Positions 1-64,000 of a stretch of DNA of 64,000 bases are shown piece by piece. The translations under genes were made by a program, and so were the position numbers. The DNA is from Chloroflexaceae bacterium. GTDB lineage: Bacteria; Chloroflexota; Chloroflexia; Chloroflexales; Chloroflexaceae. The stretch covers positions 62,001-126,000 of the forward strand of contig JANWYD010000009.1 in assembly GCA_025057155.1 (NCBI GenBank). The letters are read 5' to 3'. The notes beneath the pieces were generated by a model that worked only from the letters and a program-made list of their open reading frames with translations, was not told the DNA's origin and did no database searches. Numbering within the stretch: the first letter of the stretch is position 1; each line of letters opens with the position of its first letter.

Positions 1-279
1 GGGCCAGAACGCCGCAGCCAGCTCCTGCGCCACGGGCGGCACGGATGCCGCGACCCGGGGCAGATCGGCGGCATCGGCCAGGTGGACGATCAGCGGATCG
101 TCGGCGGGGCGACCTTTGGCGGCGAAGATCGCCGCCACCGCCTCCGGGTTGAGGGCATCGCCACCCAGCCCGTAGACTGTCTCGGTGGGAAAGGCGACCA
201 GTTGCCCGGCGCGCAGCAGGGCCGCGGCGGCGGCGATGCCAGCAGCGTCGGGATGGAGGATCTGGGTTTCTATACTCAT
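1..279 (-). CDS. tsaC: Threonylcarbamoyl-AMP synthase (TsaC/Sua5/YrdC), 5' part
   Basis: The gene runs off the left edge, so only the first 93 codons are present. The family makes threonylcarbamoyl-AMP from threonine, bicarbonate and ATP for t6A37 modification of ANN-decoding tRNAs. The N-terminus shows the YrdC signature: a LVAFPTETVYGLGGDA stretch near residues 27-42, then IFAAKGRP and DDPLIVHL, which hold the substrate-binding Lys/Arg residues. The ATG at 279-277 is preceded by a GAGAAG stretch. The family is identified by motif; whether it is the short (TsaC) or long (Sua5) form cannot be seen because the C-terminus is missing. Confidence 0.9.
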   Translation of the reverse strand, partial: MSIETQILHPDAAGIAAAAALLRAGQLVAFPTETVYGLGGDALNPEAVAAIFAAKGRPADDPLIVHLADAADLPRVAASVPPVAQELAAAFWP

Positions 280-300
280 AGAGGGCTTCTCAGAAAAGCT

Positions 301-375
301 GACGCAAGGGCGCAGAGACGCAAGGCGTTGGTGATACTGATCTTTCGAGACTTTGCGCCTCTGCGCCTTTGCGTC
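301..375. repeat. Imperfect 24-bp inverted repeat (GACGCAA...GCGCAGAG type)
   Basis: The arm at 301-324 (GACGCAAGGGCGCAGAGACG...) is nearly the reverse complement of the arm at 351-375 (...CTCTGCGCCTTTGCGTC), with a loop of about 26 nt. It lies in the upstream intergenic region of tsaC. A degenerate relative (CTGCGTCTGCGCGCCTTTGCG) lies near 50370. It looks like a dispersed palindromic intergenic repeat rather than a gene. Confidence 0.6.
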
Positions 376-408
376 ACTACCGGCGGTTCAGGCGGGGAAG
401 CCTCAGTA

Positions 409-540
409 CTCTGTGAACGAAGTTTTTCGGCAACGCCCCCTCCCCAACCCTCCCCCGCTGGGGGAGGGAGTCCGGCTCCTCCCCCCAACGGGGGGAGGTT
501 GGAAGGGGGGCAGAAAGGCAAGGAAACATCGTTCACAGCC
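409..540. repeat. MITE-like element, family 1, copy A
   Basis: A short non-coding element of about 130 bp. Its ends are inverted: CTCTGTGAACGAAGTTTTTC on the left, and GAAACATCGTTCACAG on the right as read on the plus strand. The interior is two back-to-back C/G-rich hairpins (CCTCCCCCGCTGGGGGAGG and CTCCCCCCAACGGGGGGAG). TA precedes the left end. Related copies lie near 3625, 22758 and 54871. It contains no coding capacity. The rest of the 280-737 gap holds only the 301-375 repeat and the presumed promoter region of the following MFS gene. Confidence 0.65.
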
Positions 541-737
541 TGCTCAGTTCCGTGAGAAAGACTGTAGGATTTATTGTAACCCTTAGCGAAGAAACTGCAC
601 ACCCGTGGGAGGGCTGTCAGGGCCGTTGCAACGTCCACCACGTTTGGCCCTTATCTATTCACCCCTCACCCCCCGACCCCTGACTATGATACAGGGGACG
701 CCCTCCGGCCGCATGAGAAGGCAGACCTCGCAGATCC

Positions 738-1967
738 ATGCCCAGCCTGACCCGCCCCGCGCGGCGCTACCTGTTCCACGCCGCGCTTCTGACCTCTGGC
801 CTCGCCATCAGCGGCCTGTTCTACAACCTGTTGCTGGTGGAACTTGGCTATGACCGGCGCGGCGTCGGGCTGCCTCTGGCCGGCAAGACGCCGCTGCTGG
901 GGCTGCTCAACAGCCTGCCGGTGCTGGCGGCTGCGCTGAGCAGCCTGCCAATCCTGTGGGCGGTGCAGCGGATCGGTCTGCGCCCCTCGCTGATCCTCGG
1001 CGCGCTGCTTCACACTGTGGCGCTGCTGGGCGTAGCATTGTGGCCAGATCCGGCCCCATTGCTGCTCTGCGCCGCGTTGAGCGGCCCGGCAGCGGTGCTC
1101 TTCCAGGTCAGCGCCGCGCCCTTCATGATGCGCCACAGCCGCCCGGCTGAACGCGATACGCTTTTCGCCCTCAATGGCGCGCTGCTCATTGGCGCGGCGG
1201 GCCTGGGCAACCTGATCGGCGGTCCGCTCCCAGGCCTGGTCTCCAGCGTCCTGGGAGTGCCGCCGGGCGCCCCGGCCTACCGCGCCACCTTTGCCATTGC
1301 CGCGACGCTGGTCACCCTCGCCGCGTTGCCGCTGCTGCTGCCAGCGGAACCGGCCTGCACACCGCAGCCCGGAAAGCCTGCACCGCTCGGCGCCAGCGGA
1401 CTGGTCCGTGCCGCCTTCAGCGCCTGGCCCTTCACCCTCTCGCCGCTGCTGATTTCCCTCGGCGCGGCGCTGCTCATCCCCTTCCTCAACCTCTACTTCC
1501 GCCAGCGCTACAACGCTTCCGATGCCGCTCTGGGCATCATCTTTGCGGCCATCGGCGTCGCCACCGGGGCCGCTACCCTCCTGGGGCCATGGCTGTCGCG
1601 ACGCTTTGGCAAGATTGGCAGTGTTGTGCTGACCCAGGCCCTCTCCATCCCGTGCCTGCTGCTGCTGGGCCTGGCGCCCACGCTCTGGCTCGCCGTTATG
1701 GTGGCTCTGGCCCGAGGATCGCTGATGAACATGTCCATGCCGATTTATGAAGCCTACGCTATGGAACGCACCCCCGAGGCCGCTCGCCCGACGGTGATAG
1801 GACTTATCGAGGGCGCCTTCTCCGCTGGATACATTATTGGTCCGACCGTCAGTGCTATCGTGCAGCAACGCTACGGCTTCGGCCCTCTCTTTGTCGCCAC
1901 CGCATGCCTCTACGCCTGCGCCGTCGTCGCCAATACGCTTTTGTTTCTGCGCCCCCGGCGCAGGTGA
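738..1967 (+). CDS. Major facilitator superfamily transporter
   Basis: A 409-residue integral membrane protein with about 12 hydrophobic helices split into two halves by a polar central loop (around residues 195-215), the usual MFS size and shape. The substrate is not identifiable: none of the short motifs diagnostic of sugar, drug or siderophore carriers is clear. The ATG follows a weak AGAAGGCAG stretch. TATGAT at 685-690 sits inside a small CCCCTG...CAGGGG hairpin and may be part of its promoter. It stands alone, with repeats on both sides. Confidence 0.75.
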   Translation: MPSLTRPARRYLFHAALLTSGLAISGLFYNLLLVELGYDRRGVGLPLAGKTPLLGLLNSLPVLAAALSSLPILWAVQRIGLRPSLILGALLHTVALLGVALWPDPAPLLLCAALSGPAAVLFQVSAAPFMMRHSRPAERDTLFALNGALLIGAAGLGNLIGGPLPGLVSSVLGVPPGAPAYRATFAIAATLVTLAALPLLLPAEPACTPQPGKPAPLGASGLVRAAFSAWPFTLSPLLISLGAALLIPFLNLYFRQRYNASDAALGIIFAAIGVATGAATLLGPWLSRRFGKIGSVVLTQALSIPCLLLLGLAPTLWLAVMVALARGSLMNMSMPIYEAYAMERTPEAARPTVIGLIEGAFSAGYIIGPTVSAIVQQRYGFGPLFVATACLYACAVVANTLLFLRPRRR

Positions 1968-2117
1968 GGTGACCATGCGCCCCCACGCGCCATGTGCTGG
2001 AGAGCCAGGCTCTGCCGGTCCTCCCACAACCCACGCCGGTTGGTGCGATGTGGAGAAACCGGGGGTTCTCCGCGCCCCGGCCCGCTGGGAGCGGAACACC
2101 GCTCCCCGCCCGGAAGG

Positions 2118-2298
2118 GGTTTAAGGGCGGACAGAACACCCGAGCGAACACCGCCGCTATCGCATTGAGACAGCCCCGAGCACGGCGCTGGCCGCCCCTC
2201 TCCCGCGTGCGGGAGAGGGGCAGGGGGTGAGGGTGAAACGGCGCATCCCAACGCCGTGAATCACATCTGCGCTCATGCGTTCTGTCCGCCCTTAAACC
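2118..2298. mobile_element. 181-bp non-autonomous element with about 29-bp terminal inverted repeats
   Basis: The left end GGTTTAAGGGCGGACAGAAC (from 2118) is the reverse complement of the right end ending at 2298 (GTTCTGTCCGCCCTTAAACC). The match continues imperfectly to GAGCG. The interior is non-coding and carries a CCCCTCTCCCGCG...GCGGGAGAGGGG hairpin. No transposase is present and no clear target duplication is visible. I saw no second copy in this window. Confidence 0.7.
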
Positions 2299-2372
2299 GG
2301 GAGAGGCGGGGGGGCAACGCCCTTCTGGGAACCGTCTCTCTCTACGCCTCCACATCTGCTACACTATAAACC

Positions 2373-3620
2373 ATGAACCAGATCTTACGTCTCTTCATCC
2401 TGGCGTTGCTGGTTACGGCCTGCGCCGGTCCTCCGCCCGCAGCTACCCCGGTTGCTACACCGACAGCGGCTCCGGCTACAGCGTTGCCCATCCCGCCCGT
2501 CGCCACGGTTCCTCCGGCCGCGCCGGGCATGCCTGCGCCGCTCTACGTGCTCGAACGGGGCCAGATCGCCCGCATCGAACGTGACGCCACTACCCGCGTC
2601 CTGCTTACCAGCGAGAGCAGCGCGCTCCCCGGCGTGCCACCGATCGCCACGTTTACCGTCGCGCCCTCCGGGGCGCTGGCCTACGTCGTTGGCGACCTGG
2701 ACGCCGACCGGCTCTCCATCGCCAGATCGGAGGGCGAGAATGTCACCGTGCTCTACAGCGTGCCGGGCCACGAACTGAGCGACCTGCTTTTTACCCCGGA
2801 CAGCGGGGCGATCTTCCTGCGCCTGCTCAATAACAACCAGACCCCTGACGTTCCCAGCGGGATGTACCGCCTGCCTGCGACCGGCGGCGCGCCCGAGCTG
2901 GTGCTGGCCGATGACCCGGTGGACGATCCGGCCAACCCCTCGCGCGCGGTGAGTTCCTACCTGCCGGTGGCCTTCAGCCCCGACGGCGCTCAACTGCTGG
3001 TAGAGGTGCAGTCCCTGTTCTACGAAGACTGCGGCATCGGCTTCATGCCCGCCGGCGGCGGCGAGGTGCTCCGGGTCACGTTGCCGCCAGACACGCGCAG
3101 CTACTGTGGCGAAACAGCCTGGGCGCCCGATGGGCGGTCGGTGCTCTTTCTTGCCGGCCCGAAGGAAGGGCCGGGGGCTGGTCCGCAGCTCTGGCGCGCC
3201 GACGCGACCAGCGGCGCTGCCGAATTGATCGTCGGCGGCGACCGGTACGCCCGCGCGCCCATTGCCCTCCCCAACGGGGCGATCCGCTACTTTCTGGCCC
3301 GTGTGGAGCGCGACGCCAGCGGCGTCGTGACCGGCGGCAGCTTTACCCCGGCGGAACTCGCCGCCCCCGGCGCTGAGCCGCGCGAAATCGGTCCGGCTTT
3401 CAGCGATCGCCTGGAACGGGCGTTGTGGGCTCCTGGAGGCGCCGGGGCGGTGCTCGAAATTGACACCGAGCAGGGGGTCGAACTGCGCTGGACCCCGATC
3501 GGCGACGTGGCGACCGTCTTGCCCGGCACCCGCGAACGGGCCGGGGGGCTGGCATGGGGTCCTGTGGAACCGCGCGCCCGCCGCGCCGCGCCGGTCGTTG
3601 CTCTCCTCCCGGAGCCTTGA
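2373..3620 (+). CDS. Secreted lipoprotein with TolB-like beta-propeller
   Basis: A 415-residue protein with a lipoprotein signal peptide (hydrophobic LFILALLVTAC; predicted lipidated Cys17). A Pro/Ala/Thr-rich linker follows, then repeated segments such as FTPDSGAIFLRL, FSPDGAQLLVEV and WAPDGRSVLFLA, typical of WD40/TolB-like propeller blades. It is probably anchored on the outer face of the membrane; the function is unknown. A TATAAA box (2365-2370) or TACACT (2360-2365) lies immediately before the ATG, so the transcript may be leaderless. Its stop (3618-3620) was probably once 4 nt from the hemW start, before a mobile element inserted. Confidence 0.75.
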   Translation: MNQILRLFILALLVTACAGPPPAATPVATPTAAPATALPIPPVATVPPAAPGMPAPLYVLERGQIARIERDATTRVLLTSESSALPGVPPIATFTVAPSGALAYVVGDLDADRLSIARSEGENVTVLYSVPGHELSDLLFTPDSGAIFLRLLNNNQTPDVPSGMYRLPATGGAPELVLADDPVDDPANPSRAVSSYLPVAFSPDGAQLLVEVQSLFYEDCGIGFMPAGGGEVLRVTLPPDTRSYCGETAWAPDGRSVLFLAGPKEGPGAGPQLWRADATSGAAELIVGGDRYARAPIALPNGAIRYFLARVERDASGVVTGGSFTPAELAAPGAEPREIGPAFSDRLERALWAPGGAGAVLEIDTEQGVELRWTPIGDVATVLPGTRERAGGLAWGPVEPRARRAAPVVALLPEP

Positions 3621-3624
3621 TATA

Positions 3625-3939
3625 GTCTGTAAAGTAAGTTGCCTTGCATTTCCGTCCCCCTCCTGACCTCCCCCCGGTTGGGGGAGGAGCCGGGATCCCT
3701 CCCCCAGCGGGGAGGGTTGGGGAGTTCTCAGGTGTAGAGTTTTCCGGCGCATCCTCGCGTCCCATGCGCCATCCGGGGCATTGGGACGCCCAACTCCCCC
3801 CGCTCCCGCGAGCGGGAGAGCGGGGCGGGGGGTGAGGACCGTAAGCGCATTGGAATGCCGAAAACCCCCGCTCGCCCAAAAAACCCTACACCTGAGAGGG
3901 GTTGGGGAGGGGGTTTAGCGAAAAACGTTGTTTACAGAC
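3625..3939. mobile_element. MITE-like element, family 1, copy B (interrupted by a second element)
   Basis: The left end GTCTGTAAAGTAAGTT and the right end (GTTTACAGAC as read) are inverted and flanked by TA on both sides (3623-3624 and 3940-3941), suggesting a TA target duplication. The core resembles copies A, C and D, but it is 315 bp because a 174-bp element plus an 11-bp duplication (185 bp) sits inside. Removing those leaves 130 bp, matching the other copies. The right end abuts the hemW ATG at 3942. Confidence 0.75.
3725..3898. mobile_element. MITE-like element, family 2, nested copy (174 bp, 11-bp target duplication)
   Basis: The ends are TTCTCAGGTGTAGAGTTTTC and, inverted, CTCTCAGGTGTAGGGTTTTT. 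It is flanked by perfect 11-bp direct repeats GGGTTGGGGAG at 3714-3724 and 3899-3909. Uninterrupted relatives of the host element (for example the reverse complement of the copy near 54900) contain that 11-mer only once, so this is an insertion. A second 174-bp copy lies at 38472. The interior is non-coding, with a GC hairpin. Confidence 0.8.
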
Positions 3940-3941
3940 TA

Positions 3942-5093
3942 ATGAAGCACCTCTACATCCACATCCCCTTCTGTCACCGGCGTTGCAGCTATTGCGACTT
4001 CAACACCTACGCCAATATGGAGTCGCGTATTGAAGCCTACGTAGATGCGCTGTGCGCCGAACTGGCGATGCTGGCCGCCGGGCCGCAACCGCCGCCTGCG
4101 CTCTCGCCTGAGGCCGCCGCGCTGCGCCCGACGATCTTTCTTGGCGGAGGCACGCCGACCATGCTCACCCTGGCCCAGATGGAGCGGGTGCTGGCGGCGG
4201 CCGCTGCTCTCGTGCCCCTGGAAGGGGCCGAGATCACCTGCGAAGCCAACCCCGGCACGGTGCTCGAACGCGACTACCTGCGCGGCCTGCGCGACCTGGG
4301 GGTCAACCGCCTGAGCATGGGCGTGCAGAGCCTCCACGACCCCACCCTGCGCGTCCTGGGCCGCATCCACACCGCTGCGGAGGCCCGCCGCAGCTTCGAG
4401 GACGCCCGCGCCGCCGGGTTTGCCAGCATCAGCCTCGACTTCATCTTCGGGCTACCCGGCCAGACCCTGGAGCAGTGGGAGCACACCCTGGAAACCATCG
4501 TCGCCTGGGCGCCTGAGCACCTCTCACTATATGCGCTGATCCTCGAAGAGCGCACGCCCCTGTACGCCCAGGTCACCGCGGGACGGGTGAGCGTGCCTGA
4601 CGACGACGCGACCGCCGCGATGTATGAGGCCGCGATGGCGCGCCTCGGCGCCGCCGGCTATGAGCACTACGAGATCTCCAACTGGACCCGCGGCCAGCCC
4701 TGCCACCACAACCTGGCCTACTGGCTGAACAGCGACTACCTGGCCGCCGGCGCCGGCGCCCACGGCCACATTTATCCGCTCCGCTACTGTAACATTCTGG
4801 GGATTGACGAGTATATCCGGGCCGTTCAAGCCGGACGGCGACCCATTGCTGAGACAACAGCGCTTACGCTCGCCGACCTGGAGGCCGAAACGATGATGAT
4901 GGGCCTGCGGCTCAGCCGCGGCGTCGGCGCGGAGCACTTCGCCGCCCGCTGCGGCAGGAGCCTGGAAGCGGCCTACGGCCCCGTCCTGCGCGACCTGGCG
5001 GCCCGGGGCCTGATCGAGCAAGGCGCAGGGCGGGTGCGGCTCACCGCGCGGGGGCGTATGCTGGGCAACCGGGTGTTCGAGCGGTTTGTGTAG
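3942..5093 (+). CDS. hemW: HemW-type radical SAM heme chaperone (HemN-like)
   Basis: A 383-residue radical SAM protein. The N-terminus MKHLYIHIPFC continues into CHRRCSYCDF, a CxxxCxYC cluster motif followed by the DF typical of HemW rather than true HemN. FLGGGTPT, the SMGVQS region and the C-terminal winged-helix segment (MMMGLRL...) support the family. Heme chaperoning is a family inference; coproporphyrinogen oxidase activity is less likely. I chose ATG 3942 because the family begins a few residues before YIHIPFC. An in-frame upstream extension is encoded by mobile-element DNA. No Shine-Dalgarno is visible before this ATG, since the element's TA end touches it. Confidence 0.88.
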   Translation: MKHLYIHIPFCHRRCSYCDFNTYANMESRIEAYVDALCAELAMLAAGPQPPPALSPEAAALRPTIFLGGGTPTMLTLAQMERVLAAAAALVPLEGAEITCEANPGTVLERDYLRGLRDLGVNRLSMGVQSLHDPTLRVLGRIHTAAEARRSFEDARAAGFASISLDFIFGLPGQTLEQWEHTLETIVAWAPEHLSLYALILEERTPLYAQVTAGRVSVPDDDATAAMYEAAMARLGAAGYEHYEISNWTRGQPCHHNLAYWLNSDYLAAGAGAHGHIYPLRYCNILGIDEYIRAVQAGRRPIAETTALTLADLEAETMMMGLRLSRGVGAEHFAARCGRSLEAAYGPVLRDLAARGLIEQGAGRVRLTARGRMLGNRVFERFV

Positions 5094-5110
5094 GGGTGAA
5101 AGGGATCGCC

Positions 5111-5866
5111 CTACGCGGCGTCTGAGCCTACCAGGCCGCCGCGCTCGATGACCAGCATGTTCCCGGCGGTTACGCAGAGAGGGATGGCCAGCAGATTGAC
5201 CAGAGGGATGGAGACCAGAGCGAAGGCCAGGAGGCCAAAGCCCAGACTGCCCGGCAGCATGCGCCGCACAATGGCCAGCTTGGCGCGGAAGCGCCAGCGC
5301 CGCCGCTCCAGCGGGCCGTCGAAGAAATCCAGGCAGGCAATGGTCGCGCCGAGGAGCACATTTGCCGCCATCTGGAGAAACGCGCCAACGCCAGGCACGA
5401 GCAGCAAGAGCAGCGAGGGCAGCCAGATCGCCAGGGCCAGGGCCAGCTTTTTGCTCTCAAACAGCAAGGCTCGCCAGACATCGTAGGCCGCCGCGGGCAG
5501 CGAAAACGGGCGCTTGATGTGGGTCTCGCCCACGTAGAGAGCCTCCAACTCCTCGGAGAGCTGGCTGTACCAGGGCGCGCCGAGCACTACCCCGAAGCGC
5601 ACCAGCAAAAAGCCAATCCCCAGCGCCAGGGTCAGACCTACCACCGCCCGCGCCAGCCACAGGAGCGCCGTGCCGAGCGCGCCTTCCCAGGTCAGGAAGC
5701 GATCAACAGCCTGCCAGGCCGCTGCGAACAGCCCGAAGTAGAGCAGGGCGGCCACCACCACGTTCACCAGGATGGGCGCGATCACGTAGCCCCACAGTCG
5801 CGGCGTGCGGTTGAGCAGCGCCAGAGCGCGGAACGGGTAGAGCACCCCCGTCAGAATATCCACCAT
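5111..5866 (-). CDS. EI24/CysZ-domain membrane protein
   Basis: A 251-residue protein with about four to six membrane helices and the EI24 (PF07264-like) pattern: an N-terminal GVLYPFRALALLNRTPRLW segment, a central SELEALYVGE loop and helical pairs around LLLLLVPGVGAFLQ. Relatives include the sulfate transporter CysZ and uncharacterised proteins; no sulfur-assimilation neighbours are present, so no substrate is assigned. It lies 26 nt downstream of the NADH dehydrogenase gene on the same strand and is probably cotranscribed with it. Confidence 0.75.
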   Translation of the reverse strand: MVDILTGVLYPFRALALLNRTPRLWGYVIAPILVNVVVAALLYFGLFAAAWQAVDRFLTWEGALGTALLWLARAVVGLTLALGIGFLLVRFGVVLGAPWYSQLSEELEALYVGETHIKRPFSLPAAAYDVWRALLFESKKLALALAIWLPSLLLLLVPGVGAFLQMAANVLLGATIACLDFFDGPLERRRWRFRAKLAIVRRMLPGSLGFGLLAFALVSIPLVNLLAIPLCVTAGNMLVIERGGLVGSDAA

Positions 5867-5892
5867 GGATTGGCCTCATGCCCGAAGACAGC

Positions 5893-7350
5893 TCAACCAG
5901 ACTCCCCGGGCCCTGGCTGCTCAGCAAGACCCTGCGGTGCAACTCTCCGAGTTGCACCCACTGGCAAGCCGGGTAGTTCAGGCTTCGGCCCGGTGATCAA
6001 CCGCAGACCACGGTCATAGGTGAAGTAACTGTAGGCCCAGTTCAAGAAGACCACGATGCGGTTGCGAAAGCCCACCAGCGACATCAGATGCACCACCAGC
6101 CAGCCCGCCCAGGCCAGATAGCCGCTCAGGCGAATGCCAAAGGCGTCGAGCACGGCCACGCGCCGGCCAATGGTGGCCATGTTGCCCTTATCGAAGTACC
6201 GGAACGGCTTCATCGGCCTGCGGCGGATACGAGCGAGAATATTGTGCGCCGCCCGTTCAGCCATCTGGATCGCCACCGGCGCCACCATGGGGTAGGGTGT
6301 CGGCGGCCGCCCGCGGCGAGGCGGGGACTCCAGGTAGGCCATATCACCGATCACGAAGACCTCGGGACGCCCCGGCAGGTTGAGCGTCGGCTCGACGGGG
6401 ATGCGTCCGCCACGGGCCTGCGCGATCCCCAGCCGGTCAGCCAGGGACGCCGCGCGCACTCCAGCGGCCCAGACCACCACCCCCGCCTCGATCTGACTGC
6501 CGTCGGCGAAGGTCACAGTGCCGCGGTCTACTGAAGCCACAGGAGATTGCAGACGCACCTCCACGCCCATGGCCTCCAGACGGCGGATGGCCTCCCGCTG
6601 CAACTGCGGAGGAAAGGCGGCGAGCACGGTCGGACCGGCTTCTACCAGCACCACCCGCGCCTCAGAGATGTCGAGCATGGGATAATCGTGGAGCAGAACA
6701 TGATTGATCAACTCCACAAACGCCCCGGCCAGTTCCACGCCCGTCGGCCCGCCACCGACCACCACCAGGGTCTTCAACTTGCGGCGCTGCGCGCGGTCGG
6801 CCTCGCTCACGGCGTATTCAAAGTTCGCAAGCACCGCATTGCGCAGCAACTCGGCGTCCTCAAGATCCTTCAGGCCATAGGTATGCGCAGCCAGGGCCTC
6901 GTTGCCGAAATAATTATTCTCGCTGCCGGCGGCCAGAATGAGATAATCGTAGGGCAAATGGGCCGTGGCGGTCATCACCACCTGCTGCTCAAAATCCACG
7001 CCGAGCACCTCGGCCATCATGAAACTGACGTTGCTGTATCGGCGCAGGATCGCCCGCACGGGATGGGCCACCGACTCCGGCTCCAGACCCGCGGTCGCCA
7101 CCTGGTAGAGCAGGGGCCAGAAGCCGTGGTAGTTGTTACGGTCTATAACCAGCACATCCACATCCTTGCCGCCGAGGGCGCGGGCGGCGGTAAGACCGCC
7201 AAAGCCCGCGCCGACGATGATCACCCGTGGCCGCGCCGAGGGCCAGGGGCGGGCGCCGTAGCGCCGGTATATGGCGGCGGGATCAAGGGGCGTCGGCGGA
7301 ACAGCGCCGTCACGTCCGGTCCCATCTGAAACCATATTCTGCATCAGCAT
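5893..7350 (-). CDS. ndh: Type II NADH:quinone oxidoreductase (NDH-2 family flavoprotein)
   Basis: A 485-residue protein with an N-terminal FAD-binding Rossmann motif (VIIVGAGFGGL), an NNYHGFWPLLYQVATAGLEPE segment characteristic of NDH-2, a second dinucleotide motif (VVVGGGPTGVELAG) for NAD(P)H, and a C-terminal amphipathic/hydrophobic tail suited to peripheral membrane binding. It would pass electrons from NADH to the quinone pool without proton pumping. ATG 7350 is chosen because GAGGAG lies 5 nt upstream; an upstream in-frame start would add 28 residues with no such site. It forms a two-gene unit with the EI24 gene and diverges from the ACIII operon. Confidence 0.88.
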   Translation of the reverse strand: MLMQNMVSDGTGRDGAVPPTPLDPAAIYRRYGARPWPSARPRVIIVGAGFGGLTAARALGGKDVDVLVIDRNNYHGFWPLLYQVATAGLEPESVAHPVRAILRRYSNVSFMMAEVLGVDFEQQVVMTATAHLPYDYLILAAGSENNYFGNEALAAHTYGLKDLEDAELLRNAVLANFEYAVSEADRAQRRKLKTLVVVGGGPTGVELAGAFVELINHVLLHDYPMLDISEARVVLVEAGPTVLAAFPPQLQREAIRRLEAMGVEVRLQSPVASVDRGTVTFADGSQIEAGVVVWAAGVRAASLADRLGIAQARGGRIPVEPTLNLPGRPEVFVIGDMAYLESPPRRGRPPTPYPMVAPVAIQMAERAAHNILARIRRRPMKPFRYFDKGNMATIGRRVAVLDAFGIRLSGYLAWAGWLVVHLMSLVGFRNRIVVFLNWAYSYFTYDRGLRLITGPKPELPGLPVGATRRVAPQGLAEQPGPGESG

Positions 7351-7688
7351 ATCCTCCTCAAGAACATCCCTACCATCGTAACACGGAACGCGGTTTCTAT
7401 CCTGCCCGTGGGGCCACCCGGCGAGTCGCCCCACCGGTTTGCCCCACCCTGGGATGTAACTCCTGGTCGTACTGTTAATAACAACACAAGATGTATGGTA
7501 TGATTGCCCCTGTCCGTGCGGGAAAGATGGAACGTGCGCGACCCGCCGGGGCGCCGGCAGGCAGGCTTTTACGAGAGGTGGATTGCTTTATATGTAATTA
7601 CCCATACAGTGATGTGATCCAGCATACATAAAATATGGCATTATATTGCGATTTGACAGTCTCGCGATCGTCGCCGAAGGCAGCTTGA

Positions 7689-7717
7689 TTGACACAAAAG
7701 TAATAGCGGCTTATAAT
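7689..7717 (+). promoter_or_regulatory. Consensus sigma-70 promoter of the ACIII operon
   Basis: TTGACA at 7689-7694 and TATAAT at 7712-7717 are separated by exactly 17 nt, a perfect housekeeping-type promoter, giving a leader of about 50 nt to actA. The remainder of the 7351-7773 gap is AT-richer than the surroundings; near 7400-7440 there is a GTGGGGC...GCCCCAC inverted repeat. Confidence 0.85.
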
Positions 7718-7773
7718 AGGTTTCAGATAGCGCTCCCCGCTATGCACAGGGTTCCCCTAGAAGGCAACGAGGC

Positions 7774-8433
7774 ATGGGACAGATCTTCCCTCGCAACGCC
7801 AACCGGCTGGCCTGGCTGAGCGTTTTCGCTGGTCTGTTGCTCATCGCAGAGCTGGTGCTGATCCTGGCGGTCTACTTTCGGTCGAACTACTTCCGGCAGG
7901 TCAATGTCGCCATCGAGCAGCCGGTCGCCTTCAGCCATCAGTTGCACAATGGCGTCCTTGGCATTGACTGCCGCTACTGCCACGTGTCGGTCAACGAGTC
8001 ATACTTCGCCAACATCCCCGCCACCGAAACCTGCATGACCTGCCACTCGCAGATCAAGACGTTCAGCCCCAAGATTGCGCCGGTCATCGAAAGCTACACC
8101 ACCGGCAAGCCCATCCTGTGGAACAAAGTGCATCGCGTGCCCGGCTTCGTCTACTTTAACCACGCCATCCACGTCAACAAGGGCATCGGGTGTTCGACGT
8201 GCCACGGGCAGGTGAACGAGATGCCGGTGGTCTGGCAGCAACAGGCGATGTACATGGGCTGGTGCCTCAACTGCCACCGGAACCCTGAACAGTATGTGCG
8301 CCCGCGCGATGAGGTTTACAACATGGAGTACGTGGCGCCGGCGAACCAGGCGGCCCTGGGCCGCCAGCTTGTCGCCGAATATGGCATCATGCCCGCCGAT
8401 CAGCTCACGAACTGCTGGGTCTGCCACCGATAG
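7774..8433 (+). CDS. actA: Alternative complex III subunit ActA, pentaheme cytochrome c
   Basis: A 219-residue protein with an N-terminal membrane anchor (about residues 13-34) and five CxxCH heme sites at residues 66-70, 87-91, 140-144, 164-168 and 214-218, matching the known pentaheme ActA. ACIII is the menaquinol-oxidising complex that replaces cytochrome bc1 in Chloroflexales. ActA carries electrons on the periplasmic side toward auracyanin or another soluble acceptor. It is the first gene of actABCDEFG, about 55 nt after a consensus promoter. The last heme site is only one residue from the C-terminus. Confidence 0.95.
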   Translation: MGQIFPRNANRLAWLSVFAGLLLIAELVLILAVYFRSNYFRQVNVAIEQPVAFSHQLHNGVLGIDCRYCHVSVNESYFANIPATETCMTCHSQIKTFSPKIAPVIESYTTGKPILWNKVHRVPGFVYFNHAIHVNKGIGCSTCHGQVNEMPVVWQQQAMYMGWCLNCHRNPEQYVRPRDEVYNMEYVAPANQAALGRQLVAEYGIMPADQLTNCWVCHR

Positions 8434-8529
8434 GATGCGAGATGCGCCCGCGCCGTGCCGCCTGACCCTGGATCGCTGGCGCGCGGTTCTCCCTGACGCA
8501 TCCTTCGCACTAGCAAAGCGATTGCGGCA

Positions 8530-11500
8530 ATGACAAGCATTACCCCGAATCCTGATCTTGAGGCCATCCGCGCGCGGTTGCGCGCCGCCCGTGGCCAGCA
8601 GTTCTGGCGCTCGCTGGACGAACTCGCCGATACGCCCGCCTTCCGTGAGCTGGTTGAACGCGAGTTTCCGCGCGGCGCCTCGGAGATGAACGATCCGGTC
8701 TCCCGGCGAACGTTTCTGAAATTGATGGGAGCCTCGCTGGCTCTCGCCGGGGTCGCGGGCTGCACCTATATGCCGCCCGAACAGATCGCTCCCTTCGACC
8801 GGCAACCCCTCGACCGCGTGCCCGGCGTTCCGCGCTTTTTCGCCACCACGCTGACGCTCAACGGCTACGGTACGGGTGTGCTCGTGCGCTCCGATGAGGG
8901 CCGCCCCACCAAGGTCGAGGGCAATCCGCTGCATCCGGCCAGCCTCGGCAGCACCGATCTCTTCGCCCAGGCCGAGATCCTTAACCTCTACGACCCCGAT
9001 CGCTCGCAGACGGTGCTCAACCGCGGCGCCCCCAGCACGTGGGACGAGTTTGTCGCCACCCTCAACACCAGCCTCACTGCCCAGGAAGCCGCCCGTGGCG
9101 CGGGCATTCGCCTGCTCACCACGACCGTTAGCTCGCCTACCCTGGCCGACCAGATCGCGCAGTTCTTGCAGCGTTTCCCGCAGGCGCGCTGGTACCAGTA
9201 CGAGCCGATCAATCGCGATAATGTCTACGAGGGTGCGCGCGCGGCCTTCGGCGAGTACGTGAGCACGCGCTACGATCTGTCGAAGGCGCAGGTGATCCTC
9301 GCCCTCGACGCCGATTTCCTCGCCCCCGGTCCCGGCTTCATCCCCTACGCCCGCGCCTTCGCCGATGGCCGCCGGGTGACCAAGGCAAGCAAGGAGATGA
9401 ACCGCCTCTATGTGGTCGAGGCGACGCCTTCGACCACCGGCGCCGCCGCCGACCACCGCCTGGCGCTCAAGGCCAGTAATGTGGGCGTGTTCGCTTTCGC
9501 TCTGGCCGAGAAGCTGGGTCTCGGCGGAGCCGGCGCCGGTCTGTCCGAAGAGGCGCTTGCCTTTCTGAAGGTGGCAGCCGAAGACCTGGAGGCGCATCGC
9601 GGGGCCTGTGTGGTGATCCCCGGCGATCAGCAGCCGCCGATCGTGCACGAACTGGCCCATCGCATCAATGCCGCTCTGGGCAATGTAGGCAGCACGGTGA
9701 TCTATACCGAGCCGGTTGAGGCCCGCCCCACCAACCAGACGGATGAGATTGCCGGGCTGGTCAATGAGATCAACGCCGGGCAGGTGGAACTGCTGGTGAT
9801 GCTCGGCGGCAACCCGGCCTATAACGCCCCCGGCGATCTGCGCTTCGCCGAGGCGCTCCAGCGGGTGTCGCTCAGCGTGCACCACAGCCTGTTTGTTGAC
9901 GAGACTTCGGCTTTGAGCACCTGGCACATTCCGGCGGCCCACCAGCTCGAAAGCTGGAGCGACGCCCGGGCCTACGATGGCGCCGCCAGCATCGTGCAAC
10001 CCCTGATCGAGCCGCTCTATGGCGGCAAGACCGAGCACGAAGTGCTCGCCGCGCTGCTTGGTCAGCCCGATGCCAGACCGTATGATCTGGTGCGCGCCTT
10101 CTGGCAGAAGAGCAACCTGGTCAACGGCAACTTCGAGGCTTTCTGGCAGAGCGCCCTTGCCAGCGGAGTGATCAGCGGCAGCGCCGCGCCCACCGTCACG
10201 CCCACGTTGCAGCCGGCCGCGGGTGGCGCGGTGACCGCTCCCGCCGCTGAAGAACTGGAGATCGTCTTCCGCCCTGATCCCTCAGTGTGGGACGGCGCCT
10301 ATACCAATAACGGCTGGATGATGGAACTGCCCCGCCCCCTGACCAAGCTGGTCTGGGACAATGCGGTGCTTATGAGCATCGGCACCGCCTCCCGGCTGCT
10401 GGGATTGGGCTTTAATGTGGACGATCTGAAGAATCCCGACAGCGACCAGCGCCAGATCGCCCTGGAGCGCATGACCGCCGCCAATGGCACGATGGTCAGC
10501 ATCCGCTACGCTGGCGGCGCGCTGGAACTGCCCCTCTGGCTCACTCCGGGCCACGCCGAGAACTCGATGACGGTGTTCCTAGGATATGGCCGCCGTAACG
10601 CCGGGCGGGTCGGCAATGGCGTGGGCGTTGACGTGTATCCGGTACGCACCAGCGCCGCGCCCTGGTTCGGCACGGGGGTGGAGGTGCGCAACGCCAACCG
10701 CAAGTACCTCCTCGTCTCCACGCAGGACCACTGGACGCTCGAGGGGCGCGACATTGTGCGCGTCGGCGTCTTCGAAGAGTTCAAGCAGAACCCCAAGTAC
10801 ATCGCCGAAGAAGTGTACATGGAGGAGTACGGCAAGAAGACGCCCGGCCCCGGCACCGATGGCTACATCTCGTTGCAGCCGGGAGTGGATTACTCCGGAC
10901 GCAACGCCTGGGGCATGACCATCAACCTCAACGCCTGCATCGGCTGCAACGCCTGCGTGGTGGCCTGCCAGGCGGAGAACAACATCCCCATCGTCGGCAA
11001 GGATCAGGTCTCCCGTGGCCGCGAAATGCACTGGATCCGCATTGACCGCTACTACGCTGGCGACAATCTCGACAATCCTGACACCTACATGATGCCGATG
11101 GCCTGCGTGCAGTGCGAACAGGCCCCGTGCGAGGTGGTCTGCCCCGTCATCGCTACAGTCCACGACTATGAGGGGCTGAACAACATGGTGTATAATCGCT
11201 GCGTCGGCACTAAATATTGCTCCAATAACTGCCCCTACAAGGTGCGCCGCTTTAACTTCTTGCAGTACGCCGATCTGAACACCCCCAGCCTGCAACTGGC
11301 GCGCAACCCCGAAGTGACTGTCCGCAACCGGGGCGTGATGGAGAAGTGCACCTACTGCATCCAGCGCATCAGCGCGGCGCGTATCGCCGCCAAGAAGGCC
11401 GCGGTGCAGAATGGCCAGAGCAGTTACACCATCGAAGATGGCGCGATTGTGGTGGCCTGCGAGGGGGCCTGCCCGACCCAGGCGATTGTCTTTGGCGATA

Positions 11501-11649
11501 TTAACGACCCCGCGAGCCGGGTGGCGAAGTGGAAGGCGGAGCCGCATAATTACGGCGTGCTGAACCTGCTGAACATCTTCCCGCGCACGACCTACCTGGC
11601 CCGCATCCGGAACCCGAATGAGGAACTGGAGGCCCACGGCGAAGGGTGA
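8530..11649 (+). CDS. actB: Alternative complex III subunit ActB, molybdopterin-oxidoreductase-like/iron-sulfur fusion
   Basis: A 1039-residue protein. A Tat motif SRRTFLK (58-64) precedes a hydrophobic stretch ending in a lipobox-like VAGC (Cys78), suggesting export and lipid anchoring. Residues of about 90-760 resemble the catalytic subunit of molybdopterin oxidoreductases, which in ACIII lacks the cofactor. The C-terminal third is a multi-cluster ferredoxin-like module with CIGCNACVVACQ, CVQCEQAPCEVVCP, CVGTKYCSNNCP, CTYC and CEGACP motifs, matching the known one [3Fe-4S] and three [4Fe-4S] clusters. The fused architecture is usual for ActB. Confidence 0.95.
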   Translation: MTSITPNPDLEAIRARLRAARGQQFWRSLDELADTPAFRELVEREFPRGASEMNDPVSRRTFLKLMGASLALAGVAGCTYMPPEQIAPFDRQPLDRVPGVPRFFATTLTLNGYGTGVLVRSDEGRPTKVEGNPLHPASLGSTDLFAQAEILNLYDPDRSQTVLNRGAPSTWDEFVATLNTSLTAQEAARGAGIRLLTTTVSSPTLADQIAQFLQRFPQARWYQYEPINRDNVYEGARAAFGEYVSTRYDLSKAQVILALDADFLAPGPGFIPYARAFADGRRVTKASKEMNRLYVVEATPSTTGAAADHRLALKASNVGVFAFALAEKLGLGGAGAGLSEEALAFLKVAAEDLEAHRGACVVIPGDQQPPIVHELAHRINAALGNVGSTVIYTEPVEARPTNQTDEIAGLVNEINAGQVELLVMLGGNPAYNAPGDLRFAEALQRVSLSVHHSLFVDETSALSTWHIPAAHQLESWSDARAYDGAASIVQPLIEPLYGGKTEHEVLAALLGQPDARPYDLVRAFWQKSNLVNGNFEAFWQSALASGVISGSAAPTVTPTLQPAAGGAVTAPAAEELEIVFRPDPSVWDGAYTNNGWMMELPRPLTKLVWDNAVLMSIGTASRLLGLGFNVDDLKNPDSDQRQIALERMTAANGTMVSIRYAGGALELPLWLTPGHAENSMTVFLGYGRRNAGRVGNGVGVDVYPVRTSAAPWFGTGVEVRNANRKYLLVSTQDHWTLEGRDIVRVGVFEEFKQNPKYIAEEVYMEEYGKKTPGPGTDGYISLQPGVDYSGRNAWGMTINLNACIGCNACVVACQAENNIPIVGKDQVSRGREMHWIRIDRYYAGDNLDNPDTYMMPMACVQCEQAPCEVVCPVIATVHDYEGLNNMVYNRCVGTKYCSNNCPYKVRRFNFLQYADLNTPSLQLARNPEVTVRNRGVMEKCTYCIQRISAARIAAKKAAVQNGQSSYTIEDGAIVVACEGACPTQAIVFGDINDPASRVAKWKAEPHNYGVLNLLNIFPRTTYLARIRNPNEELEAHGEG

Positions 11650-11822
11650 GGACGGCCTGGCCGCCGGTGAGCCCGGAATATGCTTCCTGGCAAAGGTCGC
11701 CTTTTCAACAGCAGCGGGGACGAACCTGCTTTCCTGAGCGCAATGGTCCGGGTTATGCTGCGGCCAGCGACCCGGAGGCTCGTACCAGGGTAGATCAGAC
11801 CAAGCTCTAGCAAGGATTGCCA

Positions 11823-13295
<1,473 letters not shown>

Positions 13296-13351
13296 CGCGG
13301 GAGGCGCCTTCAGGGAGCCCCGGCGGTTTCCCCTAGCCTGGAAGCACAGCT

Positions 13352-13909
13352 ATGCAGAGACGAGCAGCAACCGCAACCGATATCTATGGCCTGATGGCTG
13401 AGTTCCGCACTCCCGAGGAACTCATTGCCGCCACCCATCAGGTCAAGCAGGCGGGCTACAGCCGGCTCGATGCCTTTACGCCCTTCCCTATCGAAGAGGT
13501 CATCGAGGAGATAGCGCCTGGCGATACCGGCGTGCCGCGCCTGGTCTTGCTGGCCGGGTTGATCGGCGCCGCCACCGGGTTCATCATCCAGTACATCGGC
13601 AACCTGGTGGATTACCCGGTCAATATCGGCGGGCGCCCGCTGGATATCGCCAACTGGCCGGCGATGATCCCGATCACCTTCGAGGCGATGGTCCTCCTCG
13701 CGGCCTTTACCGCGGCAATCAGCATGGTGGTGCTCAACGGCCTGCCAATGCCCTACCATCCGGTGTTCAACGCGCCGCGCTTCGATCGCGCCTCCCAGGA
13801 CAGTTTCTTCCTCTGCATCGAGGCCCGCGATCCGCTGTTTGACCGCGCCCAGACCGCGCAGTTCCTACGTAGCCTCGGCCCTGTTCAGGTGTCCGAGGTT
13901 GCCAACTAG
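13352..13909 (+). CDS. actD: Alternative complex III subunit ActD (DUF3341)
   Basis: A 185-residue protein with the DUF3341 opening (YGLMAEFRTPEELIAATHQV) and two transmembrane helices at about residues 63-84 and 110-130, separated by the DYPVNIGGRPL loop. In ACIII this small subunit packs against ActC/ActF. It sits 56 nt after actC and ends 9 nt before actE, in the canonical order. Confidence 0.93.
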   Translation: MQRRAATATDIYGLMAEFRTPEELIAATHQVKQAGYSRLDAFTPFPIEEVIEEIAPGDTGVPRLVLLAGLIGAATGFIIQYIGNLVDYPVNIGGRPLDIANWPAMIPITFEAMVLLAAFTAAISMVVLNGLPMPYHPVFNAPRFDRASQDSFFLCIEARDPLFDRAQTAQFLRSLGPVQVSEVAN

Positions 13910-13918
13910 GGGGCGACG

Positions 13919-14551
13919 ATGCAACCGCTACGCTTCTGCCGGAATGTCTCACCGACGCGCCTGTTGCGCTACGGCTGGGTCGCCTTCCTGGCGCTGCTGC
14001 TGGCCGCCTGCCACCAGGATATGTACAACCAGCCCAAGGTGCAGACCTACGACCCCAGCGCCTTCTTCGCCGACGGGCGCGGGTCGCGGCCGAATGTGCC
14101 CGGCACGGTCGCCGTTGGCGCAGCCCAGACCGACACCTACCTCTACACCGGACTGATTGACGGGGTCGAGGGTGATGTGATGCCCTTCGAGGTGACCCGC
14201 GCCGTCCTGGAACGCGGCCAGCAGCAGTACAATATCTGGTGCGCCGTGTGCCACGGTGAAGCCGGTTACGGCCAGAGCGTCGTGGCCCAGCGCGGTGGCA
14301 TCGTGCCGGCTAACTTCCACCAGCAACGCCTCCGCGACGCGCCGATTGGCCACTTCTTCGTGATTATCACCAATGGCGTGTACCGCGGCGACCCGGAGAA
14401 GGGCGGCTACCAGTCCATGTACTCCTACGCCTCGCGCATCAGCGTCGAGGATCGCTGGGCGATTGCCGCCTACATTCGCGCGCTGCAACTTAGCCAGAAT
14501 GCGACGCTCGAGGACGTGCCCCCCGAGCAGCGGGCCAATCTGGGGCAGTAA
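13919..14551 (+). CDS. actE: Alternative complex III subunit ActE, monoheme cytochrome c lipoprotein
   Basis: A 210-residue protein with an N-terminal signal ending in LLLAAC (predicted lipidated Cys31) and one CAVCH heme site at residues 108-112. A Met in the QSMYSYA segment is a plausible sixth ligand. It is the monoheme subunit of ACIII on the periplasmic face, likely the exit point or relay to the electron acceptor. It lies 9 nt after actD, consistent with coupled expression. Confidence 0.93.
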   Translation: MQPLRFCRNVSPTRLLRYGWVAFLALLLAACHQDMYNQPKVQTYDPSAFFADGRGSRPNVPGTVAVGAAQTDTYLYTGLIDGVEGDVMPFEVTRAVLERGQQQYNIWCAVCHGEAGYGQSVVAQRGGIVPANFHQQRLRDAPIGHFFVIITNGVYRGDPEKGGYQSMYSYASRISVEDRWAIAAYIRALQLSQNATLEDVPPEQRANLGQ

Positions 14552-14580
14552 CGGGCTGCGGTGTATCTAGAGAGCTGCGT

Positions 14581-15813
14581 ATGGCGACAACCACTTTTCC
14601 CCGAACCCAGGCGCCCCAACTGAACCGCGTGCAGGTAATTGGCATCGGCGCCGCGGTGATCGGCCTGGTATTGCTTGGTCTGGGCTTTGTGCTCAACCCC
14701 GAGCAATTCGCCAAATCCTACATTTTTGGCTTTTACTACACAATAGCCTTCTCCCTGGGCTGCCTGGGCCTCCTGATGGTGCAGCACCTCACCGGCGGCG
14801 CCTGGGGCGTTACGGCGCGGCGCATCTTCGAGGCCGGGGCCATGGTCCTGCCGATCTTCTTCATCGCCAGCATCCCGGTGATCATGGTGGCCTACAATAC
14901 CTTCGGCTTCGAGCATGCTGTCTACCACTGGGCCGATCCCAAGATCATCACTCCCGGCAGCCCGGAGTTTGACCCGATTGTCGCTCACAAGGTGCCGTGG
15001 ATGAGTCCGCCCTGGTTCGCCGGACGGATGGTGCTCTACTTCGCCGTCTGGAGCATCCTGGCCTTCCTGCTGCGCACATGGTCGCTCCAGCAGGATCGCG
15101 GGGCCGATCCCATCGTGACCGCGACGCGCATGCGCCGCCTCAGCGGCATCGGTGTGGCCCTGTTCGTGTTGACCGTTACTTTCTTCGCCATCGATGTGGG
15201 TATGTCGCTCGACGCCCACTGGTACTCGACGATCTACGGCGCGCACTATATTGTCAACACCGGTCTGACCGTTCTGGCCTTTACCATCCTGGCCCTGACT
15301 CAGGTTCGCCATACGGAGATCTTTCAGGAACACGTGGGCGTCAAACCGATCCACGACCTGGGCAAGCTGATGTTCGCCTTCACCGTGCTGTGGACCTACA
15401 TGTCCTTCGGCCAGTACGTGATCATCTGGTCGGGCGACGTGGCCGAGTTCACGCCCTGGTACGCGCGGCGTAGTGAGTCGGGCTGGCTGGTCGTGGTGAT
15501 CTTCCTGATGCTCGCCGCCTTCTTGATGCCCTTCTTCGCCCTGCTTGGGCGCAAGCCAAAACGGAATCTGAACTACCTGGCGATTGTCGCCGCGTGGATC
15601 GTCGTTGTCCGTCTTATTGACACCGCCTGGATCATTCTGCCCGAGTTCCACGCCACCCCCACCGAGGCGCTGCTCGCCTTCACGAACCTGGCCGCCCCCA
15701 TTGGCCTGTTGGGGGTCTGGGTGGCCCTGTGGGCCTTCTTTATGCAACGGGCCTCGCTCTTGCCGCTGAATGCTCCTCAAATGGAAAGCTTGCACGCCGG
15801 AGGTCACCACTGA
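14581..15813 (+). CDS. actF: Alternative complex III subunit ActF, NrfD-like membrane protein
   Basis: A 410-residue membrane protein with about ten helices, a paralogue of ActC in the ACIII family. Its charged and aromatic loops (for example around SLDAHWYSTIYGAHY) fit the ActF family. It starts 29 nt after actE. Its TGA overlaps the actG ATG as TGATG, implying translational coupling. Confidence 0.92.
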   Translation: MATTTFPRTQAPQLNRVQVIGIGAAVIGLVLLGLGFVLNPEQFAKSYIFGFYYTIAFSLGCLGLLMVQHLTGGAWGVTARRIFEAGAMVLPIFFIASIPVIMVAYNTFGFEHAVYHWADPKIITPGSPEFDPIVAHKVPWMSPPWFAGRMVLYFAVWSILAFLLRTWSLQQDRGADPIVTATRMRRLSGIGVALFVLTVTFFAIDVGMSLDAHWYSTIYGAHYIVNTGLTVLAFTILALTQVRHTEIFQEHVGVKPIHDLGKLMFAFTVLWTYMSFGQYVIIWSGDVAEFTPWYARRSESGWLVVVIFLMLAAFLMPFFALLGRKPKRNLNYLAIVAAWIVVVRLIDTAWIILPEFHATPTEALLAFTNLAAPIGLLGVWVALWAFFMQRASLLPLNAPQMESLHAGGHH

Positions 15814-16157
15814 TGAGTTACCGGTTTCAGTCTTCGTACCCGCCTGAGCAACGGCAGGCTGCCTACCGGCCGGCCCAGCGAGGAGCGCCGGGGGCGGTGC
15901 AGATTATGAGTGGCCTCCTGGTGGCCTTCCTCGTAGTCAGCCTGCTGGTGATGCTCGCCGGACGCGTACCCTTCGTGCCGAGCGTGACGCCGCTCGATGG
16001 GCCAACCTACAAGGATTATGTCGTTCCTGACCGCGAATTGCTCAACAGTTATGGCAAAACAAGCGAAGGGAACATTCATATCCCCATTGATCGGGCTATG
16101 GACCTGATCGTCGAGCGCGGGCTGCCGACCCGCAGCAATCCCAGCCCCACACCGTAG
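15813..16157 (+). CDS. actG: Alternative complex III small subunit ActG
   Basis: A 114-residue protein: a polar Tyr/Gln/Pro-rich N-terminus, one transmembrane helix (about residues 33-52) and a periplasmic tail with a DRELLNSYGK segment. The start is fixed by the TGATG overlap with actF. The position at the end of the operon and the size fit ActG of Chloroflexus. ActG is the least conserved subunit, so the identification rests mainly on context. Confidence 0.8.
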   Translation: MSYRFQSSYPPEQRQAAYRPAQRGAPGAVQIMSGLLVAFLVVSLLVMLAGRVPFVPSVTPLDGPTYKDYVVPDRELLNSYGKTSEGNIHIPIDRAMDLIVERGLPTRSNPSPTP

Positions 16158-16266
16158 GTGTGTGTGGAGGTGTGGAGGTGTGGAGGTGTAGAGTTGTAGA
16201 TCTTCTAGGAGATCCGAAAACACCTCCACATCTCCACACCTCTACACCTCCACACCTCCACACCTA
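16155..16266. terminator. Long inverted repeat between convergent actG and MBL genes
   Basis: The whole intergenic stretch is a palindrome built from tandem GGTGTGGAG-like units: TAGGTGTGTGTGGAGGTGTG on the left, and CACACCTCCACACCTA on the right. The arms are about 40 nt, around a TCTTCTAGGAGATCCGAAAA centre. Both convergent genes end in TAG, and each stop codon lies at an edge of the palindrome. It probably acts as a bidirectional terminator or mRNA 3'-end stabiliser; there is no strong U-tract. Confidence 0.6.
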
Positions 16267-17226
16267 CCCGTACCGCACCACCTCCTCCTCAAAGCGCCGC
16301 AAGACCCCCGCATGCACCAGATACTCCAGATGGGCGATCGTCTCGGCCACAGCGAAGCGCATCTCGTGGGTGGTGTACTCGTCGAAGGGAAACACCCGTC
16401 GGGCCACCTCGTAGGCGGTCGCGTCGCCGTTCAGCGCGGCGCGCATCGCCGCCAGCCGGTCGGCATGGTGGCGCTGCAACTCCCCCACGCGCTCGCGCCA
16501 GTTATGGATGAGCGACCTGTGCCCTGGCAGGGCCAGACGAACCGGCAGATCGGCTAACGCTTCCAGTGAAGCCAGGTAGCGCCCCAGCGGGTTCGGCTCG
16601 CTCCCCGGCCATAGCCCGATGTGCGGCGTAATGGTGTTGAGTACATGGTCGCCGCAGAGCAGCAACCCATCGGCTTCGTCGAAAAAGATCAGTTGCCCGT
16701 CGCTGTGGCCCGGCGCATGCAGGGCCACGAAGTGACGTCCGGCCATCCGCAGTCGCTCGCCGGGGGTGATGAACTGCACCTGTGGATGTGGAAACGTTGC
16801 CCGGCGCAGCAGCGCCACGTCACGCGCGATGGTCGCTACCAGGTCATCAGGCGTGCCATGGACGGTAAAAAGGGCCGCGATTGGTTCGAGCGCATCGGGC
16901 GGCTTGCCCCAGACCCCTGCCGCCAGGTCCGTCTCGCGGAGCGTCATCAGCACTGGCGCGCCGCTGAGCGCCTGGAGCCAGCCGGCCATCCCGTAGTGGT
17001 CGGGGTGATGGTGGCTGACGATGATCCGCCGGATTGCCTCCGGCATTACATCGAGGCTGGCCAGCGCAGCGCGCCAGGCCGCTTCGCCGTCAGGGGTGTG
17101 CAACCCGGCGTCGAACACCGTCCACCCCTCGGAATCGCGCAAGAGGTAGCAATTCACACTGTTGAGGGCAAAGGGTAACGGCAAGCGCACGAGAAAGACG
17201 TTGCGGGCAACTTCGCTGATGGACAT
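16264..17226 (-). CDS. MBL-fold metallo-hydrolase
   Basis: A 320-residue metallo-beta-lactamase-fold protein: NCYLLRD strand, DAGLHTPDG, the metal motif SHHHPDHYGMAG (HxHxDH), a second HAPGHSDGQL histidine motif, LLCGDHVL and LPGHRSLI. The C-terminal helical domain is typical of the glyoxalase II-like/hydrolase subgroup. The substrate is unknown. ATG 17226 has GGAG 7 nt upstream and is preferred to an in-frame start 8 codons earlier. It diverges from the rhodanese gene and converges on actG. Confidence 0.85.
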   Translation of the reverse strand: MSISEVARNVFLVRLPLPFALNSVNCYLLRDSEGWTVFDAGLHTPDGEAAWRAALASLDVMPEAIRRIIVSHHHPDHYGMAGWLQALSGAPVLMTLRETDLAAGVWGKPPDALEPIAALFTVHGTPDDLVATIARDVALLRRATFPHPQVQFITPGERLRMAGRHFVALHAPGHSDGQLIFFDEADGLLLCGDHVLNTITPHIGLWPGSEPNPLGRYLASLEALADLPVRLALPGHRSLIHNWRERVGELQRHHADRLAAMRAALNGDATAYEVARRVFPFDEYTTHEMRFAVAETIAHLEYLVHAGVLRRFEEEVVRYG

Positions 17227-17364
17227 GGCTTTGCTCCAGGGTGATGGCAACTGGTTGCCGTATCATAGCAAACTATTGTCGGGGTCTGTTTAGCCTCGCA
17301 GGGCAACTTTCCAGCTTGCCTGCGGAATGATTCCAGCGACTCGCCCTGTGCTACAATACCACCT

Positions 17365-17925
17365 ATGACACCGCAACCTGACACCGAACGCGAGCGCGGC
17401 GTACCGCGCTGGCTGTTGCCCGCCCTGGTGGGCGCCATCATCATGCTGGCGGCTCTGGTGGCCGTCGTATTGACCGGCGGGTTGGGGCCGGCCCGCCCGT
17501 CGCCCGCGGCGATGTCGCCGGAACAACAGGCCGCTGCGACTGCCCACGCCGGCGCCACCAGCGAGGCGGTGACCCAGGCTCACGGGGGGCTGAAGCCAGA
17601 GGGACCGCCTGTAGAAGTGATCAGCCTGGCCGAGGCGCGGGCGCTGTTTGACGCCGGCAGGGCGATCTTTGTTGATGTGCGCTCCGGCAGCGCCTACAGC
17701 GCCGGTCACATCCCCGGCGCCCTGACGATCACCTCGCGGGAACTGGAAGAGCGTCTGAAGAACCTGCCAGACGGCACGGTGATCATCGCCTATGGCGACG
17801 CCGAGCGCCCTGAGTCAGGGCAGCGGGGCGCGCAGATCTTCATGGAGCTCGGCTACCCCCGCGTGATCGCCCTGGAGGGCGGTTTCCAGGCCTGGCGCGA
17901 CGCGGGTCACCCCGTTGAGCCGTAG
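17365..17925 (+). CDS. Membrane-anchored rhodanese-like protein
   Basis: A 186-residue protein: a short basic N-terminus, one transmembrane helix (about residues 15-37), an Ala/Pro-rich linker and a rhodanese domain (VISLAEARALFDAGRAIFVD through the C-terminus). The expected active-loop Cys is replaced: the loop reads AYGDAER, so sulfurtransferase activity is doubtful. TACAAT at 17352-17357 lies just before the ATG, suggesting a leaderless or very short-leader transcript. The next gene starts 13 nt after the stop. Confidence 0.8.
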   Translation: MTPQPDTERERGVPRWLLPALVGAIIMLAALVAVVLTGGLGPARPSPAAMSPEQQAAATAHAGATSEAVTQAHGGLKPEGPPVEVISLAEARALFDAGRAIFVDVRSGSAYSAGHIPGALTITSRELEERLKNLPDGTVIIAYGDAERPESGQRGAQIFMELGYPRVIALEGGFQAWRDAGHPVEP

Positions 17926-17938
17926 CGACGAGGTGGCC

Positions 17939-18838
17939 GTGCCCGCACGCTCAACCTCCAATACGGTCGTGTCAGCCGCCTTCTGGATGAGCGGCGCCCT
18001 GTTCTCCTTCATGGCTATGGCTGTCGGGGGGCGCGAACTCTCGGCGGAATTGAGCACCTTTCAGATCCTGTTCTTTCGCAGCCTGGCGGGCCTGCTTGTC
18101 GTCGGCTGGCTCCTCACACGCAGCGGATGGCGACAGGTACGCAACCCGCCCCTCGGGCTGCACCTGGTCCGCAACCTGGCCCACTTCGGCGGGCAGTTTG
18201 GCTGGTTCTACGGGCTGGCCTTCATCCCCCTGGCCGAAGTCTTCGCAATCGAGTTCACCGTGCCGATCTGGACGGCGATCTGGGCGACGCTGCTGCTCGG
18301 CGAACGCATCACAGCGCCACGCCTGGCCGCCATTGGTCTGGGCATCGCCGGCCTGCTGATCATCTTGCGCCCTGGCATGCAGAGCGTGCATCCGGCAGCC
18401 CTGGCCGTTCTTGCCGGCGCAGTGTGTTTCGCCCTCACCCACACCCTGACGCGCCGCCTGGCGCTGAGTGAAACGCCGCTGGCAATCCTGTTCTACATGA
18501 CCCTGATCCAGACCCCGCTGGCGCTGGCGCCTTCCCTGGTCGGCTGGACCACCCCATCGCTCCCTTTGTGGCCCTGGGTGCTCATCGTGGGTCTGGGCGC
18601 GCTGAGCGCCCACTACTGTATGGCGCGCGCTCTGGCCCTGGCGCCGGCCACTGTCGTTGTGCCAATGGACTTTCTGCGACTGCCGCTGATCGCCATCGTC
18701 GGCGCCCTGGCCTACGGCGAGCCGCTCGAATGGACCGTGCTGCTCGGCGCCGTGGTGATGCTTGCTGGAATCTGGATTAATATCAGGGCCGAACACCAGC
18801 GCCTGGCCGTCGCCGAGCCGCGCCAGGCGCGGAGCTAG
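17939..18838 (+). CDS. EamA/DMT-family transporter
   Basis: About 299 residues with ten hydrophobic helices in two EamA repeats (the first ends near RLAAIGLGIAGLLIILRPG; the second ends near LLGAVVMLAGIWINIR), as in RhaT/YdcZ-type drug/metabolite transporters. The substrate is unknown. GTG 17939 is chosen because GAGG lies 5 nt upstream; in-frame TTG 17915 and GTG 17933 are alternatives with poorer sites. It is probably cotranscribed with the rhodanese gene. Confidence 0.75.
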   Translation: MPARSTSNTVVSAAFWMSGALFSFMAMAVGGRELSAELSTFQILFFRSLAGLLVVGWLLTRSGWRQVRNPPLGLHLVRNLAHFGGQFGWFYGLAFIPLAEVFAIEFTVPIWTAIWATLLLGERITAPRLAAIGLGIAGLLIILRPGMQSVHPAALAVLAGAVCFALTHTLTRRLALSETPLAILFYMTLIQTPLALAPSLVGWTTPSLPLWPWVLIVGLGALSAHYCMARALALAPATVVVPMDFLRLPLIAIVGALAYGEPLEWTVLLGAVVMLAGIWINIRAEHQRLAVAEPRQARS

Positions 18839-18864
18839 GCGACCCCTCCGGCTCAGGCAGGGGC

Positions 18865-18888
18865 GTGGGGAAACCCGGTTTCCCCCAC
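18865..18888. terminator. Possible hairpin after the EamA gene
   Basis: GTGGGGAAACCCGGTTTCCCCCAC is almost perfectly self-complementary apart from one extra C. There is no U-tract, so termination is only a possibility. Confidence 0.3.
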
Positions 18889-18980
18889 CTTCCTGATCGA
18901 GCGAGGAACGAAGGTCCCTGGGAGGACCTGGTCCTTCCGGACCCTCCCGAAGGAGTTATCCGCTAAGAAAGGCTCACCGC

Positions 18981-19574
18981 ATGGCGCCCCTGTCACCAGC
19001 GCACCTGGCGGAAATCACCGCCCTGGCCGCTCGCTACGGCGCGCCGGCCCGCGTCGAAGCGCATCTGAGCGACGGCGTGTTCGACCCGCTGACCCGCACC
19101 GACCGCATCGGCGAGGTTTGCATGGTCATCCGGCGACCAAATGGCCGCCTCCTGACCATGCGCAAGGAGATCTACCCGCCCGGCGTGTTCCGCCTGCCAA
19201 CCGGCGGCATCGCTCCCGACGAGCCTATCGAGGCCGGCCTGTTGCGCGAAGTTGCCGAGGAGACCAGCCTGGAGGTGCGCATCAGCCGCTTTCTGGCCGT
19301 TATTGCCTACTACATTCCCGACACGGCCACGAGGGATGCCGCGTTCTACACCTTTGCCTTTCTGCTCGACGAACAGGGCGGCAGGCTGGCTGCGCAGGAC
19401 CCCCACGAACGCGTCGAGGCTTTCCGCGAGATCGCGCCCGACGAATTGCCGGCCCTCGCCGCCCGGCTCGAACAACTCGAGCCGCGTCGCGATCAAGCCA
19501 TCGGCGGCGCCTGGCGCGCCTGGGGCGTCTTTCGCGCCGTGACCCACCGGGTGGTGGCCGAGGCTCTGATGTAG
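18981..19574 (+). CDS. Nudix hydrolase
   Basis: A 197-residue protein with a Nudix box beginning GGIAPDEPIEAGL (about residues 74-86) and continuing REVAEETSL. It keeps the REx2EE metal ligands but has Thr instead of the usual Gly after EE. Nudix enzymes hydrolyse nucleoside diphosphates linked to another moiety; the substrate cannot be told here. It sits just upstream of the initiator tRNA gene, on the same strand but with a separate promoter. Confidence 0.82.
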   Translation: MAPLSPAHLAEITALAARYGAPARVEAHLSDGVFDPLTRTDRIGEVCMVIRRPNGRLLTMRKEIYPPGVFRLPTGGIAPDEPIEAGLLREVAEETSLEVRISRFLAVIAYYIPDTATRDAAFYTFAFLLDEQGGRLAAQDPHERVEAFREIAPDELPALAARLEQLEPRRDQAIGGAWRAWGVFRAVTHRVVAEALM

Positions 19575-19580
19575 AAGGTT

Positions 19581-19654
19581 CTCACCCTCCCCCAACCCTC
19601 TCCACCTGCGCGAGAGGGAGGGGCGCCGAGCGCGGCGAAGCGGGGGAGGGTGAG
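19581..19654. repeat. C-rich hairpin repeat, family 3, copy 1
   Basis: It begins CTCACCCTCCCCC and ends with the inverse GGGGGAGGGTGAG, enclosing CTCTCCACCTGCG and a GGGGCGCCGAGCGCGGC-like stretch. A close relative lies at 56794-56875, likewise just after a gene end. It could act as a terminator for the Nudix gene. Confidence 0.55.
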
Positions 19655-19765
19655 GAGCGACGGCCCGATTCCTGCCCGGTGAAGCGTAGGGAACCCGGCG
19701 TTGCCCATACCCCTGACGGCGTCCGCGACGCAGCCGTACAGGCGACCAAATGGAGTATATTTCCC

Positions 19766-19794
19766 TTGACACGGCGCGACATGTTTGCTATCCT
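19766..19794 (+). promoter_or_regulatory. Promoter of the initiator tRNA gene
   Basis: TTGACA (19766-19771), a 17-nt spacer and TATCCT (19789-19794) precede the mature tRNA 5' end by 8 nt. The region after the -10 (ATAGGCGA) is GC-containing. Confidence 0.8.
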
Positions 19795-19802
19795 ATAGGC
19801 GA

Positions 19803-19877
<75 letters not shown>

Positions 19878-19883
19878 GTATAC

Positions 19884-19920
19884 AGCGGCGCCAGGATAAC
19901 ACCTGGCGCCGCTCTTGTTT
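19884..19920 (+). terminator. Rho-independent terminator after tRNA-fMet
   Basis: A perfect 12-bp stem AGCGGCGCCAGG / CCTGGCGCCGCT with a 6-nt loop (ATAACA), followed by CTTGTTT. Confidence 0.85.
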
Positions 19921-19988
19921 CCGCGCGGCTTCTTCCGGGCAGGAGCGCGAGGCTGAGAGCCGATGCGCGCGCAACCTGGAAGGTTACC

Positions 19989-20525
19989 TCAATGCGGCTC
20001 ATTATCCAGTTCGCTCAGCAACTCCTCGGGGTGCTGGCGGATCTCCAGGCTGCGCTGCTCAATTTCGCGGCGCAGCTCGCGCCGCAGTTTGGCTGCTGCC
20101 CAGCGCCGGCGCTGCTCTGGCGTCTCGATCGGCACCTGGCGCACCTTGCAGGGCCGCCCATGTTCATCCACCGCCACCATCGTGAAGTAGCACGTCAAGA
20201 CATGACGCTGGGTGCGGCTGGTGATGTTCTCGGCCACCACCCGGATGCCCACTTCCATCGAAGTGCTGCCGGTATAATTGATTGAAGCCAGGAACGTCAC
20301 CAGTTCACCGACATGGATACGCTCGTGGAACACAACCTGATCCACCGAGACGGTCACGACATACGTACCTGAATAGCGTGAGGCGCAGGCATAGGCCACC
20401 TGGTCGAGCAGGCGCAAGATGTGCCCGCCATGGACATTTCCGGCGAAGTTTGCCGTGTCCGGTGTCATTAACACCGTCATAGTGAGCGTGCGATACTGTG
20501 ATGGCTCCTCCATTGGCACCGTCAT
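19989..20525 (-). CDS. Acyl-CoA thioesterase (hotdog fold, YciA-like)
   Basis: A 178-residue hotdog protein: MTPDTANFAGNVHGGHILRL with the catalytic Asn-x-x-Gly-x-x-His-Gly-Gly region, DQVAYACASRYSG, VDQVVFHERIHVGE and a C-terminal basic helical tail (about residues 140-178) beyond the core fold. Relatives hydrolyse medium/long acyl-CoA in the cytosol. ATG 20525 has GAGGTG 4 nt upstream and is preferred over starts up to 24 codons earlier. Confidence 0.82.
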   Translation of the reverse strand: MTVPMEEPSQYRTLTMTVLMTPDTANFAGNVHGGHILRLLDQVAYACASRYSGTYVVTVSVDQVVFHERIHVGELVTFLASINYTGSTSMEVGIRVVAENITSRTQRHVLTCYFTMVAVDEHGRPCKVRQVPIETPEQRRRWAAAKLRRELRREIEQRSLEIRQHPEELLSELDNEPH

Positions 20526-20810
20526 AGCACACCTCATTGCATCGTCGCCGGGGCCACTGCCGGCCGGCGCCACGATCCGCCAGGCGCCGTGCGACATGAT
20601 CTCTCTGTCTCAATATCCGTGTTCTTTAGTATACTCTGGATAGATACTCGAATACCATTGAACACCCGTCGGGCCTGCCAGCCGCGACGCAGCCAGGATG
20701 TTTGATTCCACTGGTGCGTGGTAACACTGGAGCGCAACTTTGCGGCTATACTTAACCTTAACGGATCGCAGATGGCGTAGGCAGACCGCAGCCTCGCCAG
20801 GACAGGCAAG

Positions 20811-22754
20811 ATGCTTGAACCAGGCACAATACTTCAAAATCGCTACCAGATCGTCGCGCCTATCGGGAAAGGCGGTATGGGCGCCGTATATCGCGCGCGC
20901 GATCTGCGGCTACGCACCGATGTAGCGCTGAAGGAGACCCTGTTCGCCGACCCCGCTTACCGCCGCGCCTTTCAGCAGGAGGCGCAGATCCTGGCGCGTC
21001 TGCGCCATCAGGCTCTGCCGCGGGTGCTCGACCACTTCAGTGAGGGCCAGGGCCAGTTTCTAGTTATGGAATACATCCCCGGCGAGGATCTGGGCAGCCA
21101 GCTTGCTCGTCTCGGCTCCCGCTTCGCCACCCCCCAGGCAATGCCCACCATTCTACGCTGGGCCGACCAGCTCCTCGACGCCCTGCATTACCTGCACACG
21201 CGGCCGGTTCCCGTCTACCATCGCGATATCAAGCCCAAGAACCTGAAGCTTACCGCGACCTACGAGATTATTCTGCTCGACTTCGGGCTGGCCCGCGGCG
21301 GTGTGACGGTGGCGTATGATCTGAATCAGACCACTGCCTCGCAGGCGCAGGCCCGCAAGATCTACGGTTTTACGCCGCCATACGCTCCTCTGGAGCAGAT
21401 GCGCGATGGCGAACCGGATGCCCGCAGTGACCTGTACGCCCTGGCCGCGACCGTCTACCACCTGCTGACGGCAACAATGCCGGTTGATGCCATGTCGCGT
21501 ATGGCAAAACTGGCCAGCGGACAGCCCGATCCGCTGCGCCCGATCCGTGAACTGGCGCCCCACGTTCCTGAGGGTATCGCTGAGCTGCTGCAACAAGCCT
21601 TGAGCGTGACCATTGACGAGCGCCCGAAGACGGCCAGAGAGATGCGCGAGACCCTGCTACGCCTGCGTGGCGGCCTTCCTCCGGCTCGCGCCGCTGCGAC
21701 CGGCCAACCTGCCGACCGGCCTGCGCCGCAGGCCCGCGCGGTCCCTGATCAGACGCCAGCGTCAGAACCGCGCCCACCAGTTGAGGGCCTGAGCACCAGC
21801 GCGATGAGCCACCCCGGCGCAATCACTCCCAATATCGCCGGTCCATCCACGCAGTTGACAGCGAAGCCTATAGGAACCCTGCTGCGCATGCTCACAACCG
21901 GCAGCCCCATCCGCTCTCTTGATTTCAGTCCCAGCGGCGCGCTGCTGGGCGCCGGGTACGACGACCACACGGCCGGTCTCTGGCGTCTCGCCGATTTTAC
22001 TCACCTGGCAACGCTGAAAGGGCATACCAGCGGAATCCGTTGTTTGCGTTTCGCCCCGACGGGTGGCATCCTTGCCACGGCCAGCGACGATGAGACGGTG
22101 CGGCTCTGGCAGGTCGCCGACGGCGCGTTTCTGAGGCTCCTGCGCGTGCCGGGTTGCCCGATTGAGAGCATCGCCTTCAGCCCCGATGGGCGCTATCTTG
22201 CCGTGGGAGGGTGGGGCGCCGCGATTACTCTCTGCGAGGTGGAGAAGGATCGTATCACGATTATCAACAGCCTGTCGGCGCCCTTCGTCCACAGCCTGGC
22301 CTTCAGTCCCGACAATCGCCTGATCGCTGCCGGCGCCTATGACGGCTCGGTCTACCTCTGGCAACTTGACGATGCGCACCCGGTGGGCGTGCTGAGCGGA
22401 TCAGCCACCTTTATCAATAGCGTCACCTTCAGTCCCGACGGAACCTGGCTCGTCGCCAGCAGCGGCAACCAGGCTCGCGTCTGGCGGCTGGACGACCAGA
22501 AGCCGATTGAGAGCCTGTCGGGGCACCAGGGGCCGGTCCACGCGATAGCCTTTAGCCCCGATGGGCGTTTCCTTGCCACCGCCAGCGAAGATCGGCTGAT
22601 TCGCCTGTGGCGCGCCAGTGACTGGACCGGCCTGCCTGCTACGCTGGAACACCGTGCAGGCGTAGCCAGTCTCGCCTACAGTCCCAACGGGTCAATAATC
22701 GCCAGTGGCGCCCGTGATGGGCGGATCTACCTCTGGAAGATTTCGGGGACGTAA
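20811..22754 (+). CDS. Ser/Thr protein kinase with C-terminal WD40 propeller
   Basis: A 647-residue protein. The kinase domain (about 10-270) has the glycine loop GKGGMGAVY, VALKE lysine, catalytic HRDIKPKN and DFGLARGG. A Pro/Ala-rich linker follows (about 285-345) without an obvious membrane helix. WD40 repeats then cover about 355-647, with recurring FSPDGRFLATAS and RLWR-type blades. It is probably a cytosolic signalling kinase whose propeller senses or binds partners; targets are unknown. A plausible TATACT lies near 20745. It is transcribed convergently with the glycosyltransferase. Confidence 0.88.
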   Translation: MLEPGTILQNRYQIVAPIGKGGMGAVYRARDLRLRTDVALKETLFADPAYRRAFQQEAQILARLRHQALPRVLDHFSEGQGQFLVMEYIPGEDLGSQLARLGSRFATPQAMPTILRWADQLLDALHYLHTRPVPVYHRDIKPKNLKLTATYEIILLDFGLARGGVTVAYDLNQTTASQAQARKIYGFTPPYAPLEQMRDGEPDARSDLYALAATVYHLLTATMPVDAMSRMAKLASGQPDPLRPIRELAPHVPEGIAELLQQALSVTIDERPKTAREMRETLLRLRGGLPPARAAATGQPADRPAPQARAVPDQTPASEPRPPVEGLSTSAMSHPGAITPNIAGPSTQLTAKPIGTLLRMLTTGSPIRSLDFSPSGALLGAGYDDHTAGLWRLADFTHLATLKGHTSGIRCLRFAPTGGILATASDDETVRLWQVADGAFLRLLRVPGCPIESIAFSPDGRYLAVGGWGAAITLCEVEKDRITIINSLSAPFVHSLAFSPDNRLIAAGAYDGSVYLWQLDDAHPVGVLSGSATFINSVTFSPDGTWLVASSGNQARVWRLDDQKPIESLSGHQGPVHAIAFSPDGRFLATASEDRLIRLWRASDWTGLPATLEHRAGVASLAYSPNGSIIASGARDGRIYLWKISGT

Positions 22755-22757
22755 GTA

Positions 22758-22895
22758 GTCTGTAAGGTACGTTTCCTGGCCTTTCCGCCACACCTCCCAG
22801 CCTCCTCCCGTTGGGGTGAGGAGCCGGGCGCCCTCCCCCGGCGGGGGAGAGCCGGGGAGGGGGTGGGGGTTCAGCGAAGGACTTTGCTTCCAGAC
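22758..22895. mobile_element. MITE-like element, family 1, copy C
   Basis: It starts GTCTGTAAGGTACGTTTCC just after TA and ends CTTTGCTTCCAGAC, an imperfect inverted match. The interior is the family's two C/G-rich hairpins (TCCTCCCGTTGGGGTGAGGA and CCTCCCCCGGCGGGGGAG). It lies between the convergent kinase and glycosyltransferase genes. Confidence 0.6.
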
Positions 22896-22943
22896 CAGGA
22901 AGGCGTCCCCGGAAGTGCTTCGCCCTCCTGGACCCTCCTGTTG

Positions 22944-24125
22944 TCAGACGCGCACCCTCTCCACGACTTCAAGAATACGCTCGGCGCGGCGACCGTAGGT
23001 ATACTCGGCGGCAATGGCGCGCCGCAGCGCCGCGCCTGCGGCGTCGGGGGCGGCCTCCAGGGCGGCGCCGAGAGCTGCCGTGAGGCCCTCGAGATCACGA
23101 CGGGGAAACGTGTGGCACAGCGCCGGGGGCACAATTTCGTGCAGCGCGGGGATGGACGGCACAACCAGCGGTTGGCCCAGGGCCAGGTACTCGAACAGCT
23201 TCAGCGGCGAGGCCGTCACGTCGGTCACCGTATCGGGAATGACCAGCACATCGGCAGCTGTCAGATAGGTGACGACCTCGGCCTGGGGCAGCGGCGGGAC
23301 GAGACGCAGGGCCGCGGCGATGCCGAGACGGGTGGCCTCGCAGCGCAGGTCTTCGCGCTCCGCCAGCCTTCCTCCAACCAGCACGAGGGTCAGATCGGGA
23401 TAGCGGGAGCGCAGGCGAGCGGCGGCGACGAGCAGGCCATCAAGCCAGCGATGGGCGAAGGTCATCCCGGCGTAGGCGATGATCGGCCCATCGGCGGGCA
23501 ACCCCGATGCGGCGCGAGCCTCCAGGCGCGGACGGGGCGCGAACAGGCGCTCATCGTAGGCGTCAGGAATCACGAAGACATCGGCGGGATCGCGCCAGCC
23601 GATGGCGGCAAGCAGGCGCCGGAAGTCGGCGGTGAGCGACGCCACCGCCGCGGAGCGCGTCAGCGCCACGCGGTCAATCAGGTGCAGCAACCCCTCGGCC
23701 CATGGCTCGCGGGCGCGTGAGGGATTTCGCGTTTCGAGATCGTGGGCCTCGTAGATCACCGGCAGGCCCAGGCGCGGTCCCAGCGCACCCGCCCACCAGG
23801 CCGCAGCGATCACCTGGCGCACGTATACGGCCTCCACCGCCCGGCGCCGGGGCGCAAGCCAGGCAGCGGTCATCAGGGCGAAGACGCTGTGCTCCAGGTA
23901 GTAGAGCAGCGTGCTCTTGTAGAACCGTGAGAGCTTGCCAATTGCCGGTCGCGGCAGATGGACAGCGCCAACTTCGCCGAAGCGGCTCGGCTCGCGCCCC
24001 CAGCGGGGGATAAGCGCCAGCGTATCGGGACGGCGGGCGCGTAGCTCGCGGAGGGTAGCGTAGGTCTGGATGGCATTGGCCGCCTGGAGGGTCAGGCTGG
24101 TCGGGTAGGCGATGTAGACGAGCAT
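22944..24125 (-). CDS. Group 1 (GT4-like) glycosyltransferase
   Basis: A 393-residue protein with a two-Rossmann GT-B layout: an N-terminal domain with PTSLTLQAANAIQTYATL, a linker near IAYAGMTFAHRWLDGLL, and a C-terminal nucleotide-sugar site ending in SPLKLFEYLALGQPLVVP, the EX7E-type motif of GT4. It probably adds a sugar to a surface glycan or lipid on the cytosolic face. Start 24125 matches the family N-terminus; its ribosome site is weak. An isolated gene. Confidence 0.82.
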   Translation of the reverse strand: MLVYIAYPTSLTLQAANAIQTYATLRELRARRPDTLALIPRWGREPSRFGEVGAVHLPRPAIGKLSRFYKSTLLYYLEHSVFALMTAAWLAPRRRAVEAVYVRQVIAAAWWAGALGPRLGLPVIYEAHDLETRNPSRAREPWAEGLLHLIDRVALTRSAAVASLTADFRRLLAAIGWRDPADVFVIPDAYDERLFAPRPRLEARAASGLPADGPIIAYAGMTFAHRWLDGLLVAAARLRSRYPDLTLVLVGGRLAEREDLRCEATRLGIAAALRLVPPLPQAEVVTYLTAADVLVIPDTVTDVTASPLKLFEYLALGQPLVVPSIPALHEIVPPALCHTFPRRDLEGLTAALGAALEAAPDAAGAALRRAIAAEYTYGRRAERILEVVERVRV

Positions 24126-24262
24126 CCCGTAGTGATTTTGGATTTTATGGCGTTTATCGAAACGACTGATGATGGCGGCGCGAGCGCAGCAAGCCCCATG
24201 GCTCAACGTTCTCAACTTCCTCAGCGTCTCAACGTCTCAGCGTCCTCAGTGTATGGTATTCG

Positions 24263-26203
24263 CTACGCTTCACTGCTGGCTTCGAGCACGGCCTGGGCGA
24301 TCTGCTCGCCGCGACCCTGCGGCAGGTACACGTAACGGCCTCCGAGCCAGGCCGCCAGTTGCTGGGCCTCGCCGCGGGAGATAAAGCTCCGCTGGGTGTC
24401 AATCACCACGGCGCCGATGCCAGCGGCGCGAATGCGGGCGCTGAGGGTCTGCACCTCGGCGCGGGCCGCCTCCAGGCGCTGCTGCTTGTCGTGGGCCGGG
24501 TTGGGACGCAGGGGGACGTTGGGGCGCCCATCGGTGATCAGCACCAGGGTGGTGCGGTGGATGCCGCGAGCGCGGGCCTGTTCGGCCACCTGGTAGGCTG
24601 CCAGCAGCGCGGCGGCCAGGGGGGTGCCGCCGCCGGTGGGCAACACATCGAGGGCGCGCTTGGCCAGTTCCACGCTCTGCGAGGGCGGCAGGAGCAGTTC
24701 AGCCGTCTCGCCGCGGAAGGCCAGCAGGGCCACCTGGTCACGATGCACATAGGCCTGCTGGAGCAGCGTGTTCACCGCGCCCTTGGCCTGGCGCATGCGG
24801 TGGAGAGCCATCGAGCCGCTGGCGTCAACCACGAAGCAGAAGAGCGTTCCGGCCTTGCTGCGGTACTTCTTGATATGCAGATCATCGGCCTTGAGGCGAA
24901 TGTGGCCGTGGTGGCGCGGGGCCTCGCGGCGGCGCACCGGCTGCCATGGCGCGGCGGCGCGCAGGGTCGCCACCACATCCAGCCGGCCCTGGGAGGGCAG
25001 GCCGGGAATGGAACGGATGTGCCGTCCGCGCGTGCCGGAGGTGCTGCCCCGCGAGCCGCTGCGCCCGCTCCGGCGCACGGTAAAGGGCGTCTCCAGCACG
25101 TCAGGGGGCACCTCGGCGTCCAGCGCGGAGAGAATGAGATCCTCGACTGTTAGATCCTCAGGAGGCGTTGGCGGTTGCTCGCTCTCGTCCTCATCGTCGT
25201 TACGCTGTTGCTCATCGGGAGGCGGTTGCTCGGGCTGCGGCGGCGGGGGCTGCTCCGGCTGTGGCGGCTGCTCGGCGGCCTGGGGAACGCGGGTAGCGCG
25301 GGGCAACAGCACGAAGCGCACCGCCCGTTCCAGATCCTCCTCACCCACCTCATCGCGCCCGGCGAGAGCCGCGGAGGCCAGGGCCGCGCGCACGGCGAAA
25401 ATATCGGCCCGGTGCCCCTCCACCCCCAGCGCCAGCGCCGCCTGGCTCAACTGCGCCATCTGAGCCTCGCTGATGCGCACCTGCGGCAGGGCCTCGCGGG
25501 CAGCCATGATCATCGCATGGAGCATGGCATCCTCATCGGCCCATTCCTCGGCCACCCCTTCGGCATTCTCCGCGCCGGGTTTGCGCCGCGCCGCCGCGAC
25601 CAGCCGCGCCCGATCCACGAGCAGGTTGCGGCGCACCACCTCAGCGCGGGCATGGCCGGGCGCCTGCGACACGGGGGCGACAATCAGGCCGACGCGGTCG
25701 AGCAGATGGCGGCGCGGCGGCCCCTCGGCGGGGTCGTAGGTGGCGATCAGCGCGAAGCGGGCCGGTTCCACGAGGCTGAGACCGTCCCGCTCCACGCGCA
25801 CCACGCCGCTGTCGAGGGCCGCCAGCAGATGGTTGACGGTGCTATCGTCGAGCAGATTGACCCCGTCAGCGTACAGCAAGCCCCCGTGAGCGCGAGCCAG
25901 CAAGCCGCTGCGATGGACGCGCTCACCCCGCGCCAGGGTCGCCTCCAGGTCAAGACCGCCGAGGAGACGGTCCTCGGTGACGCCGACGGGCAACTCGACC
26001 AGCCCGCCGTGGCCCGGCGCCGCTGCGTCGGCGCCGCCGGCGAGCAGGCGGGCGAAGGCGCGCACCAGGGTGCTCTTGCCCGTACCCACACCAGCGGCGA
26101 TCACCACCCCGCCGAGACCTGGGTCAACCGCGAGCAGCAAGAGCGCCTGGCGCCCCGCGTCCAGCCCGACCAGGGCGGAGAAGGGCAGGGTCGCCGTGGT
26201 CAC
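24263..26203 (-). CDS. bchD: Magnesium chelatase subunit D (BchD)
   Basis: A 646-residue protein with an N-terminal AAA-like domain, a Pro/Glu/Asp-rich linker (about 300-345) and a C-terminal von Willebrand A domain with an intact MIDAS motif DASGS near residue 457. With BchI and BchH it inserts Mg2+ into protoporphyrin IX. Walker A is intact here (GVGTGKST, 38-45), but the Walker B acidic pair is degraded: YADGVNLLDD has Gly114 where BchI has the catalytic Glu. Its start overlaps the bchI stop by 4 nt, so the two are coupled. Last gene of the bch operon. Confidence 0.95.
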   Translation of the reverse strand: MTTATLPFSALVGLDAGRQALLLLAVDPGLGGVVIAAGVGTGKSTLVRAFARLLAGGADAAAPGHGGLVELPVGVTEDRLLGGLDLEATLARGERVHRSGLLARAHGGLLYADGVNLLDDSTVNHLLAALDSGVVRVERDGLSLVEPARFALIATYDPAEGPPRRHLLDRVGLIVAPVSQAPGHARAEVVRRNLLVDRARLVAAARRKPGAENAEGVAEEWADEDAMLHAMIMAAREALPQVRISEAQMAQLSQAALALGVEGHRADIFAVRAALASAALAGRDEVGEEDLERAVRFVLLPRATRVPQAAEQPPQPEQPPPPQPEQPPPDEQQRNDDEDESEQPPTPPEDLTVEDLILSALDAEVPPDVLETPFTVRRSGRSGSRGSTSGTRGRHIRSIPGLPSQGRLDVVATLRAAAPWQPVRRREAPRHHGHIRLKADDLHIKKYRSKAGTLFCFVVDASGSMALHRMRQAKGAVNTLLQQAYVHRDQVALLAFRGETAELLLPPSQSVELAKRALDVLPTGGGTPLAAALLAAYQVAEQARARGIHRTTLVLITDGRPNVPLRPNPAHDKQQRLEAARAEVQTLSARIRAAGIGAVVIDTQRSFISRGEAQQLAAWLGGRYVYLPQGRGEQIAQAVLEASSEA

Positions 26204-27306
26204 GCCAGCACCTCTTCCACGGCCCGCTCGATGCGCGTGGCGTCGTCCTGGGTTTCGAGGGGGTCCTTGCGCAGGCGATGGCGCAGGGCAAGAATGGCGA
26301 TGCGGCGCACATCCTCGATGCGCACTTCATTGCGCCCCTCGAAGGCGGCCAGGGCCGTGGCGGCGCGGCTGAGGGTCAGCTCGCCGCGGTGCCCGTCCAC
26401 CTCCAGCTTGACGCACAACTCGGCGATCTTGTAGAGCACCGGATCGGGGAGCTGCACCTCGGGAAGCCGTTTCTGGGCCTGCTTGATCTTGCGCTGGAGG
26501 CGCGCGGTCTCCTTCTCCCAGGCGGCGGCAAAGGCGAAGGGATCGGCATCGTAGGCGCGGCGGCGCTTGACGATCTCTACTCGCTCTTCCACATTGGTAA
26601 TTGTAGTGATGCGGGCGTGCAGGCCAAAGCGGTCGAGCAACTGGGGACGCAAATCGCCCTCTTCGGGGTTGCCGGAGCCAACCAGCACGAATCGGGCCGG
26701 GTGGCGGACGGAGATCCCTTCGCGTTCGACCACATTCACGCCACTGGCGGCCACATCGAGGAGCACATCAACCAGATGGTCCTCCAGCAAGTTCACCTCA
26801 TCAATGTACAGGAAGCCGCGATTGGCGCGCGCGAGGAGGCCGGGGGCAAACGCCTGCACCCCCTGGGTCAGGGCGCGCTCGATATCGAGGGTGCCGCAGA
26901 CACGGTCCTCAGTGGCGCCGAGGGGCAGATCGACCACGGGTACGGGAATGGTTATGGCCCGCGGCTTACGCGGCTGCGCCTTGCCATTAGGCGGCTGCTG
27001 GAGCCGGGTATGTTCGCAGAAGCCATCGGCCTCGGGGGCGCAGGAGTAGGGGCAACCGGCAACCGCCTTGATCGGCGGGAGCATGGCGGCGAGGGCGCGC
27101 ACGGCGGTTGACTTGGCCGTACCGCGATGGCCCATCACCATAACGCCGCCGATGGTCGGGTTCACGACACAGAGGATCAAGCCCAGCTTCAACTCGGCCT
27201 GACCGACAATCGCAACAAACGGATATGGCGGCACGGGCCCGTGGGGAGCGGGTGTAGCGCCATTCTCGGCGGGACGGGGCGCGAGCGTCTCTGTCTCTGT
27301 TGCCAT
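26200..27306 (-). CDS. bchI: Magnesium chelatase ATPase subunit I (BchI)
   Basis: A 368-residue AAA+ ATPase: Walker A GHRGTAKST (59-67), the CPYSCAPEADGFCEHT insertion, Walker B LYIDEVNLLED, and the sensor/arginine-finger region GSGNPEEGDLRPQLLDRFG. It forms the ATP-hydrolysing ring with BchD that powers Mg insertion by BchH. A Pro/Ala-rich N-terminal extension of about 25 residues precedes the core. It overlaps bchD by 4 nt. Confidence 0.96.
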   Translation of the reverse strand: MATETETLAPRPAENGATPAPHGPVPPYPFVAIVGQAELKLGLILCVVNPTIGGVMVMGHRGTAKSTAVRALAAMLPPIKAVAGCPYSCAPEADGFCEHTRLQQPPNGKAQPRKPRAITIPVPVVDLPLGATEDRVCGTLDIERALTQGVQAFAPGLLARANRGFLYIDEVNLLEDHLVDVLLDVAASGVNVVEREGISVRHPARFVLVGSGNPEEGDLRPQLLDRFGLHARITTITNVEERVEIVKRRRAYDADPFAFAAAWEKETARLQRKIKQAQKRLPEVQLPDPVLYKIAELCVKLEVDGHRGELTLSRAATALAAFEGRNEVRIEDVRRIAILALRHRLRKDPLETQDDATRIERAVEEVLA

Positions 27307-27467
27307 AGGGGCGCGACTTTCGGTATTAGAAAAAAGCAGGAAAGCCTACCAGGGAGGGTGCTTCCCTCCGGTGGGCCCTCCCAGCATAGCTCGTCGCGCA
27401 GGGCGGCGGGCCAGTATACGGGCGTCAGACGCCGGTCACGAAACGCATCAAGCGCTGCGCCGGCGCC

Positions 27468-27671
27468 TCAGCGAACTCTAGGTTCCTTGGGCGTCGAACC
27501 GACGGTCGGCTGCCGCTGCCCATTCGGCAGGCGACGGGCAAAGGCGGTAATATTCGTCCAGAGGAATGACAGGCCCAATGCGAGCACAGTGATGATCAGA
27601 CAGGCCCAACATACCAGCGCCGGGGAAAGCGGCCCGATCATTTGCGTAGCCTGAGCGTAGGTCTCGGTCAT
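27468..27671 (-). CDS. 67-aa single-span membrane protein in the bch operon (unknown)
   Basis: A short polar N-terminus (MTETYAQATQ), one hydrophobic helix (about residues 17-41) and a basic C-terminal tail ending TPKEPRVR. It does not resemble the light-harvesting alpha/beta peptides of Chloroflexus or Roseiflexus as I know them. ATG 27671 follows AGGAG at a good distance. It lies between orf55 and bchI on the same strand and is preceded by a stem-loop (27697-27737), so it is likely transcribed with the pigment genes. The function is unknown. Confidence 0.65.
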   Translation of the reverse strand: MTETYAQATQMIGPLSPALVCWACLIITVLALGLSFLWTNITAFARRLPNGQRQPTVGSTPKEPRVR

Positions 27672-27696
27672 GGCGCTGCTCCTATCTAGCCTCCAG

Positions 27697-27737
27697 AACT
27701 TGCGCGAAGAAAGACGCCATATCACTTCGCGCAACTT
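27697..27737 (-). promoter_or_regulatory. Stem-loop in the leader of the 67-aa gene
   Basis: AACTTGCGCGAAG (27697-27709) pairs with CTTCGCGCAACTT (27725-27737) over 12 of 13 positions, with a 15-nt loop. On the minus strand it lies about 26 nt upstream of the ATG. There is no U-tract, so an RNA-processing or regulatory hairpin is more likely than a terminator. Confidence 0.5.
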
Positions 27738-27799
27738 TTTGAACCTCTATGAACTTTCCTCCTGTATTGTACCACACATCCGCTCAGGGGTAACAACGT

Positions 27800-27967
27800 T
27801 TAGCGATGCCAGAAGGGATTCACCTGTTCAGGCGTCTCCGCGCCGACCTCCGCAAAGCTGCGGCACCAGCGCCAGAAGCACGCTGCGAACCACCAGCGCA
27901 GGCGCAGATGCCAGGGCGCCAGACGATACTCGGTCAGGGCGGTTGTGGAGGGTGTTCGCAGCTTCAT
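27800..27967 (-). CDS. 55-aa Trp/Arg-rich small protein in the bch operon (unknown)
   Basis: Reading from ATG 27967 to TAA 27800 gives 55 residues. The middle is strongly amphipathic and Trp/Arg/Cys-rich (APWHLRLRWWFAACFWRWC), and the tail ends VNPFWHR. GAGGTG lies 6 nt before the ATG, and the gene follows bchX by 64 nt on the same strand. A short clean reading frame with a good ribosome site inside a pigment operon argues for a real gene; no family is recognised. It could be a peripheral membrane or chromophore-associated peptide, but that is inference. Confidence 0.6.
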   Translation of the reverse strand: MKLRTPSTTALTEYRLAPWHLRLRWWFAACFWRWCRSFAEVGAETPEQVNPFWHR

Positions 27968-28031
27968 CGCAGCACCTCACTGCCTGAGTGGAGCAACGGT
28001 CACCGTGGAAGGCCCGGGTCCGAAACATATC

Positions 28032-29261
28032 TTACCGATACACCGGACTGCCGGGCCGTCGCAGGTCAACATAGCGAAACGGCTCGCCAGACTTCTGCAG
28101 AGCGGCCAGAATGGCCACTTTACTATCCAGTTCGCGCTCATCACCGAAGCAGATGGTCGTATGGCCATCAACGGTGAGGGTCAGGCCCTTGCGGGGATCC
28201 CGGCTGGCCTCGGTAACATACATGCCCAGATCCTTGAGCAGGCGGTTAACCACCCGGCGGGCGGCCGGATCGAGGTCGGGTTGATCGCCCACGGCGCGGC
28301 TGATCAACTCCAGTTCGATTACGGGCACGCTCGGAGCGGGCTGGCCGCCAAACAACTCGTCGGCGCAGGCGCCTTCGGGAACGATATCGGGTTCATCGGC
28401 GCCGAAGACGCTGAGGAACTCACGGTACTCAAGGGGGCGCACAGCGTCCATCTCCACCGGCGGGGTGGCGCGGGCGACGATCTGGCGCGCCAGGCGGTCG
28501 AAGATGGCGTCGAAGCGCGGCTCGCTGAGGGCCAGCTTGCATGCGTCGGCCAGTTCGCGCACGGTGCGGTCGAGGGGGATGCTGGCCAGCACCGGCAGGT
28601 TGATCCGTTCGGCGAAGCGGGCGGCCACACCGGAGCCATCGTCGCGGTTGACCACCAGGCCAATCAGGCGCGTGCGGCCGCCCATGCTGGCAAAGTACTT
28701 GGCGGCGCTGGCGATGTTATTGGCCGCGTAGAGGCTCTGGCGGTCATTCCCGCAGAGGATGATCACCTCCTCGGCCAGCGAGCGCGAGAGGGGCGTGGCG
28801 AAGCCCCCGCAGACCACATCGCCGAGAAAATCCATGACCACATAGTCGAGGGCCCAGCGGCTGAGGCCCAGCTTTTCAAGCAGATCGAAGCCGAAGGTGA
28901 TCCCACGGCCGCCGCAGCCGCGCCCCACCTCCGGGCCGCCGATTTCGCAGCCATACACGGTGGCCGCCCCGCCCATGATCCGGGTCTTAAAGATCACATG
29001 CTGCGCCTGGAGTTCTTCTTCCCGTCCGGCTTCTTTGAAGGCGCGCCACACATCGCCCAGGGTGGGCAGGCTCACGCCGCCGAACAGCGCATTACAACTA
29101 TCGTGCTTGGGATCGCACCCCAGTTGCAACACGCGATAGCCGAGCAGGGCGAGCTTGCTCACCAGGTTGGTGGTGAAGAACGACTTCCCCATGCCCCCTT
29201 TGCCATAGATCGCCAGCATGCGCGCGGCGCCAGGCGCGGCGGGCTTACGATTCGCGGGCAT
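28032..29261 (-). CDS. bchX: Chlorophyllide a reductase iron protein BchX with extra C-terminal FtsQ-like module
   Basis: A 409-residue NifH-like protein. The P-loop is GKGGMGKS (20-27); the cluster-ligand segments are GRGCGGRGI and DFLGDVVCGGFA; the signature GGPEVGRGCGG distinguishes BchX from BchL. It donates electrons to BchYZ to reduce the C7-C8 double bond of chlorophyllide a. It is much longer than the roughly 330 residues typical of purple-bacterial BchX. Residues of about 330-409 resemble the C-terminal half of FtsQ (DPRKGLTL, CFGDERELDSKVAIL, YVDLRRPGSPVYR). ATG 29261 has GAGG upstream. bchC lies 23 nt upstream. Confidence 0.9.
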   Translation of the reverse strand: MPANRKPAAPGAARMLAIYGKGGMGKSFFTTNLVSKLALLGYRVLQLGCDPKHDSCNALFGGVSLPTLGDVWRAFKEAGREEELQAQHVIFKTRIMGGAATVYGCEIGGPEVGRGCGGRGITFGFDLLEKLGLSRWALDYVVMDFLGDVVCGGFATPLSRSLAEEVIILCGNDRQSLYAANNIASAAKYFASMGGRTRLIGLVVNRDDGSGVAARFAERINLPVLASIPLDRTVRELADACKLALSEPRFDAIFDRLARQIVARATPPVEMDAVRPLEYREFLSVFGADEPDIVPEGACADELFGGQPAPSVPVIELELISRAVGDQPDLDPAARRVVNRLLKDLGMYVTEASRDPRKGLTLTVDGHTTICFGDERELDSKVAILAALQKSGEPFRYVDLRRPGSPVYR

Positions 29262-29284
29262 CGCAACCTCGCTTCCCCACGTCC

Positions 29285-30280
29285 TCACGACTTGACGACG
29301 CCATTGCCGTCGTGCGGCCACTCAATCACCACCTTGAGGCAACTCGGATCCTCCAGCGCCAGGCGATAGGCGGCCTGGATGCGTTCGAGGGGCACCCGGT
29401 GGGTCAGCAGGCCGCGCACATCAAGCTCGCCCGAGGCGATCATATCGCGCACGCGGGGCAGGTCGCCATCGGGGCCGAAGACCCACTCGCGGGCCACCAG
29501 CACCTGAGCCTCACGCATAAAGACCGGAGCGTAGGGAAAATCCACGTGGTCATAGTAGCCCAGCAGCAACACCCGGCCGTGGTTGGCCAGCAGGGGCAGC
29601 GCCCCGGAGAGAGCCGCCATGGAACCGGTGGCTTCGATCAGCACATTGATATTGGCCTCGGGAATGGCCTCATCAAGCGATTCGCGGGTCACATCAATAA
29701 TCTGATCGGCCTGCGAAACCTGAAGCCGGACGGCCACGCGGTCGGCGACGGCCACGAACTGCGCCCCCCGGATCCTGGCGATGCGGGCGGCGAGCTGGCC
29801 GACGATGCCCTGGCCCAGAACGAGGACGCGATCCGTGCGATGGATCGAGGCTACATTGACGCCATGGAGCGCCGAAGCCGCCAGGGCCAGAACCACCCCG
29901 GTGGGCGGATCAATCGAGCCAAGAGGAACGACACGTTCGGCCTCGGCGCTGATATATTCGCTCTGGCCGCCCCAGGCCGGATTCACCCCACGGAAGCAAC
30001 GGGCGCCGCCAACGTACACCCACTGGCCAAGCAGGGACTGCGGCGCCCTGGCCCCCACCTGGACCACCTTTCCCACCGTCTCATAACCCGGCACCACGGG
30101 GAAGAGCAACGCCGGATGGGGCATGCGTCCATCGAGGAGCATCCGTTCCGTGCCGGCGCTGATCGAGGTATAGGCGGTGCGGATCAACACATCGCCGGCC
30201 CGCGGTTCCAGGACCTGCACGGTGCGCAATTCAACCGTGTTACGGCGCGGGATCACCACGGCGCGTGACTTGATCGGCAT
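29285..30280 (-). CDS. bchC: Bacteriochlorophyllide dehydrogenase BchC
   Basis: A 331-residue zinc-alcohol-dehydrogenase-fold (MDR) protein. TSISAGTERMLLDGRMPHP and VVPGYETVGKV match BchC, and LVLGQGIVGQLAARIARI is the NAD-binding site. It oxidises the 3-(1-hydroxyethyl) group made by BchF to the 3-acetyl group of bacteriochlorophyllide a. The pairing with bchX 23 nt downstream is the common bchC-bchX order, but bchY and bchZ do not follow. Confidence 0.93.
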   Translation of the reverse strand: MPIKSRAVVIPRRNTVELRTVQVLEPRAGDVLIRTAYTSISAGTERMLLDGRMPHPALLFPVVPGYETVGKVVQVGARAPQSLLGQWVYVGGARCFRGVNPAWGGQSEYISAEAERVVPLGSIDPPTGVVLALAASALHGVNVASIHRTDRVLVLGQGIVGQLAARIARIRGAQFVAVADRVAVRLQVSQADQIIDVTRESLDEAIPEANINVLIEATGSMAALSGALPLLANHGRVLLLGYYDHVDFPYAPVFMREAQVLVAREWVFGPDGDLPRVRDMIASGELDVRGLLTHRVPLERIQAAYRLALEDPSCLKVVIEWPHDGNGVVKS

Positions 30281-30399
30281 ACCGGTATCACTTTCTAGAT
30301 CGCGAGCGGGCGCCGCTTTGAGCGCCTGGCTCGCCGCAAAGGAGTCTGCCGGAAGCGGCTATCGGCACGCAAAGCGCGTCTGGACCACAGGCGGCCGCA

Positions 30400-30885
30400 T
30401 CAATCCTGGGTGGACGCGCCCAGGTTCACTGCCTGCCTGGCCAGCGCGCGACGCTGGCGCGCAGAGCGGATGCCTCGCGCCAGGAACTGCCCGGCGTTAA
30501 ACAGATAGGTCACATACGCAAACACCATTACCCACATCACCGTCTGAGTATCGGCGCCGAGCCACTGGACGACGAAGTACAGATTGTGGGTGATAATGGC
30601 GATCAGATTCCCGAGATCCTCCCAGAAGAACTCCCTGGCCATGAAGTAGTGGTCGAACATATCGTGTTCCCAGAGCATCCCGGTGATCGTCAGGGCCCAG
30701 ATGAGCGCAATCTTGACCCAGATGCTGATCGTGGTGATCCAGTACCCCTCGCCGGTCATAAGATAGCGAATCACCAGGGCGAAGCTGATGATAAAGACAA
30801 TGAACTGGATAGGCGCGAGGATGATCTGCACGCGCGTCCAGCGTGAAGCCTCACGACGCCGCAGTTGTTCCGGGGTGTACATCAT
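30400..30885 (-). CDS. bchF: 3-vinyl (bacterio)chlorophyllide hydratase BchF
   Basis: A 161-residue membrane protein with the family opening YTPEQLRRREASRWT, then helices beginning ILAPIQFIVFIISF, a GMLWEHDMFDHYF segment and AREFFWEDLGNL with conserved His/Glu/Asp. It hydrates the 3-vinyl group, the step before BchC. The start is one of two adjacent ATGs (30885 or 30882). It follows the pucC-like gene after a strong hairpin. Confidence 0.92.
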   Translation of the reverse strand: MMYTPEQLRRREASRWTRVQIILAPIQFIVFIISFALVIRYLMTGEGYWITTISIWVKIALIWALTITGMLWEHDMFDHYFMAREFFWEDLGNLIAIITHNLYFVVQWLGADTQTVMWVMVFAYVTYLFNAGQFLARGIRSARQRRALARQAVNLGASTQD

Positions 30886-30915
30886 CGCTCGTGACTCCGC
30901 GGGCGAGCGGGTGAC

Positions 30916-30956
30916 CGCCCGGAAAGCGCAGCGCTGCTGAGCGCGCTTTCCGGGCG
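30916..30956 (-). promoter_or_regulatory. 14-bp stem-loop between the pucC-like gene and bchF
   Basis: The arm 30917-30929 (GCCCGGAAAGCGC) pairs perfectly with 30943-30955 (GCGCTTTCCGGGC), extended by one more pair. The loop is 13 nt. There is no U-tract in either direction. It could mark an mRNA processing site or partial terminator setting different levels of PucC and Bch enzymes. Confidence 0.6.
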
Positions 30957-30970
30957 AGCCGAAATCCATC

Positions 30971-32326
30971 TCAACCGGCTGCATCCATCGCCAGCACCGT
31001 ACCGATTTCCTTGCGGGTCAGGCCCTTGAACTCCTGCACGCTGACAGTGCGCAGGATGACAATGGCCAGACCCATTATCACGGCTTCGAAGCCAAAGATC
31101 AGCCCGTAGGCCACCGTCGGCGCCAGCGACATTTGCTCGATCAAGATAGTATGGAACGCGCCGCTGAGCACATTGGCGAAGCCGTTGCCAAAGCCCTGGG
31201 CCATGCCCCAGATGCCCATGAAGAGCCCGGCCTGCCCCACGAGCGTCATATCCATCATCATGGAGAGCGCGCCGACATCGAACAGGCCGATGCTCAGCCC
31301 CATCACGATCAGGCTGGGCAGTATCAACTCCGGACGGTGGGAGAAAGCCGAGAAGGCGATGGCCGCCAGGCTGGCGACGATCCCTACGCCGCCGATGGTG
31401 GCGATCAGCTTCTTCGGGATGGGGAACAAGCTACACAGAATGCCGATAATGAGCATGCCGAGCAACGCCCCCGCCCCCCAGACCTGCTGGAAGCGGGCCG
31501 TTTCGGCCTGGGTCATTCCGAACACCTCGGCCCCGAACGGCTCCAGGATGGCGTCCTGGAGGAAAATCCCGAAAATGCCAAGAAGAACGAAGAAGAAGAA
31601 GCCGCGGACGTGGGGATTGACGGCCATCAAGCGCCGCGCCACGCGAAAGGTCTCAAGGGGCGAGGCCCCCTCGGCGGGCTGCTCGGCGAGGAGCGCAGCG
31701 TGCTCCTCCTTGCTGATGCGCCGCTCCATGCCGATCACGCCCAGCAGGGTCGTCACCATGACCACAATCGGCGTCAGATTGTAGAGCTGCTGCATGGCCT
31801 CGGGCGAGTAGACCGGCATCATCACCCGCGAGACCCCGGCAGAGACGATTCCGCTGATAATCACCGTGGCCCAGATCACCGCCACCACAAAGCCGCGATC
31901 CTTCTCGGTGGTCACCTCGGCCATCAAGGCGTTGGACGAGCTGCCGTTCATCGCCATGGCCACGCCGAAGAGGCCGATGAAGAGGAAGGCCTCAACGGTC
32001 GCGACAGGATCGCGCTGTCCCAGGCCAATGGCGATTGAGGGCAGGAAGAGGAAGACCAGCGAGGCTACCAGGGAACTGAGCAGGATATACGGTGTGCGCC
32101 GGTAACCGAAGATCGGGTGACGATCGGCCAGGCGTCCCCAGTAGACCTGGAAGAATGAGATAAAATGGTGCATGCCGATCAATGTGGTGACGATCACCGC
32201 GATGGCGCCCAGGTCAGCGATGGTGATCCGGTTGAAGTTGAACGTCAGCAGGGCGAACATCCACCCCGCCCCGATCCGCAAGATGGACAGGCGGATGGTC
32301 TTGACCAGGAGACGCAGGAGGGCCAT
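30971..32326 (-). CDS. pucC: PucC/LhaA/Bch2-family membrane protein (bacteriochlorophyll delivery MFS)
   Basis: A 451-residue MFS-like protein with about 12 helices and family segments near FNFNRITIADLGAIA, YWGRLADRHPIFGYRRTPYI and GQAGLFMGIWGMAQGFGNG. The family assists light-harvesting complex assembly or bacteriochlorophyll handling. Its place at the head of a bch operon supports this. ATG 32326 follows GGGGAAG. The symbol is used in the family sense; several paralogues usually exist in such genomes. The upstream region holds a promoter and a palindrome. Confidence 0.88.
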   Translation of the reverse strand: MALLRLLVKTIRLSILRIGAGWMFALLTFNFNRITIADLGAIAVIVTTLIGMHHFISFFQVYWGRLADRHPIFGYRRTPYILLSSLVASLVFLFLPSIAIGLGQRDPVATVEAFLFIGLFGVAMAMNGSSSNALMAEVTTEKDRGFVVAVIWATVIISGIVSAGVSRVMMPVYSPEAMQQLYNLTPIVVMVTTLLGVIGMERRISKEEHAALLAEQPAEGASPLETFRVARRLMAVNPHVRGFFFFVLLGIFGIFLQDAILEPFGAEVFGMTQAETARFQQVWGAGALLGMLIIGILCSLFPIPKKLIATIGGVGIVASLAAIAFSAFSHRPELILPSLIVMGLSIGLFDVGALSMMMDMTLVGQAGLFMGIWGMAQGFGNGFANVLSGAFHTILIEQMSLAPTVAYGLIFGFEAVIMGLAIVILRTVSVQEFKGLTRKEIGTVLAMDAAG

Positions 32327-32368
32327 ACACACTTCCCCTTTCTGCAACAGAGGATGGGGACCAGACGA

Positions 32369-32393
32369 TTGTAGTACAGGCTGTGAACTACAA
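32369..32393. promoter_or_regulatory. Inverted repeat upstream of the bch operon (possible operator)
   Basis: TTGTAGT (32369-32375) and ACTACAA (32387-32393) are perfect inverses around an 11-nt centre. It lies 43-67 nt before the pucC-like start and downstream of the predicted promoter, so a repressor site or leader stem are both possible. It contains TGT...ACA ends, but the spacing is not the TGT-N12-ACA of PpsR/CrtJ. Confidence 0.45.
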
Positions 32394-32549
32394 CCATGGT
32401 ATGAACCTTAAATCGCCTTGTGTTGATATATCGTCGAGGCTGGGGCCTCGTGGAAGGTTCTCAGACGCTGGCGCCCATCGCGCAGACGGAACAAGGGGAA
32501 GGTGCGGTTTCACCAGCACAGTAGCGGCATGGCAGGGTACGACGGCCTG

Positions 32550-32578
32550 AGTATAGCATATGGTAAAAAAGGCCGCAA
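32550..32578 (-). promoter_or_regulatory. Promoter for the bch operon
   Basis: On the minus strand, TTGCGG (32578-32573), a 17-nt spacer and TATACT (32555-32550) with an upstream TG (TGCTATACT, extended -10). The implied leader to the pucC-like gene is about 220 nt. It is the only good promoter seen in the 32327-32872 gap; the rest is AT-richer and without a convincing gene. Confidence 0.6.
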
Positions 32579-32834
32579 CGTTTGCAAGTTTTGTGCAAAA
32601 CCTCGATGTATCGCGATGTTGTTTTTATGACATCACCTTGGGCAAAGCCTCGGACGAACGACGCTCCTTCCTCTTTTAGGAGCAATGGATGAAAAGCAAC
32701 TAACGGATTGCACGCCAGATCGAAAGCGTTCTCCGAGACCATTAAAAACTTGTGCGATCAGCAACAATATTACCCGACGAGTCGCTCGAAAGGAAAGAAA
32801 GGCTCTGTTCTTATATTCAAAAAAGCTCCTTTTA

Positions 32835-32843
32835 TGCTATACT
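32835..32843 (+). promoter_or_regulatory. Extended -10 promoter for the 141-aa gene
   Basis: TGCTATACT on the plus strand, preceded by an A/T-rich stretch and about 30 nt before the start codon. There is no convincing -35, as expected for an extended -10. The same TATGCTATACT word occurs on the opposite strand at 32550-32560. Confidence 0.55.
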
Positions 32844-32872
32844 GAAAGTCACTGCAAACACGGAGGCGGGCC

Positions 32873-33298
32873 ATGTACGTCCGCTGGGTTGTCCGACGCC
32901 ATAAGAACCTGCTGAGCGCCGACACCAGCTTCTACGACGCCTACCTGGTCGAAAGCTATCGCGATGATCAGGGGGCGCCCCGTCAGCGTACTATCTGTTA
33001 CCTGGGCAACATCCGTAAAATCGGCGATCAGTTCCCGACCATCGAGCGCGAACTGTTTCTCCTCCGCGCCGAACGCATTCTCGACTCCATCGCCGAACTG
33101 AGCGATAGCGACCGCGCCGAAGCCATGGAGGCGCTGCGCCAGAAAGTCCCTCCCCTGACCCGTGAGGAGGTACTGGCGGCCTTTACCGAGAATCTGCGCT
33201 GGTACCGGCGCTGGTGGGAGCAGCATGGCGGCAGCCCCTCTGATGAAGAATTGCTGGCCCTGGTGCAACTGGCTCGCGGGCGTGTCGGGCCGCTCTAG
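32873..33298 (+). CDS. 141-aa protein of unknown function (IS1634-like N-terminal pattern)
   Basis: Starts MYVRWVVRRHKN with GGAGGC upstream. The first 55 residues (YLVESYRDDQGAPRQRTICYLGNI) recall the short N-terminal domain of IS1634/IS4-type transposases, which reads the form LVES...VVQRHVLYLGEI. Here the catalytic DDE part is absent and a charged helical region with WYRRWWEQHGG follows. It may be a domesticated fragment or a free-standing DNA-binding protein; this is inference from a weak pattern. It has its own promoter and no operon partners. Confidence 0.65.
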   Translation: MYVRWVVRRHKNLLSADTSFYDAYLVESYRDDQGAPRQRTICYLGNIRKIGDQFPTIERELFLLRAERILDSIAELSDSDRAEAMEALRQKVPPLTREEVLAAFTENLRWYRRWWEQHGGSPSDEELLALVQLARGRVGPL

Positions 33299-33561
33299 CG
33301 CGCTTGCCGCCTGCGGGCGACCCCCGACGCTTCCAGCCGGCGTCACGCCGATGCGCGAACGAGTCGCCCCCTATGGCGTACGATCGCTGTATGCCGCTTG
33401 ATCTCCCACGTTATGAAGGGTACATCCTTCGCCGGTTAGAAACGGTAAAAAGCTGTTCCGCGGCGGTTACAGTGTCTTCACCGGCCGCCCCGGCCCCGCA
33501 GGTCGCACTGTCTTGCGGCGCCGCGCCGTTGACACCGCCTCCGCGGCGCCCATCAGACAGG

Positions 33562-33590
33562 TTGACGCTTCTCCGCCCTTCTGCTACTCT
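33562..33590 (+). promoter_or_regulatory. Promoter of the rmlD/glycosyltransferase operon
   Basis: TTGACG (33562-33567), a 17-nt spacer, TACTCT (33585-33590). The leader would be about 140 nt. The rest of the 33299-33734 gap is GC-rich and shows no credible gene. Confidence 0.55.
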
Positions 33591-33734
33591 TCCTCTTCGA
33601 GACCTGCGCGGCAGTATGCCGTGGCGCTCATTCCTGCCGTTTCGAATGGCGGATTGCCATATCCGGCGTTCCAGAGCGACCTGGCCTGCCGCGCATGCCT
33701 CAACCGGAACTGGCATAAGCAAGGAGCAACCGAC

Positions 33735-34577
33735 GTGCGGATCGCCATCACCGGCGCCCGCGGCCAGCTAGGGCGCGCCCTGTGCGACGCCCTGGCGCCG
33801 GGCTACGAACTGGTTCCTCTCGGCCACGATCAACTCGAACTCAGTTCTCCCGCTACCGTTGAACGGGTTGTCGCCACCGGCGCCGATCTGGTTATCCATG
33901 CCGCCGCGTATACCGATGTGGACGGCTGCGCCCGCAACCCCGATCTGGCCTACCGTGTGAATGGCCTGGGGACGCGCTATGTCGCCCTCGCCTGCCGCCG
34001 GCTCGACGCGCCGCTGGTGTACATCAGCACCAATGAGGTCTTCCCCGGCGATGCCGGCCGTCCCTACGTCGAATACGATGCACCCTGTCCCATCAATGCC
34101 TACGGGCGCTCCAAGTGGGCTGGCGAGCAGGCGGTACGGGAGCTGCTGGATAGTTTTTATATCGTGCGCGTGGCCTGGCTTTTTGGCGGGGAACGCAATT
34201 TTGTGCGCACGGTGCTGCGTCTCGCCAAGGAGCCTCCCCCTACCGGCCTGCGGATGGTGGATGATGAGGTGGGCAGCCCGACCTATGCGCCCGATGTGGC
34301 CGAGGCGGTGGCCACTCTGATTGCAACGGGCTTTTTTGGGACCTATCACCTGGTCAACGCCGGGGCCTGCTCGCGCTATGAACTGGCGCAGACGGTGCTG
34401 CGCCTGGCCGGTCTCACCACGCCGGTGACCCCGATCAAGCTGGCCGATTACCGCCGCGATAGCACGCCGCCCCCCTACTCGCCCCTCGCAAACCACGCCG
34501 GAGCGGCCATCGGGCTGACCCTGCGCCCCTGGGAAGAAGCCGTCGCCGCCTATCTCGCCACGCTGGCTGCGGTATGA
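33735..34577 (+). CDS. dTDP-4-dehydrorhamnose reductase-like protein (RmlD family)
   Basis: A 280-residue short-chain dehydrogenase: RIAITGARGQLG (NAD(P)-binding GxxGxxG-type), VIHAAAYTDVDGCARNP, ISTNEVFPGD and the YGRSKWAGE Tyr-x-x-x-Lys active site, all typical of RmlD. It would reduce a dTDP-4-keto sugar to dTDP-rhamnose or a relative. GTG 33735 is chosen because AAGGAG lies 8 nt before it and the family begins here. An upstream in-frame ATG would add 74 unlikely residues. It overlaps the next gene by 4 nt. Confidence 0.85.
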   Translation: MRIAITGARGQLGRALCDALAPGYELVPLGHDQLELSSPATVERVVATGADLVIHAAAYTDVDGCARNPDLAYRVNGLGTRYVALACRRLDAPLVYISTNEVFPGDAGRPYVEYDAPCPINAYGRSKWAGEQAVRELLDSFYIVRVAWLFGGERNFVRTVLRLAKEPPPTGLRMVDDEVGSPTYAPDVAEAVATLIATGFFGTYHLVNAGACSRYELAQTVLRLAGLTTPVTPIKLADYRRDSTPPPYSPLANHAGAAIGLTLRPWEEAVAAYLATLAAV

Positions 34578-35500
34578 TTGACGTAATCGTCCCGAATTAC
34601 AATGGAGCAGCGCTGTTGCCCACCTGCCTCGACGCGCTGCGGGCGCAGACGCGCCGCGATTTCCTGGTGACCGTCGTGGACGATGGCAGCGTCGACGACT
34701 CGCGCGCCCTGCTCGCCACGCGCTACCGTGAGGTTCAGGTCGTGGCCCTGCCACGTAACCGGGGCCTGGCCGCCGCGGTCAACGCGGGCATCGCCGCCAC
34801 GCAGCGGCCCTTCGTCGCCCTGCTGAACAACGACACCGAGGCCCATCCCGCCTGGCTCGAACGGTTGATCGGCGCGCTGGAACGCTACCCCGCATATGCC
34901 TTCGCCGCCAGCAAGCTGCTGCTGTTTGACCGGCGCGATCATCTGCACTCGGCGGGCGATTTTTACCGCCCCGACGGCGAACCAGGCAGCCGGGGCGTAT
35001 GGGAGCGCGACCGCGGCCAGTACGATGCGGTGATGGAGGTGTTCGGCCCCTGCGCCGGCGCCGCGGCCTACCGCCGCGCGGCCCTGGAGGCTGTGGCAGA
35101 GGACGGCAAGGTGTTCGACGAGGATCTGGGGATGTACTGTGAAGATGTGGACCTGAACCTGCGGGCCCGGCGCCGCGGCATGCGGACGATCTTCGTGCCG
35201 ACGGCTGTGGTGTACCATCGCCTCAGCGCCACCGGCGGCGGCACGCTGGCCAGTTACTACTGTGGGCGCAACTTCGCCCTGGTGTGGGCCAAGAATATGC
35301 CCGGCCCCCTGGCCCGGCGCTACTGGCCGGCGCTGCTGGCTTCACAGGCGCGTTTCGCCCTCCATAGCCTGCGCCATATCCGTGAACCGGCGGCCCGCGC
35401 CCGGTTGCGCGGCCAGCTCGCCGCCCTGCGCGCCCTGCCCCTCTTCCTGCGAAAACGCCGGCGCCTCCAACCTGATGAGACCCTTTCCCTGGCGCTATAG
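34574..35500 (+). CDS. Family 2 glycosyltransferase (rhamnosyltransferase-like)
   Basis: A 308-residue GT-A protein: IDVIVPNYNGAALLPTCLDAL, VDDGSVDDS, the NNDTEAHPAWLE nucleotide-sugar loop with a DxD-like Asp, CGPCAGAAAYRR-like acceptor region and EDVDLNLRARRRG. It resembles rhamnosyl/galactofuranosyl transferases, which fits the RmlD homologue whose stop overlaps its start (ATGA-type coupling). It probably acts in cell-surface glycan assembly. Confidence 0.85.
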   Translation: MIDVIVPNYNGAALLPTCLDALRAQTRRDFLVTVVDDGSVDDSRALLATRYREVQVVALPRNRGLAAAVNAGIAATQRPFVALLNNDTEAHPAWLERLIGALERYPAYAFAASKLLLFDRRDHLHSAGDFYRPDGEPGSRGVWERDRGQYDAVMEVFGPCAGAAAYRRAALEAVAEDGKVFDEDLGMYCEDVDLNLRARRRGMRTIFVPTAVVYHRLSATGGGTLASYYCGRNFALVWAKNMPGPLARRYWPALLASQARFALHSLRHIREPAARARLRGQLAALRALPLFLRKRRRLQPDETLSLAL

Positions 35501-35522
35501 CCGAAGTGCAGCCACCACGCTC

Positions 35523-36326
35523 ATGCTTGAACCTTCTGATCAGCCAGTCTACCTTTCGATTGTCATCCCGGCCTACAACGAGGAGCGCCGGCTTCCCGCC
35601 ACGCTCCAGCAGTTGCGCGCCTACCTGGCGGCCCAGTCCTTCGCCAGCGAACTGATCGTGGTTGACGATGGAAGCGATGACCGGACCGCGGCCGTGGCCG
35701 CCAGTTTCCCCGAGGTTCAGGTCCTGCGACGCGAGCATCGCGGCAAGGGTTTTGCCGTGCGCGCGGGCGCGCTGGCGGCCAGCGGCGCCTACGTGCTGCT
35801 GTGCGACGCCGACCTCGCCGTGCCGATCGAGGAATGGGTGAAGTTTGAGGGCTTCTTCGCCAGCGGCTATGATGTGGTGATTGGCTCGCGCGAAGGGATC
35901 GGCGCCACCCGCGAAGGCGAGCCCTGGCATCGCCACGTGATGGGCCGGGTCTTCAACTGGATCATTCGCCTGGTGGCCCTGCGGGACATCAACGACACAC
36001 AGTGCGGCTTCAAGGCGCTGCGCCGCGAGGTGGCCCGGGATCTGTTCTCCCGCGTGCGGATCTACGGCGATAATGCGCCGGTGGTGCGTGGCGCCGCGGT
36101 GACCGCCTACGATGTCGAAGTGCTGTTCCTGGCCCGCAAATGCGGCTACCGCATCGCCGAGGTGCCGGTACGCTGGCGCTACGGCGCCGAGACCAAGGTG
36201 AACCCGGTGCGCGACTCGCTCCGCAATCTGCGTGACGTGTTCGCCGTGCGCCTGAACGATCTCCGGGGGCGCTATCGTGAAGCTCCCCGATACATCAGCG
36301 ATCCGGAAACCATTCACCATCATTAG
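35523..36326 (+). CDS. Dolichyl-phosphate-glucose/mannose synthase-like family 2 glycosyltransferase
   Basis: A 267-residue GT2 protein: YLSIVIPAYNEERRLPATL, IVVDDGSDD, the REHRGKGFAVRAG and CDADLAVPIEEW stretch (the DxD) and DTQCGFKAL, the signature of ALG5-like polyprenyl-phosphate glucosyltransferases. There is no C-terminal membrane domain, so it may need a partner. ATG 35523, 22 nt after the preceding gene, on the same strand; third gene of the glycan unit. Confidence 0.82.
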   Translation: MLEPSDQPVYLSIVIPAYNEERRLPATLQQLRAYLAAQSFASELIVVDDGSDDRTAAVAASFPEVQVLRREHRGKGFAVRAGALAASGAYVLLCDADLAVPIEEWVKFEGFFASGYDVVIGSREGIGATREGEPWHRHVMGRVFNWIIRLVALRDINDTQCGFKALRREVARDLFSRVRIYGDNAPVVRGAAVTAYDVEVLFLARKCGYRIAEVPVRWRYGAETKVNPVRDSLRNLRDVFAVRLNDLRGRYREAPRYISDPETIHHH

Positions 36327-36496
36327 AGCACTGACCGGAACGCTTGATCCGCTGCGGACGCCTGGCGTTGCGGGTCAATCTTTTCGAGAAACGCGATAGA
36401 TACTCGGTGTTCCGGGCAGGTCACGTCTTCCTCCCCCTTGCCTCTGGAAACCACACAGGCCGGGACAATCCTCCGGGTTGCCCCGGCCAGGAGCCT

Positions 36497-36883
36497 ATGG
36501 GTAGCAGCACCGGCAAGAAATGGCTCTGGCGCGCGGCCTTGCTCATCGGCGGCCTCTGGCTGGCGGGCGCGACCCTGCTGCCTGGTCGGGTGCGCCAGGC
36601 GCGACTGGCGGCGATCAGCGGCCCTGGCCCGTTCTACGCGACAATCACCTGGTCGTATGGCCTGGGGGTGCGCCCCATCAGCATCATCTTTGATCTGCAA
36701 CTGGGGGACAGCTACGGCAGCGCCACCACCGACGGCGAGGCGCTGGAGGCCGAGATCCCCTTGAGCGCCGCGCCCAACGGCCCCTGTCGCATCACTGCCA
36801 GCGCCACCTACCGGCTATTCGGGTTTCCCTATACGCAGGTGCGCCGCTTCGAGGAGAAGGAAGCGGGGGGCGCCATCCAGTAA
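36497..36883 (+). CDS. Membrane-anchored protein of unknown function (128 aa)
   Basis: An N-terminal basic stretch plus a hydrophobic helix (about residues 10-28) acts as an uncleaved anchor. The rest (ISGPGPFYATITWSYGLGV...) looks like a small extracytoplasmic beta domain. AGGAG lies 5 nt before ATG 36497. It follows the glycosyltransferases on the same strand. No family is recognised. Confidence 0.55.
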   Translation: MGSSTGKKWLWRAALLIGGLWLAGATLLPGRVRQARLAAISGPGPFYATITWSYGLGVRPISIIFDLQLGDSYGSATTDGEALEAEIPLSAAPNGPCRITASATYRLFGFPYTQVRRFEEKEAGGAIQ

Positions 36884-36988
36884 AGTCTCTGGGGAAAGGC
36901 CCTGCGTCCCTCACGGCTTTCCTGCGCTTGCACGATCATCAAAAGGCAACTCCTGGCGAAGCGTCCTGCCCGCCGCGCTTGCCTGGCA

Positions 36989-37411
36989 TCAGGCGTTGCC
37001 CTCAATCTCGGCGATCTTCGCCCGCACCTGGGCGGCGAGGCGCTGCAGTTCACGGTTGACCACGTATTGCCATTCCTCGGCCTCGTGATCCTCCAAAGCG
37101 CCGCCGCCGTACTTCAGCTCCATCGCCAGGTGCCACCCGCGCTTCTCGGCAAAACGCTCCAGTTCGCGCTGCCGGCTTGGCGGCCAGCGCCGCTTGATGA
37201 ACTGCCGGAAGGCATGCTCCATGCGCTGCGAGCCGTCGGGGTTGAGCGAAGGGAGGGCGAAATACGGTTCGGCGTCCCGCGGATCGGGTTCGGAGGCCCT
37301 GGTGAAGTAGAGGGTGCGATGGGGAATGGAGTAGCGCCATTCGCCATCCCCTTCATAGTTGGCCGGGTTGTTGGCAATCGCTCCAGTGAGCATCCGATCA
37401 GTGATGGTCAT
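36989..37411 (-). CDS. Conserved-looking protein of unknown function (140 aa)
   Basis: A soluble protein with a beta-rich start (GEWRYSIPHRTLYF), the segment QFIKRRWPPSRQRELERFAEKRGW, and an acidic/helical C-terminus (DHEAEEWQYVVNRELQRLAAQV). No catalytic motif or family is recognised. Codon use matches the neighbours. It is convergent with the 128-aa gene and divergent from the DtxR gene. Confidence 0.55.
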   Translation of the reverse strand: MTITDRMLTGAIANNPANYEGDGEWRYSIPHRTLYFTRASEPDPRDAEPYFALPSLNPDGSQRMEHAFRQFIKRRWPPSRQRELERFAEKRGWHLAMELKYGGGALEDHEAEEWQYVVNRELQRLAAQVRAKIAEIEGNA

Positions 37412-37548
37412 GGTTCCCTTCCCAGGCTATCCGATGGCATTAATTCGGAGTGATGCGGCTGGAGCAGGGCGACCCTGAAGGTTGCCCTGCAGGCAGCCGG
37501 TTATGTTCACATCAGCATAGCACGGCGGCATTACCCCCGCAACGGTGG

Positions 37549-37594
37549 TTGCGACGATGTGCGGGGGTGTGATAAAGTTGTCCTGACCAGGACA
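37549..37594 (+). promoter_or_regulatory. Promoter with overlapping palindromic operator before the DtxR-type gene
   Basis: TTGCGA (37549-37554), 16 nt, GATAAA (37571-37576). Immediately after it, TGTCCTG-AC-CAGGACA (37579-37594) is a perfect 7-2-7 inverted repeat covering the likely transcription start, 41 nt before the start codon. The position suggests autorepression by the metal-dependent regulator. A separate hairpin (CAGGGCGACC...GGTTGCCCTG) lies at 37465-37489. Confidence 0.6.
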
Positions 37595-37635
37595 GCAATC
37601 CGGCGCCGGCTCGCCCGCAGAAAGAGAGCGCTCTG

Positions 37636-38382
37636 ATGCCCGACTCAGAGGAACACGGTCGCGTCACACCTGCCATTGAAGATTACCTGAAAGCCATCTA
37701 TACCCTGCAACAGCAGCACGGCGTGGTCACCACCTCACTGCTCGGCGAACAGCGCGGCTCAAAGCCCGGTTCGGTCACCGGGATGATCAAGAAGCTCGCC
37801 GAGATGAACCTGGTGCAGCATACGCCTTACCAGGGGGTTATGCTTACCGCGGCCGGGGAACGCATCGCCCTGGAGGTGATCCGCCATCACCGGCTGCTCG
37901 AACTTTACCTGGTCGAGGCCCTCGGATATAGCTGGGACGAGGTGCACGAAGAGGCCGAGCGGCTCGAGCACCATATCAGCGAGAAGCTGGAGGCGCGCAT
38001 CGCCGAGCACCTGGGCCACCCTTCCTTTGACCCCCACGGCGACCCGATACCCACCCTCGAGGGCAACCTCCCGGCGTCCACCGGCACGCGCCTGGCGGAC
38101 CTTGCCGTCCATGAGCGCGGGCGCGTTGTGCGGGTGCGCGATCAGAGCGGCGAGCGCCTGCGCTACCTGGCCGATCTGGGATTGGTGCCCGGAGCGCAGA
38201 TTGAAGTGACCGGCAGCGCCCCCTTCGACGGACCGTTGACCATTCGGCTTGGCAGCGCCACCTATCCCCTCGACCGGCGAATGGCGCGCACGATCGAAGT
38301 CGAACGGCTCGCCGATGCTGAGGCGAAGGCCACTGAGGAGCAAGCTGCCGCTCTCAGAGAGGCCGGGATATCCGGCGAGTGA
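37636..38382 (+). CDS. DtxR/MntR-family metal-dependent transcriptional regulator
   Basis: A 248-residue protein: an N-terminal winged helix (AIEDYLKAIYTLQQQHGVVTTSLLGE, SVTGMIKKLAEMNLV), a dimerisation/metal-binding domain (VIRHHRLLELYLVEALGY, EEAERLEHHISEKLE with the usual His/Glu ligands, HPSFDPHGDPIP) and a C-terminal SH3/FeoA-like domain (LADLAVHERGRVVRV). Such regulators repress Fe or Mn uptake or storage genes when metal is bound; which metal cannot be told. The operator-like palindrome upstream suggests autoregulation. Confidence 0.9.
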   Translation: MPDSEEHGRVTPAIEDYLKAIYTLQQQHGVVTTSLLGEQRGSKPGSVTGMIKKLAEMNLVQHTPYQGVMLTAAGERIALEVIRHHRLLELYLVEALGYSWDEVHEEAERLEHHISEKLEARIAEHLGHPSFDPHGDPIPTLEGNLPASTGTRLADLAVHERGRVVRVRDQSGERLRYLADLGLVPGAQIEVTGSAPFDGPLTIRLGSATYPLDRRMARTIEVERLADAEAKATEEQAAALREAGISGE

Positions 38383-38471
38383 CACCTGCCAGACTCGCCT
38401 GCTCCTTCACGCCAACCAGCGGCGCCAGCAGCCTCCCAGGCGCTTTCCCTCCAGGGCGGGCATGGCTTTCT

Positions 38472-38645
38472 TTCTCAGATGTAGGGTTTTCCGGCGCATG
38501 CTCGCGTCGCATGCGCCATCCGGGGCATTGGGACGCCTGACTCCCCCCTCTCCCGCGCGCGGGAGAGGGGGGCGGGGGGTGAGGATCGTAAGCGCATTGG
38601 AATGCCGAAAACCGCTTCTCGCTCGAAAGACTCTACACCTGAGAA
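38472..38645. mobile_element. MITE-like element, family 2, copy 2 (174 bp)
   Basis: The ends are TTCTCAGATGTAGGGTTTTC and, inverted, TTCTCAGGTGTAGAGTCTTT. It is flanked by 11-bp repeats CATGGCTTTCT (38461-38471) and CATGGCTTTCC (38646-38656), identical at 10 of 11 positions. Length and interior (CCGGCGCATGCTCGCG..., GAGGATCGTAAGCGCATTGG) match the copy at 3725. Non-coding. It sits between the dtxR-like and herA-like genes. Confidence 0.8.
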
Positions 38646-38665
38646 CATGGCTTTCCCCCGCTCAC

Positions 38666-40291
38666 TCAATCGGGAAACAACTCGTCCATTTCCTCCTGAG
38701 CCGGGCGGGCCGGGCCGGGCGACGCCGTCCTACGCCGCGGCCCGCGCCGTTCCATCGCCGCGTAGAAGCCCGTGTCATAGGTTCGGGTTCTGACCACCAC
38801 CGGCATCGGCACAGCGTGCCCGAGCACCAGGGCCTGCTGCTTGCTATCGAGCGACGCCAGCACGGCCCGCAGCCCCGCGCTGCCGCTCACACCGGTGAAT
38901 ACCGCCTCGATGTCGCGCTCGTCGTTGAGCAGGGCAGTGACCCGCGTGCCGAGCTGGCTCATCACCTCCGGGTCAATCGAAGACGGGCGCTGGTCAACTA
39001 CCAGCAGCGTCACCCCGTACTTGCGCATCTCGCGGGCAATCGTGCCGAAGATCGTCTGCCGCGCCACGCGCGGGTTGAGAAACTTGTGGGCCTCCTCAAT
39101 GGTGATCATCAGCGGGCGGGGCCGGTCGGCCTGGTTCTGGGTCTGGATGGCGCGGTCGGTCTGCTCCACCCAGCGGCGGTGGATGCGCCGGGTGATGATA
39201 TTCGCCACCAGCACGTAGATCAGGCTGTTGTCGTGACGCCCGAACTCCAGCACCACGTGACGCCCGGCGGCCAGGGCGTCAATCAACCGGTCAACGGCGG
39301 AAAAATCGGCTCGCTCGCGCACGAAGCTCAGCCGGGCGATGCGGGCCAGTTTGCGCTTGAGCGCGCTGATCGCCCCGGCGTGGGCCCCGCTGCGCTCGGC
39401 GAACTCCCGGATGGCCTCGCTGTCCATCTCCAGCAGCGCCTCCAGCCACCCTTGCCGGTAGCGGTCGAAGAGCAGGTACGAGGACTCGGTAGCGGTGCTG
39501 CTGAGGTTGAGTTCCTCCTCCAGAGCGATCACATCCTCGACTTCGATCTGGTCAAGGCCGATGACCAGGTCTCCGTCGTAGGGCCGTCCCCGCGAGGCCT
39601 CTGCATCAATCGTGTAGACCAGCACGTCGCTGCCGAAGAGTTGCCGCAGGCCCTTGACGAACGTCCCGCCCTCCGACGGCGCGCCCCACCCGTACTCGCT
39701 GTGCATATCGAAGATCAGGTTACTGGCCACATCGGCATAGATCGTCCCGCAGATCAGCAGGCGGGTCAGAAAGCTCTTGCCGGTGCCGCTCTTGCCGAAG
39801 ATGCCGTTGGAACGCTCCACCAGCCGTTCCAGGTTCAGGCACACGGGCACGTCCATATCCAGGGGGCGACCGATCTCGAACGAGGCGCCGCCGGCCTGCC
39901 CGAACACGCGCCCGAAATCCTCCGCCTCGGCCTCATACACCGGCGCGAAGTGGCGGGGAATGGTCTTCACCGGCAGCAGGGACTGCTCGCTCCGCTCCAG
40001 GGGCAGCATCAGGCGCGGCGTGAGTTCGAGGGCGCCATAGGTGGCCGTTCCGGCGAGCACCTCATGGACGAAGCGGTCGCCGTCGGGCGGGTCGAGCAGC
40101 ACCTCCTGGTTGGTTGCGGCAAGGGCGACATCGGTGACCATTGAGAAGAAGGCGTGCCGGTCGCCCTGGATCACCACGAACTTGCCGACGCGCATGTCTT
40201 CGACGCTCGTATGCGCGTCGAGCCGGACGGTCAGCCCCTCGCTGAGTGAGCCGCTAACGACGACGCCGAGGCGGTTACGGGATGGGGGCAT
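38666..40291 (-). CDS. HerA-like bipolar DNA translocase/ATPase
   Basis: A 541-residue protein with an N-terminal HAS-barrel (GVVVSGSLSEGLTVRL), a P-loop GKSGTGKS (166-173), Walker B-like MITIEEAHKF, and VVDQRPSSIDPEVMSQLGTRV, the FtsK/HerA superfamily signature. HerA usually works with the NurA nuclease on double-strand ends, but no nurA is nearby. A VirB4-like or anti-phage role is also possible. ATG 40291 with GGAGGAGAG upstream. The C-terminus ends acidic (EEMDELFPD). Confidence 0.85.
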   Translation of the reverse strand: MPPSRNRLGVVVSGSLSEGLTVRLDAHTSVEDMRVGKFVVIQGDRHAFFSMVTDVALAATNQEVLLDPPDGDRFVHEVLAGTATYGALELTPRLMLPLERSEQSLLPVKTIPRHFAPVYEAEAEDFGRVFGQAGGASFEIGRPLDMDVPVCLNLERLVERSNGIFGKSGTGKSFLTRLLICGTIYADVASNLIFDMHSEYGWGAPSEGGTFVKGLRQLFGSDVLVYTIDAEASRGRPYDGDLVIGLDQIEVEDVIALEEELNLSSTATESSYLLFDRYRQGWLEALLEMDSEAIREFAERSGAHAGAISALKRKLARIARLSFVRERADFSAVDRLIDALAAGRHVVLEFGRHDNSLIYVLVANIITRRIHRRWVEQTDRAIQTQNQADRPRPLMITIEEAHKFLNPRVARQTIFGTIAREMRKYGVTLLVVDQRPSSIDPEVMSQLGTRVTALLNDERDIEAVFTGVSGSAGLRAVLASLDSKQQALVLGHAVPMPVVVRTRTYDTGFYAAMERRGPRRRTASPGPARPAQEEMDELFPD

Positions 40292-40364
40292 GGGTCTCTC
40301 CTCCAGGATCCGCTTGGTGGTGGAAGAACTATAGCATGGTTCGCCCTCCGGCACTCCGCCTGAC

Positions 40365-40399
40365 TGATTTTGGATCTAGGATTTTGGATTTTGGATTTC
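40365..40399. repeat. GATTTTG heptad repeat
   Basis: GATTTTGGATCTAGGATTTTG and further 7-bp GATTTTG units upstream of the herA-like gene. Similar arrays occur near 24130, 48053 and 58841. Confidence 0.6.
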
Positions 40400-40576
40400 G
40401 GGTTGTTGCCCACGTCATCTGAACAGGGGCCGGGAATGATGCGTATGCATTGGATGGAGATAGCCGTCAGCACACCGTCGGACCCGGCGACGCCGGCTGC
40501 GCGCCGAAGGCATGCCAGGCGACGCCGGCTCGCTGGCGTCGCCTGATGGGAGGGGGCCTGAGGCGTAAGGTGGCGC

Positions 40577-41794
40577 TCACCAGCGCACGTTCACGGGGGT
40601 GCCCAGGGGCGCCCAGCCGTAGAGCCAGGCCGCCGACGCAAGCGGCAGATTGATGCAACCGTGACTGCGACGCACGCCCGTGCCGAACTGATTGTGCCAG
40701 TAGGTGCCGTGCAGCGCCACGCCGCCAACAATGTACATCGCGTGGGGCACATTGGGCACGTTCCAGCACTCGCCGCCAGCGCACCCGCGCATCGTCTGCG
40801 AGCGCACCTTGTAATAGATGGCGAAGCGGCCCACCGGGGTGTTGAAGCCATCGCGCCCGGTGGAAACCGGAGCGTCGAAGACCAGGCGCTGGCCTTCGTA
40901 AGCGTAGAGCCACTGGTCGCTCAGATCCACAATGATGCTTTTACCGCCGGAGGAGGGGGCGGGGGCGGCCCGGGGCGGGGATGGCGCGGGAGGGGCGACG
41001 GTGGGCGGGGGCGCCGGCGCCGCCAGCGCAGCGGGCGCCTCGGTGGCCGGCGGAGCATCGGCGGCCACAACGAATGGTTGGGCGGGCGGGGCCGGTTGGG
41101 CGAGGGGCTGGCCGCCGTTATCAACCACCACCGCCCCTTCAGGCGCGCCCGGCAAGGTGGGCAAGCCGCGGAGCAGGACCAGATCGCGCCCCAGGCTGCC
41201 GATCTGGACGGCCTCCGCCGCTGGCGCGTCGGGGTAATGCTCGAGACGCACGCGCTCGAAATACTGGACCAGCGCCAGCCGCGGGCCGACGTACTCCCAG
41301 GCTGGCGCGCTGATCGGCAGGCCGAAGACCTCCAGGCCGCCGTTAGCTTCCCAGTAGCTCAAAAATGGCGGGCCGACCGTGTACCCCGTTTCGGGAAACA
41401 GGCGCGTGTCGAGCGGCAGGTCGGCCACGGGCGCCGGCGGCTCGAAGCGCCGCCAGAGCGCTTCGCTGTATTCGGCCCCCAGCCGCCCGCGCAGGATGGC
41501 GCCTCCATACTCCGGGTGCAACTCCAGGCGCCCGCGCTCGAAGTACTGCACCGTCAACCCGTTCTCCACCAGGTGCGGGGTGATCGGCGGGCCAAGGGTT
41601 AGCGGGCCATTGCTATCGCGCCAGTGGCCCAGAAAGCCGTACTCGTTGCTCAAACGCTGGCCCGTGGCGGCAAAGAAAAGCGCCTGATCCATCGCCACGC
41701 TCCGGCGCGGCGCCACCCACGCCCCGACAACGATCCCCAGCACCAGACTGACGACGCACGCCTCGAGAAAGCGGCGGGTGAGCCGGAAGCGCAT
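40577..41794 (-). CDS. L,D-transpeptidase (YkuD family) with N-terminal membrane anchor
   Basis: A 405-residue protein: an N-terminal helix (about 11-30), two related segments around residues 40-200 containing GFLGHW...GPPITPHLVENGLTVQYFERGRLE and LPISAPAWE-type repeats, a Pro/Ala-rich linker (about 205-275) and a C-terminal YkuD domain. The catalytic motif is HGTYW...RRSHGCINL with Cys in HGC. It cross-links or modifies peptidoglycan outside the membrane. A downstream overlap is absent; the gene is isolated. Confidence 0.88.
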   Translation of the reverse strand: MRFRLTRRFLEACVVSLVLGIVVGAWVAPRRSVAMDQALFFAATGQRLSNEYGFLGHWRDSNGPLTLGPPITPHLVENGLTVQYFERGRLELHPEYGGAILRGRLGAEYSEALWRRFEPPAPVADLPLDTRLFPETGYTVGPPFLSYWEANGGLEVFGLPISAPAWEYVGPRLALVQYFERVRLEHYPDAPAAEAVQIGSLGRDLVLLRGLPTLPGAPEGAVVVDNGGQPLAQPAPPAQPFVVAADAPPATEAPAALAAPAPPPTVAPPAPSPPRAAPAPSSGGKSIIVDLSDQWLYAYEGQRLVFDAPVSTGRDGFNTPVGRFAIYYKVRSQTMRGCAGGECWNVPNVPHAMYIVGGVALHGTYWHNQFGTGVRRSHGCINLPLASAAWLYGWAPLGTPVNVRW

Positions 41795-42317
41795 GATCGA
41801 CTCCTGCTGTGCACATCCGTATCAATGGGAAGCGGCAGAAAGGCTTCGGCCTTTCGGGAAACCTCTTGTTCATCCTGATGGTACGCGGCGGCCCGGTACC
41901 GGCCTCTGAGGCAAACTTGCACCACGACGGACGTGAAGATGGCGCGGGTTCAGAAAGCAAAGCGCCAGAAACGTCGCTCCGGTCGCCCGGTTCAACCATG
42001 CCCGCGATGACCCATCGCCCTTCCAGCGCGTCACGGGGGGAAAAGGCTCTATGCGCATTATAGCGCCGTGCGGTGTGTTGTCAAGGGTATTTGAGGCGAT
42101 CATGCCTTTACTACGGTCTACGTATTATCGGTGATCTTGACAGTCTGATACGATGACATGGAGCCCGGATCTCCCCCTTGCCCTTCCAGGAATGGGCGGC
42201 AACGCCCCCCGAGTCGCGCGCGGGGTCGGGCGCTGCGTCTGCCCGCATTGGGGGCAACACCCGACGACATGTGGTACCATGAAGCAACCGCTCATTACCT
42301 GGAGGAGGACCCGACCC
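41795..42317. other. Gene-free stretch between the L,D-transpeptidase and prfB
   Basis: About 520 nt without a convincing gene. Short frames exist on both strands but lack ribosome sites and recognisable domains. TTGACA occurs at 42137-42142 without a matching -10. The prfB promoter is probably here but I could not place it. Confidence 0.4.
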
Positions 42318-43419
42318 ATGCAAGAACTCGACACCGAACTTGATGAACTACGCGAACGGCTGGCTCTGATCCGGGGGCATCTTTGACCTGGCCGGCAAAC
42401 AGGCGCAGATCGCGACCCTCGAAGAACAGGCCGCCGATCCGAGCCTCTGGAACGATCCGCGCACGGCGCAGACGGTGATGCAGCGCCTGACGCGCCTGAA
42501 AGAAGAAGTCGGCCGCTTAACGTCTCTAGAGGAGCGCCTGCGCAGCCTGGGCGAGTTGCTTGAACTGACCGAGGCGGAAGGCGACGACTCGCTGCGCGAC
42601 GAGATCACCAGCGATCTCCGCGGCGCCGCGCAGGAGTTGCGGCAGTTTGAACTGGCCCTCTTGCTCGGCGGCCCCTACGACGACCGCGACGCCTTCATCT
42701 CCATTCAGGCGGGGATGGGCGGCACCGATGCGCAGGACTGGGCCGAAATGCTGCTGCGCATGTACATCCGCTGGGCTGAGTCGCGAGGCTACGACGTGCA
42801 CGTGGTTGACCGGAGCGAGGGCGACGAGGCGGGGATCAAGAGCGCCACGCTGGAAGTGCGCGGTCCCTACGCCTACGGATACGCGCGGGCCGAGGCCGGC
42901 GTGCATCGCCTGATCCGCCTCTCGCCCTTCAATGCCGCCCATACGCGGCAAACTTCCTTTGCCCGCGTCGAGGTGATGCCCGAGGTGGATGATGCGCCCG
43001 AGGTGGTGATCAAGCCCGAAGATCTGCGCGTAGACGTGTTTCGCTCAGGCGGCCACGGCGGCCAGGGGGTGAATACCACCGACTCGGCCGTGCGGCTGAC
43101 CCATCTGCCTACCGGCATCGTGGTGACCTGCCAGAATGAGCGCTCACAGTTGCAGAACCGCGAGACGGCGCTGCGAGTGCTGCGCGGCCGCTTGCTCGAG
43201 CGCGAGTTGCAGCGGCAGGCCGAAGAGCGAGCGCGCCTGCGCGGCGAGTATCGCGATGCCGCCTTCGGCAGCCAGATGCGCACCTACTATCTGCATCCCT
43301 CAACGCTGGTCAAGGACCACCGTACCAACTACGAGACGAGCAACGTGCAGGCGGTGCTCGATGGGCAGATTGACGATTTTATTGAAGCCTACCTGCGCTG
43401 GAACGTCGCCAACCAGTGA
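42318..43419 (+). CDS. prfB: Peptide chain release factor 2, with programmed +1 frameshift
   Basis: ATG 42318 opens a 22-codon frame ending CTT TGA (42381-42386). After skipping T42384, the downstream frame continues to 43419, giving about 366 residues, the usual RF2 length. The slip site GGGGGCATCTTTGAC keeps the internal Shine-Dalgarno-like GGGGG, CTT and the TGAC context of the classical autoregulatory frameshift. The protein carries the stop-recognition tripeptide SPF (in RLSPFNAAHT) and the GGQ motif (GGHGGQGVNTTDS). RF2 terminates at UGA/UAA. Its end overlaps the next gene by 4 nt. Confidence 0.95.
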
Positions 43420-44741
43420 AACCGCTTGCCCGCCACTTTCTGATCCTGGCGCTGCTGATGGCTGGCCTGCTGGCGCCGGTGGAAACCGCCGGCGCCGTGG
43501 CGGGCATCGAGGTGGTCTCGACGAGCGCGCGTTCCGAGTTTCCTGCCCGCATCACCTTCAACCTCACCGCCAGGGCGGAGGGTGCTGAGATCGTGGCGGC
43601 GCAGTTGCTCTACGGCGCGACGCGCCAGCGTGTGCTGACGGTCGTAGACGTGCCCGTCACGCCGGGCCGGCGGATCGAGGCGCGCCACGTGCTGGACACC
43701 GAGGTGTACTACTATCCGCCGGGGACGGCCATCGCCTACCGCTGGGCGCTCCGCGATGCCAGCGGCGCCGAGGTGACTACCCCGCTCGCCGAGGTGATCC
43801 ATCACGACGAGCGCTTTCCCTGGGCCGAACGCACGGAACGCAACGTCACCGTGTTCTGGTACCAGGGCGGCGCGGCCTTCGGCGAGGCGCTGATTACCGC
43901 GGCGACTGCCGGGCTTGACCGCATCGCCGCAGCGCTGGGCGCAGAACTGCAACAACCGGTGCGCATCTATATCTACGCTTCCAATGCCGATCTGCGCACG
44001 GCGCTCCAGGCGAACTCGGTTGACTGGATCGGCGGGCAGGCCTTCACCGACCTGGGCGTCATCATCGGGGCGATCGCGCCCGGCGACGAAGCCGAGGCCG
44101 GGCGGCTGATCCCCCATGAACTGGCCCACCAGGTGCTGGCGCAGTTGACCGATAACCCCTATGGCGGGCCGCCGTCATGGTTCGATGAAGGGCTGGCGAT
44201 GTACGCCCAGGCCCGGCGCGACGACTGGATCGACGCGCAACTGGAGCAAGCCGCGCGAGAGGGGCGCCTGATCCCGCTGGAGGCCCTCGCGGCGAGCTTT
44301 CCCGCCGACGCCGATCAGGCCCTGCTCTCCTATGCCCAGAGCCAGGCAGTGGTAGAGTACCTTATCGCGACCTACGGCGCCGACAGGGTGCGGGCGCTGG
44401 CGCTGGCCTTCGCTGCGGCAATGCCGGTAGACCAGGCGCTGCAAACGGTGCTCGGGCGCGGCGTAGACGAACTGGACGCCGAGTGGCGCGCGACCCTCCC
44501 GTCTCCAGAGCAGACCACGGTCGCCACTCCGGTCCCACAAACCGCGCCTGCCGACCGCTTCACCGAACCGGCAGCGAGTCTCCCGGGTGCAGGCGTGACA
44601 TCGCCTGGCGGGCCAGGGTTAGCGGGAGTTCCTCTGTGGCCCGTGGCGGTCGGAGCATTGCTCTGTGGCGCCGCTCTCCTGCTAGCCGGAGTGGTGGCGC
44701 TGGTTCGCTCCTGGCGTTCGACAGCCACAAAGAGGCGCTGA
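43416..44741 (+). CDS. Membrane-anchored gluzincin metalloprotease (peptidase MA-like)
   Basis: A 441-residue protein starting with GTG that overlaps prfB as GTGA. Signal peptide, an extracytoplasmic beta domain (about 30-140), a protease domain with zinc motif HELAHQ and third-ligand segment WFDEGLAMYAQ, a Pro/Thr-rich linker and a C-terminal membrane helix (about 410-432) with a basic tail. It is probably anchored with its catalytic domain outside. Substrate unknown. Confidence 0.8.
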   Translation: MKPLARHFLILALLMAGLLAPVETAGAVAGIEVVSTSARSEFPARITFNLTARAEGAEIVAAQLLYGATRQRVLTVVDVPVTPGRRIEARHVLDTEVYYYPPGTAIAYRWALRDASGAEVTTPLAEVIHHDERFPWAERTERNVTVFWYQGGAAFGEALITAATAGLDRIAAALGAELQQPVRIYIYASNADLRTALQANSVDWIGGQAFTDLGVIIGAIAPGDEAEAGRLIPHELAHQVLAQLTDNPYGGPPSWFDEGLAMYAQARRDDWIDAQLEQAAREGRLIPLEALAASFPADADQALLSYAQSQAVVEYLIATYGADRVRALALAFAAAMPVDQALQTVLGRGVDELDAEWRATLPSPEQTTVATPVPQTAPADRFTEPAASLPGAGVTSPGGPGLAGVPLWPVAVGALLCGAALLLAGVVALVRSWRSTATKRR

Positions 44742-44874
44742 GGGGCGATCACCGCCCCCCGCGCCTCAGCCCGTCACGCCAGCGCAACCTTCGCGGTTAC
44801 ACACCGCCTTCGGGAGGGACTCGCCTTCCCAACCCTCCCTCGACGATCCAGACACGCTCAACGAGGAGCCAAGG

Positions 44875-45441
44875 ATGGAAATCAAATTCACACCCTGGCG
44901 GATGAAGTACATCAAGCAAGGCGACGGCAAAGCGGATGGAGGGTGCATCTTCTGCGCCATGGCAGCGTCAGAGCCCGAAAGCGATGCGGAGCGCCTGGTG
45001 CTGTATCGAGGCGAACGCTGTTTCGTAGTGATGAACCTCTACCCCTACAACCCTGCCCACCTGATGGTGGTGACGAATGCTCACACCGCCGACCTCGCCG
45101 GCCTCGACGCAGCTACGGCCGAAGAACTGTTCACACTGACCCGGCACAGCGTGGGGATCCTGCAAGCAGAGTACGCGCCGCACGGCTTCAATCTGGGGAT
45201 CAACCTCGGACGAACGGCGGGGGCGGGCATTGCTGAGCATCTCCATATGCACATCGTGCCACGCTGGAACGGGGACGCCAACTTCCTGCCAATCGTGGGC
45301 GGCACCCGGCTGATCCCCGAAGATCTGAGCGCCACCTACCAGCGGCTGCGACCACGGTTCGACGCACTGCGCGCGATGCCGCGCCAGGAGGGTAAAGAAC
45401 GTTCGAGCGGGTCGGTCTGTTGCTCTAGCGTTGAAGGTTAG
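44875..45441 (+). CDS. HIT-family nucleotide hydrolase/phosphorylase
   Basis: A 188-residue protein: GGCIFCAM (a zinc-Cys pair common in AP4A phosphorylase-like HIT proteins), NLYPYNPAHLMVV, LGRTAGAGIAEHLHMHIVPRW with the histidine triad HLHMH, and NFLPIVGGTRLIPE. It acts on dinucleoside polyphosphates or nucleotidyl conjugates in the cytosol. GAGGAG precedes the ATG. The C-terminal 20 residues are low complexity. Confidence 0.87.
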   Translation: MEIKFTPWRMKYIKQGDGKADGGCIFCAMAASEPESDAERLVLYRGERCFVVMNLYPYNPAHLMVVTNAHTADLAGLDAATAEELFTLTRHSVGILQAEYAPHGFNLGINLGRTAGAGIAEHLHMHIVPRWNGDANFLPIVGGTRLIPEDLSATYQRLRPRFDALRAMPRQEGKERSSGSVCCSSVEG

Positions 45442-45480
45442 AGGGGCGGTTCTGGGAGGACCCTGCTCCCTTCGCGATAA

Positions 45481-45562
45481 CGCCATGCACCTGCCTGCTG
45501 TGAGCGTCTGGAAGGACTGCGCCCTCTCGAGAAACCCTTTTGCCGCCCGCAGGTGCATGGCG
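45481..45562. repeat. 14-bp inverted repeat with long loop
   Basis: CGCCATGCACCTGC (45481-45494) and GCAGGTGCATGGCG (45549-45562) are perfect inverses, 54 nt apart, between the convergent HIT and response-regulator genes. Part of the word (CAGGCAGGTGCATGGGCG) recurs near 55188. It is perhaps a mobile palindrome or terminator. Confidence 0.45.
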
Positions 45563-45570
45563 GCGCCGCG

Positions 45571-45942
45571 CTACAACAACGTAATATCAATCATCTCCAG
45601 CAAGCGATCAACATCGAACGGCTTCTGGATAATCACCGCGCCTTCGGCCTCCAGATCGGCAAACCACGGCTTGCGGCTCAACGCGGTCATGAAAATGATC
45701 GGAATGCCGTCGTCCTGGAGGCGCTCTTTGATGCGCTGGAACACTTCAACGCCATCCATATTGGGCATCATCACATCGCACAACACCAGGCTTGGTTTGA
45801 GGGTTTCAAGCATCTGCAACCCCTCAAGACCATCGGGCGCCAGCACGACGTCGTAACCAGCGTTGCGCAGGGCGTACTCTAACACGGCCTGCAGCGCCAG
45901 GTCATCGTCCATGATGAAAATCGTACCCTTCGTCTCCGCCAT
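45571..45942 (-). CDS. Single-domain response regulator
   Basis: A 123-residue CheY-like receiver: acidic pocket DDD (12-14), phosphoacceptor Asp56 (LVLCDVMMP), MTALSR with the switch Thr, and Lys107 (IIQKPF). No output domain, so it likely acts by protein interaction. AGGGGA precedes ATG 45942. The cognate kinase is unknown; the PAS histidine kinase at 50-52 kb is a candidate only by proximity. Confidence 0.9.
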   Translation of the reverse strand: MAETKGTIFIMDDDLALQAVLEYALRNAGYDVVLAPDGLEGLQMLETLKPSLVLCDVMMPNMDGVEVFQRIKERLQDDGIPIIFMTALSRKPWFADLEAEGAVIIQKPFDVDRLLEMIDITLL

Positions 45943-46121
45943 GGTCCCCTCCCGCACTGCCAGTCGTGGCGACGCTGTAACGTGCCGGGCGTCACGAGAA
46001 TTGTTCGCCATTATAACAGGGTTTCCGGCCCGTATTTTTACACGTTGTATTTTCTTGGGGAAGAACGGGAGCGCACCCCTCCAGGTTGCGCTATTCCTCT
46101 CTTTGTACCCGCAGGAGCCGT

Positions 46122-46589
46122 ATGAGTGACCTCCCACCGCTGCTGGCCGAGTATCCGTTCGTACACTGGGAGACGGTGCGCTTCCGCGATCTCGACGCCT
46201 TCGGGCACGTGAATAACGCCGTGTACGCCACCTATCTGGAGGCTGCGCGCATCGCATATTTGCTCGAACTGACCGGGGCCTCGCTAATGGAGATAGGCAT
46301 CATTCTGGCCGAGCAGACCATCAGCTACAAACGGCCGGCCTATTTCGGAGAACGGCTGGGGATCGGGGTGCGGGTGACCATGTTTGGCACGAAGAGTTTC
46401 ACAATGGAATACGTGGTAGCGCGGGCAGGCGATGGCGCGATGATTGCCACCGGCCAGAGCGTGCAGGTGGCCTATGATTACGCGACGGAGCGCACCGTCG
46501 CCGTGCCCGAGGCGCTGCGCGCGGCGGTGGCCCGGCGCCAGGCGCAGCGCGACCCTTCCCATGAGGGCGAGGCGGGTGATGGGGTGTAA
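46122..46589 (+). CDS. Acyl-CoA thioesterase (4-hydroxybenzoyl-CoA thioesterase-like hotdog)
   Basis: A 155-residue protein with VRFRDLDAFGHVNNAVYATYLE (catalytic Asp and HVNN), the hallmark of the YbgC/FadM 4HBT group, and TISYKRPAYFGERL. It hydrolyses acyl-CoA or aryl-CoA thioesters. ATG 46122 with AGGAG is preferred over a start 12 codons upstream. Confidence 0.85.
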   Translation: MSDLPPLLAEYPFVHWETVRFRDLDAFGHVNNAVYATYLEAARIAYLLELTGASLMEIGIILAEQTISYKRPAYFGERLGIGVRVTMFGTKSFTMEYVVARAGDGAMIATGQSVQVAYDYATERTVAVPEALRAAVARRQAQRDPSHEGEAGDGV

Positions 46590-46610
46590 GGCCGCGGCGA
46601 GCAACCGGAC

Positions 46611-48029
46611 CTAGCGCTGTAAGGCGACTACGAAACTCGCCTCGCCAAACGGCTGATCTTTGAGGCGCACATGCAGGGTGGCGGCGCTGCTATTCAACGG
46701 CTGCTTGACGACGGCCGTGCCGCGCTCCTGCGCGCCAGGGGCCACGCGAATAGCCGAGGGTTCCGAAGCGTCGTCATCAATCAGATACTCGTTGCCAAGA
46801 CCATCGCTGATGTGGATGTTGTCGCGATCGAGCGGGAACTCGATCATGCGGTCGGAGTTGTTTTGCACGCTCCAGGTGAGATGGACGGCCCCATCGCAGG
46901 CGGAGATGCGTTCCAGGGCCACCACCACCTCTGGCTGATCGGCGGTGGCGCTGCCGCCTTCGGCGATGCTGAGCCAGTTGCCGCTGGCGGTGTCGAAGCG
47001 TTTAGCCACCACCTGGTAGCCGATCCACAGGCAGCCCTGTTCGGCGGCGCCGATGGGAAAGGCAGCGCCGCCAGCGGGCAGGCCAGTGACCTCGACCAGC
47101 GGCGCGGGGGGCGCATCGGCAACGGGGATGAGACGGGCAGGGCGAAGGAACAGGGCCAGGGCCAGGACGATGACCAGCGCCGCCATAGCCAGGGCCAGGC
47201 GCCCGCTGGCGCTGCGGAAAGCTATCAGGGCGCGCTGCCAGAGGCCGCCGGAAGGCGCAACGCCAGCAGTGTCGGGTTCGCCCGCGGGCGGCGCGGGGGC
47301 GCCATCGCCGTCAGGAGCCGTGGTAGGGCCGCCTGGTGGCGAACCCGACACTGCTGCGACGGCTTTTTCCCGCCCGCCCCCGGCTTCGACCGGGTCGGCG
47401 GCCAGCTCCGGGTCGCCGATCACCCCGCGAAGCACCGCGTTGATCTCCTGCCAGGGCGTCAGGCGCAACATCTGAGGGATGGCCAGCATCTCTTCGTCGG
47501 TCAACTCGATCTCCGAGGAGCGCTCGGTGATCAGGTAGGCCGGCAATTCGTCCATGCCCTTCAGTTCGACCTTCCAGTCAAGCTCGATCTCCGAGCCTTC
47601 CTGGATGGAGGGCGCGATCACTACCACCCGCTTGCAGGTGCGAAAATCAACGTCGTTGATCTTCTGGGCGGGCAAAAACTCGCTGCGGTGCTCGTTGAGA
47701 TAGTTGGTGAGGGCGTGGAAGTACGAGATGACCTGATTGTAGGGGTTCTTGCGACCCGGATTAAGGCGCTTGCGTTCGCCGTTGCGCCCTTCGACGAACC
47801 AGGGGCCGTTGACGCTGCCGATCACCCGCCCATCGCACTGCTTCAGTTCAATAATGAAAACGGCGTCGTGTTTGACGATCACCAGGTCAATCGTGCGCCC
47901 GCCCACGCTGAAGTTGGCCAGAATCAGGTACAGCCCCTCCAGACGATCCAGGCCCTGCGCCAGGGCCATAATCGCGCGGCGCTCGTTGGGGTGCTCTGGT
48001 TTTTCGCCGATCCAGACCTGAACTGCCAT
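46611..48029 (-). CDS. NERD-domain membrane protein with extracytoplasmic beta domain
   Basis: A 472-residue protein. The N-terminal NERD (nuclease-related) domain has GRTIDLVIVKHDAVFIIELK with the Asp...Glu-x-Lys nuclease-like triad. A Gly/Pro/Ala-rich linker (about 210-265), one transmembrane helix (about 280-297) and a C-terminal beta domain (about 310-472) follow, with LTWSVQNNSDRMIEFPL recalling DUF4352-like folds. The topology puts the NERD part in the cytosol. Function unknown; a DNA-processing or defence role is possible. Confidence 0.75.
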   Translation of the reverse strand: MAVQVWIGEKPEHPNERRAIMALAQGLDRLEGLYLILANFSVGGRTIDLVIVKHDAVFIIELKQCDGRVIGSVNGPWFVEGRNGERKRLNPGRKNPYNQVISYFHALTNYLNEHRSEFLPAQKINDVDFRTCKRVVVIAPSIQEGSEIELDWKVELKGMDELPAYLITERSSEIELTDEEMLAIPQMLRLTPWQEINAVLRGVIGDPELAADPVEAGGGREKAVAAVSGSPPGGPTTAPDGDGAPAPPAGEPDTAGVAPSGGLWQRALIAFRSASGRLALAMAALVIVLALALFLRPARLIPVADAPPAPLVEVTGLPAGGAAFPIGAAEQGCLWIGYQVVAKRFDTASGNWLSIAEGGSATADQPEVVVALERISACDGAVHLTWSVQNNSDRMIEFPLDRDNIHISDGLGNEYLIDDDASEPSAIRVAPGAQERGTAVVKQPLNSSAATLHVRLKDQPFGEASFVVALQR

Positions 48030-48052
48030 GGGCGTAACGGGTGATGTGTCTT

Positions 48053-48085
48053 TGATTGTGGATTTTAGATTTTGGATTTTGGATG
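48053..48085. repeat. GATTTTG heptad repeat, copy between the NERD gene and uvrB
   Basis: Units GATTGTG, GATTTTA, GATTTTG, GATTTTG in tandem, upstream of the NERD gene start. Confidence 0.55.
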
Positions 48086-48158
48086 GCTGGAGATAGCTTT
48101 CCGATCAGACCTGGTGATGATGCGTCTAAGGGGCCTGCCCGATTTCCTGCCGGATGGA

Positions 48159-50165
48159 TCAAGCATCGAGGGCCAGGGTCTTCCTGAGTTCAATGATCTG
48201 ATCGCGCAGGCTGGCGGCCTTCTCGAACTGGAGGTCACGGGCGGCCTGCTTCATCTGTTTCTCCAGATCCTTGATCAGCTTGTTCACTTCATCGCGCGGG
48301 ATCTCGGCCAGCACGGGGCGCGGAGGCTCGTCGCGGGCGCTGACGCTGTAGGCGGCGCGTTCTTCGGCCATGCGCTTGATGCGGTCGGTGAGATCGCGCA
48401 CGTTTTTGGAGATGCCTACCGGGGTGATGTTGTGGCGCAGGTTGTAGGCCATCTGGATATCGCGACGGCGCCGGGTCTCGCGAATGGCGGCCTCCATCGA
48501 GGGTGTCATACTATCGGCATACATGATCACCTGGCCGTCAATGTGGCGGGCGGCGCGGCCAATCGTCTGGATCAGCGAGGTCTCGGAACGCAGGTAGCCC
48601 TCTTTGTCGGCATCGAGGATGCAGACCAGACTGACCTCGGGCAGATCGAGGCCCTCGCGGAGCAGATTGATGCCCACGACGACATCGTACACCCCCAGGC
48701 GCAGGTCACGCAGGATCTCCACCCGTTCGAGGGTGTCAATGTCGGCGTGGAGGTACATGGTGCGAATGCCGACTTCGCGCAGGTAATCGGCCAGGTCCTC
48801 GGCCATGCGCTTGGTGAGGGTGGTGACGAGCACGCGCTGCTTGCGCTCGACGCGCTGGCGCACCTCGGCGATCAGGTCATCAATCTGGCCCCTGGTGGGC
48901 CGCACGTGAACCACCGGATCGAGCAGGCCGGTGGGGCGGATGATCTGTTCCACGATCTGTTCGCTGTGCTCGCGCTCGTAGGGACCGGGCGTGGCCGAGA
49001 CATAGATGACCTGGTAGATGTGTTGCTCAAACTCCTCGAAGCGCAGCGGGCGATTGTCGAGGGCCGAGGGCAGGCGGAAGCCGTAATCCACCAGCGTCTG
49101 TTTGCGCTGGCGGTCGCCGAGGTACATGCCGCGCAACTGGGGCAGGGTGATGTGGCTCTCATCAACGAAGATCAGAAAATCGTCGGGAAAATAGTCGAGG
49201 AGCGTCCAGGGTGTCTGGCCAGGGGCGCGCCCGTCCATATGGCGGGAATAGTTCTCGATGCCGGAGCAGTAGCCGACCTCGCTGAGCATTTCCAGGTCGT
49301 ACATGGTGCGCTGCTTGAGCCGGGCGGCCTCCAGGACCTTGCCGGCGCTCTCCAGTTCGCGCAGGCGCTCGGCGAGTTCGTCCTGGATGCTGCGCATAGC
49401 GATGGCAAGCTGTTCCCTGGTAGTGACGAAGTGCTTTGCCGGGTAAATGTCCACAGCGGTGCGGGTAAGGAGCACCTCGCCGGTGAGGGGATCGAACTCG
49501 CTGATGCGTTCGACCTCATCGCCCCAGAACTCGATGCGCACAGCCGTCTCGCTGTTGGCGGGCAGGATGTCGAGGGTGTCGCCGCGCACACGGAACGTGC
49601 CGCGGTGAAAATCAACATCGTTGCGCTCAAACTGTAGATCGATCAACTGGCGCAGCAGTTTGTCACGGTTGCGAACCTCGCCCTGGCGCACAGAGACGAC
49701 CACCTGACCATAGTCGTGAGGAGAGCCGAGGCCGTAGATGGCCGACACCGAGGCCACGATCAGCACATCGCGACGGGTGAAGAGAGCCTGGGTGGCGGCG
49801 TGGCGCAGGCGGTCAATCTCTTCGTTGATCTTGGCCTCTTTTTCGATATAGAGATCCTTGGAGGGAACATAGGCCTCGGGGGTGTACTCGTCATAGTAGG
49901 AGATAAACATCTCCACCGCGGCATCGGGCAGAAAGTCGCGAAACTCGGCCCAGAGCTGGGAGACGAGGGTCTTGTTGTGGGCGAGGACCAGAGTGGGGCG
50001 CTGGACCTGGGCAAAAATGTTGGCCATGACGAACGTCTTCCCGGTCCCGGTGGCCCCGAGCAGGGTCTGATGGCGATAGCCATTGCGCAGGCCCTGGACG
50101 AGTTTTTCTATCGCCTGGGGCTGATCGCCGGTAGGCGCATAGGGCGCTTCAACACGGAAAGACAT
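48159..50165 (-). CDS. uvrB: Excinuclease ABC subunit B (UvrB)
   Basis: A 668-residue helicase-like damage-verifying subunit of nucleotide excision repair. Walker A GATGTGKT (37-44), Walker B-like [12 protein letters not shown], motif [24 protein letters not shown], and the C-terminal UvrC-binding helix ([20 protein letters not shown]). The beta-hairpin base reads [13 protein letters not shown]: Glu93 replaces the usual Tyr (Tyr95 of E. coli/Bacillus numbering) and Thr95 replaces Gln, an uncommon hairpin variant. Confidence 0.96.
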
Positions 50166-50413
50166 GGCGTGTTCAAAAGTAGCGATTCTTTCTGGGAGGT
50201 GGTTGCCGCGAAACCATGTTCATTATAGCGCACCGGGCAGAGGTTTGCATGGGCAGGCACGGTCTTCGCCCGCCGGCAGGCCAGGCTCGCACCCCGGGTA
50301 GCGGCTACGGCCCCCCTGCGCGCGCTTCCTGCCACGACGCACAGGGGCAAAGCCTTGCAACCACGAACGCCCTGCGTCTGCGCGCCTTTGCGCCAACCCA
50401 CAATGGCAAGTTT

Positions 50414-52297
50414 CTAGAGTGCAGAAGACAACCCTACCGGCAGAGGATCCGGCTCGGACAGCGCTGTCGAGACGCTCGCCGGCAGGTAGATATGCATCGT
50501 GGTGCCCTGACCAGGCGCGCTGAAGACCTCAATCGCGCCGCGGTGGCTGCGGACGATCCCCTGCACCGCGGCCAGACCCAGACCACGCCCGGTGAACTTG
50601 GTGCTGAAGAACGGTTCGAACATCCGCGCGCGCGTGGCTTCGTCCATGCCACAGCCGGTATCGCTAACGCTCATACGCACGTAGCGGCCCGGCGCAAGAC
50701 CGGCGCCGCCAATCAACTGTTCGAGCCGGGCCTGCTCAAGATCCTCAACAGCTGTCTCCAGGGTGATCTGGCCTGGCTGGTCGCCAAGAGCTTCGTCGGC
50801 GTTAACCAGGAGGTTCAGGATCACCTGACGGATCTGGGAGGCGTCGGCCTCGATGAGAGGGAGATCGGCGCCGAGGCGCTGATGTACGGTCGTGTGGCGG
50901 CTGAGCGTTGATCGCAGCAGGTTGACCATCTCGTTGATCAATTCGTTGAGCTGGACGGGCTGGGTCAGGAACCGGCCCTTGCCGGCATAGGCAAGCATCT
51001 GCGCGGTCAGATCGGTTGCTCGCTGGACGCCCCGGACAATGGCGTCAACGCACTCGCGAAGGGGCGAACCAGGGGGTAGATCAAGCATTGCCAGTTCGGC
51101 ATGGCCATTGATAGCGGCAAGGAGGTTGTTGAAGTCGTGGGCCAGACCGGCGGCCAGGATGCCGATGCTCTCACGGCGCTGGGTTTCCTGGAGCCGGCGC
51201 TCGAAGGCCAGGCGCTCCTCTTCGTGGCGCTTGCGCCTGGTGATGTCTATCGCGATGCGCCCGATAGCGATGATCGTTCCATCGGCCGCGCGGATGGGAA
51301 AGGTATGCGCCAGCCACACCTTGCCGGTCTGGTCGAGACTGCCATATTCGCGCGTAATGTGCTCGCCGGTCTGCCGGATGTGGTGGTGATCCTGCCGGGC
51401 GCTCTGGACGACCTCGGACGGATAGAACCGATCGGCTTTCTGGCCCAGAATCTGCTCGGGCATGGTCAGGCCAAGCGAGCGCAACAGGTTCTTATTCACC
51501 AGAATAAAGCGTCCCTCCAGATCCTGCACCGCGATGATCGCCGGAACGTGATCGAGGAAGCCCTGCAGAAAGGCCTGGTGCTGCTGCAATTCAAGCGAGA
51601 TCCGCTGGCGTTCGCGGACCTCGGCTTGCAGTTCCGCAATCGTGGCGCGGAGCCGGGTCGTGCGATCCTCAACCTCTTGCTCCAGACGCCAGTTCAGGCG
51701 CTCCAGTTTGCGTTCGGCCCGGCGGCGGGCCTCAAGTTCGGCAAGGAGTTTCCGGTTGGCCTCGGCCAGACGGGCAAGCAGGGCCTCGCGCTCAAACTGG
51801 GCGCGCTGCTGGGCGGTGATGTCACGCAGGTACACGATGACGTGCGGAACGTGCCCCTGCATGTCGGGAACCATCACCGCTTCAAGTTCGAAGGCACGTA
51901 TTTCGCCCTTCTCCATTCGGGTGGTACACGTGGTGCGAAGAGAGGGCTGGTTGGGGTGGAGCTGCCGCAGGTGAAACAACACGACGGCGGCGATCTCGGG
52001 ATCAAGCAGGGGGGCAAGGGGCTGGCCGATAGCCTGCTCTGCCGGGGTTCCGCTCAACCTCTCGAAAGACGGGTTGGCATAGATGACCCGTGGCCCGGGC
52101 AGGTCAAGAGGAACAGCCTCGACGATGACAATGGCTGCCTGTGCATACAGGGGCAAGGTTTCAAAAATGCGCAACCGCGCCAGGATCTGCGCAGGGGGCA
52201 TTGTGATCAGGTCGCGGAGGCGTCGATTCTCGGCTTCGAGTCCGGCCAGCTGCTGGCGCAGGGCCTCCAGTTCGCAAGAGGGGTTTGCAGACGCCAT
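50414..52297 (-). CDS. Soluble PAS-PAS sensor histidine kinase
   Basis: A 627-residue protein without membrane helices. An N-terminal coiled coil (about 8-30), a PAS domain (about 45-170), a long coiled-coil linker (about 170-245), a second PAS/PAC (about 250-370), then a HisKA-type H-box GLAHDFNNLLAAI, N-box LNLLVNADEA, G1 DTGCGM and G2 GRGLGLAAV. It autophosphorylates on the H-box His in response to an unknown cytosolic signal. No response regulator is adjacent. Confidence 0.9.
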   Translation of the reverse strand: MASANPSCELEALRQQLAGLEAENRRLRDLITMPPAQILARLRIFETLPLYAQAAIVIVEAVPLDLPGPRVIYANPSFERLSGTPAEQAIGQPLAPLLDPEIAAVVLFHLRQLHPNQPSLRTTCTTRMEKGEIRAFELEAVMVPDMQGHVPHVIVYLRDITAQQRAQFEREALLARLAEANRKLLAELEARRRAERKLERLNWRLEQEVEDRTTRLRATIAELQAEVRERQRISLELQQHQAFLQGFLDHVPAIIAVQDLEGRFILVNKNLLRSLGLTMPEQILGQKADRFYPSEVVQSARQDHHHIRQTGEHITREYGSLDQTGKVWLAHTFPIRAADGTIIAIGRIAIDITRRKRHEEERLAFERRLQETQRRESIGILAAGLAHDFNNLLAAINGHAELAMLDLPPGSPLRECVDAIVRGVQRATDLTAQMLAYAGKGRFLTQPVQLNELINEMVNLLRSTLSRHTTVHQRLGADLPLIEADASQIRQVILNLLVNADEALGDQPGQITLETAVEDLEQARLEQLIGGAGLAPGRYVRMSVSDTGCGMDEATRARMFEPFFSTKFTGRGLGLAAVQGIVRSHRGAIEVFSAPGQGTTMHIYLPASVSTALSEPDPLPVGLSSAL

Positions 52298-52720
52298 ACC
52301 CGGTTCCCTAAGAGTCCTGTAAAGAAACGGCCCGTCACAACAGGCAACCGGATTTCCCTACGCTCTGGCCCGCCGGATAAGAGAACAAACCCCTCATCGA
52401 AGAACCTCTCCTCATATTTGCTTGGTGCGCGGTGAAGTTACAAGGATCCCTGAGCGCGAGAGGGTTCTAGAGGGACTTTGGGCTTGCGAAACGCTCTTCC
52501 CTGAATGTATGGTGTAACTAAAGGGCAAGCAGAATTGCCGGATGCGCCTTATACGTGCAGATGACGATCAGGTAAGGGCATTGTATCAAAACCGTGTATC
52601 TGGCGCGTGTCCAGAAGCGCCGGCAGCGACGGCCCGCCGGATCGTCGCTGCCGGGGATGAGGGCGACACCCTGGGGGTGACGGGCGTCGCCCTGGCAGGG
52701 CATGGGTCTGCCGCGCCTTC
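52298..52720. other. Gene-free stretch with one strong hairpin
   Basis: About 420 nt between the histidine kinase and the SIMPL gene. No credible gene is seen. The CCGGCAGCGAC...GTCGCTGCCGG hairpin (52620-52654) is the only clear structure and may end the SIMPL transcript. Confidence 0.4.
52620..52654 (-). terminator. Hairpin downstream of the SIMPL gene
   Basis: Perfect 11-bp arms CCGGCAGCGAC (52620-52630) and GTCGCTGCCGG (52644-52654) with a 13-nt loop, about 65 nt after the SIMPL stop. There is no clear U-tract. Confidence 0.4.
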
Positions 52721-53470
52721 TCAGCGCAGCTCAAAGGTAACCTGAATCTGCGCGGTGATGGTCTGCTCGCCGGGCTGCACCGGAACCGGCGCGCCGGCCT
52801 GGGCGGCCTCCTCGCGCATAAGCACGGGCATAGGGGTGACGGCGCCGAGACTCTCGGTGATCACCAGCACACTGCCAAGCGAGGCCCCGCCAGCGCGGGC
52901 GTACTGTTCGGCGCGAGCGCGGGCGTCGGCCATCGCCGCGTCGCGGGCCTGCGCCTGAGCGGCCGCAGGGTCGCTCAGACCAAAGCTGATGCCGTAGACG
53001 CGGTTGGCGCCAACCTGCACCACCTGGTCGAGCAGGGCGCCGGCCTGGGCCAGGTCGCGGATGGTGACCTGGACCATGTTGCTGACGGTGTAGCCGGTAA
53101 CGGTGCGGCCTTCGTTGGCATATGCGGCGTAGATGCTAAAATTGCTGGTCTGAATGTCTTTCTCGGCCACGCCGAGGGCCTTGAGCCGGTCAATAATGGC
53201 CTGCACCTGGGCGGTGTTTTGCGCCAGGGCCTCCTGCGTGGTCGGGGCGCTGGTTTCGACGCCGAGGTGCACCACGGCCATGTCGGGAGTGACGCGCACC
53301 TCACCCTGGCCGGTGACGGTAACCTGGCGCATGCCGGAGACGCCGACGCTCTGGGCCTGGGCCGGCGCAGGGCGGGCGAAAGCGAGACCGGCAAGGGCGC
53401 CGATGGCCAGCACGGCCACGAGCAAGGCGCCGGCCAGCACGCCGATGAGGGTCGAATTGCGAGTGTCCAT
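52721..53470 (-). CDS. SIMPL-domain (DUF541) exported protein
   Basis: A 249-residue protein: an N-terminal helix LIGVLAGALLVAVLAIGALA and an Ala-rich cleavage region, then a SIMPL domain (VTVTGQGEVRVTPDMAVVHLGVET, DRLKALGVAEKDIQTSNFSI, DAAMADARARAEQYA). Family members (for example BP26) are periplasmic oligomers of unclear function. ATG 53470 with AGGAG 5 nt upstream; an earlier in-frame start lacks such a site. Confidence 0.85.
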   Translation of the reverse strand: MDTRNSTLIGVLAGALLVAVLAIGALAGLAFARPAPAQAQSVGVSGMRQVTVTGQGEVRVTPDMAVVHLGVETSAPTTQEALAQNTAQVQAIIDRLKALGVAEKDIQTSNFSIYAAYANEGRTVTGYTVSNMVQVTIRDLAQAGALLDQVVQVGANRVYGISFGLSDPAAAQAQARDAAMADARARAEQYARAGGASLGSVLVITESLGAVTPMPVLMREEAAQAGAPVPVQPGEQTITAQIQVTFELR

Positions 53471-53670
53471 ACGTGTACTCCTGCACGAGGCGGGCAACGC
53501 CCGCAGATCATCTGTCGTCAAGAGTACAACGGCGACGCAGGGGCGAAAGTTCCCCTGCAGCGCAACCCGGTTGGTTGCACCACTCCGTGGGCAGATCCGC
53601 CGCCGGGTAAAGATGGAGCCACAAGGTTTCCCGGCGCTCCCGGCGCCGGGCAGGCGGCCCTTGAAGAATT

Positions 53671-53753
53671 AAATCCGGTATAGCCCGCGCAGGCGGGCTT
53701 CGCATCGGCGGCCCGCGGCTTCAGTCGCCGGGCTACAGGTCAAATACCGGTTT
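53671..53753. repeat. Dispersed imperfect palindrome (AGCCCGCGCAGGCGGGCT type)
   Basis: Outer arms AATCCGGTAT and AATACCGGTTT enclose AGCCCGCGCAGGCGGGCT and CCCGCGGCTTCAGTCGCCGGG hairpins. I know related words as intergenic repeats in several GC-rich bacteria. It lies after the patatin gene. Confidence 0.5.
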
Positions 53754-53769
53754 ATGTTCTTAATCTTCA

Positions 53770-54858
53770 TCAGGCCCGCCGGCTGTTCAACGCGCGCAGG
53801 GCGTCGGCGCGCCCCTGGGCGAAGAGGCGATAGTGGTTGACGCTCTCATAGTCAATAATCCAGTCGAGAGGCATCAGCGTCGAGGGGGCAATCACTGTGG
53901 GCAGGGCAATGGGCCGTGGAACAGGACCGGGAGGCAACTCCAGACCGGCGGCGCGCAGGCGCGCCAGGGCCTCGGCGAGACGGTTGCGTTGTTCGAGAGT
54001 CTCAAAGGCCATGCGATACGAAGCCAGGAGCGTCCAGTCGAGGGCCAGAGTGGCGGCCTGCACCAGATCGCGCGGCGCGGCAACCGAGGCGTTCTCAGGG
54101 GAAGGATTCCAGGGCGTCATCATTACCACCAGGATATCCAGGTCGTCCTCGCCGGCCAGGTCAATCACCGGGTCGAGGGGCGTATTGGCGATCACTGCTC
54201 CATCCCAGTACTTGCGCTGGCCGATCTCGGTCCAGGGATAAACAATCGGAATGCTGCACGAGGCCAGCAGATGATCGATGCCGATGGTCTGGGCCGGGCG
54301 GCCCTGGAGCGGGCGGTTACAGAAAACCTCGAGGGCGCCGCTTTGCAACTCGGTGGCGGTAATTAGCAGGGCCGGCGCGTCGGGGCTGTTAATGCGCGGA
54401 AAATTCATCCAGGCGGCGAGCGTGCGGCGCCAGGGAGTGGTATCGAGCAGCCCGCGGAAGGGCCGGGCGCGAAACAGTGCGCCAAGGCGCTCCAGAAGAC
54501 TTTCGGCGCTCCGGGCGCGTTCCGCGGAGGGCAGGGCATAGCGCCCGGCGCCGCCGCGGGCCTGCGAGGTCAACACATTACGCAGGAGAAAACGCAGCAG
54601 CGGGCGGGTCACCGGCGGCAGGTCACGGGAGAGACGATGCACATCTTCAGTATGCATCCGCAGCCATAACTCGCGCAGACGGGCCACGGGCAACCCGGAG
54701 GCCAGCGCCGCAGCGTTGACCGCGCCAATCGAGGTGCCGGCGACAATGTCGGGGCCGCGGCCATCCTCCATCCAGCCGGCTTCGACCAGCGCCTCGATAA
54801 CGCCGACGTGATAGGCGCCGCGGGCGCCGCCGCCGGAGAGAACCAGGGCTTTTTTCAT
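53770..54858 (-). CDS. Patatin-like phospholipase
   Basis: A 362-residue protein: the oxyanion loop SGGGARGAYHVG, nucleophile elbow AGTSIGAVNA (Ser of GxSxG), and YWDGAVIANTPL holding the catalytic Asp of the Ser-Asp dyad (DGA rather than DGG). It hydrolyses acyl lipids, likely in the cytosol or at the membrane. No signal peptide. Confidence 0.87.
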   Translation of the reverse strand: MKKALVLSGGGARGAYHVGVIEALVEAGWMEDGRGPDIVAGTSIGAVNAAALASGLPVARLRELWLRMHTEDVHRLSRDLPPVTRPLLRFLLRNVLTSQARGGAGRYALPSAERARSAESLLERLGALFRARPFRGLLDTTPWRRTLAAWMNFPRINSPDAPALLITATELQSGALEVFCNRPLQGRPAQTIGIDHLLASCSIPIVYPWTEIGQRKYWDGAVIANTPLDPVIDLAGEDDLDILVVMMTPWNPSPENASVAAPRDLVQAATLALDWTLLASYRMAFETLEQRNRLAEALARLRAAGLELPPGPVPRPIALPTVIAPSTLMPLDWIIDYESVNHYRLFAQGRADALRALNSRRA

Positions 54859-54870
54859 AGATGGCTAAAT

Positions 54871-55007
54871 ACTCTGTGAACTAAGTTTTTCAGTAACTCC
54901 GCCCCCTCCCCAACCCTCCCCCGCCGGGGGAGGGGGTCCGGCTCCTCCCCCCAACGGGGGGAGGTTGGGAGGGGGGTGGAAATCCCACGAAACTCACTTT
55001 ATAGACT
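54871..55007. mobile_element. MITE-like element, family 1, copy D
   Basis: Left end ACTCTGTGAACTAAGTTTTT after TA, right end CTCACTTTATAGACT, imperfectly inverted. The interior has the two family hairpins and contains the uninterrupted word that was duplicated in copy B. It is immediately upstream of the patatin start and probably displaced or supplies its promoter region. The remainder of the gap to 55316 holds only a 9-bp inverted repeat AGACCTGAC...GTCAGGTCT (55179-55249). Confidence 0.65.
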
Positions 55008-55316
55008 CCTAAAGGGTGGCGGGGGAGTCCAAAGCCATCCCCGACCCTCCCGATGAAACAGGGTTCGTCATGGTACAAACGTCAGGGTAGCCGCGATTTC
55101 ACCAGCGGGGTCAGGGGTTTTCCTGGGAGGGCGCGGTTTCCAGATCCTCGCTACCAATCGATAGGGGAGATGACGCAAAGACCTGACAGGCAGGTGCATG
55201 GGCGATCCCTGTTCCCGCAGCGGAATCCTGGCGCCCACCGGTCAGGTCTCACATGCGGTCTATTTTCAATTGTTTGGTAGCCTCCCTGGCCCATTTGCAC
55301 ATCAGGTAGAAACACA

Positions 55317-56684
55317 ATGACTCACCTCACCTTCCCGCCCGGCTTTGTATGGGGCGCAGCGACGGCGGCCTACCAGATCGAGGGCGCCTGGAACGAAGAT
55401 GGCCGGGGCGAGAGCATCTGGGACCGCTTTGCTCATACGCCGGGAAAGATCGCCGATGGCAGCACCGGCGACGTGGCCTGCGATCACTACCATCGCTCGC
55501 AGGAAGACGTCGAACACATGGCCGCACTGGGGTTGAAGAGCTACCGCTTCAGCATCGCCTGGCCGCGGATATTGCCGACCGGCGCTCCGCCGATCAACGA
55601 GCGGGGGCTGGCTTTTTACCGGCGCCTGATTGACGCCCTCAACACACGTGGCATCATACCAAATGTCACACTCTATCACTGGGACCTGCCGCAGGCCCTG
55701 GAGGACAGGGGCGGCTGGGCCAACCGCGACACGGCCCTGCGCTTCGCCGAGTACGCCGCGCTGCTGTTCCGCCGCCTGGGCGCCGACGTGCCACTGTGGG
55801 TCACCCACAACGAGCCGTTCATCCAGACCTTTTACGGTTATGGCACGGGCGAATACGCCCCGGGCCGGCGCGATCCCCGGGTCATACTCACCGTCGCCCA
55901 CCACCTGCTGCTCTCGCACGGGCTGGCGGTACAGGCCTTTCGGGCCGAGTTTCCGCCAGGGGCCGCCGGAGCGGCCGCTGGCCCTCAGATCGGCATCGTG
56001 CTGATCCTCTGGCCACACCACCCGGCCTCGCCGCGACCGTGGGACGTGCGGGCCAGCCGCTTCGCCGAGGGGGCGATGAACCGCCTGTTTCTAGAGCCGC
56101 TCTTTCGCGGGCATTACCCCGAGGATGTCCTGCGCCACTTTGCCTGGCGCGGCATCCGCCCCGCCATACGGCCCGGCGACCTCGAGGTCATTCATGTTCC
56201 GATTGATTTTCTCGGCGTCAACACCTATTCGCGGCTGGTCACTCAGTTCTACCCTCTCGACCTCATCGGGGGCGCGCGGCAGATAACGCCCGCAGGGCCG
56301 GTCACGGCAATGGGATGGGAGATCTATCCGGCGTGCATCATCGAGACGCTCCGGCAGGCGCGGACCTACACCTCCGTGCCGCTCTACATCACCGAAAACG
56401 GCGCGGCCTTCGACGACGCCATCGCTCCCGACGGCGGCGTCTACGATGAGGCGCGGGTCGCCTATCTGCGCGAACACATCGCCATGGCGCACCGGGCCAT
56501 CCAGGAGGGGATCGACCTGCGCGGCTACTACGTCTGGACGTTGCTGGACAACTTCGAGTGGTCGCACGGCTTCAGCAAGCGTTTCGGGCTGCTCTACACC
56601 GATTATGCCACGGGGCGGCGCATCTGGAAGCGTTCGGCGCACTGGTACCGGGAGGTGATTGCCCGCAATGGGGTCGAGGTGTGA
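55317..56684 (+). CDS. Family 1 glycoside hydrolase (beta-glucosidase)
   Basis: A 455-residue GH1 (alpha/beta)8 enzyme: N-terminal signature FPPGFVWGAATAAYQIEGA, acid/base THNEPF, nucleophile ITENGAAF and LLDNFEWSHGFSKRFGL. No signal peptide, so it is likely a cytosolic beta-glucosidase or related beta-glycosidase; substrate range cannot be told. No sugar transporter is adjacent. Confidence 0.93.
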   Translation: MTHLTFPPGFVWGAATAAYQIEGAWNEDGRGESIWDRFAHTPGKIADGSTGDVACDHYHRSQEDVEHMAALGLKSYRFSIAWPRILPTGAPPINERGLAFYRRLIDALNTRGIIPNVTLYHWDLPQALEDRGGWANRDTALRFAEYAALLFRRLGADVPLWVTHNEPFIQTFYGYGTGEYAPGRRDPRVILTVAHHLLLSHGLAVQAFRAEFPPGAAGAAAGPQIGIVLILWPHHPASPRPWDVRASRFAEGAMNRLFLEPLFRGHYPEDVLRHFAWRGIRPAIRPGDLEVIHVPIDFLGVNTYSRLVTQFYPLDLIGGARQITPAGPVTAMGWEIYPACIIETLRQARTYTSVPLYITENGAAFDDAIAPDGGVYDEARVAYLREHIAMAHRAIQEGIDLRGYYVWTLLDNFEWSHGFSKRFGLLYTDYATGRRIWKRSAHWYREVIARNGVEV

Positions 56685-56793
56685 TCAAGGGGTGGGAGAA
56701 GGAGGTCGCGCCTCCGGGCGGGGGGATGGGGAAACCCGCTTGCCGGGGTACGCAACCTGGAGGGTTGCGCTACCGGCTGACTTACCGCCGCTC

Positions 56794-56875
56794 CTCACCC
56801 TCCCCCCAGCCCCCTCCCTCTCCACCGCAGGTAGAGAGGGAAGGGGCCGAGCGCAGGGAGGCGGGGGAGGGTGAG
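56794..56875. repeat. C-rich hairpin repeat, family 3, copy 2
   Basis: CTCACCCTCCCCCCAGCC...and the inverse GGGGGAGGGTGAG, enclosing CTCTCCACCGCAGGTAGAGAG and GGGGCCGAGCGCAGGGAGG; related to 19581-19654. It lies between the convergent GH1 and membrane-protein genes. Confidence 0.55.
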
Positions 56876-56887
56876 GACCGCTTCCCA

Positions 56888-57328
56888 TCACACAAGATGC
56901 GAATAATCAGCCGAAGAGGGGGTTTCGGGGGGCGGCGCGAGCTGGGCAACCAGGCCCTCTTCGACGGCGACGGCGGCGATGGGCAGCAGCGGCACCATCG
57001 CCAGGTTGTAGCGCTCGGCCGCGGCGCCCTGCAGGCGCAGCACCTTCTGGCCGAAGAAGATCACCGCGGGCAGCATGGCCGGAACCACGCCCAGCACCAG
57101 GACGCGCGGAAGCCAGCGCTCGCGCGGCAGCCGGCCAGACAGCGCCTGGATCAGCGTGCTGATCGCCAGGGTGTTGAAGACGAGCCGGGTATGTTCCGCG
57201 GTACTCTCGTTGCGGAGGCTCAGGTAGGGGATCTTGGGCCAGAACTGCTTGCTGTTGCCATGGAGGATGACCATCACCACCATGTTCATCAGCACGAAGA
57301 CAACACGGTCAAGCACTGCGCGCCACAT
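56888..57328 (-). CDS. Integral membrane protein of unknown function (146 aa)
   Basis: Four likely helices, the first at FVLMNMVVMVILH and later ones near LVFNTLAISTLIQAL, VLVLGVVPAMLPAVIFF and LAMVPLLPIAAVAVEEG. No family is recognised. ATG 57328 has GGAGGG about 7 nt upstream; longer in-frame extensions run into low-complexity sequence and are rejected. Confidence 0.6.
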   Translation of the reverse strand: MWRAVLDRVVFVLMNMVVMVILHGNSKQFWPKIPYLSLRNESTAEHTRLVFNTLAISTLIQALSGRLPRERWLPRVLVLGVVPAMLPAVIFFGQKVLRLQGAAAERYNLAMVPLLPIAAVAVEEGLVAQLAPPPETPSSADYSHLV

Positions 57329-57696
57329 CGGGCATCCCTCCTCTTCGCGGGCACGGCGGGGTCGCCGGCAACCCCGGACTTCTCCGACTATACGCTGAGC
57401 GGGGCATGGAACCGGTAAAGACCTGCCTACCGGGGATTGCGGTATGCCAACTGTGGCGCATCTGTAACAAGCGGCCGCTTGATGATTCAGGATCAGAAGA
57501 CCGTAGCGCACGCCGATGTGGTAGACGAGCGGACTCAAAGGCGGGCAAGAATCCAACGGGGAAACCCCTCTGCTCAAGGAATTTCCCCGCCCGGTCGGCC
57601 TGCTCTGCCTCCCCCTGGTCGCTGCATGATGATAGTATGCCGTCCTGTCAAACCGATGAACGCGGGCCGCGCATCATCTGGCAGGTCGTTCAATCT
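57329..57696. other. Gene-free stretch between two minus-strand genes
   Basis: About 370 nt with no credible gene on either strand. A TATAGT word on the minus strand near 57395 could be the -10 for the 146-aa gene. Confidence 0.35.
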
Positions 57697-58758
57697 TCAT
57701 CTGGTCATGGCGCGCTCCGAGGGCGCAGCTTCGACGGCCCAGGATTGCACGCCATGGGAAACAAACGAGAACGGGCGCACCACCACCCCTGCGGCGGTCA
57801 GGGCTCGCTCGAGTTCCAGCCGGCGGTCGAAGGGGCAGGCGAAGACCATGAAGCCGCCGCCGCCCGCACCGGTGATCTTGCCGCCCCAGGCGCCATGACG
57901 TAGGGCCAGGGCGTAGACCTCTTCGACGATCGGCGGGGCGATGTGGGGCGAGAAGGCCTTCTTCACTTCCCAGGCGTCGTGGAGCAGGCGCCCGAAGTCG
58001 GCGATGCGCAGTTCGCGCAGGTAGCGCGTAGCCTGGTCAACGAAGGCTTTGGTCTCGTCGTGGTAGCGCAGGGTATCGCCTTTCACCAGGCGCTGCACCT
58101 GGTCCTCCATCAGGTGCCGGCGCAGCAGTTGCCGGTCGCCGATGTAGCCGATGATCAGGCAGCTCTCCAGTTCGAGCAGGGCGGTGGGATCCATTGCCAC
58201 CGGCTCGACGATCACCCGCCCGGCGCCGAAGTGGTAGACGCACATTCCGCCAAAAACGGCGGCGTACTGGTCCTGGCGCCCGCCGGGGATGCCCAGGTCG
58301 GCGCGTTCGATACGGTAGGCTAACTCGGCAAGCTCGTGGGGGTCATAACTCTCCCCGGCCACGGCGTAGAGCAGTTTGAGCATGCTCACCACCAGGGCCG
58401 ACGAGGATCCCAATCCGCTGCCGGGGGGCGCGTCGCTGAACATGGTGATCTTGTAGCCGGGGCGCTCGGGGGTGAACGCCGGTCGCAGGTGGGGTATGGC
58501 GTCGAGCACTGCCTGGGGCAGGGTCAGCCGCCCGTCCCAGGCGCGCCCGCTGACCTGCCGGCTGACCTCCTGCAGGTCGAGCGAGCGAATGATCAGGCCC
58601 GGCTCGGTGCTCGGGCTGAGCATGCAGCGCACATACAGGTTGATGGTGCAGTTGAGGACCTTGCCGCCGTACTCCTCGGCGTAGGGGCTGACGTCCGTTC
58701 CGCCGCCAAAGAAGCCAATGCGCATCGGGGCGCGGGCTTTGTAGATTTTCACGGCCAT
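57697..58758 (-). CDS. GHMP-family sugar kinase (heptose-7-phosphate kinase-like)
   Basis: A 353-residue GHMP kinase: RAPMRIGFFGGGTDVSPYA, P-loop DAPPGSGLGSSSALVV, and C-terminal GAWGGKITGAGGGGFMVFAC. The GGTD start and size match D-glycero-D-manno-heptose 7-phosphate kinase (HddA) and related fucose/heptose kinases; the exact sugar is uncertain. It follows bchH on the same strand, separated by 154 nt with a repeat hairpin, so cotranscription is doubtful. Confidence 0.85.
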   Translation of the reverse strand: MAVKIYKARAPMRIGFFGGGTDVSPYAEEYGGKVLNCTINLYVRCMLSPSTEPGLIIRSLDLQEVSRQVSGRAWDGRLTLPQAVLDAIPHLRPAFTPERPGYKITMFSDAPPGSGLGSSSALVVSMLKLLYAVAGESYDPHELAELAYRIERADLGIPGGRQDQYAAVFGGMCVYHFGAGRVIVEPVAMDPTALLELESCLIIGYIGDRQLLRRHLMEDQVQRLVKGDTLRYHDETKAFVDQATRYLRELRIADFGRLLHDAWEVKKAFSPHIAPPIVEEVYALALRHGAWGGKITGAGGGGFMVFACPFDRRLELERALTAAGVVVRPFSFVSHGVQSWAVEAAPSERAMTR

Positions 58759-58840
58759 CCCTCTCCGCTCTGGTAGGGTCGCGAAGCGGGGCCAGTATAG
58801 CAAGGAGGGACGGAAATGGCAAAGGGCAAGCGCCTTATTC

Positions 58841-58908
58841 GATTTTGGATTTTGGATTTTGGATTTCGGATTGCTAGATATGGCAATCCAAAATCCAAAA
58901 TCCAAAAT
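58841..58908. repeat. GATTTTG heptad array folded into a long hairpin
   Basis: Three GATTTTG units followed by GGATTTCGGATTGC, then the inverse array GGCAATCCAAAATCCAAAAT and one further unit. The arms of about 27 nt match at nearly every position around a short TAGATAT loop. It lies directly after the bchH stop and could terminate the bchH transcript. Confidence 0.65.
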
Positions 58909-58912
58909 GGCA

Positions 58913-61900
58913 TTACCCCGTTACCCCCTCCAGGCGGTCCTCCAGGTCGGCATAGATGCCGCGCAGCCGTTCGAGGGTCTCTTCGTCGGCCTGCCAGAAG
59001 CCTCGTTCGCAGGCTTCGAGCAGCCGGCGGGCCATACCCGCCGTGGCGTGGGGGTTGAGCCGGGCCAGCCGCTCGCGCATGGCCTCATCAAGCAGGTAGG
59101 TCTCGGCGACGCCCTGGTAGACCCAGCCGTCCACGGCGTTCGCGGTGGCGCTCCAGCCATAAGTATTGCTAACGCGCACTTCGATCTCGTGCACGCCTTC
59201 GTAGCCATGGGCGAGCATGCCCTCGAACCACTTCGGGTTGAGCAGCTTGGCACGGCTCTCCAGGCGCACCATCTGCTCCAGCGTGCGCACCCGCCCGCCG
59301 CTGGCCCCGCTGAGGGCCTCGACCTCGGCGACCATCACCACGGGCCGGGCGCCGCGCAGGCGCTCCACGCTCTTGGTGACGCCGCCAAGGTACTCGTAGT
59401 AGTGATCAACGTCGGAGATGCCGGTTTCGACGCTGTCCACGTTCTGGAAGGTGGCCTCGACAGTGGCCAGCACGCCCTCCAGCAGGGACCGGGCCTCGCG
59501 CCACTCGCCGCCGGGGGTCATGGCGAAGCCTTTGCGGTTCATAAAGACCTCGCCCAGCTCCTGGTCGTCCTGCCAGGCGCTTTGTTCGACCATGTGGTTG
59601 ACGTTGGCCCCGTAGGAGCCGGGCGCGTTGGAGAAGACGCGCGCCGCGGCTTCTTCGAGGCTCACGCCCAGCGACGCGGCCAGCGCCAGGGCGTGCTTGC
59701 GCACGAAGTTGGCTTCCAGCGGCTCGTCGGCGGCTGCGGCGAGCCGGGCGGCCCTGTCGATGAGCATAGCCTGGTGGGCCATCAGGTCGCGGAAAATACC
59801 GCTCACGGTGCAAACCACGTCTACCCGCGGGCGCCCAAGTTCGGCCAGGGGAATGAGGGCGACATCGGCGATCTTGCCGAGCTCATCGGTAACGGCGCGG
59901 GCGCCGAGCAGGGCGAGAGCCTGGGCCACCCCTTCGCCGCCAGTCTTGATGTTGTCGGTGCCCCAGAGAACCATGGCCACTGTTTCAGGCAGCGCCCCCT
60001 GCTCGGCAGCGAGGCGAGCCAGCAGTTCGCGCACGCAGGCGGCGCCTTCGGTCTGGGCGGCTTCGTTCGGCATCCGGTAAGGGTCAAGGCCATGGAGGTT
60101 GCGCCCGGTGGGAACCACCGAAGGGTCGCGCACCACGTCGTTTCCGCCGGAGGGCGGGGTGTAGCCGCCAGCGAGGGCGTTGAGCAGCCCGCGCACCTCG
60201 TTGTCGGTGCGCAGCCGGGTGAGCAGGTCTTGCAGGAAGTTCGCCAGCGGGGTCAGTTCACCCGCGTCCACCCCTTCCAGTTCCAGCGGCCCGCCTTCTA
60301 CCATGCGGCGCACGGCGGCGCGGCAACGATCCTCGATAGCTCGCCACTGGTCCTGAGCCTGGGGATCACTGGCGATGGCACGGCGCAGAGTAGCGTAGTC
60401 CAGACCCATCGTAGCGGCGACGCGCTCGGGGAGGGTCGGCGCGCCGGCGACGGGGCGCTGAAAGGCCGCCACCAGAGTGAGAATGTCGGTCAACTCGTCG
60501 GCTTCGGGAGGCCGCCCCAGAATATGCAACCCGACCGGGATGAGGCGTTGCTCGATCTGCAGCAGCTCGTGGCTCAGGCGGGCCAGGCGCGCCTCGGCGT
60601 CCGGCGCCTCTTCCAGGTTCCCGGCGGCGGCGCCATTAACCATGCCCAGGCCGACCTGTTGCGCCAGAGCGTCAATGGTTTCCAGCAGCCCGGGATCGGG
60701 GCGCTGGCGGTACTGCTCGATGCTGTCCTTCAACTGGCGCAACCCCTTGTACAGCCCGGCGTGCTGCACGGGCGGCACCAGGTAGCTGACCAGGGTAGCC
60801 GCGCCGCGCCGTTTAGCGATGGTGCCCTCGCTGGGGTTGTTGACGCAGTAGTAGTAGATGTTAGGCAGGCCGCCGAGGAGGCGGGCCGGCCAGCACGTCG
60901 GCCCCAGGCCGGCCTGCTTGCCGGGCATAAACTCCAGCGCGCCGTGGGTGCCGATGTGCACCACGGCATCGGCAGCGAAGACGCGGTCGATCCAGGTATA
61001 AAACGCGGCGAAGCCGTGGTGCGGGGCGGCGTCGCGGGCCATGAGCAGGCGCATGGGGTCGCGCTCGTAGCCGAAGGTGGGCTGCACGCCGATAAACACA
61101 TTGCCCAACTGACGTCCCAGGATCTGGAACCGCCGGCCATCGGTCAGCAGTTCACCCGGCGCCGGCCCCCAGTAGGGTTCGATCTCAGTGTAGGCGGGGA
61201 ACAGCCGGCGGTACTCCTCAACGGTCAGATGGGCAGCCACGTTGGCGTCGGTGCCGTTGATCAGCGCGTTGCCTTCGACCACCATCTGGCGCAGAGCCTC
61301 GGCGCTGGCCGGCAGTTCTACCTGGTAGCCAGCGGCCTTCAGTTCGCTCAGCAGCCGGTAGACACTGGCGAACACGTCCAGGTAGGCCGCGGTGCCGATG
61401 CTGCCCATACTGGGCGGAAAGTTGAAGAGCACCAGGGCGACGCGCTTCTCGGCGTTGGCCTTGCGGCGCAGGGCCACGCGGCGGGCCACGCGGTCAGCCA
61501 GGCGCTCGATCTGCTCGGGCACGGGCACGGCTACCCCGCTGTCGCCCGAGGGGCCGCCATAGACCAGCGGCTCGGTGGCGCCTTCGAGTTCGGCCAGGGC
61601 CACGTTCATAGCGAGGTGCATCGGGTTCAGGCCGCGCTCATCGCGTCGCCACTCCTCGACGCGCTGGAAGACCAGGGGAATGGCCTGGAGAAAGGGGATG
61701 TTGAGCGCCTCAAGGGCCGCGCGGGCCTCTTCGGGGCGGCTCTGGGCCATGCCGCCGGCCATGGCGAAGCCCGAGGTGGTGAGCAGCAGATCAATCGTCG
61801 GGCGACCCTGGGCGTCCTTGAAGAAGTCGAGGGCGGGCCGGTTATCCAGGGTGGCGGTGTAGGCCAGGCGCGCCTCCAGCCCGCGCGCCTCCAGCGCGTG

Positions 61901-62668
61901 GATGAGGGCGCCCAGGTGAGCCACATTGTTGCCGAGGGTGATCACCCGCAGCGAGAGTAGCCCCACCACGCCCCGGTCGAGCCGCAGGCGACGTTTGCGT
62001 TGCCACTTCTCGTAACTCTTCAGGTCGGCGAAGGGTCCCGGAGCGTCGGGGTGCCAGAGAGCTACATCGGGGTAGAGGTCGGCATCGCGCACGGGCAGCC
62101 GGCCCCGCAGCTCGGGCACGTAACGCTCGCCGATCAGGCAGAGCATGCGTTGCAGGTTCTCGGGGCTGTTGTTGACCCAGTACTGGTGCAGGCTGATGAA
62201 GCTGTGCAGGTCGCGGAAGCGCCCGGGCAGGAACTTCAGGACCTTCGTCAGCCCCTTGACCATGGCAAGCTGACGCGACACCTCGCCATGGCCGTGCCTG
62301 GGTTTGAGGGCCTGCATGATCCCGTGGTGGCCGCCTTCGGCGCTCTGATCGCCGAGGGTGAACTTACCCATGCGCGTCAGCCGCGCCAGGGCGGGGTTGC
62401 TCATAATCACGGCGACCGGGCAGGAAGCCCCGGCCAGGATAGGCTCGAGCGGGCGCACATAGGCCTCGCCGAAAAGCATCGCGCCGAGCACAAAATCGGC
62501 GCGGGCCACCTCGTCTTGCACCTCGGCGAGGCGGGCCGGATCGGCCAGATCCGCGCTGGTGTAGACATTGATGGCGACTGGCACGCCGTAGTCGCGCTGA
62601 ATGGCGGCGGCAGCGGCCCGCAGCCCGACGGTGTAATTATCCTGGGTCGTGAGCACGACGATTCGCAT
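58913..62668 (-). CDS. bchH: Magnesium chelatase subunit H (BchH)
   Basis: A 1251-residue CobN/BchH-family protein with the N-terminal TTQDNYTVGLRAAAAAI, GKFTLGDQSAEGG, GERYVPELRGRLPVRDADLYPD, the central FNFPPSMGSIGTAAYLDVFAS, GTHGALEFMPGKQ and NVNHMVEQSAWQDD motifs. It binds protoporphyrin IX and is the catalytic chelating subunit; BchI and BchD are encoded in the 24-27 kb operon. AAGGAGG lies before ATG 62668. Genomes that make BChl c often carry extra bchH paralogues; only one is seen here. Confidence 0.95.
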   Translation of the reverse strand: MRIVVLTTQDNYTVGLRAAAAAIQRDYGVPVAINVYTSADLADPARLAEVQDEVARADFVLGAMLFGEAYVRPLEPILAGASCPVAVIMSNPALARLTRMGKFTLGDQSAEGGHHGIMQALKPRHGHGEVSRQLAMVKGLTKVLKFLPGRFRDLHSFISLHQYWVNNSPENLQRMLCLIGERYVPELRGRLPVRDADLYPDVALWHPDAPGPFADLKSYEKWQRKRRLRLDRGVVGLLSLRVITLGNNVAHLGALIHALEARGLEARLAYTATLDNRPALDFFKDAQGRPTIDLLLTTSGFAMAGGMAQSRPEEARAALEALNIPFLQAIPLVFQRVEEWRRDERGLNPMHLAMNVALAELEGATEPLVYGGPSGDSGVAVPVPEQIERLADRVARRVALRRKANAEKRVALVLFNFPPSMGSIGTAAYLDVFASVYRLLSELKAAGYQVELPASAEALRQMVVEGNALINGTDANVAAHLTVEEYRRLFPAYTEIEPYWGPAPGELLTDGRRFQILGRQLGNVFIGVQPTFGYERDPMRLLMARDAAPHHGFAAFYTWIDRVFAADAVVHIGTHGALEFMPGKQAGLGPTCWPARLLGGLPNIYYYCVNNPSEGTIAKRRGAATLVSYLVPPVQHAGLYKGLRQLKDSIEQYRQRPDPGLLETIDALAQQVGLGMVNGAAAGNLEEAPDAEARLARLSHELLQIEQRLIPVGLHILGRPPEADELTDILTLVAAFQRPVAGAPTLPERVAATMGLDYATLRRAIASDPQAQDQWRAIEDRCRAAVRRMVEGGPLELEGVDAGELTPLANFLQDLLTRLRTDNEVRGLLNALAGGYTPPSGGNDVVRDPSVVPTGRNLHGLDPYRMPNEAAQTEGAACVRELLARLAAEQGALPETVAMVLWGTDNIKTGGEGVAQALALLGARAVTDELGKIADVALIPLAELGRPRVDVVCTVSGIFRDLMAHQAMLIDRAARLAAAADEPLEANFVRKHALALAASLGVSLEEAAARVFSNAPGSYGANVNHMVEQSAWQDDQELGEVFMNRKGFAMTPGGEWREARSLLEGVLATVEATFQNVDSVETGISDVDHYYEYLGGVTKSVERLRGARPVVMVAEVEALSGASGGRVRTLEQMVRLESRAKLLNPKWFEGMLAHGYEGVHEIEVRVSNTYGWSATANAVDGWVYQGVAETYLLDEAMRERLARLNPHATAGMARRLLEACERGFWQADEETLERLRGIYADLEDRLEGVTG

Positions 62669-62812
62669 TGCTGCCTCCTTGCATGCGAAGCGAGGGCCGG
62701 ATACCGGCGATCGTACACCCCTGCCGCGCCGCGTCGGGGGAGGGAATCTTCACGCCGGGTAAGGAAGGCGCAACCGCAACCGCGGGGCGGGGGCGCGCCC
62801 CGCATGGCATTA

Positions 62813-62967
62813 CCGGTTCCGGGGGCGGTTGGGGGCGGCGCGCCTCGGATGGGGCGCCGGTTCCGGGGCCGCCGGGGGGCCGCGCCGCGCCTCGGATGGG
62901 GCGCCGGTCCCGGGGCAGGCGGGGGGCGGCGGCCCGCCCCGGATGGGGTGCCGGTCCCGGGGCCGAC
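62813..62967. repeat. GC-rich minisatellite, 44-47 bp units
   Basis: Units start at 62813, 62857, 62904 and 62951 (partial), each beginning CCGGTTCCGGGG or CCGGTCCCGGGG and ending CGGATGGGG. The bchH promoter probably lies in or near this array. Confidence 0.7.
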
Positions 62968-62996
62968 GTAGAGACGGCCCGGCGGGCCGTCTCTAC
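62968..62996. repeat. Perfect 29-nt palindrome GTAGAGACGG...CCGTCTCTAC
   Basis: GTAGAGACGGCCCG and its inverse CGGGCCGTCTCTAC around a single G. The GTAGAGACG...CGTCTCTAC termini resemble short palindromic intergenic repeats I know from cyanobacteria. It sits exactly between two tandem arrays. Confidence 0.7.
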
Positions 62997-63000
62997 GGGT

Positions 63001-63120
63001 CGCCGCGGGGGGATGATTCGTCGGGATGGGCGCGCGTCGCCACGGGGCGGGTTCACCGGCACCGCCGGGGGGATCATCCGCCGGGATGGGCGCGCGTCGC
63101 CGAAGGGCCGCGGCGTGCCG
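63001..63120. repeat. Two 60-bp tandem units upstream of trxB
   Basis: GGGGGGATSATYCGYCGGGA followed by TGGGCGCGCGTCGCC, at 63007 and 63067. Non-coding. Confidence 0.65.
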
Positions 63121-63182
63121 CCCCGTAGATCGTCTTATACCCCTACGAGGTATTTTCGATCGCGTGTCACTCTTGTGCGGTA

Positions 63183-63191
63183 TGGTATACT
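63183..63191 (+). promoter_or_regulatory. Extended -10 element before trxB
   Basis: TGGTATACT at 63183-63191 (TG, then TATACT at 63186-63191), about 60 nt before the start codon. No clear -35. Confidence 0.45.
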
Positions 63192-63250
63192 ATGCCTGTG
63201 CCATCCGCAGGGGGGTATGCTCCCCTGTGCGTTCGCGAGGAGGGTTTTGC

Positions 63251-64000
63251 ATGCACAACAAAGTTGTGATTATCGGCTCGGGTCCCGCGGGCCTGACCGC
63301 CGCCCTGTATGCCGCGCGCGCCAATCTGGAGCCGCTGGTGGTGCGCGGGTTGCAGCCCGGCGGCCTGATCGCCACCACCGCTGAAGTCGAGAATTATCCG
63401 GGCTTCGTCGAGGGCATCGGCGGCTTTGAACTCGCCGACAACATGGAGAAGCAGGCCGCCCGCTTCGGCGCCCGCTTTCTGGATACCCTGGTGACGCGGG
63501 TTGACGCCGGGCAGCGCCCCTTCGCCCTTACCACCGACGATGGCCAGCAGCTCACCGCCGATACCATCATCGTCTCCACCGGCGCCTCGCCGCGCAAGCT
63601 GGGCGTCCCCGGCGAGGAGCGCCTGGCCAACCGCGGCGTCAGCTACTGCGCCACCTGTGACGGCTTCTTCTTCCGCGGCAAGAAGGTGGTGGTGGTCGGC
63701 GGCGGCAATAGCGCCCTCGACGAGGGTCTGTTCCTCACCCGCTACGTCAGCGAGCTGATCATCGTCCACCGCCGCGACACGCTCCGCGCCGATGCCATCT
63801 TGCAGGAGCGCGCCTTCAGCAACGAGAAGATCCGCTTCGTCTGGAACAGCGTCGTCGAGGAGATCCTCGGCGAGGACCGCGTGACTGCCGTGCGCATCCG
63901 CAACCTGAAGACCGGCGAGACCAGCGAACTGGCCACCGATGGGGTCTTCCCCTACATCGGCCACGTGCCCAACACCAAGCTCTTCGAGGGCATTCTGACG
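63251..64000 (+). CDS. trxB: Thioredoxin reductase (TrxB), 5' part
   Basis: The first 250 codons are present; the gene runs off the right edge. FAD-binding VVIIGSGPAGLTAALYAAR, AEVENYPGF, the redox-active CATC (about residues 134-137) in YCATCDGFFF, and the NADPH motif VVVVGGGNSALDEG with HRRD. It would reduce thioredoxin or a related protein with NADPH. GAGGAGG lies 8 nt before ATG 63251. Confidence 0.95.
   Translation, partial: MHNKVVIIGSGPAGLTAALYAARANLEPLVVRGLQPGGLIATTAEVENYPGFVEGIGGFELADNMEKQAARFGARFLDTLVTRVDAGQRPFALTTDDGQQLTADTIIVSTGASPRKLGVPGEERLANRGVSYCATCDGFFFRGKKVVVVGGGNSALDEGLFLTRYVSELIIVHRRDTLRADAILQERAFSNEKIRFVWNSVVEEILGEDRVTAVRIRNLKTGETSELATDGVFPYIGHVPNTKLFEGILT

Follow-up and report, generated by a model that had tools for sequence, protein, structure and literature searches.

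Gene content and organization of the locus

The window, a 64,000 nt stretch of a Chloroflexaceae contig (JANWYD010000009.1), carries a cluster of bacteriochlorophyll (bch) synthesis genes in which two small CDS are found between bchX and bchI (Table 1). Upstream of both lie bchX, bchC, bchF and a PucC-family gene, and downstream are bchI and bchD. The names of the neighboring genes were confirmed with NCBIfam/Pfam, the score of bchC being slightly below the curated cut-off (284 vs 291 bits), while bchY sits on a different contig of the same genome. The original prediction was of two unnamed small proteins on the operon strand, each with its own ribosome-binding site, and this is borne out by the open reading frames and the AGGAG and GAGGTG motifs that precede them. 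Many relatives have purine-rich stretches at the position of the GAGGTG. The 67-aa frame could also be read as an 88-aa form beginning at a TTG codon, but this is improbable because relatives start at the equivalent ATG behind the invariant AGGAG. At 27335-27350, past the end of the 67-aa gene and ahead of bchI, a sequence resembles a terminator, but no better than expected by chance. On the opposite strand of the window (20811-22754), a 647-aa frame resembles, by eye, a Ser/Thr protein kinase followed by WD40 repeats.

Table 1. Positions of genes and leader features at the bchX-bchI locus (window coordinates).
Feature	Position	Strand	Remarks
bchI	26200..27306	-	TIGR02030, E=1.5e-182
Gene for 67-aa single-span membrane protein	27468..27671	-	ATG start
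Leader between the 55-aa and 67-aa genes	27672..27799	-	In relatives, site of a PF02596 (DUF169) gene or of what is left of its 3' end
AGGAG ribosome-binding site of 67-aa gene	27679..27683	-	Invariant in leader alignment of 23 loci
Extended -10 promoter-like element of 67-aa gene, TGTGGTACAAT	27766..27776	-	94 nt before ATG
Gene for 55-aa Trp/Arg-rich protein	27800..27967	-	ATG start; directly downstream of bchX
GAGGTG ribosome-binding site of 55-aa gene	27973..27978	-	Read from sequence
bchX	28032..29321	-	TIGR02016, E=1e-138

Conservation and selection of the two small genes

A single-sequence search retrieved the 67-aa frame from 39 of 41 Chloroflexaceae genomes and a profile search from 40, with one copy in each. 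The 55-aa frame occurs in 25 of the 41, and G005 has a divergent, syntenic copy in addition (E=0.0029, 2825 frames compared). Wherever contigs show it, the order bchX - (55 aa) - (67 aa) - bchI - bchD is preserved. The proposed link of these genes to the photosynthetic apparatus holds up. Within the genus of the window, pairwise dN/dS ranged over 0.09-0.42 (67-aa gene) and 0.08-0.36 (55-aa gene); such values are noisy on short frames, but four genera agree. Synteny and dN/dS had been put forward as checks, and a lack of conservation in relatives with the same bch order as the refuting outcome; both frames were found to be kept in such relatives. Taken together, the conserved frames, conserved order and low dN/dS argue that the two ORFs are real, translated genes under purifying selection. 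Outside the Chloroflexales, homologues were not detected among 400 sampled genomes of the phylum (15 candidates scored per genome).

Two local variations were seen. At one locus (L011, genome G012), an in-frame TAA within the match to the 67-aa query is the ordinary stop codon of a slightly shorter orthologue, and in G022 and G023 (L070 and L071) frames resembling, by eye, a molybdate-type ABC transporter binding protein and permease lie between bchX and the 67-aa gene.

The leader of the 67-aa gene

Of 39 Chloroflexaceae loci, 38 carry the motif TGTGGTANAAT 86-119 nt ahead of the start codon of the 67-aa gene (25 exact, 13 with one mismatch), and the 25 exact copies compare with about 0.02 expected from shuffles. 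When the leaders of 23 loci are aligned, it is the sole conserved block apart from the ribosome-binding site. The 67-aa gene is thus preceded by what appears, from sequence conservation, to be an extended -10 promoter-like element. It was recognized through the comparison of relatives; a consensus promoter scan returned nothing at the 67-aa gene, and its sites were no more numerous than in shuffled sequence. Across the genome to which the window belongs, the pattern occurs 13 times, compared to none for the reversed pattern. Copies also precede frames that, by eye, are like recN, gyrB, typA, prs and ribosomal protein genes. As these look like housekeeping genes, a photosynthesis regulon marked by the motif was no longer considered.

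In Chloroflexus and Roseiflexaceae, a PF02596 (DUF169) gene is located between bchX and the gene corresponding to the 67-aa CDS (the h/Z-like gene, see below). The Oscillochloris leader retains a 3' remnant of it (E 1e-26 to 1e-7), and the leaders of the window's genus show a weak resemblance (E 0.007 to 0.25). With the Roseiflexus DUF169 protein as query, the Chloroflexus gene was found at ~72% identity, and none was found in the genome of the window, in a search that had no control. Loci with either the DUF169 gene in this position or a remnant of it include L058, L061, L062 and L087.

The 67-aa protein is an orthologue of a photosystem chain

The alignment, hydropathy and structural model of the 67-aa protein agree on one transmembrane helix followed by an Arg-rich C-terminal tail. 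The model is a single, confident long helix (residues 15-45, core pLDDT >90), and the best 19-residue mean hydropathy is 0.76-0.81. Pfam and NCBIfam searches gave nothing useful; a DMAC1_Dmo2 match in one of the 29 family members (E=0.00036) was taken as a chance match between helices. Neither this protein nor the 55-aa protein matched a Pfam antenna family, and an identity as antenna peptides was rejected for both, in line with the original prediction.

The closest structural counterpart is chain N of PDB entry 8ydm, from Chloroflexus aurantiacus, which was deposited as a "hypothetical protein". It matched the 67-aa protein with a phmmer E=2.6e-22 over 60 aligned residues, and the family profile with E=3.5e-35. 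A genome that we take to be C. aurantiacus J-10-fl (G007) carries a 64-aa orthologue that does not differ from chain N at any of the 63 residues shown, and the M chain of 8ydm is the PufM of this genome over all 307 residues. We presume that the entry holds the RC-LH structure published by Huang et al. 2025 (doi 10.1111/jipb.13853). Chain N comes from another genus, is ~64% identical to the 67-aa protein and has a deposited name that gives no function, but its gene occupies the equal place in the bch cluster. By sequence and gene position, we identify the 67-aa protein as the Chloroflexaceae orthologue of 8ydm chain N. Its gene lies downstream of bchX in a genome that carries type II pufL and pufM. 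When the order was searched, PufL/M were recovered from 40 of 41 Chloroflexaceae and from none of nine f2 genomes, where the 67-aa protein is missing as well.

Relationship to Roseiflexus protein h/Z

The reaction center-antenna complex (RC-LH) of Roseiflexus castenholzii contains a small subunit, named protein Z in PMC10516601 and protein h in PMC10432797. It is a single helix situated between RC-M and an LH alpha subunit, with its N-terminus in the periplasm and its C-terminus in the cytoplasm (PMC10432797; PMC10516601). A 63-aa ORF of G064 matched, with E=1.1e-34, chain Z in six entries (8hju, 8iug and 8j5o among them). The gene order in this genome is bchF-bchC-bchX-DUF169-63-aa ORF-bchY (bchY assigned by eye, DUF169 by Pfam), and we take it to be that of Roseiflexus sp. 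RS-1. The two small genes had been suggested to occupy the place where bchY/bchZ often follow bchX, and the Roseiflexus order bchX-DUF169-protein Z-bchY agrees with this.

Like the 67-aa protein, h/Z (8hju, 8hjv, 8iug, 8iun, 8j5o, 8j5p) is a single helix with the same charge-based orientation, encoded in the same place downstream of bchX, and the two are homologous at the level of profiles. They differ in being remote in sequence, with low similarity outside the helix; in the next gene, which is bchY in Roseiflexaceae and bchI here; and in the leader, as the h/Z genes of Roseiflexaceae lack the conserved TGTGGTANAAT promoter. It could then be argued that chain N, the orthologue of the 67-aa protein, and Roseiflexus Z are unrelated helices of separate origin whose genes came to lie at one site in the cluster, particularly as their direct similarity is short (36-38 columns) and falls within the membrane helix, where chance similarity is common. 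This explanation is quite improbable given the results of several comparisons. An hhalign comparison of the 67-aa family with the Roseiflexaceae Z family returned a probability of 90 (E=1.6e-6), and the profile alignment score of 33.9 was reached by none of 150 column shuffles (mean 11.5, maximum 25.2) that kept the membrane segment as a membrane segment, nor by a reversed-profile control (11.9). In addition, a sequence from G020, encoded directly behind bchX, matches both profiles and so bridges the two families, and the N-like and Z genes share their position after bchX and after DUF169. Two further Roseiflexaceae genomes (G078 and G081) gave weak hits to the 67-aa profile, both just downstream of bchX. 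Gene position, profile comparison and the bridging sequence thus all identify the 67-aa protein as a homologue of Roseiflexus protein h/Z. This ties a chain that is "hypothetical" in the PDB to a described subunit, and with that link a single small subunit would be traceable through most phototrophic Chloroflexales.

A possible counterpart of the H subunit helix

The membrane helix of the H subunit is thought to hold the reaction center and antenna together, and to our knowledge the phototrophs considered here have no classical H subunit. In purple bacterial reaction centers this subunit (PuhA) contributes one membrane helix beside M, and the same role is proposed for the 67-aa protein, which is unlike PuhA in having no cytoplasmic domain and no sequence match, and is not a member of that family. 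The PuhA domain (PF03967, PRCH) did not match any of the 29 members of the 67-aa family at E up to 5. It was also not found in 82 genomes, but as no control genome matched in that search, this is no proof of absence. The h/Z helix beside subunit M has been proposed as a stand-in for H. For R. castenholzii, JBC 2023 (PMC10432797) places it exactly at the site of the H-subunit helix, although the overlay of the two helices is disputed, being supported by PMC10432797 and not by PMC10516601.

We consider it very probable that the type II RC/LH complex has the 67-aa protein as one of its structural subunits; the 55-aa protein would be a separate, non-essential accessory. The presence of the 67-aa protein in the complex of this particular organism, as well as its contacts, orientation and function, we infer. 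It would span the membrane once, with the N-terminus outside and the Arg-rich C-terminus in the cytoplasm, as the positive-inside rule predicts, and its helix would pack onto subunit M as well as onto the antenna's inner face. In this position one helix may perform part of the work of the purple bacterial H subunit, clamping the reaction center and antenna together. Between the photosystem role and the regulation of pigment synthesis that had been entertained for this gene, the former is retained and the latter is not, since the protein corresponds to a structural subunit in solved RC/LH structures.

In R. sphaeroides, a photochemically active reaction center was obtained from just the pufL and pufM genes of Chloroflexota bacterium L.E.CH.39_1 (PMC12650329); the genome of this bacterium belongs to the genus of the window. 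The 67-aa protein would then not be strictly needed for L/M assembly, although an H subunit of the host may have contributed. Rather than being essential to L/M assembly, the protein is better suited to stabilizing the complex or keeping the antenna in place. How reaction centers work without an H subunit becomes testable through one short gene, and its location illustrates that photosystem subunits can hide unnamed within pigment-synthesis clusters.

The 55-aa protein

The 55-aa protein has no relative in the PDB, Pfam or NCBIfam; a PDB match to an immune receptor (E=0.04) was judged to be a chance result based on Trp spacing. On sequence comparison it constitutes its own conserved, uncharacterized family within Chloroflexaceae, and presents a concrete puzzle in a well-studied pathway. 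The structural model, of moderate confidence (mean pLDDT 69.8), has one helix at residues 19-41. The best 19-residue mean hydropathy is 0.18-0.39, compared to 0.76-0.81 for the 67-aa protein, which is too low for a membrane span and makes a helix lying on the membrane the likeliest form. Several phototrophs keep the 67-aa protein but lack the 55-aa protein, the gap after bchX being too short for its gene, and its loss in several lineages indicates that it is not essential to phototrophy.

What the helix does can be addressed only tentatively. One suggestion, which we hold to be possible yet somewhat doubtful, is that this Trp/Arg-rich helix sits on the cytoplasmic surface of the membrane and there assists either the bchX product or some photosynthetic complex close by. 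Alternatively, it could serve chlorophyllide a reductase (BchX/BchY/BchZ) as an accessory, for instance a membrane tether. The 55-aa gene, where present, is always the first after bchX, and the short spacing between them suggests joint translation, but bchX works without this protein in Roseiflexaceae and several Chloroflexaceae, and we rate the tether or a similar accessory as a fair distance short of probable. The shared cluster and very aromatic helix might instead point to a loosely bound or detergent-labile RC-LH subunit; being lost on purification, it would be expected to have no relative in the PDB, as was found. The same hydropathy values, which leave it without a true membrane span, and the existence of several phototrophs with the 67-aa protein but without this one make such a subunit unlikely. 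Lastly, since the frame is small and absent from databases, it could be untranslated and its conservation due to a regulatory RNA. There is very little chance of this, as four genera show fewer nonsynonymous than synonymous changes per site in the frame, and a search of Rfam gave no match.

The broadest interpretation combines the two genes: the 55-aa protein would be a new kind of small accessory, restricted to Chloroflexaceae, that takes part in bacteriochlorophyll synthesis or in assembling the photosystem and acts as a Trp/Arg-rich helix at the membrane surface, and one conserved helix would replace H throughout the Chloroflexales. As a whole, we regard this as plausible but slightly less than an even prospect.

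Both small genes are also carried by JAAUTF010000559.1 (L203 / L056), a contig with a Chloroflexaceae bch cluster from a MAG titled Candidatus Gracilibacteria; probably the title is wrong or the bin is mixed.
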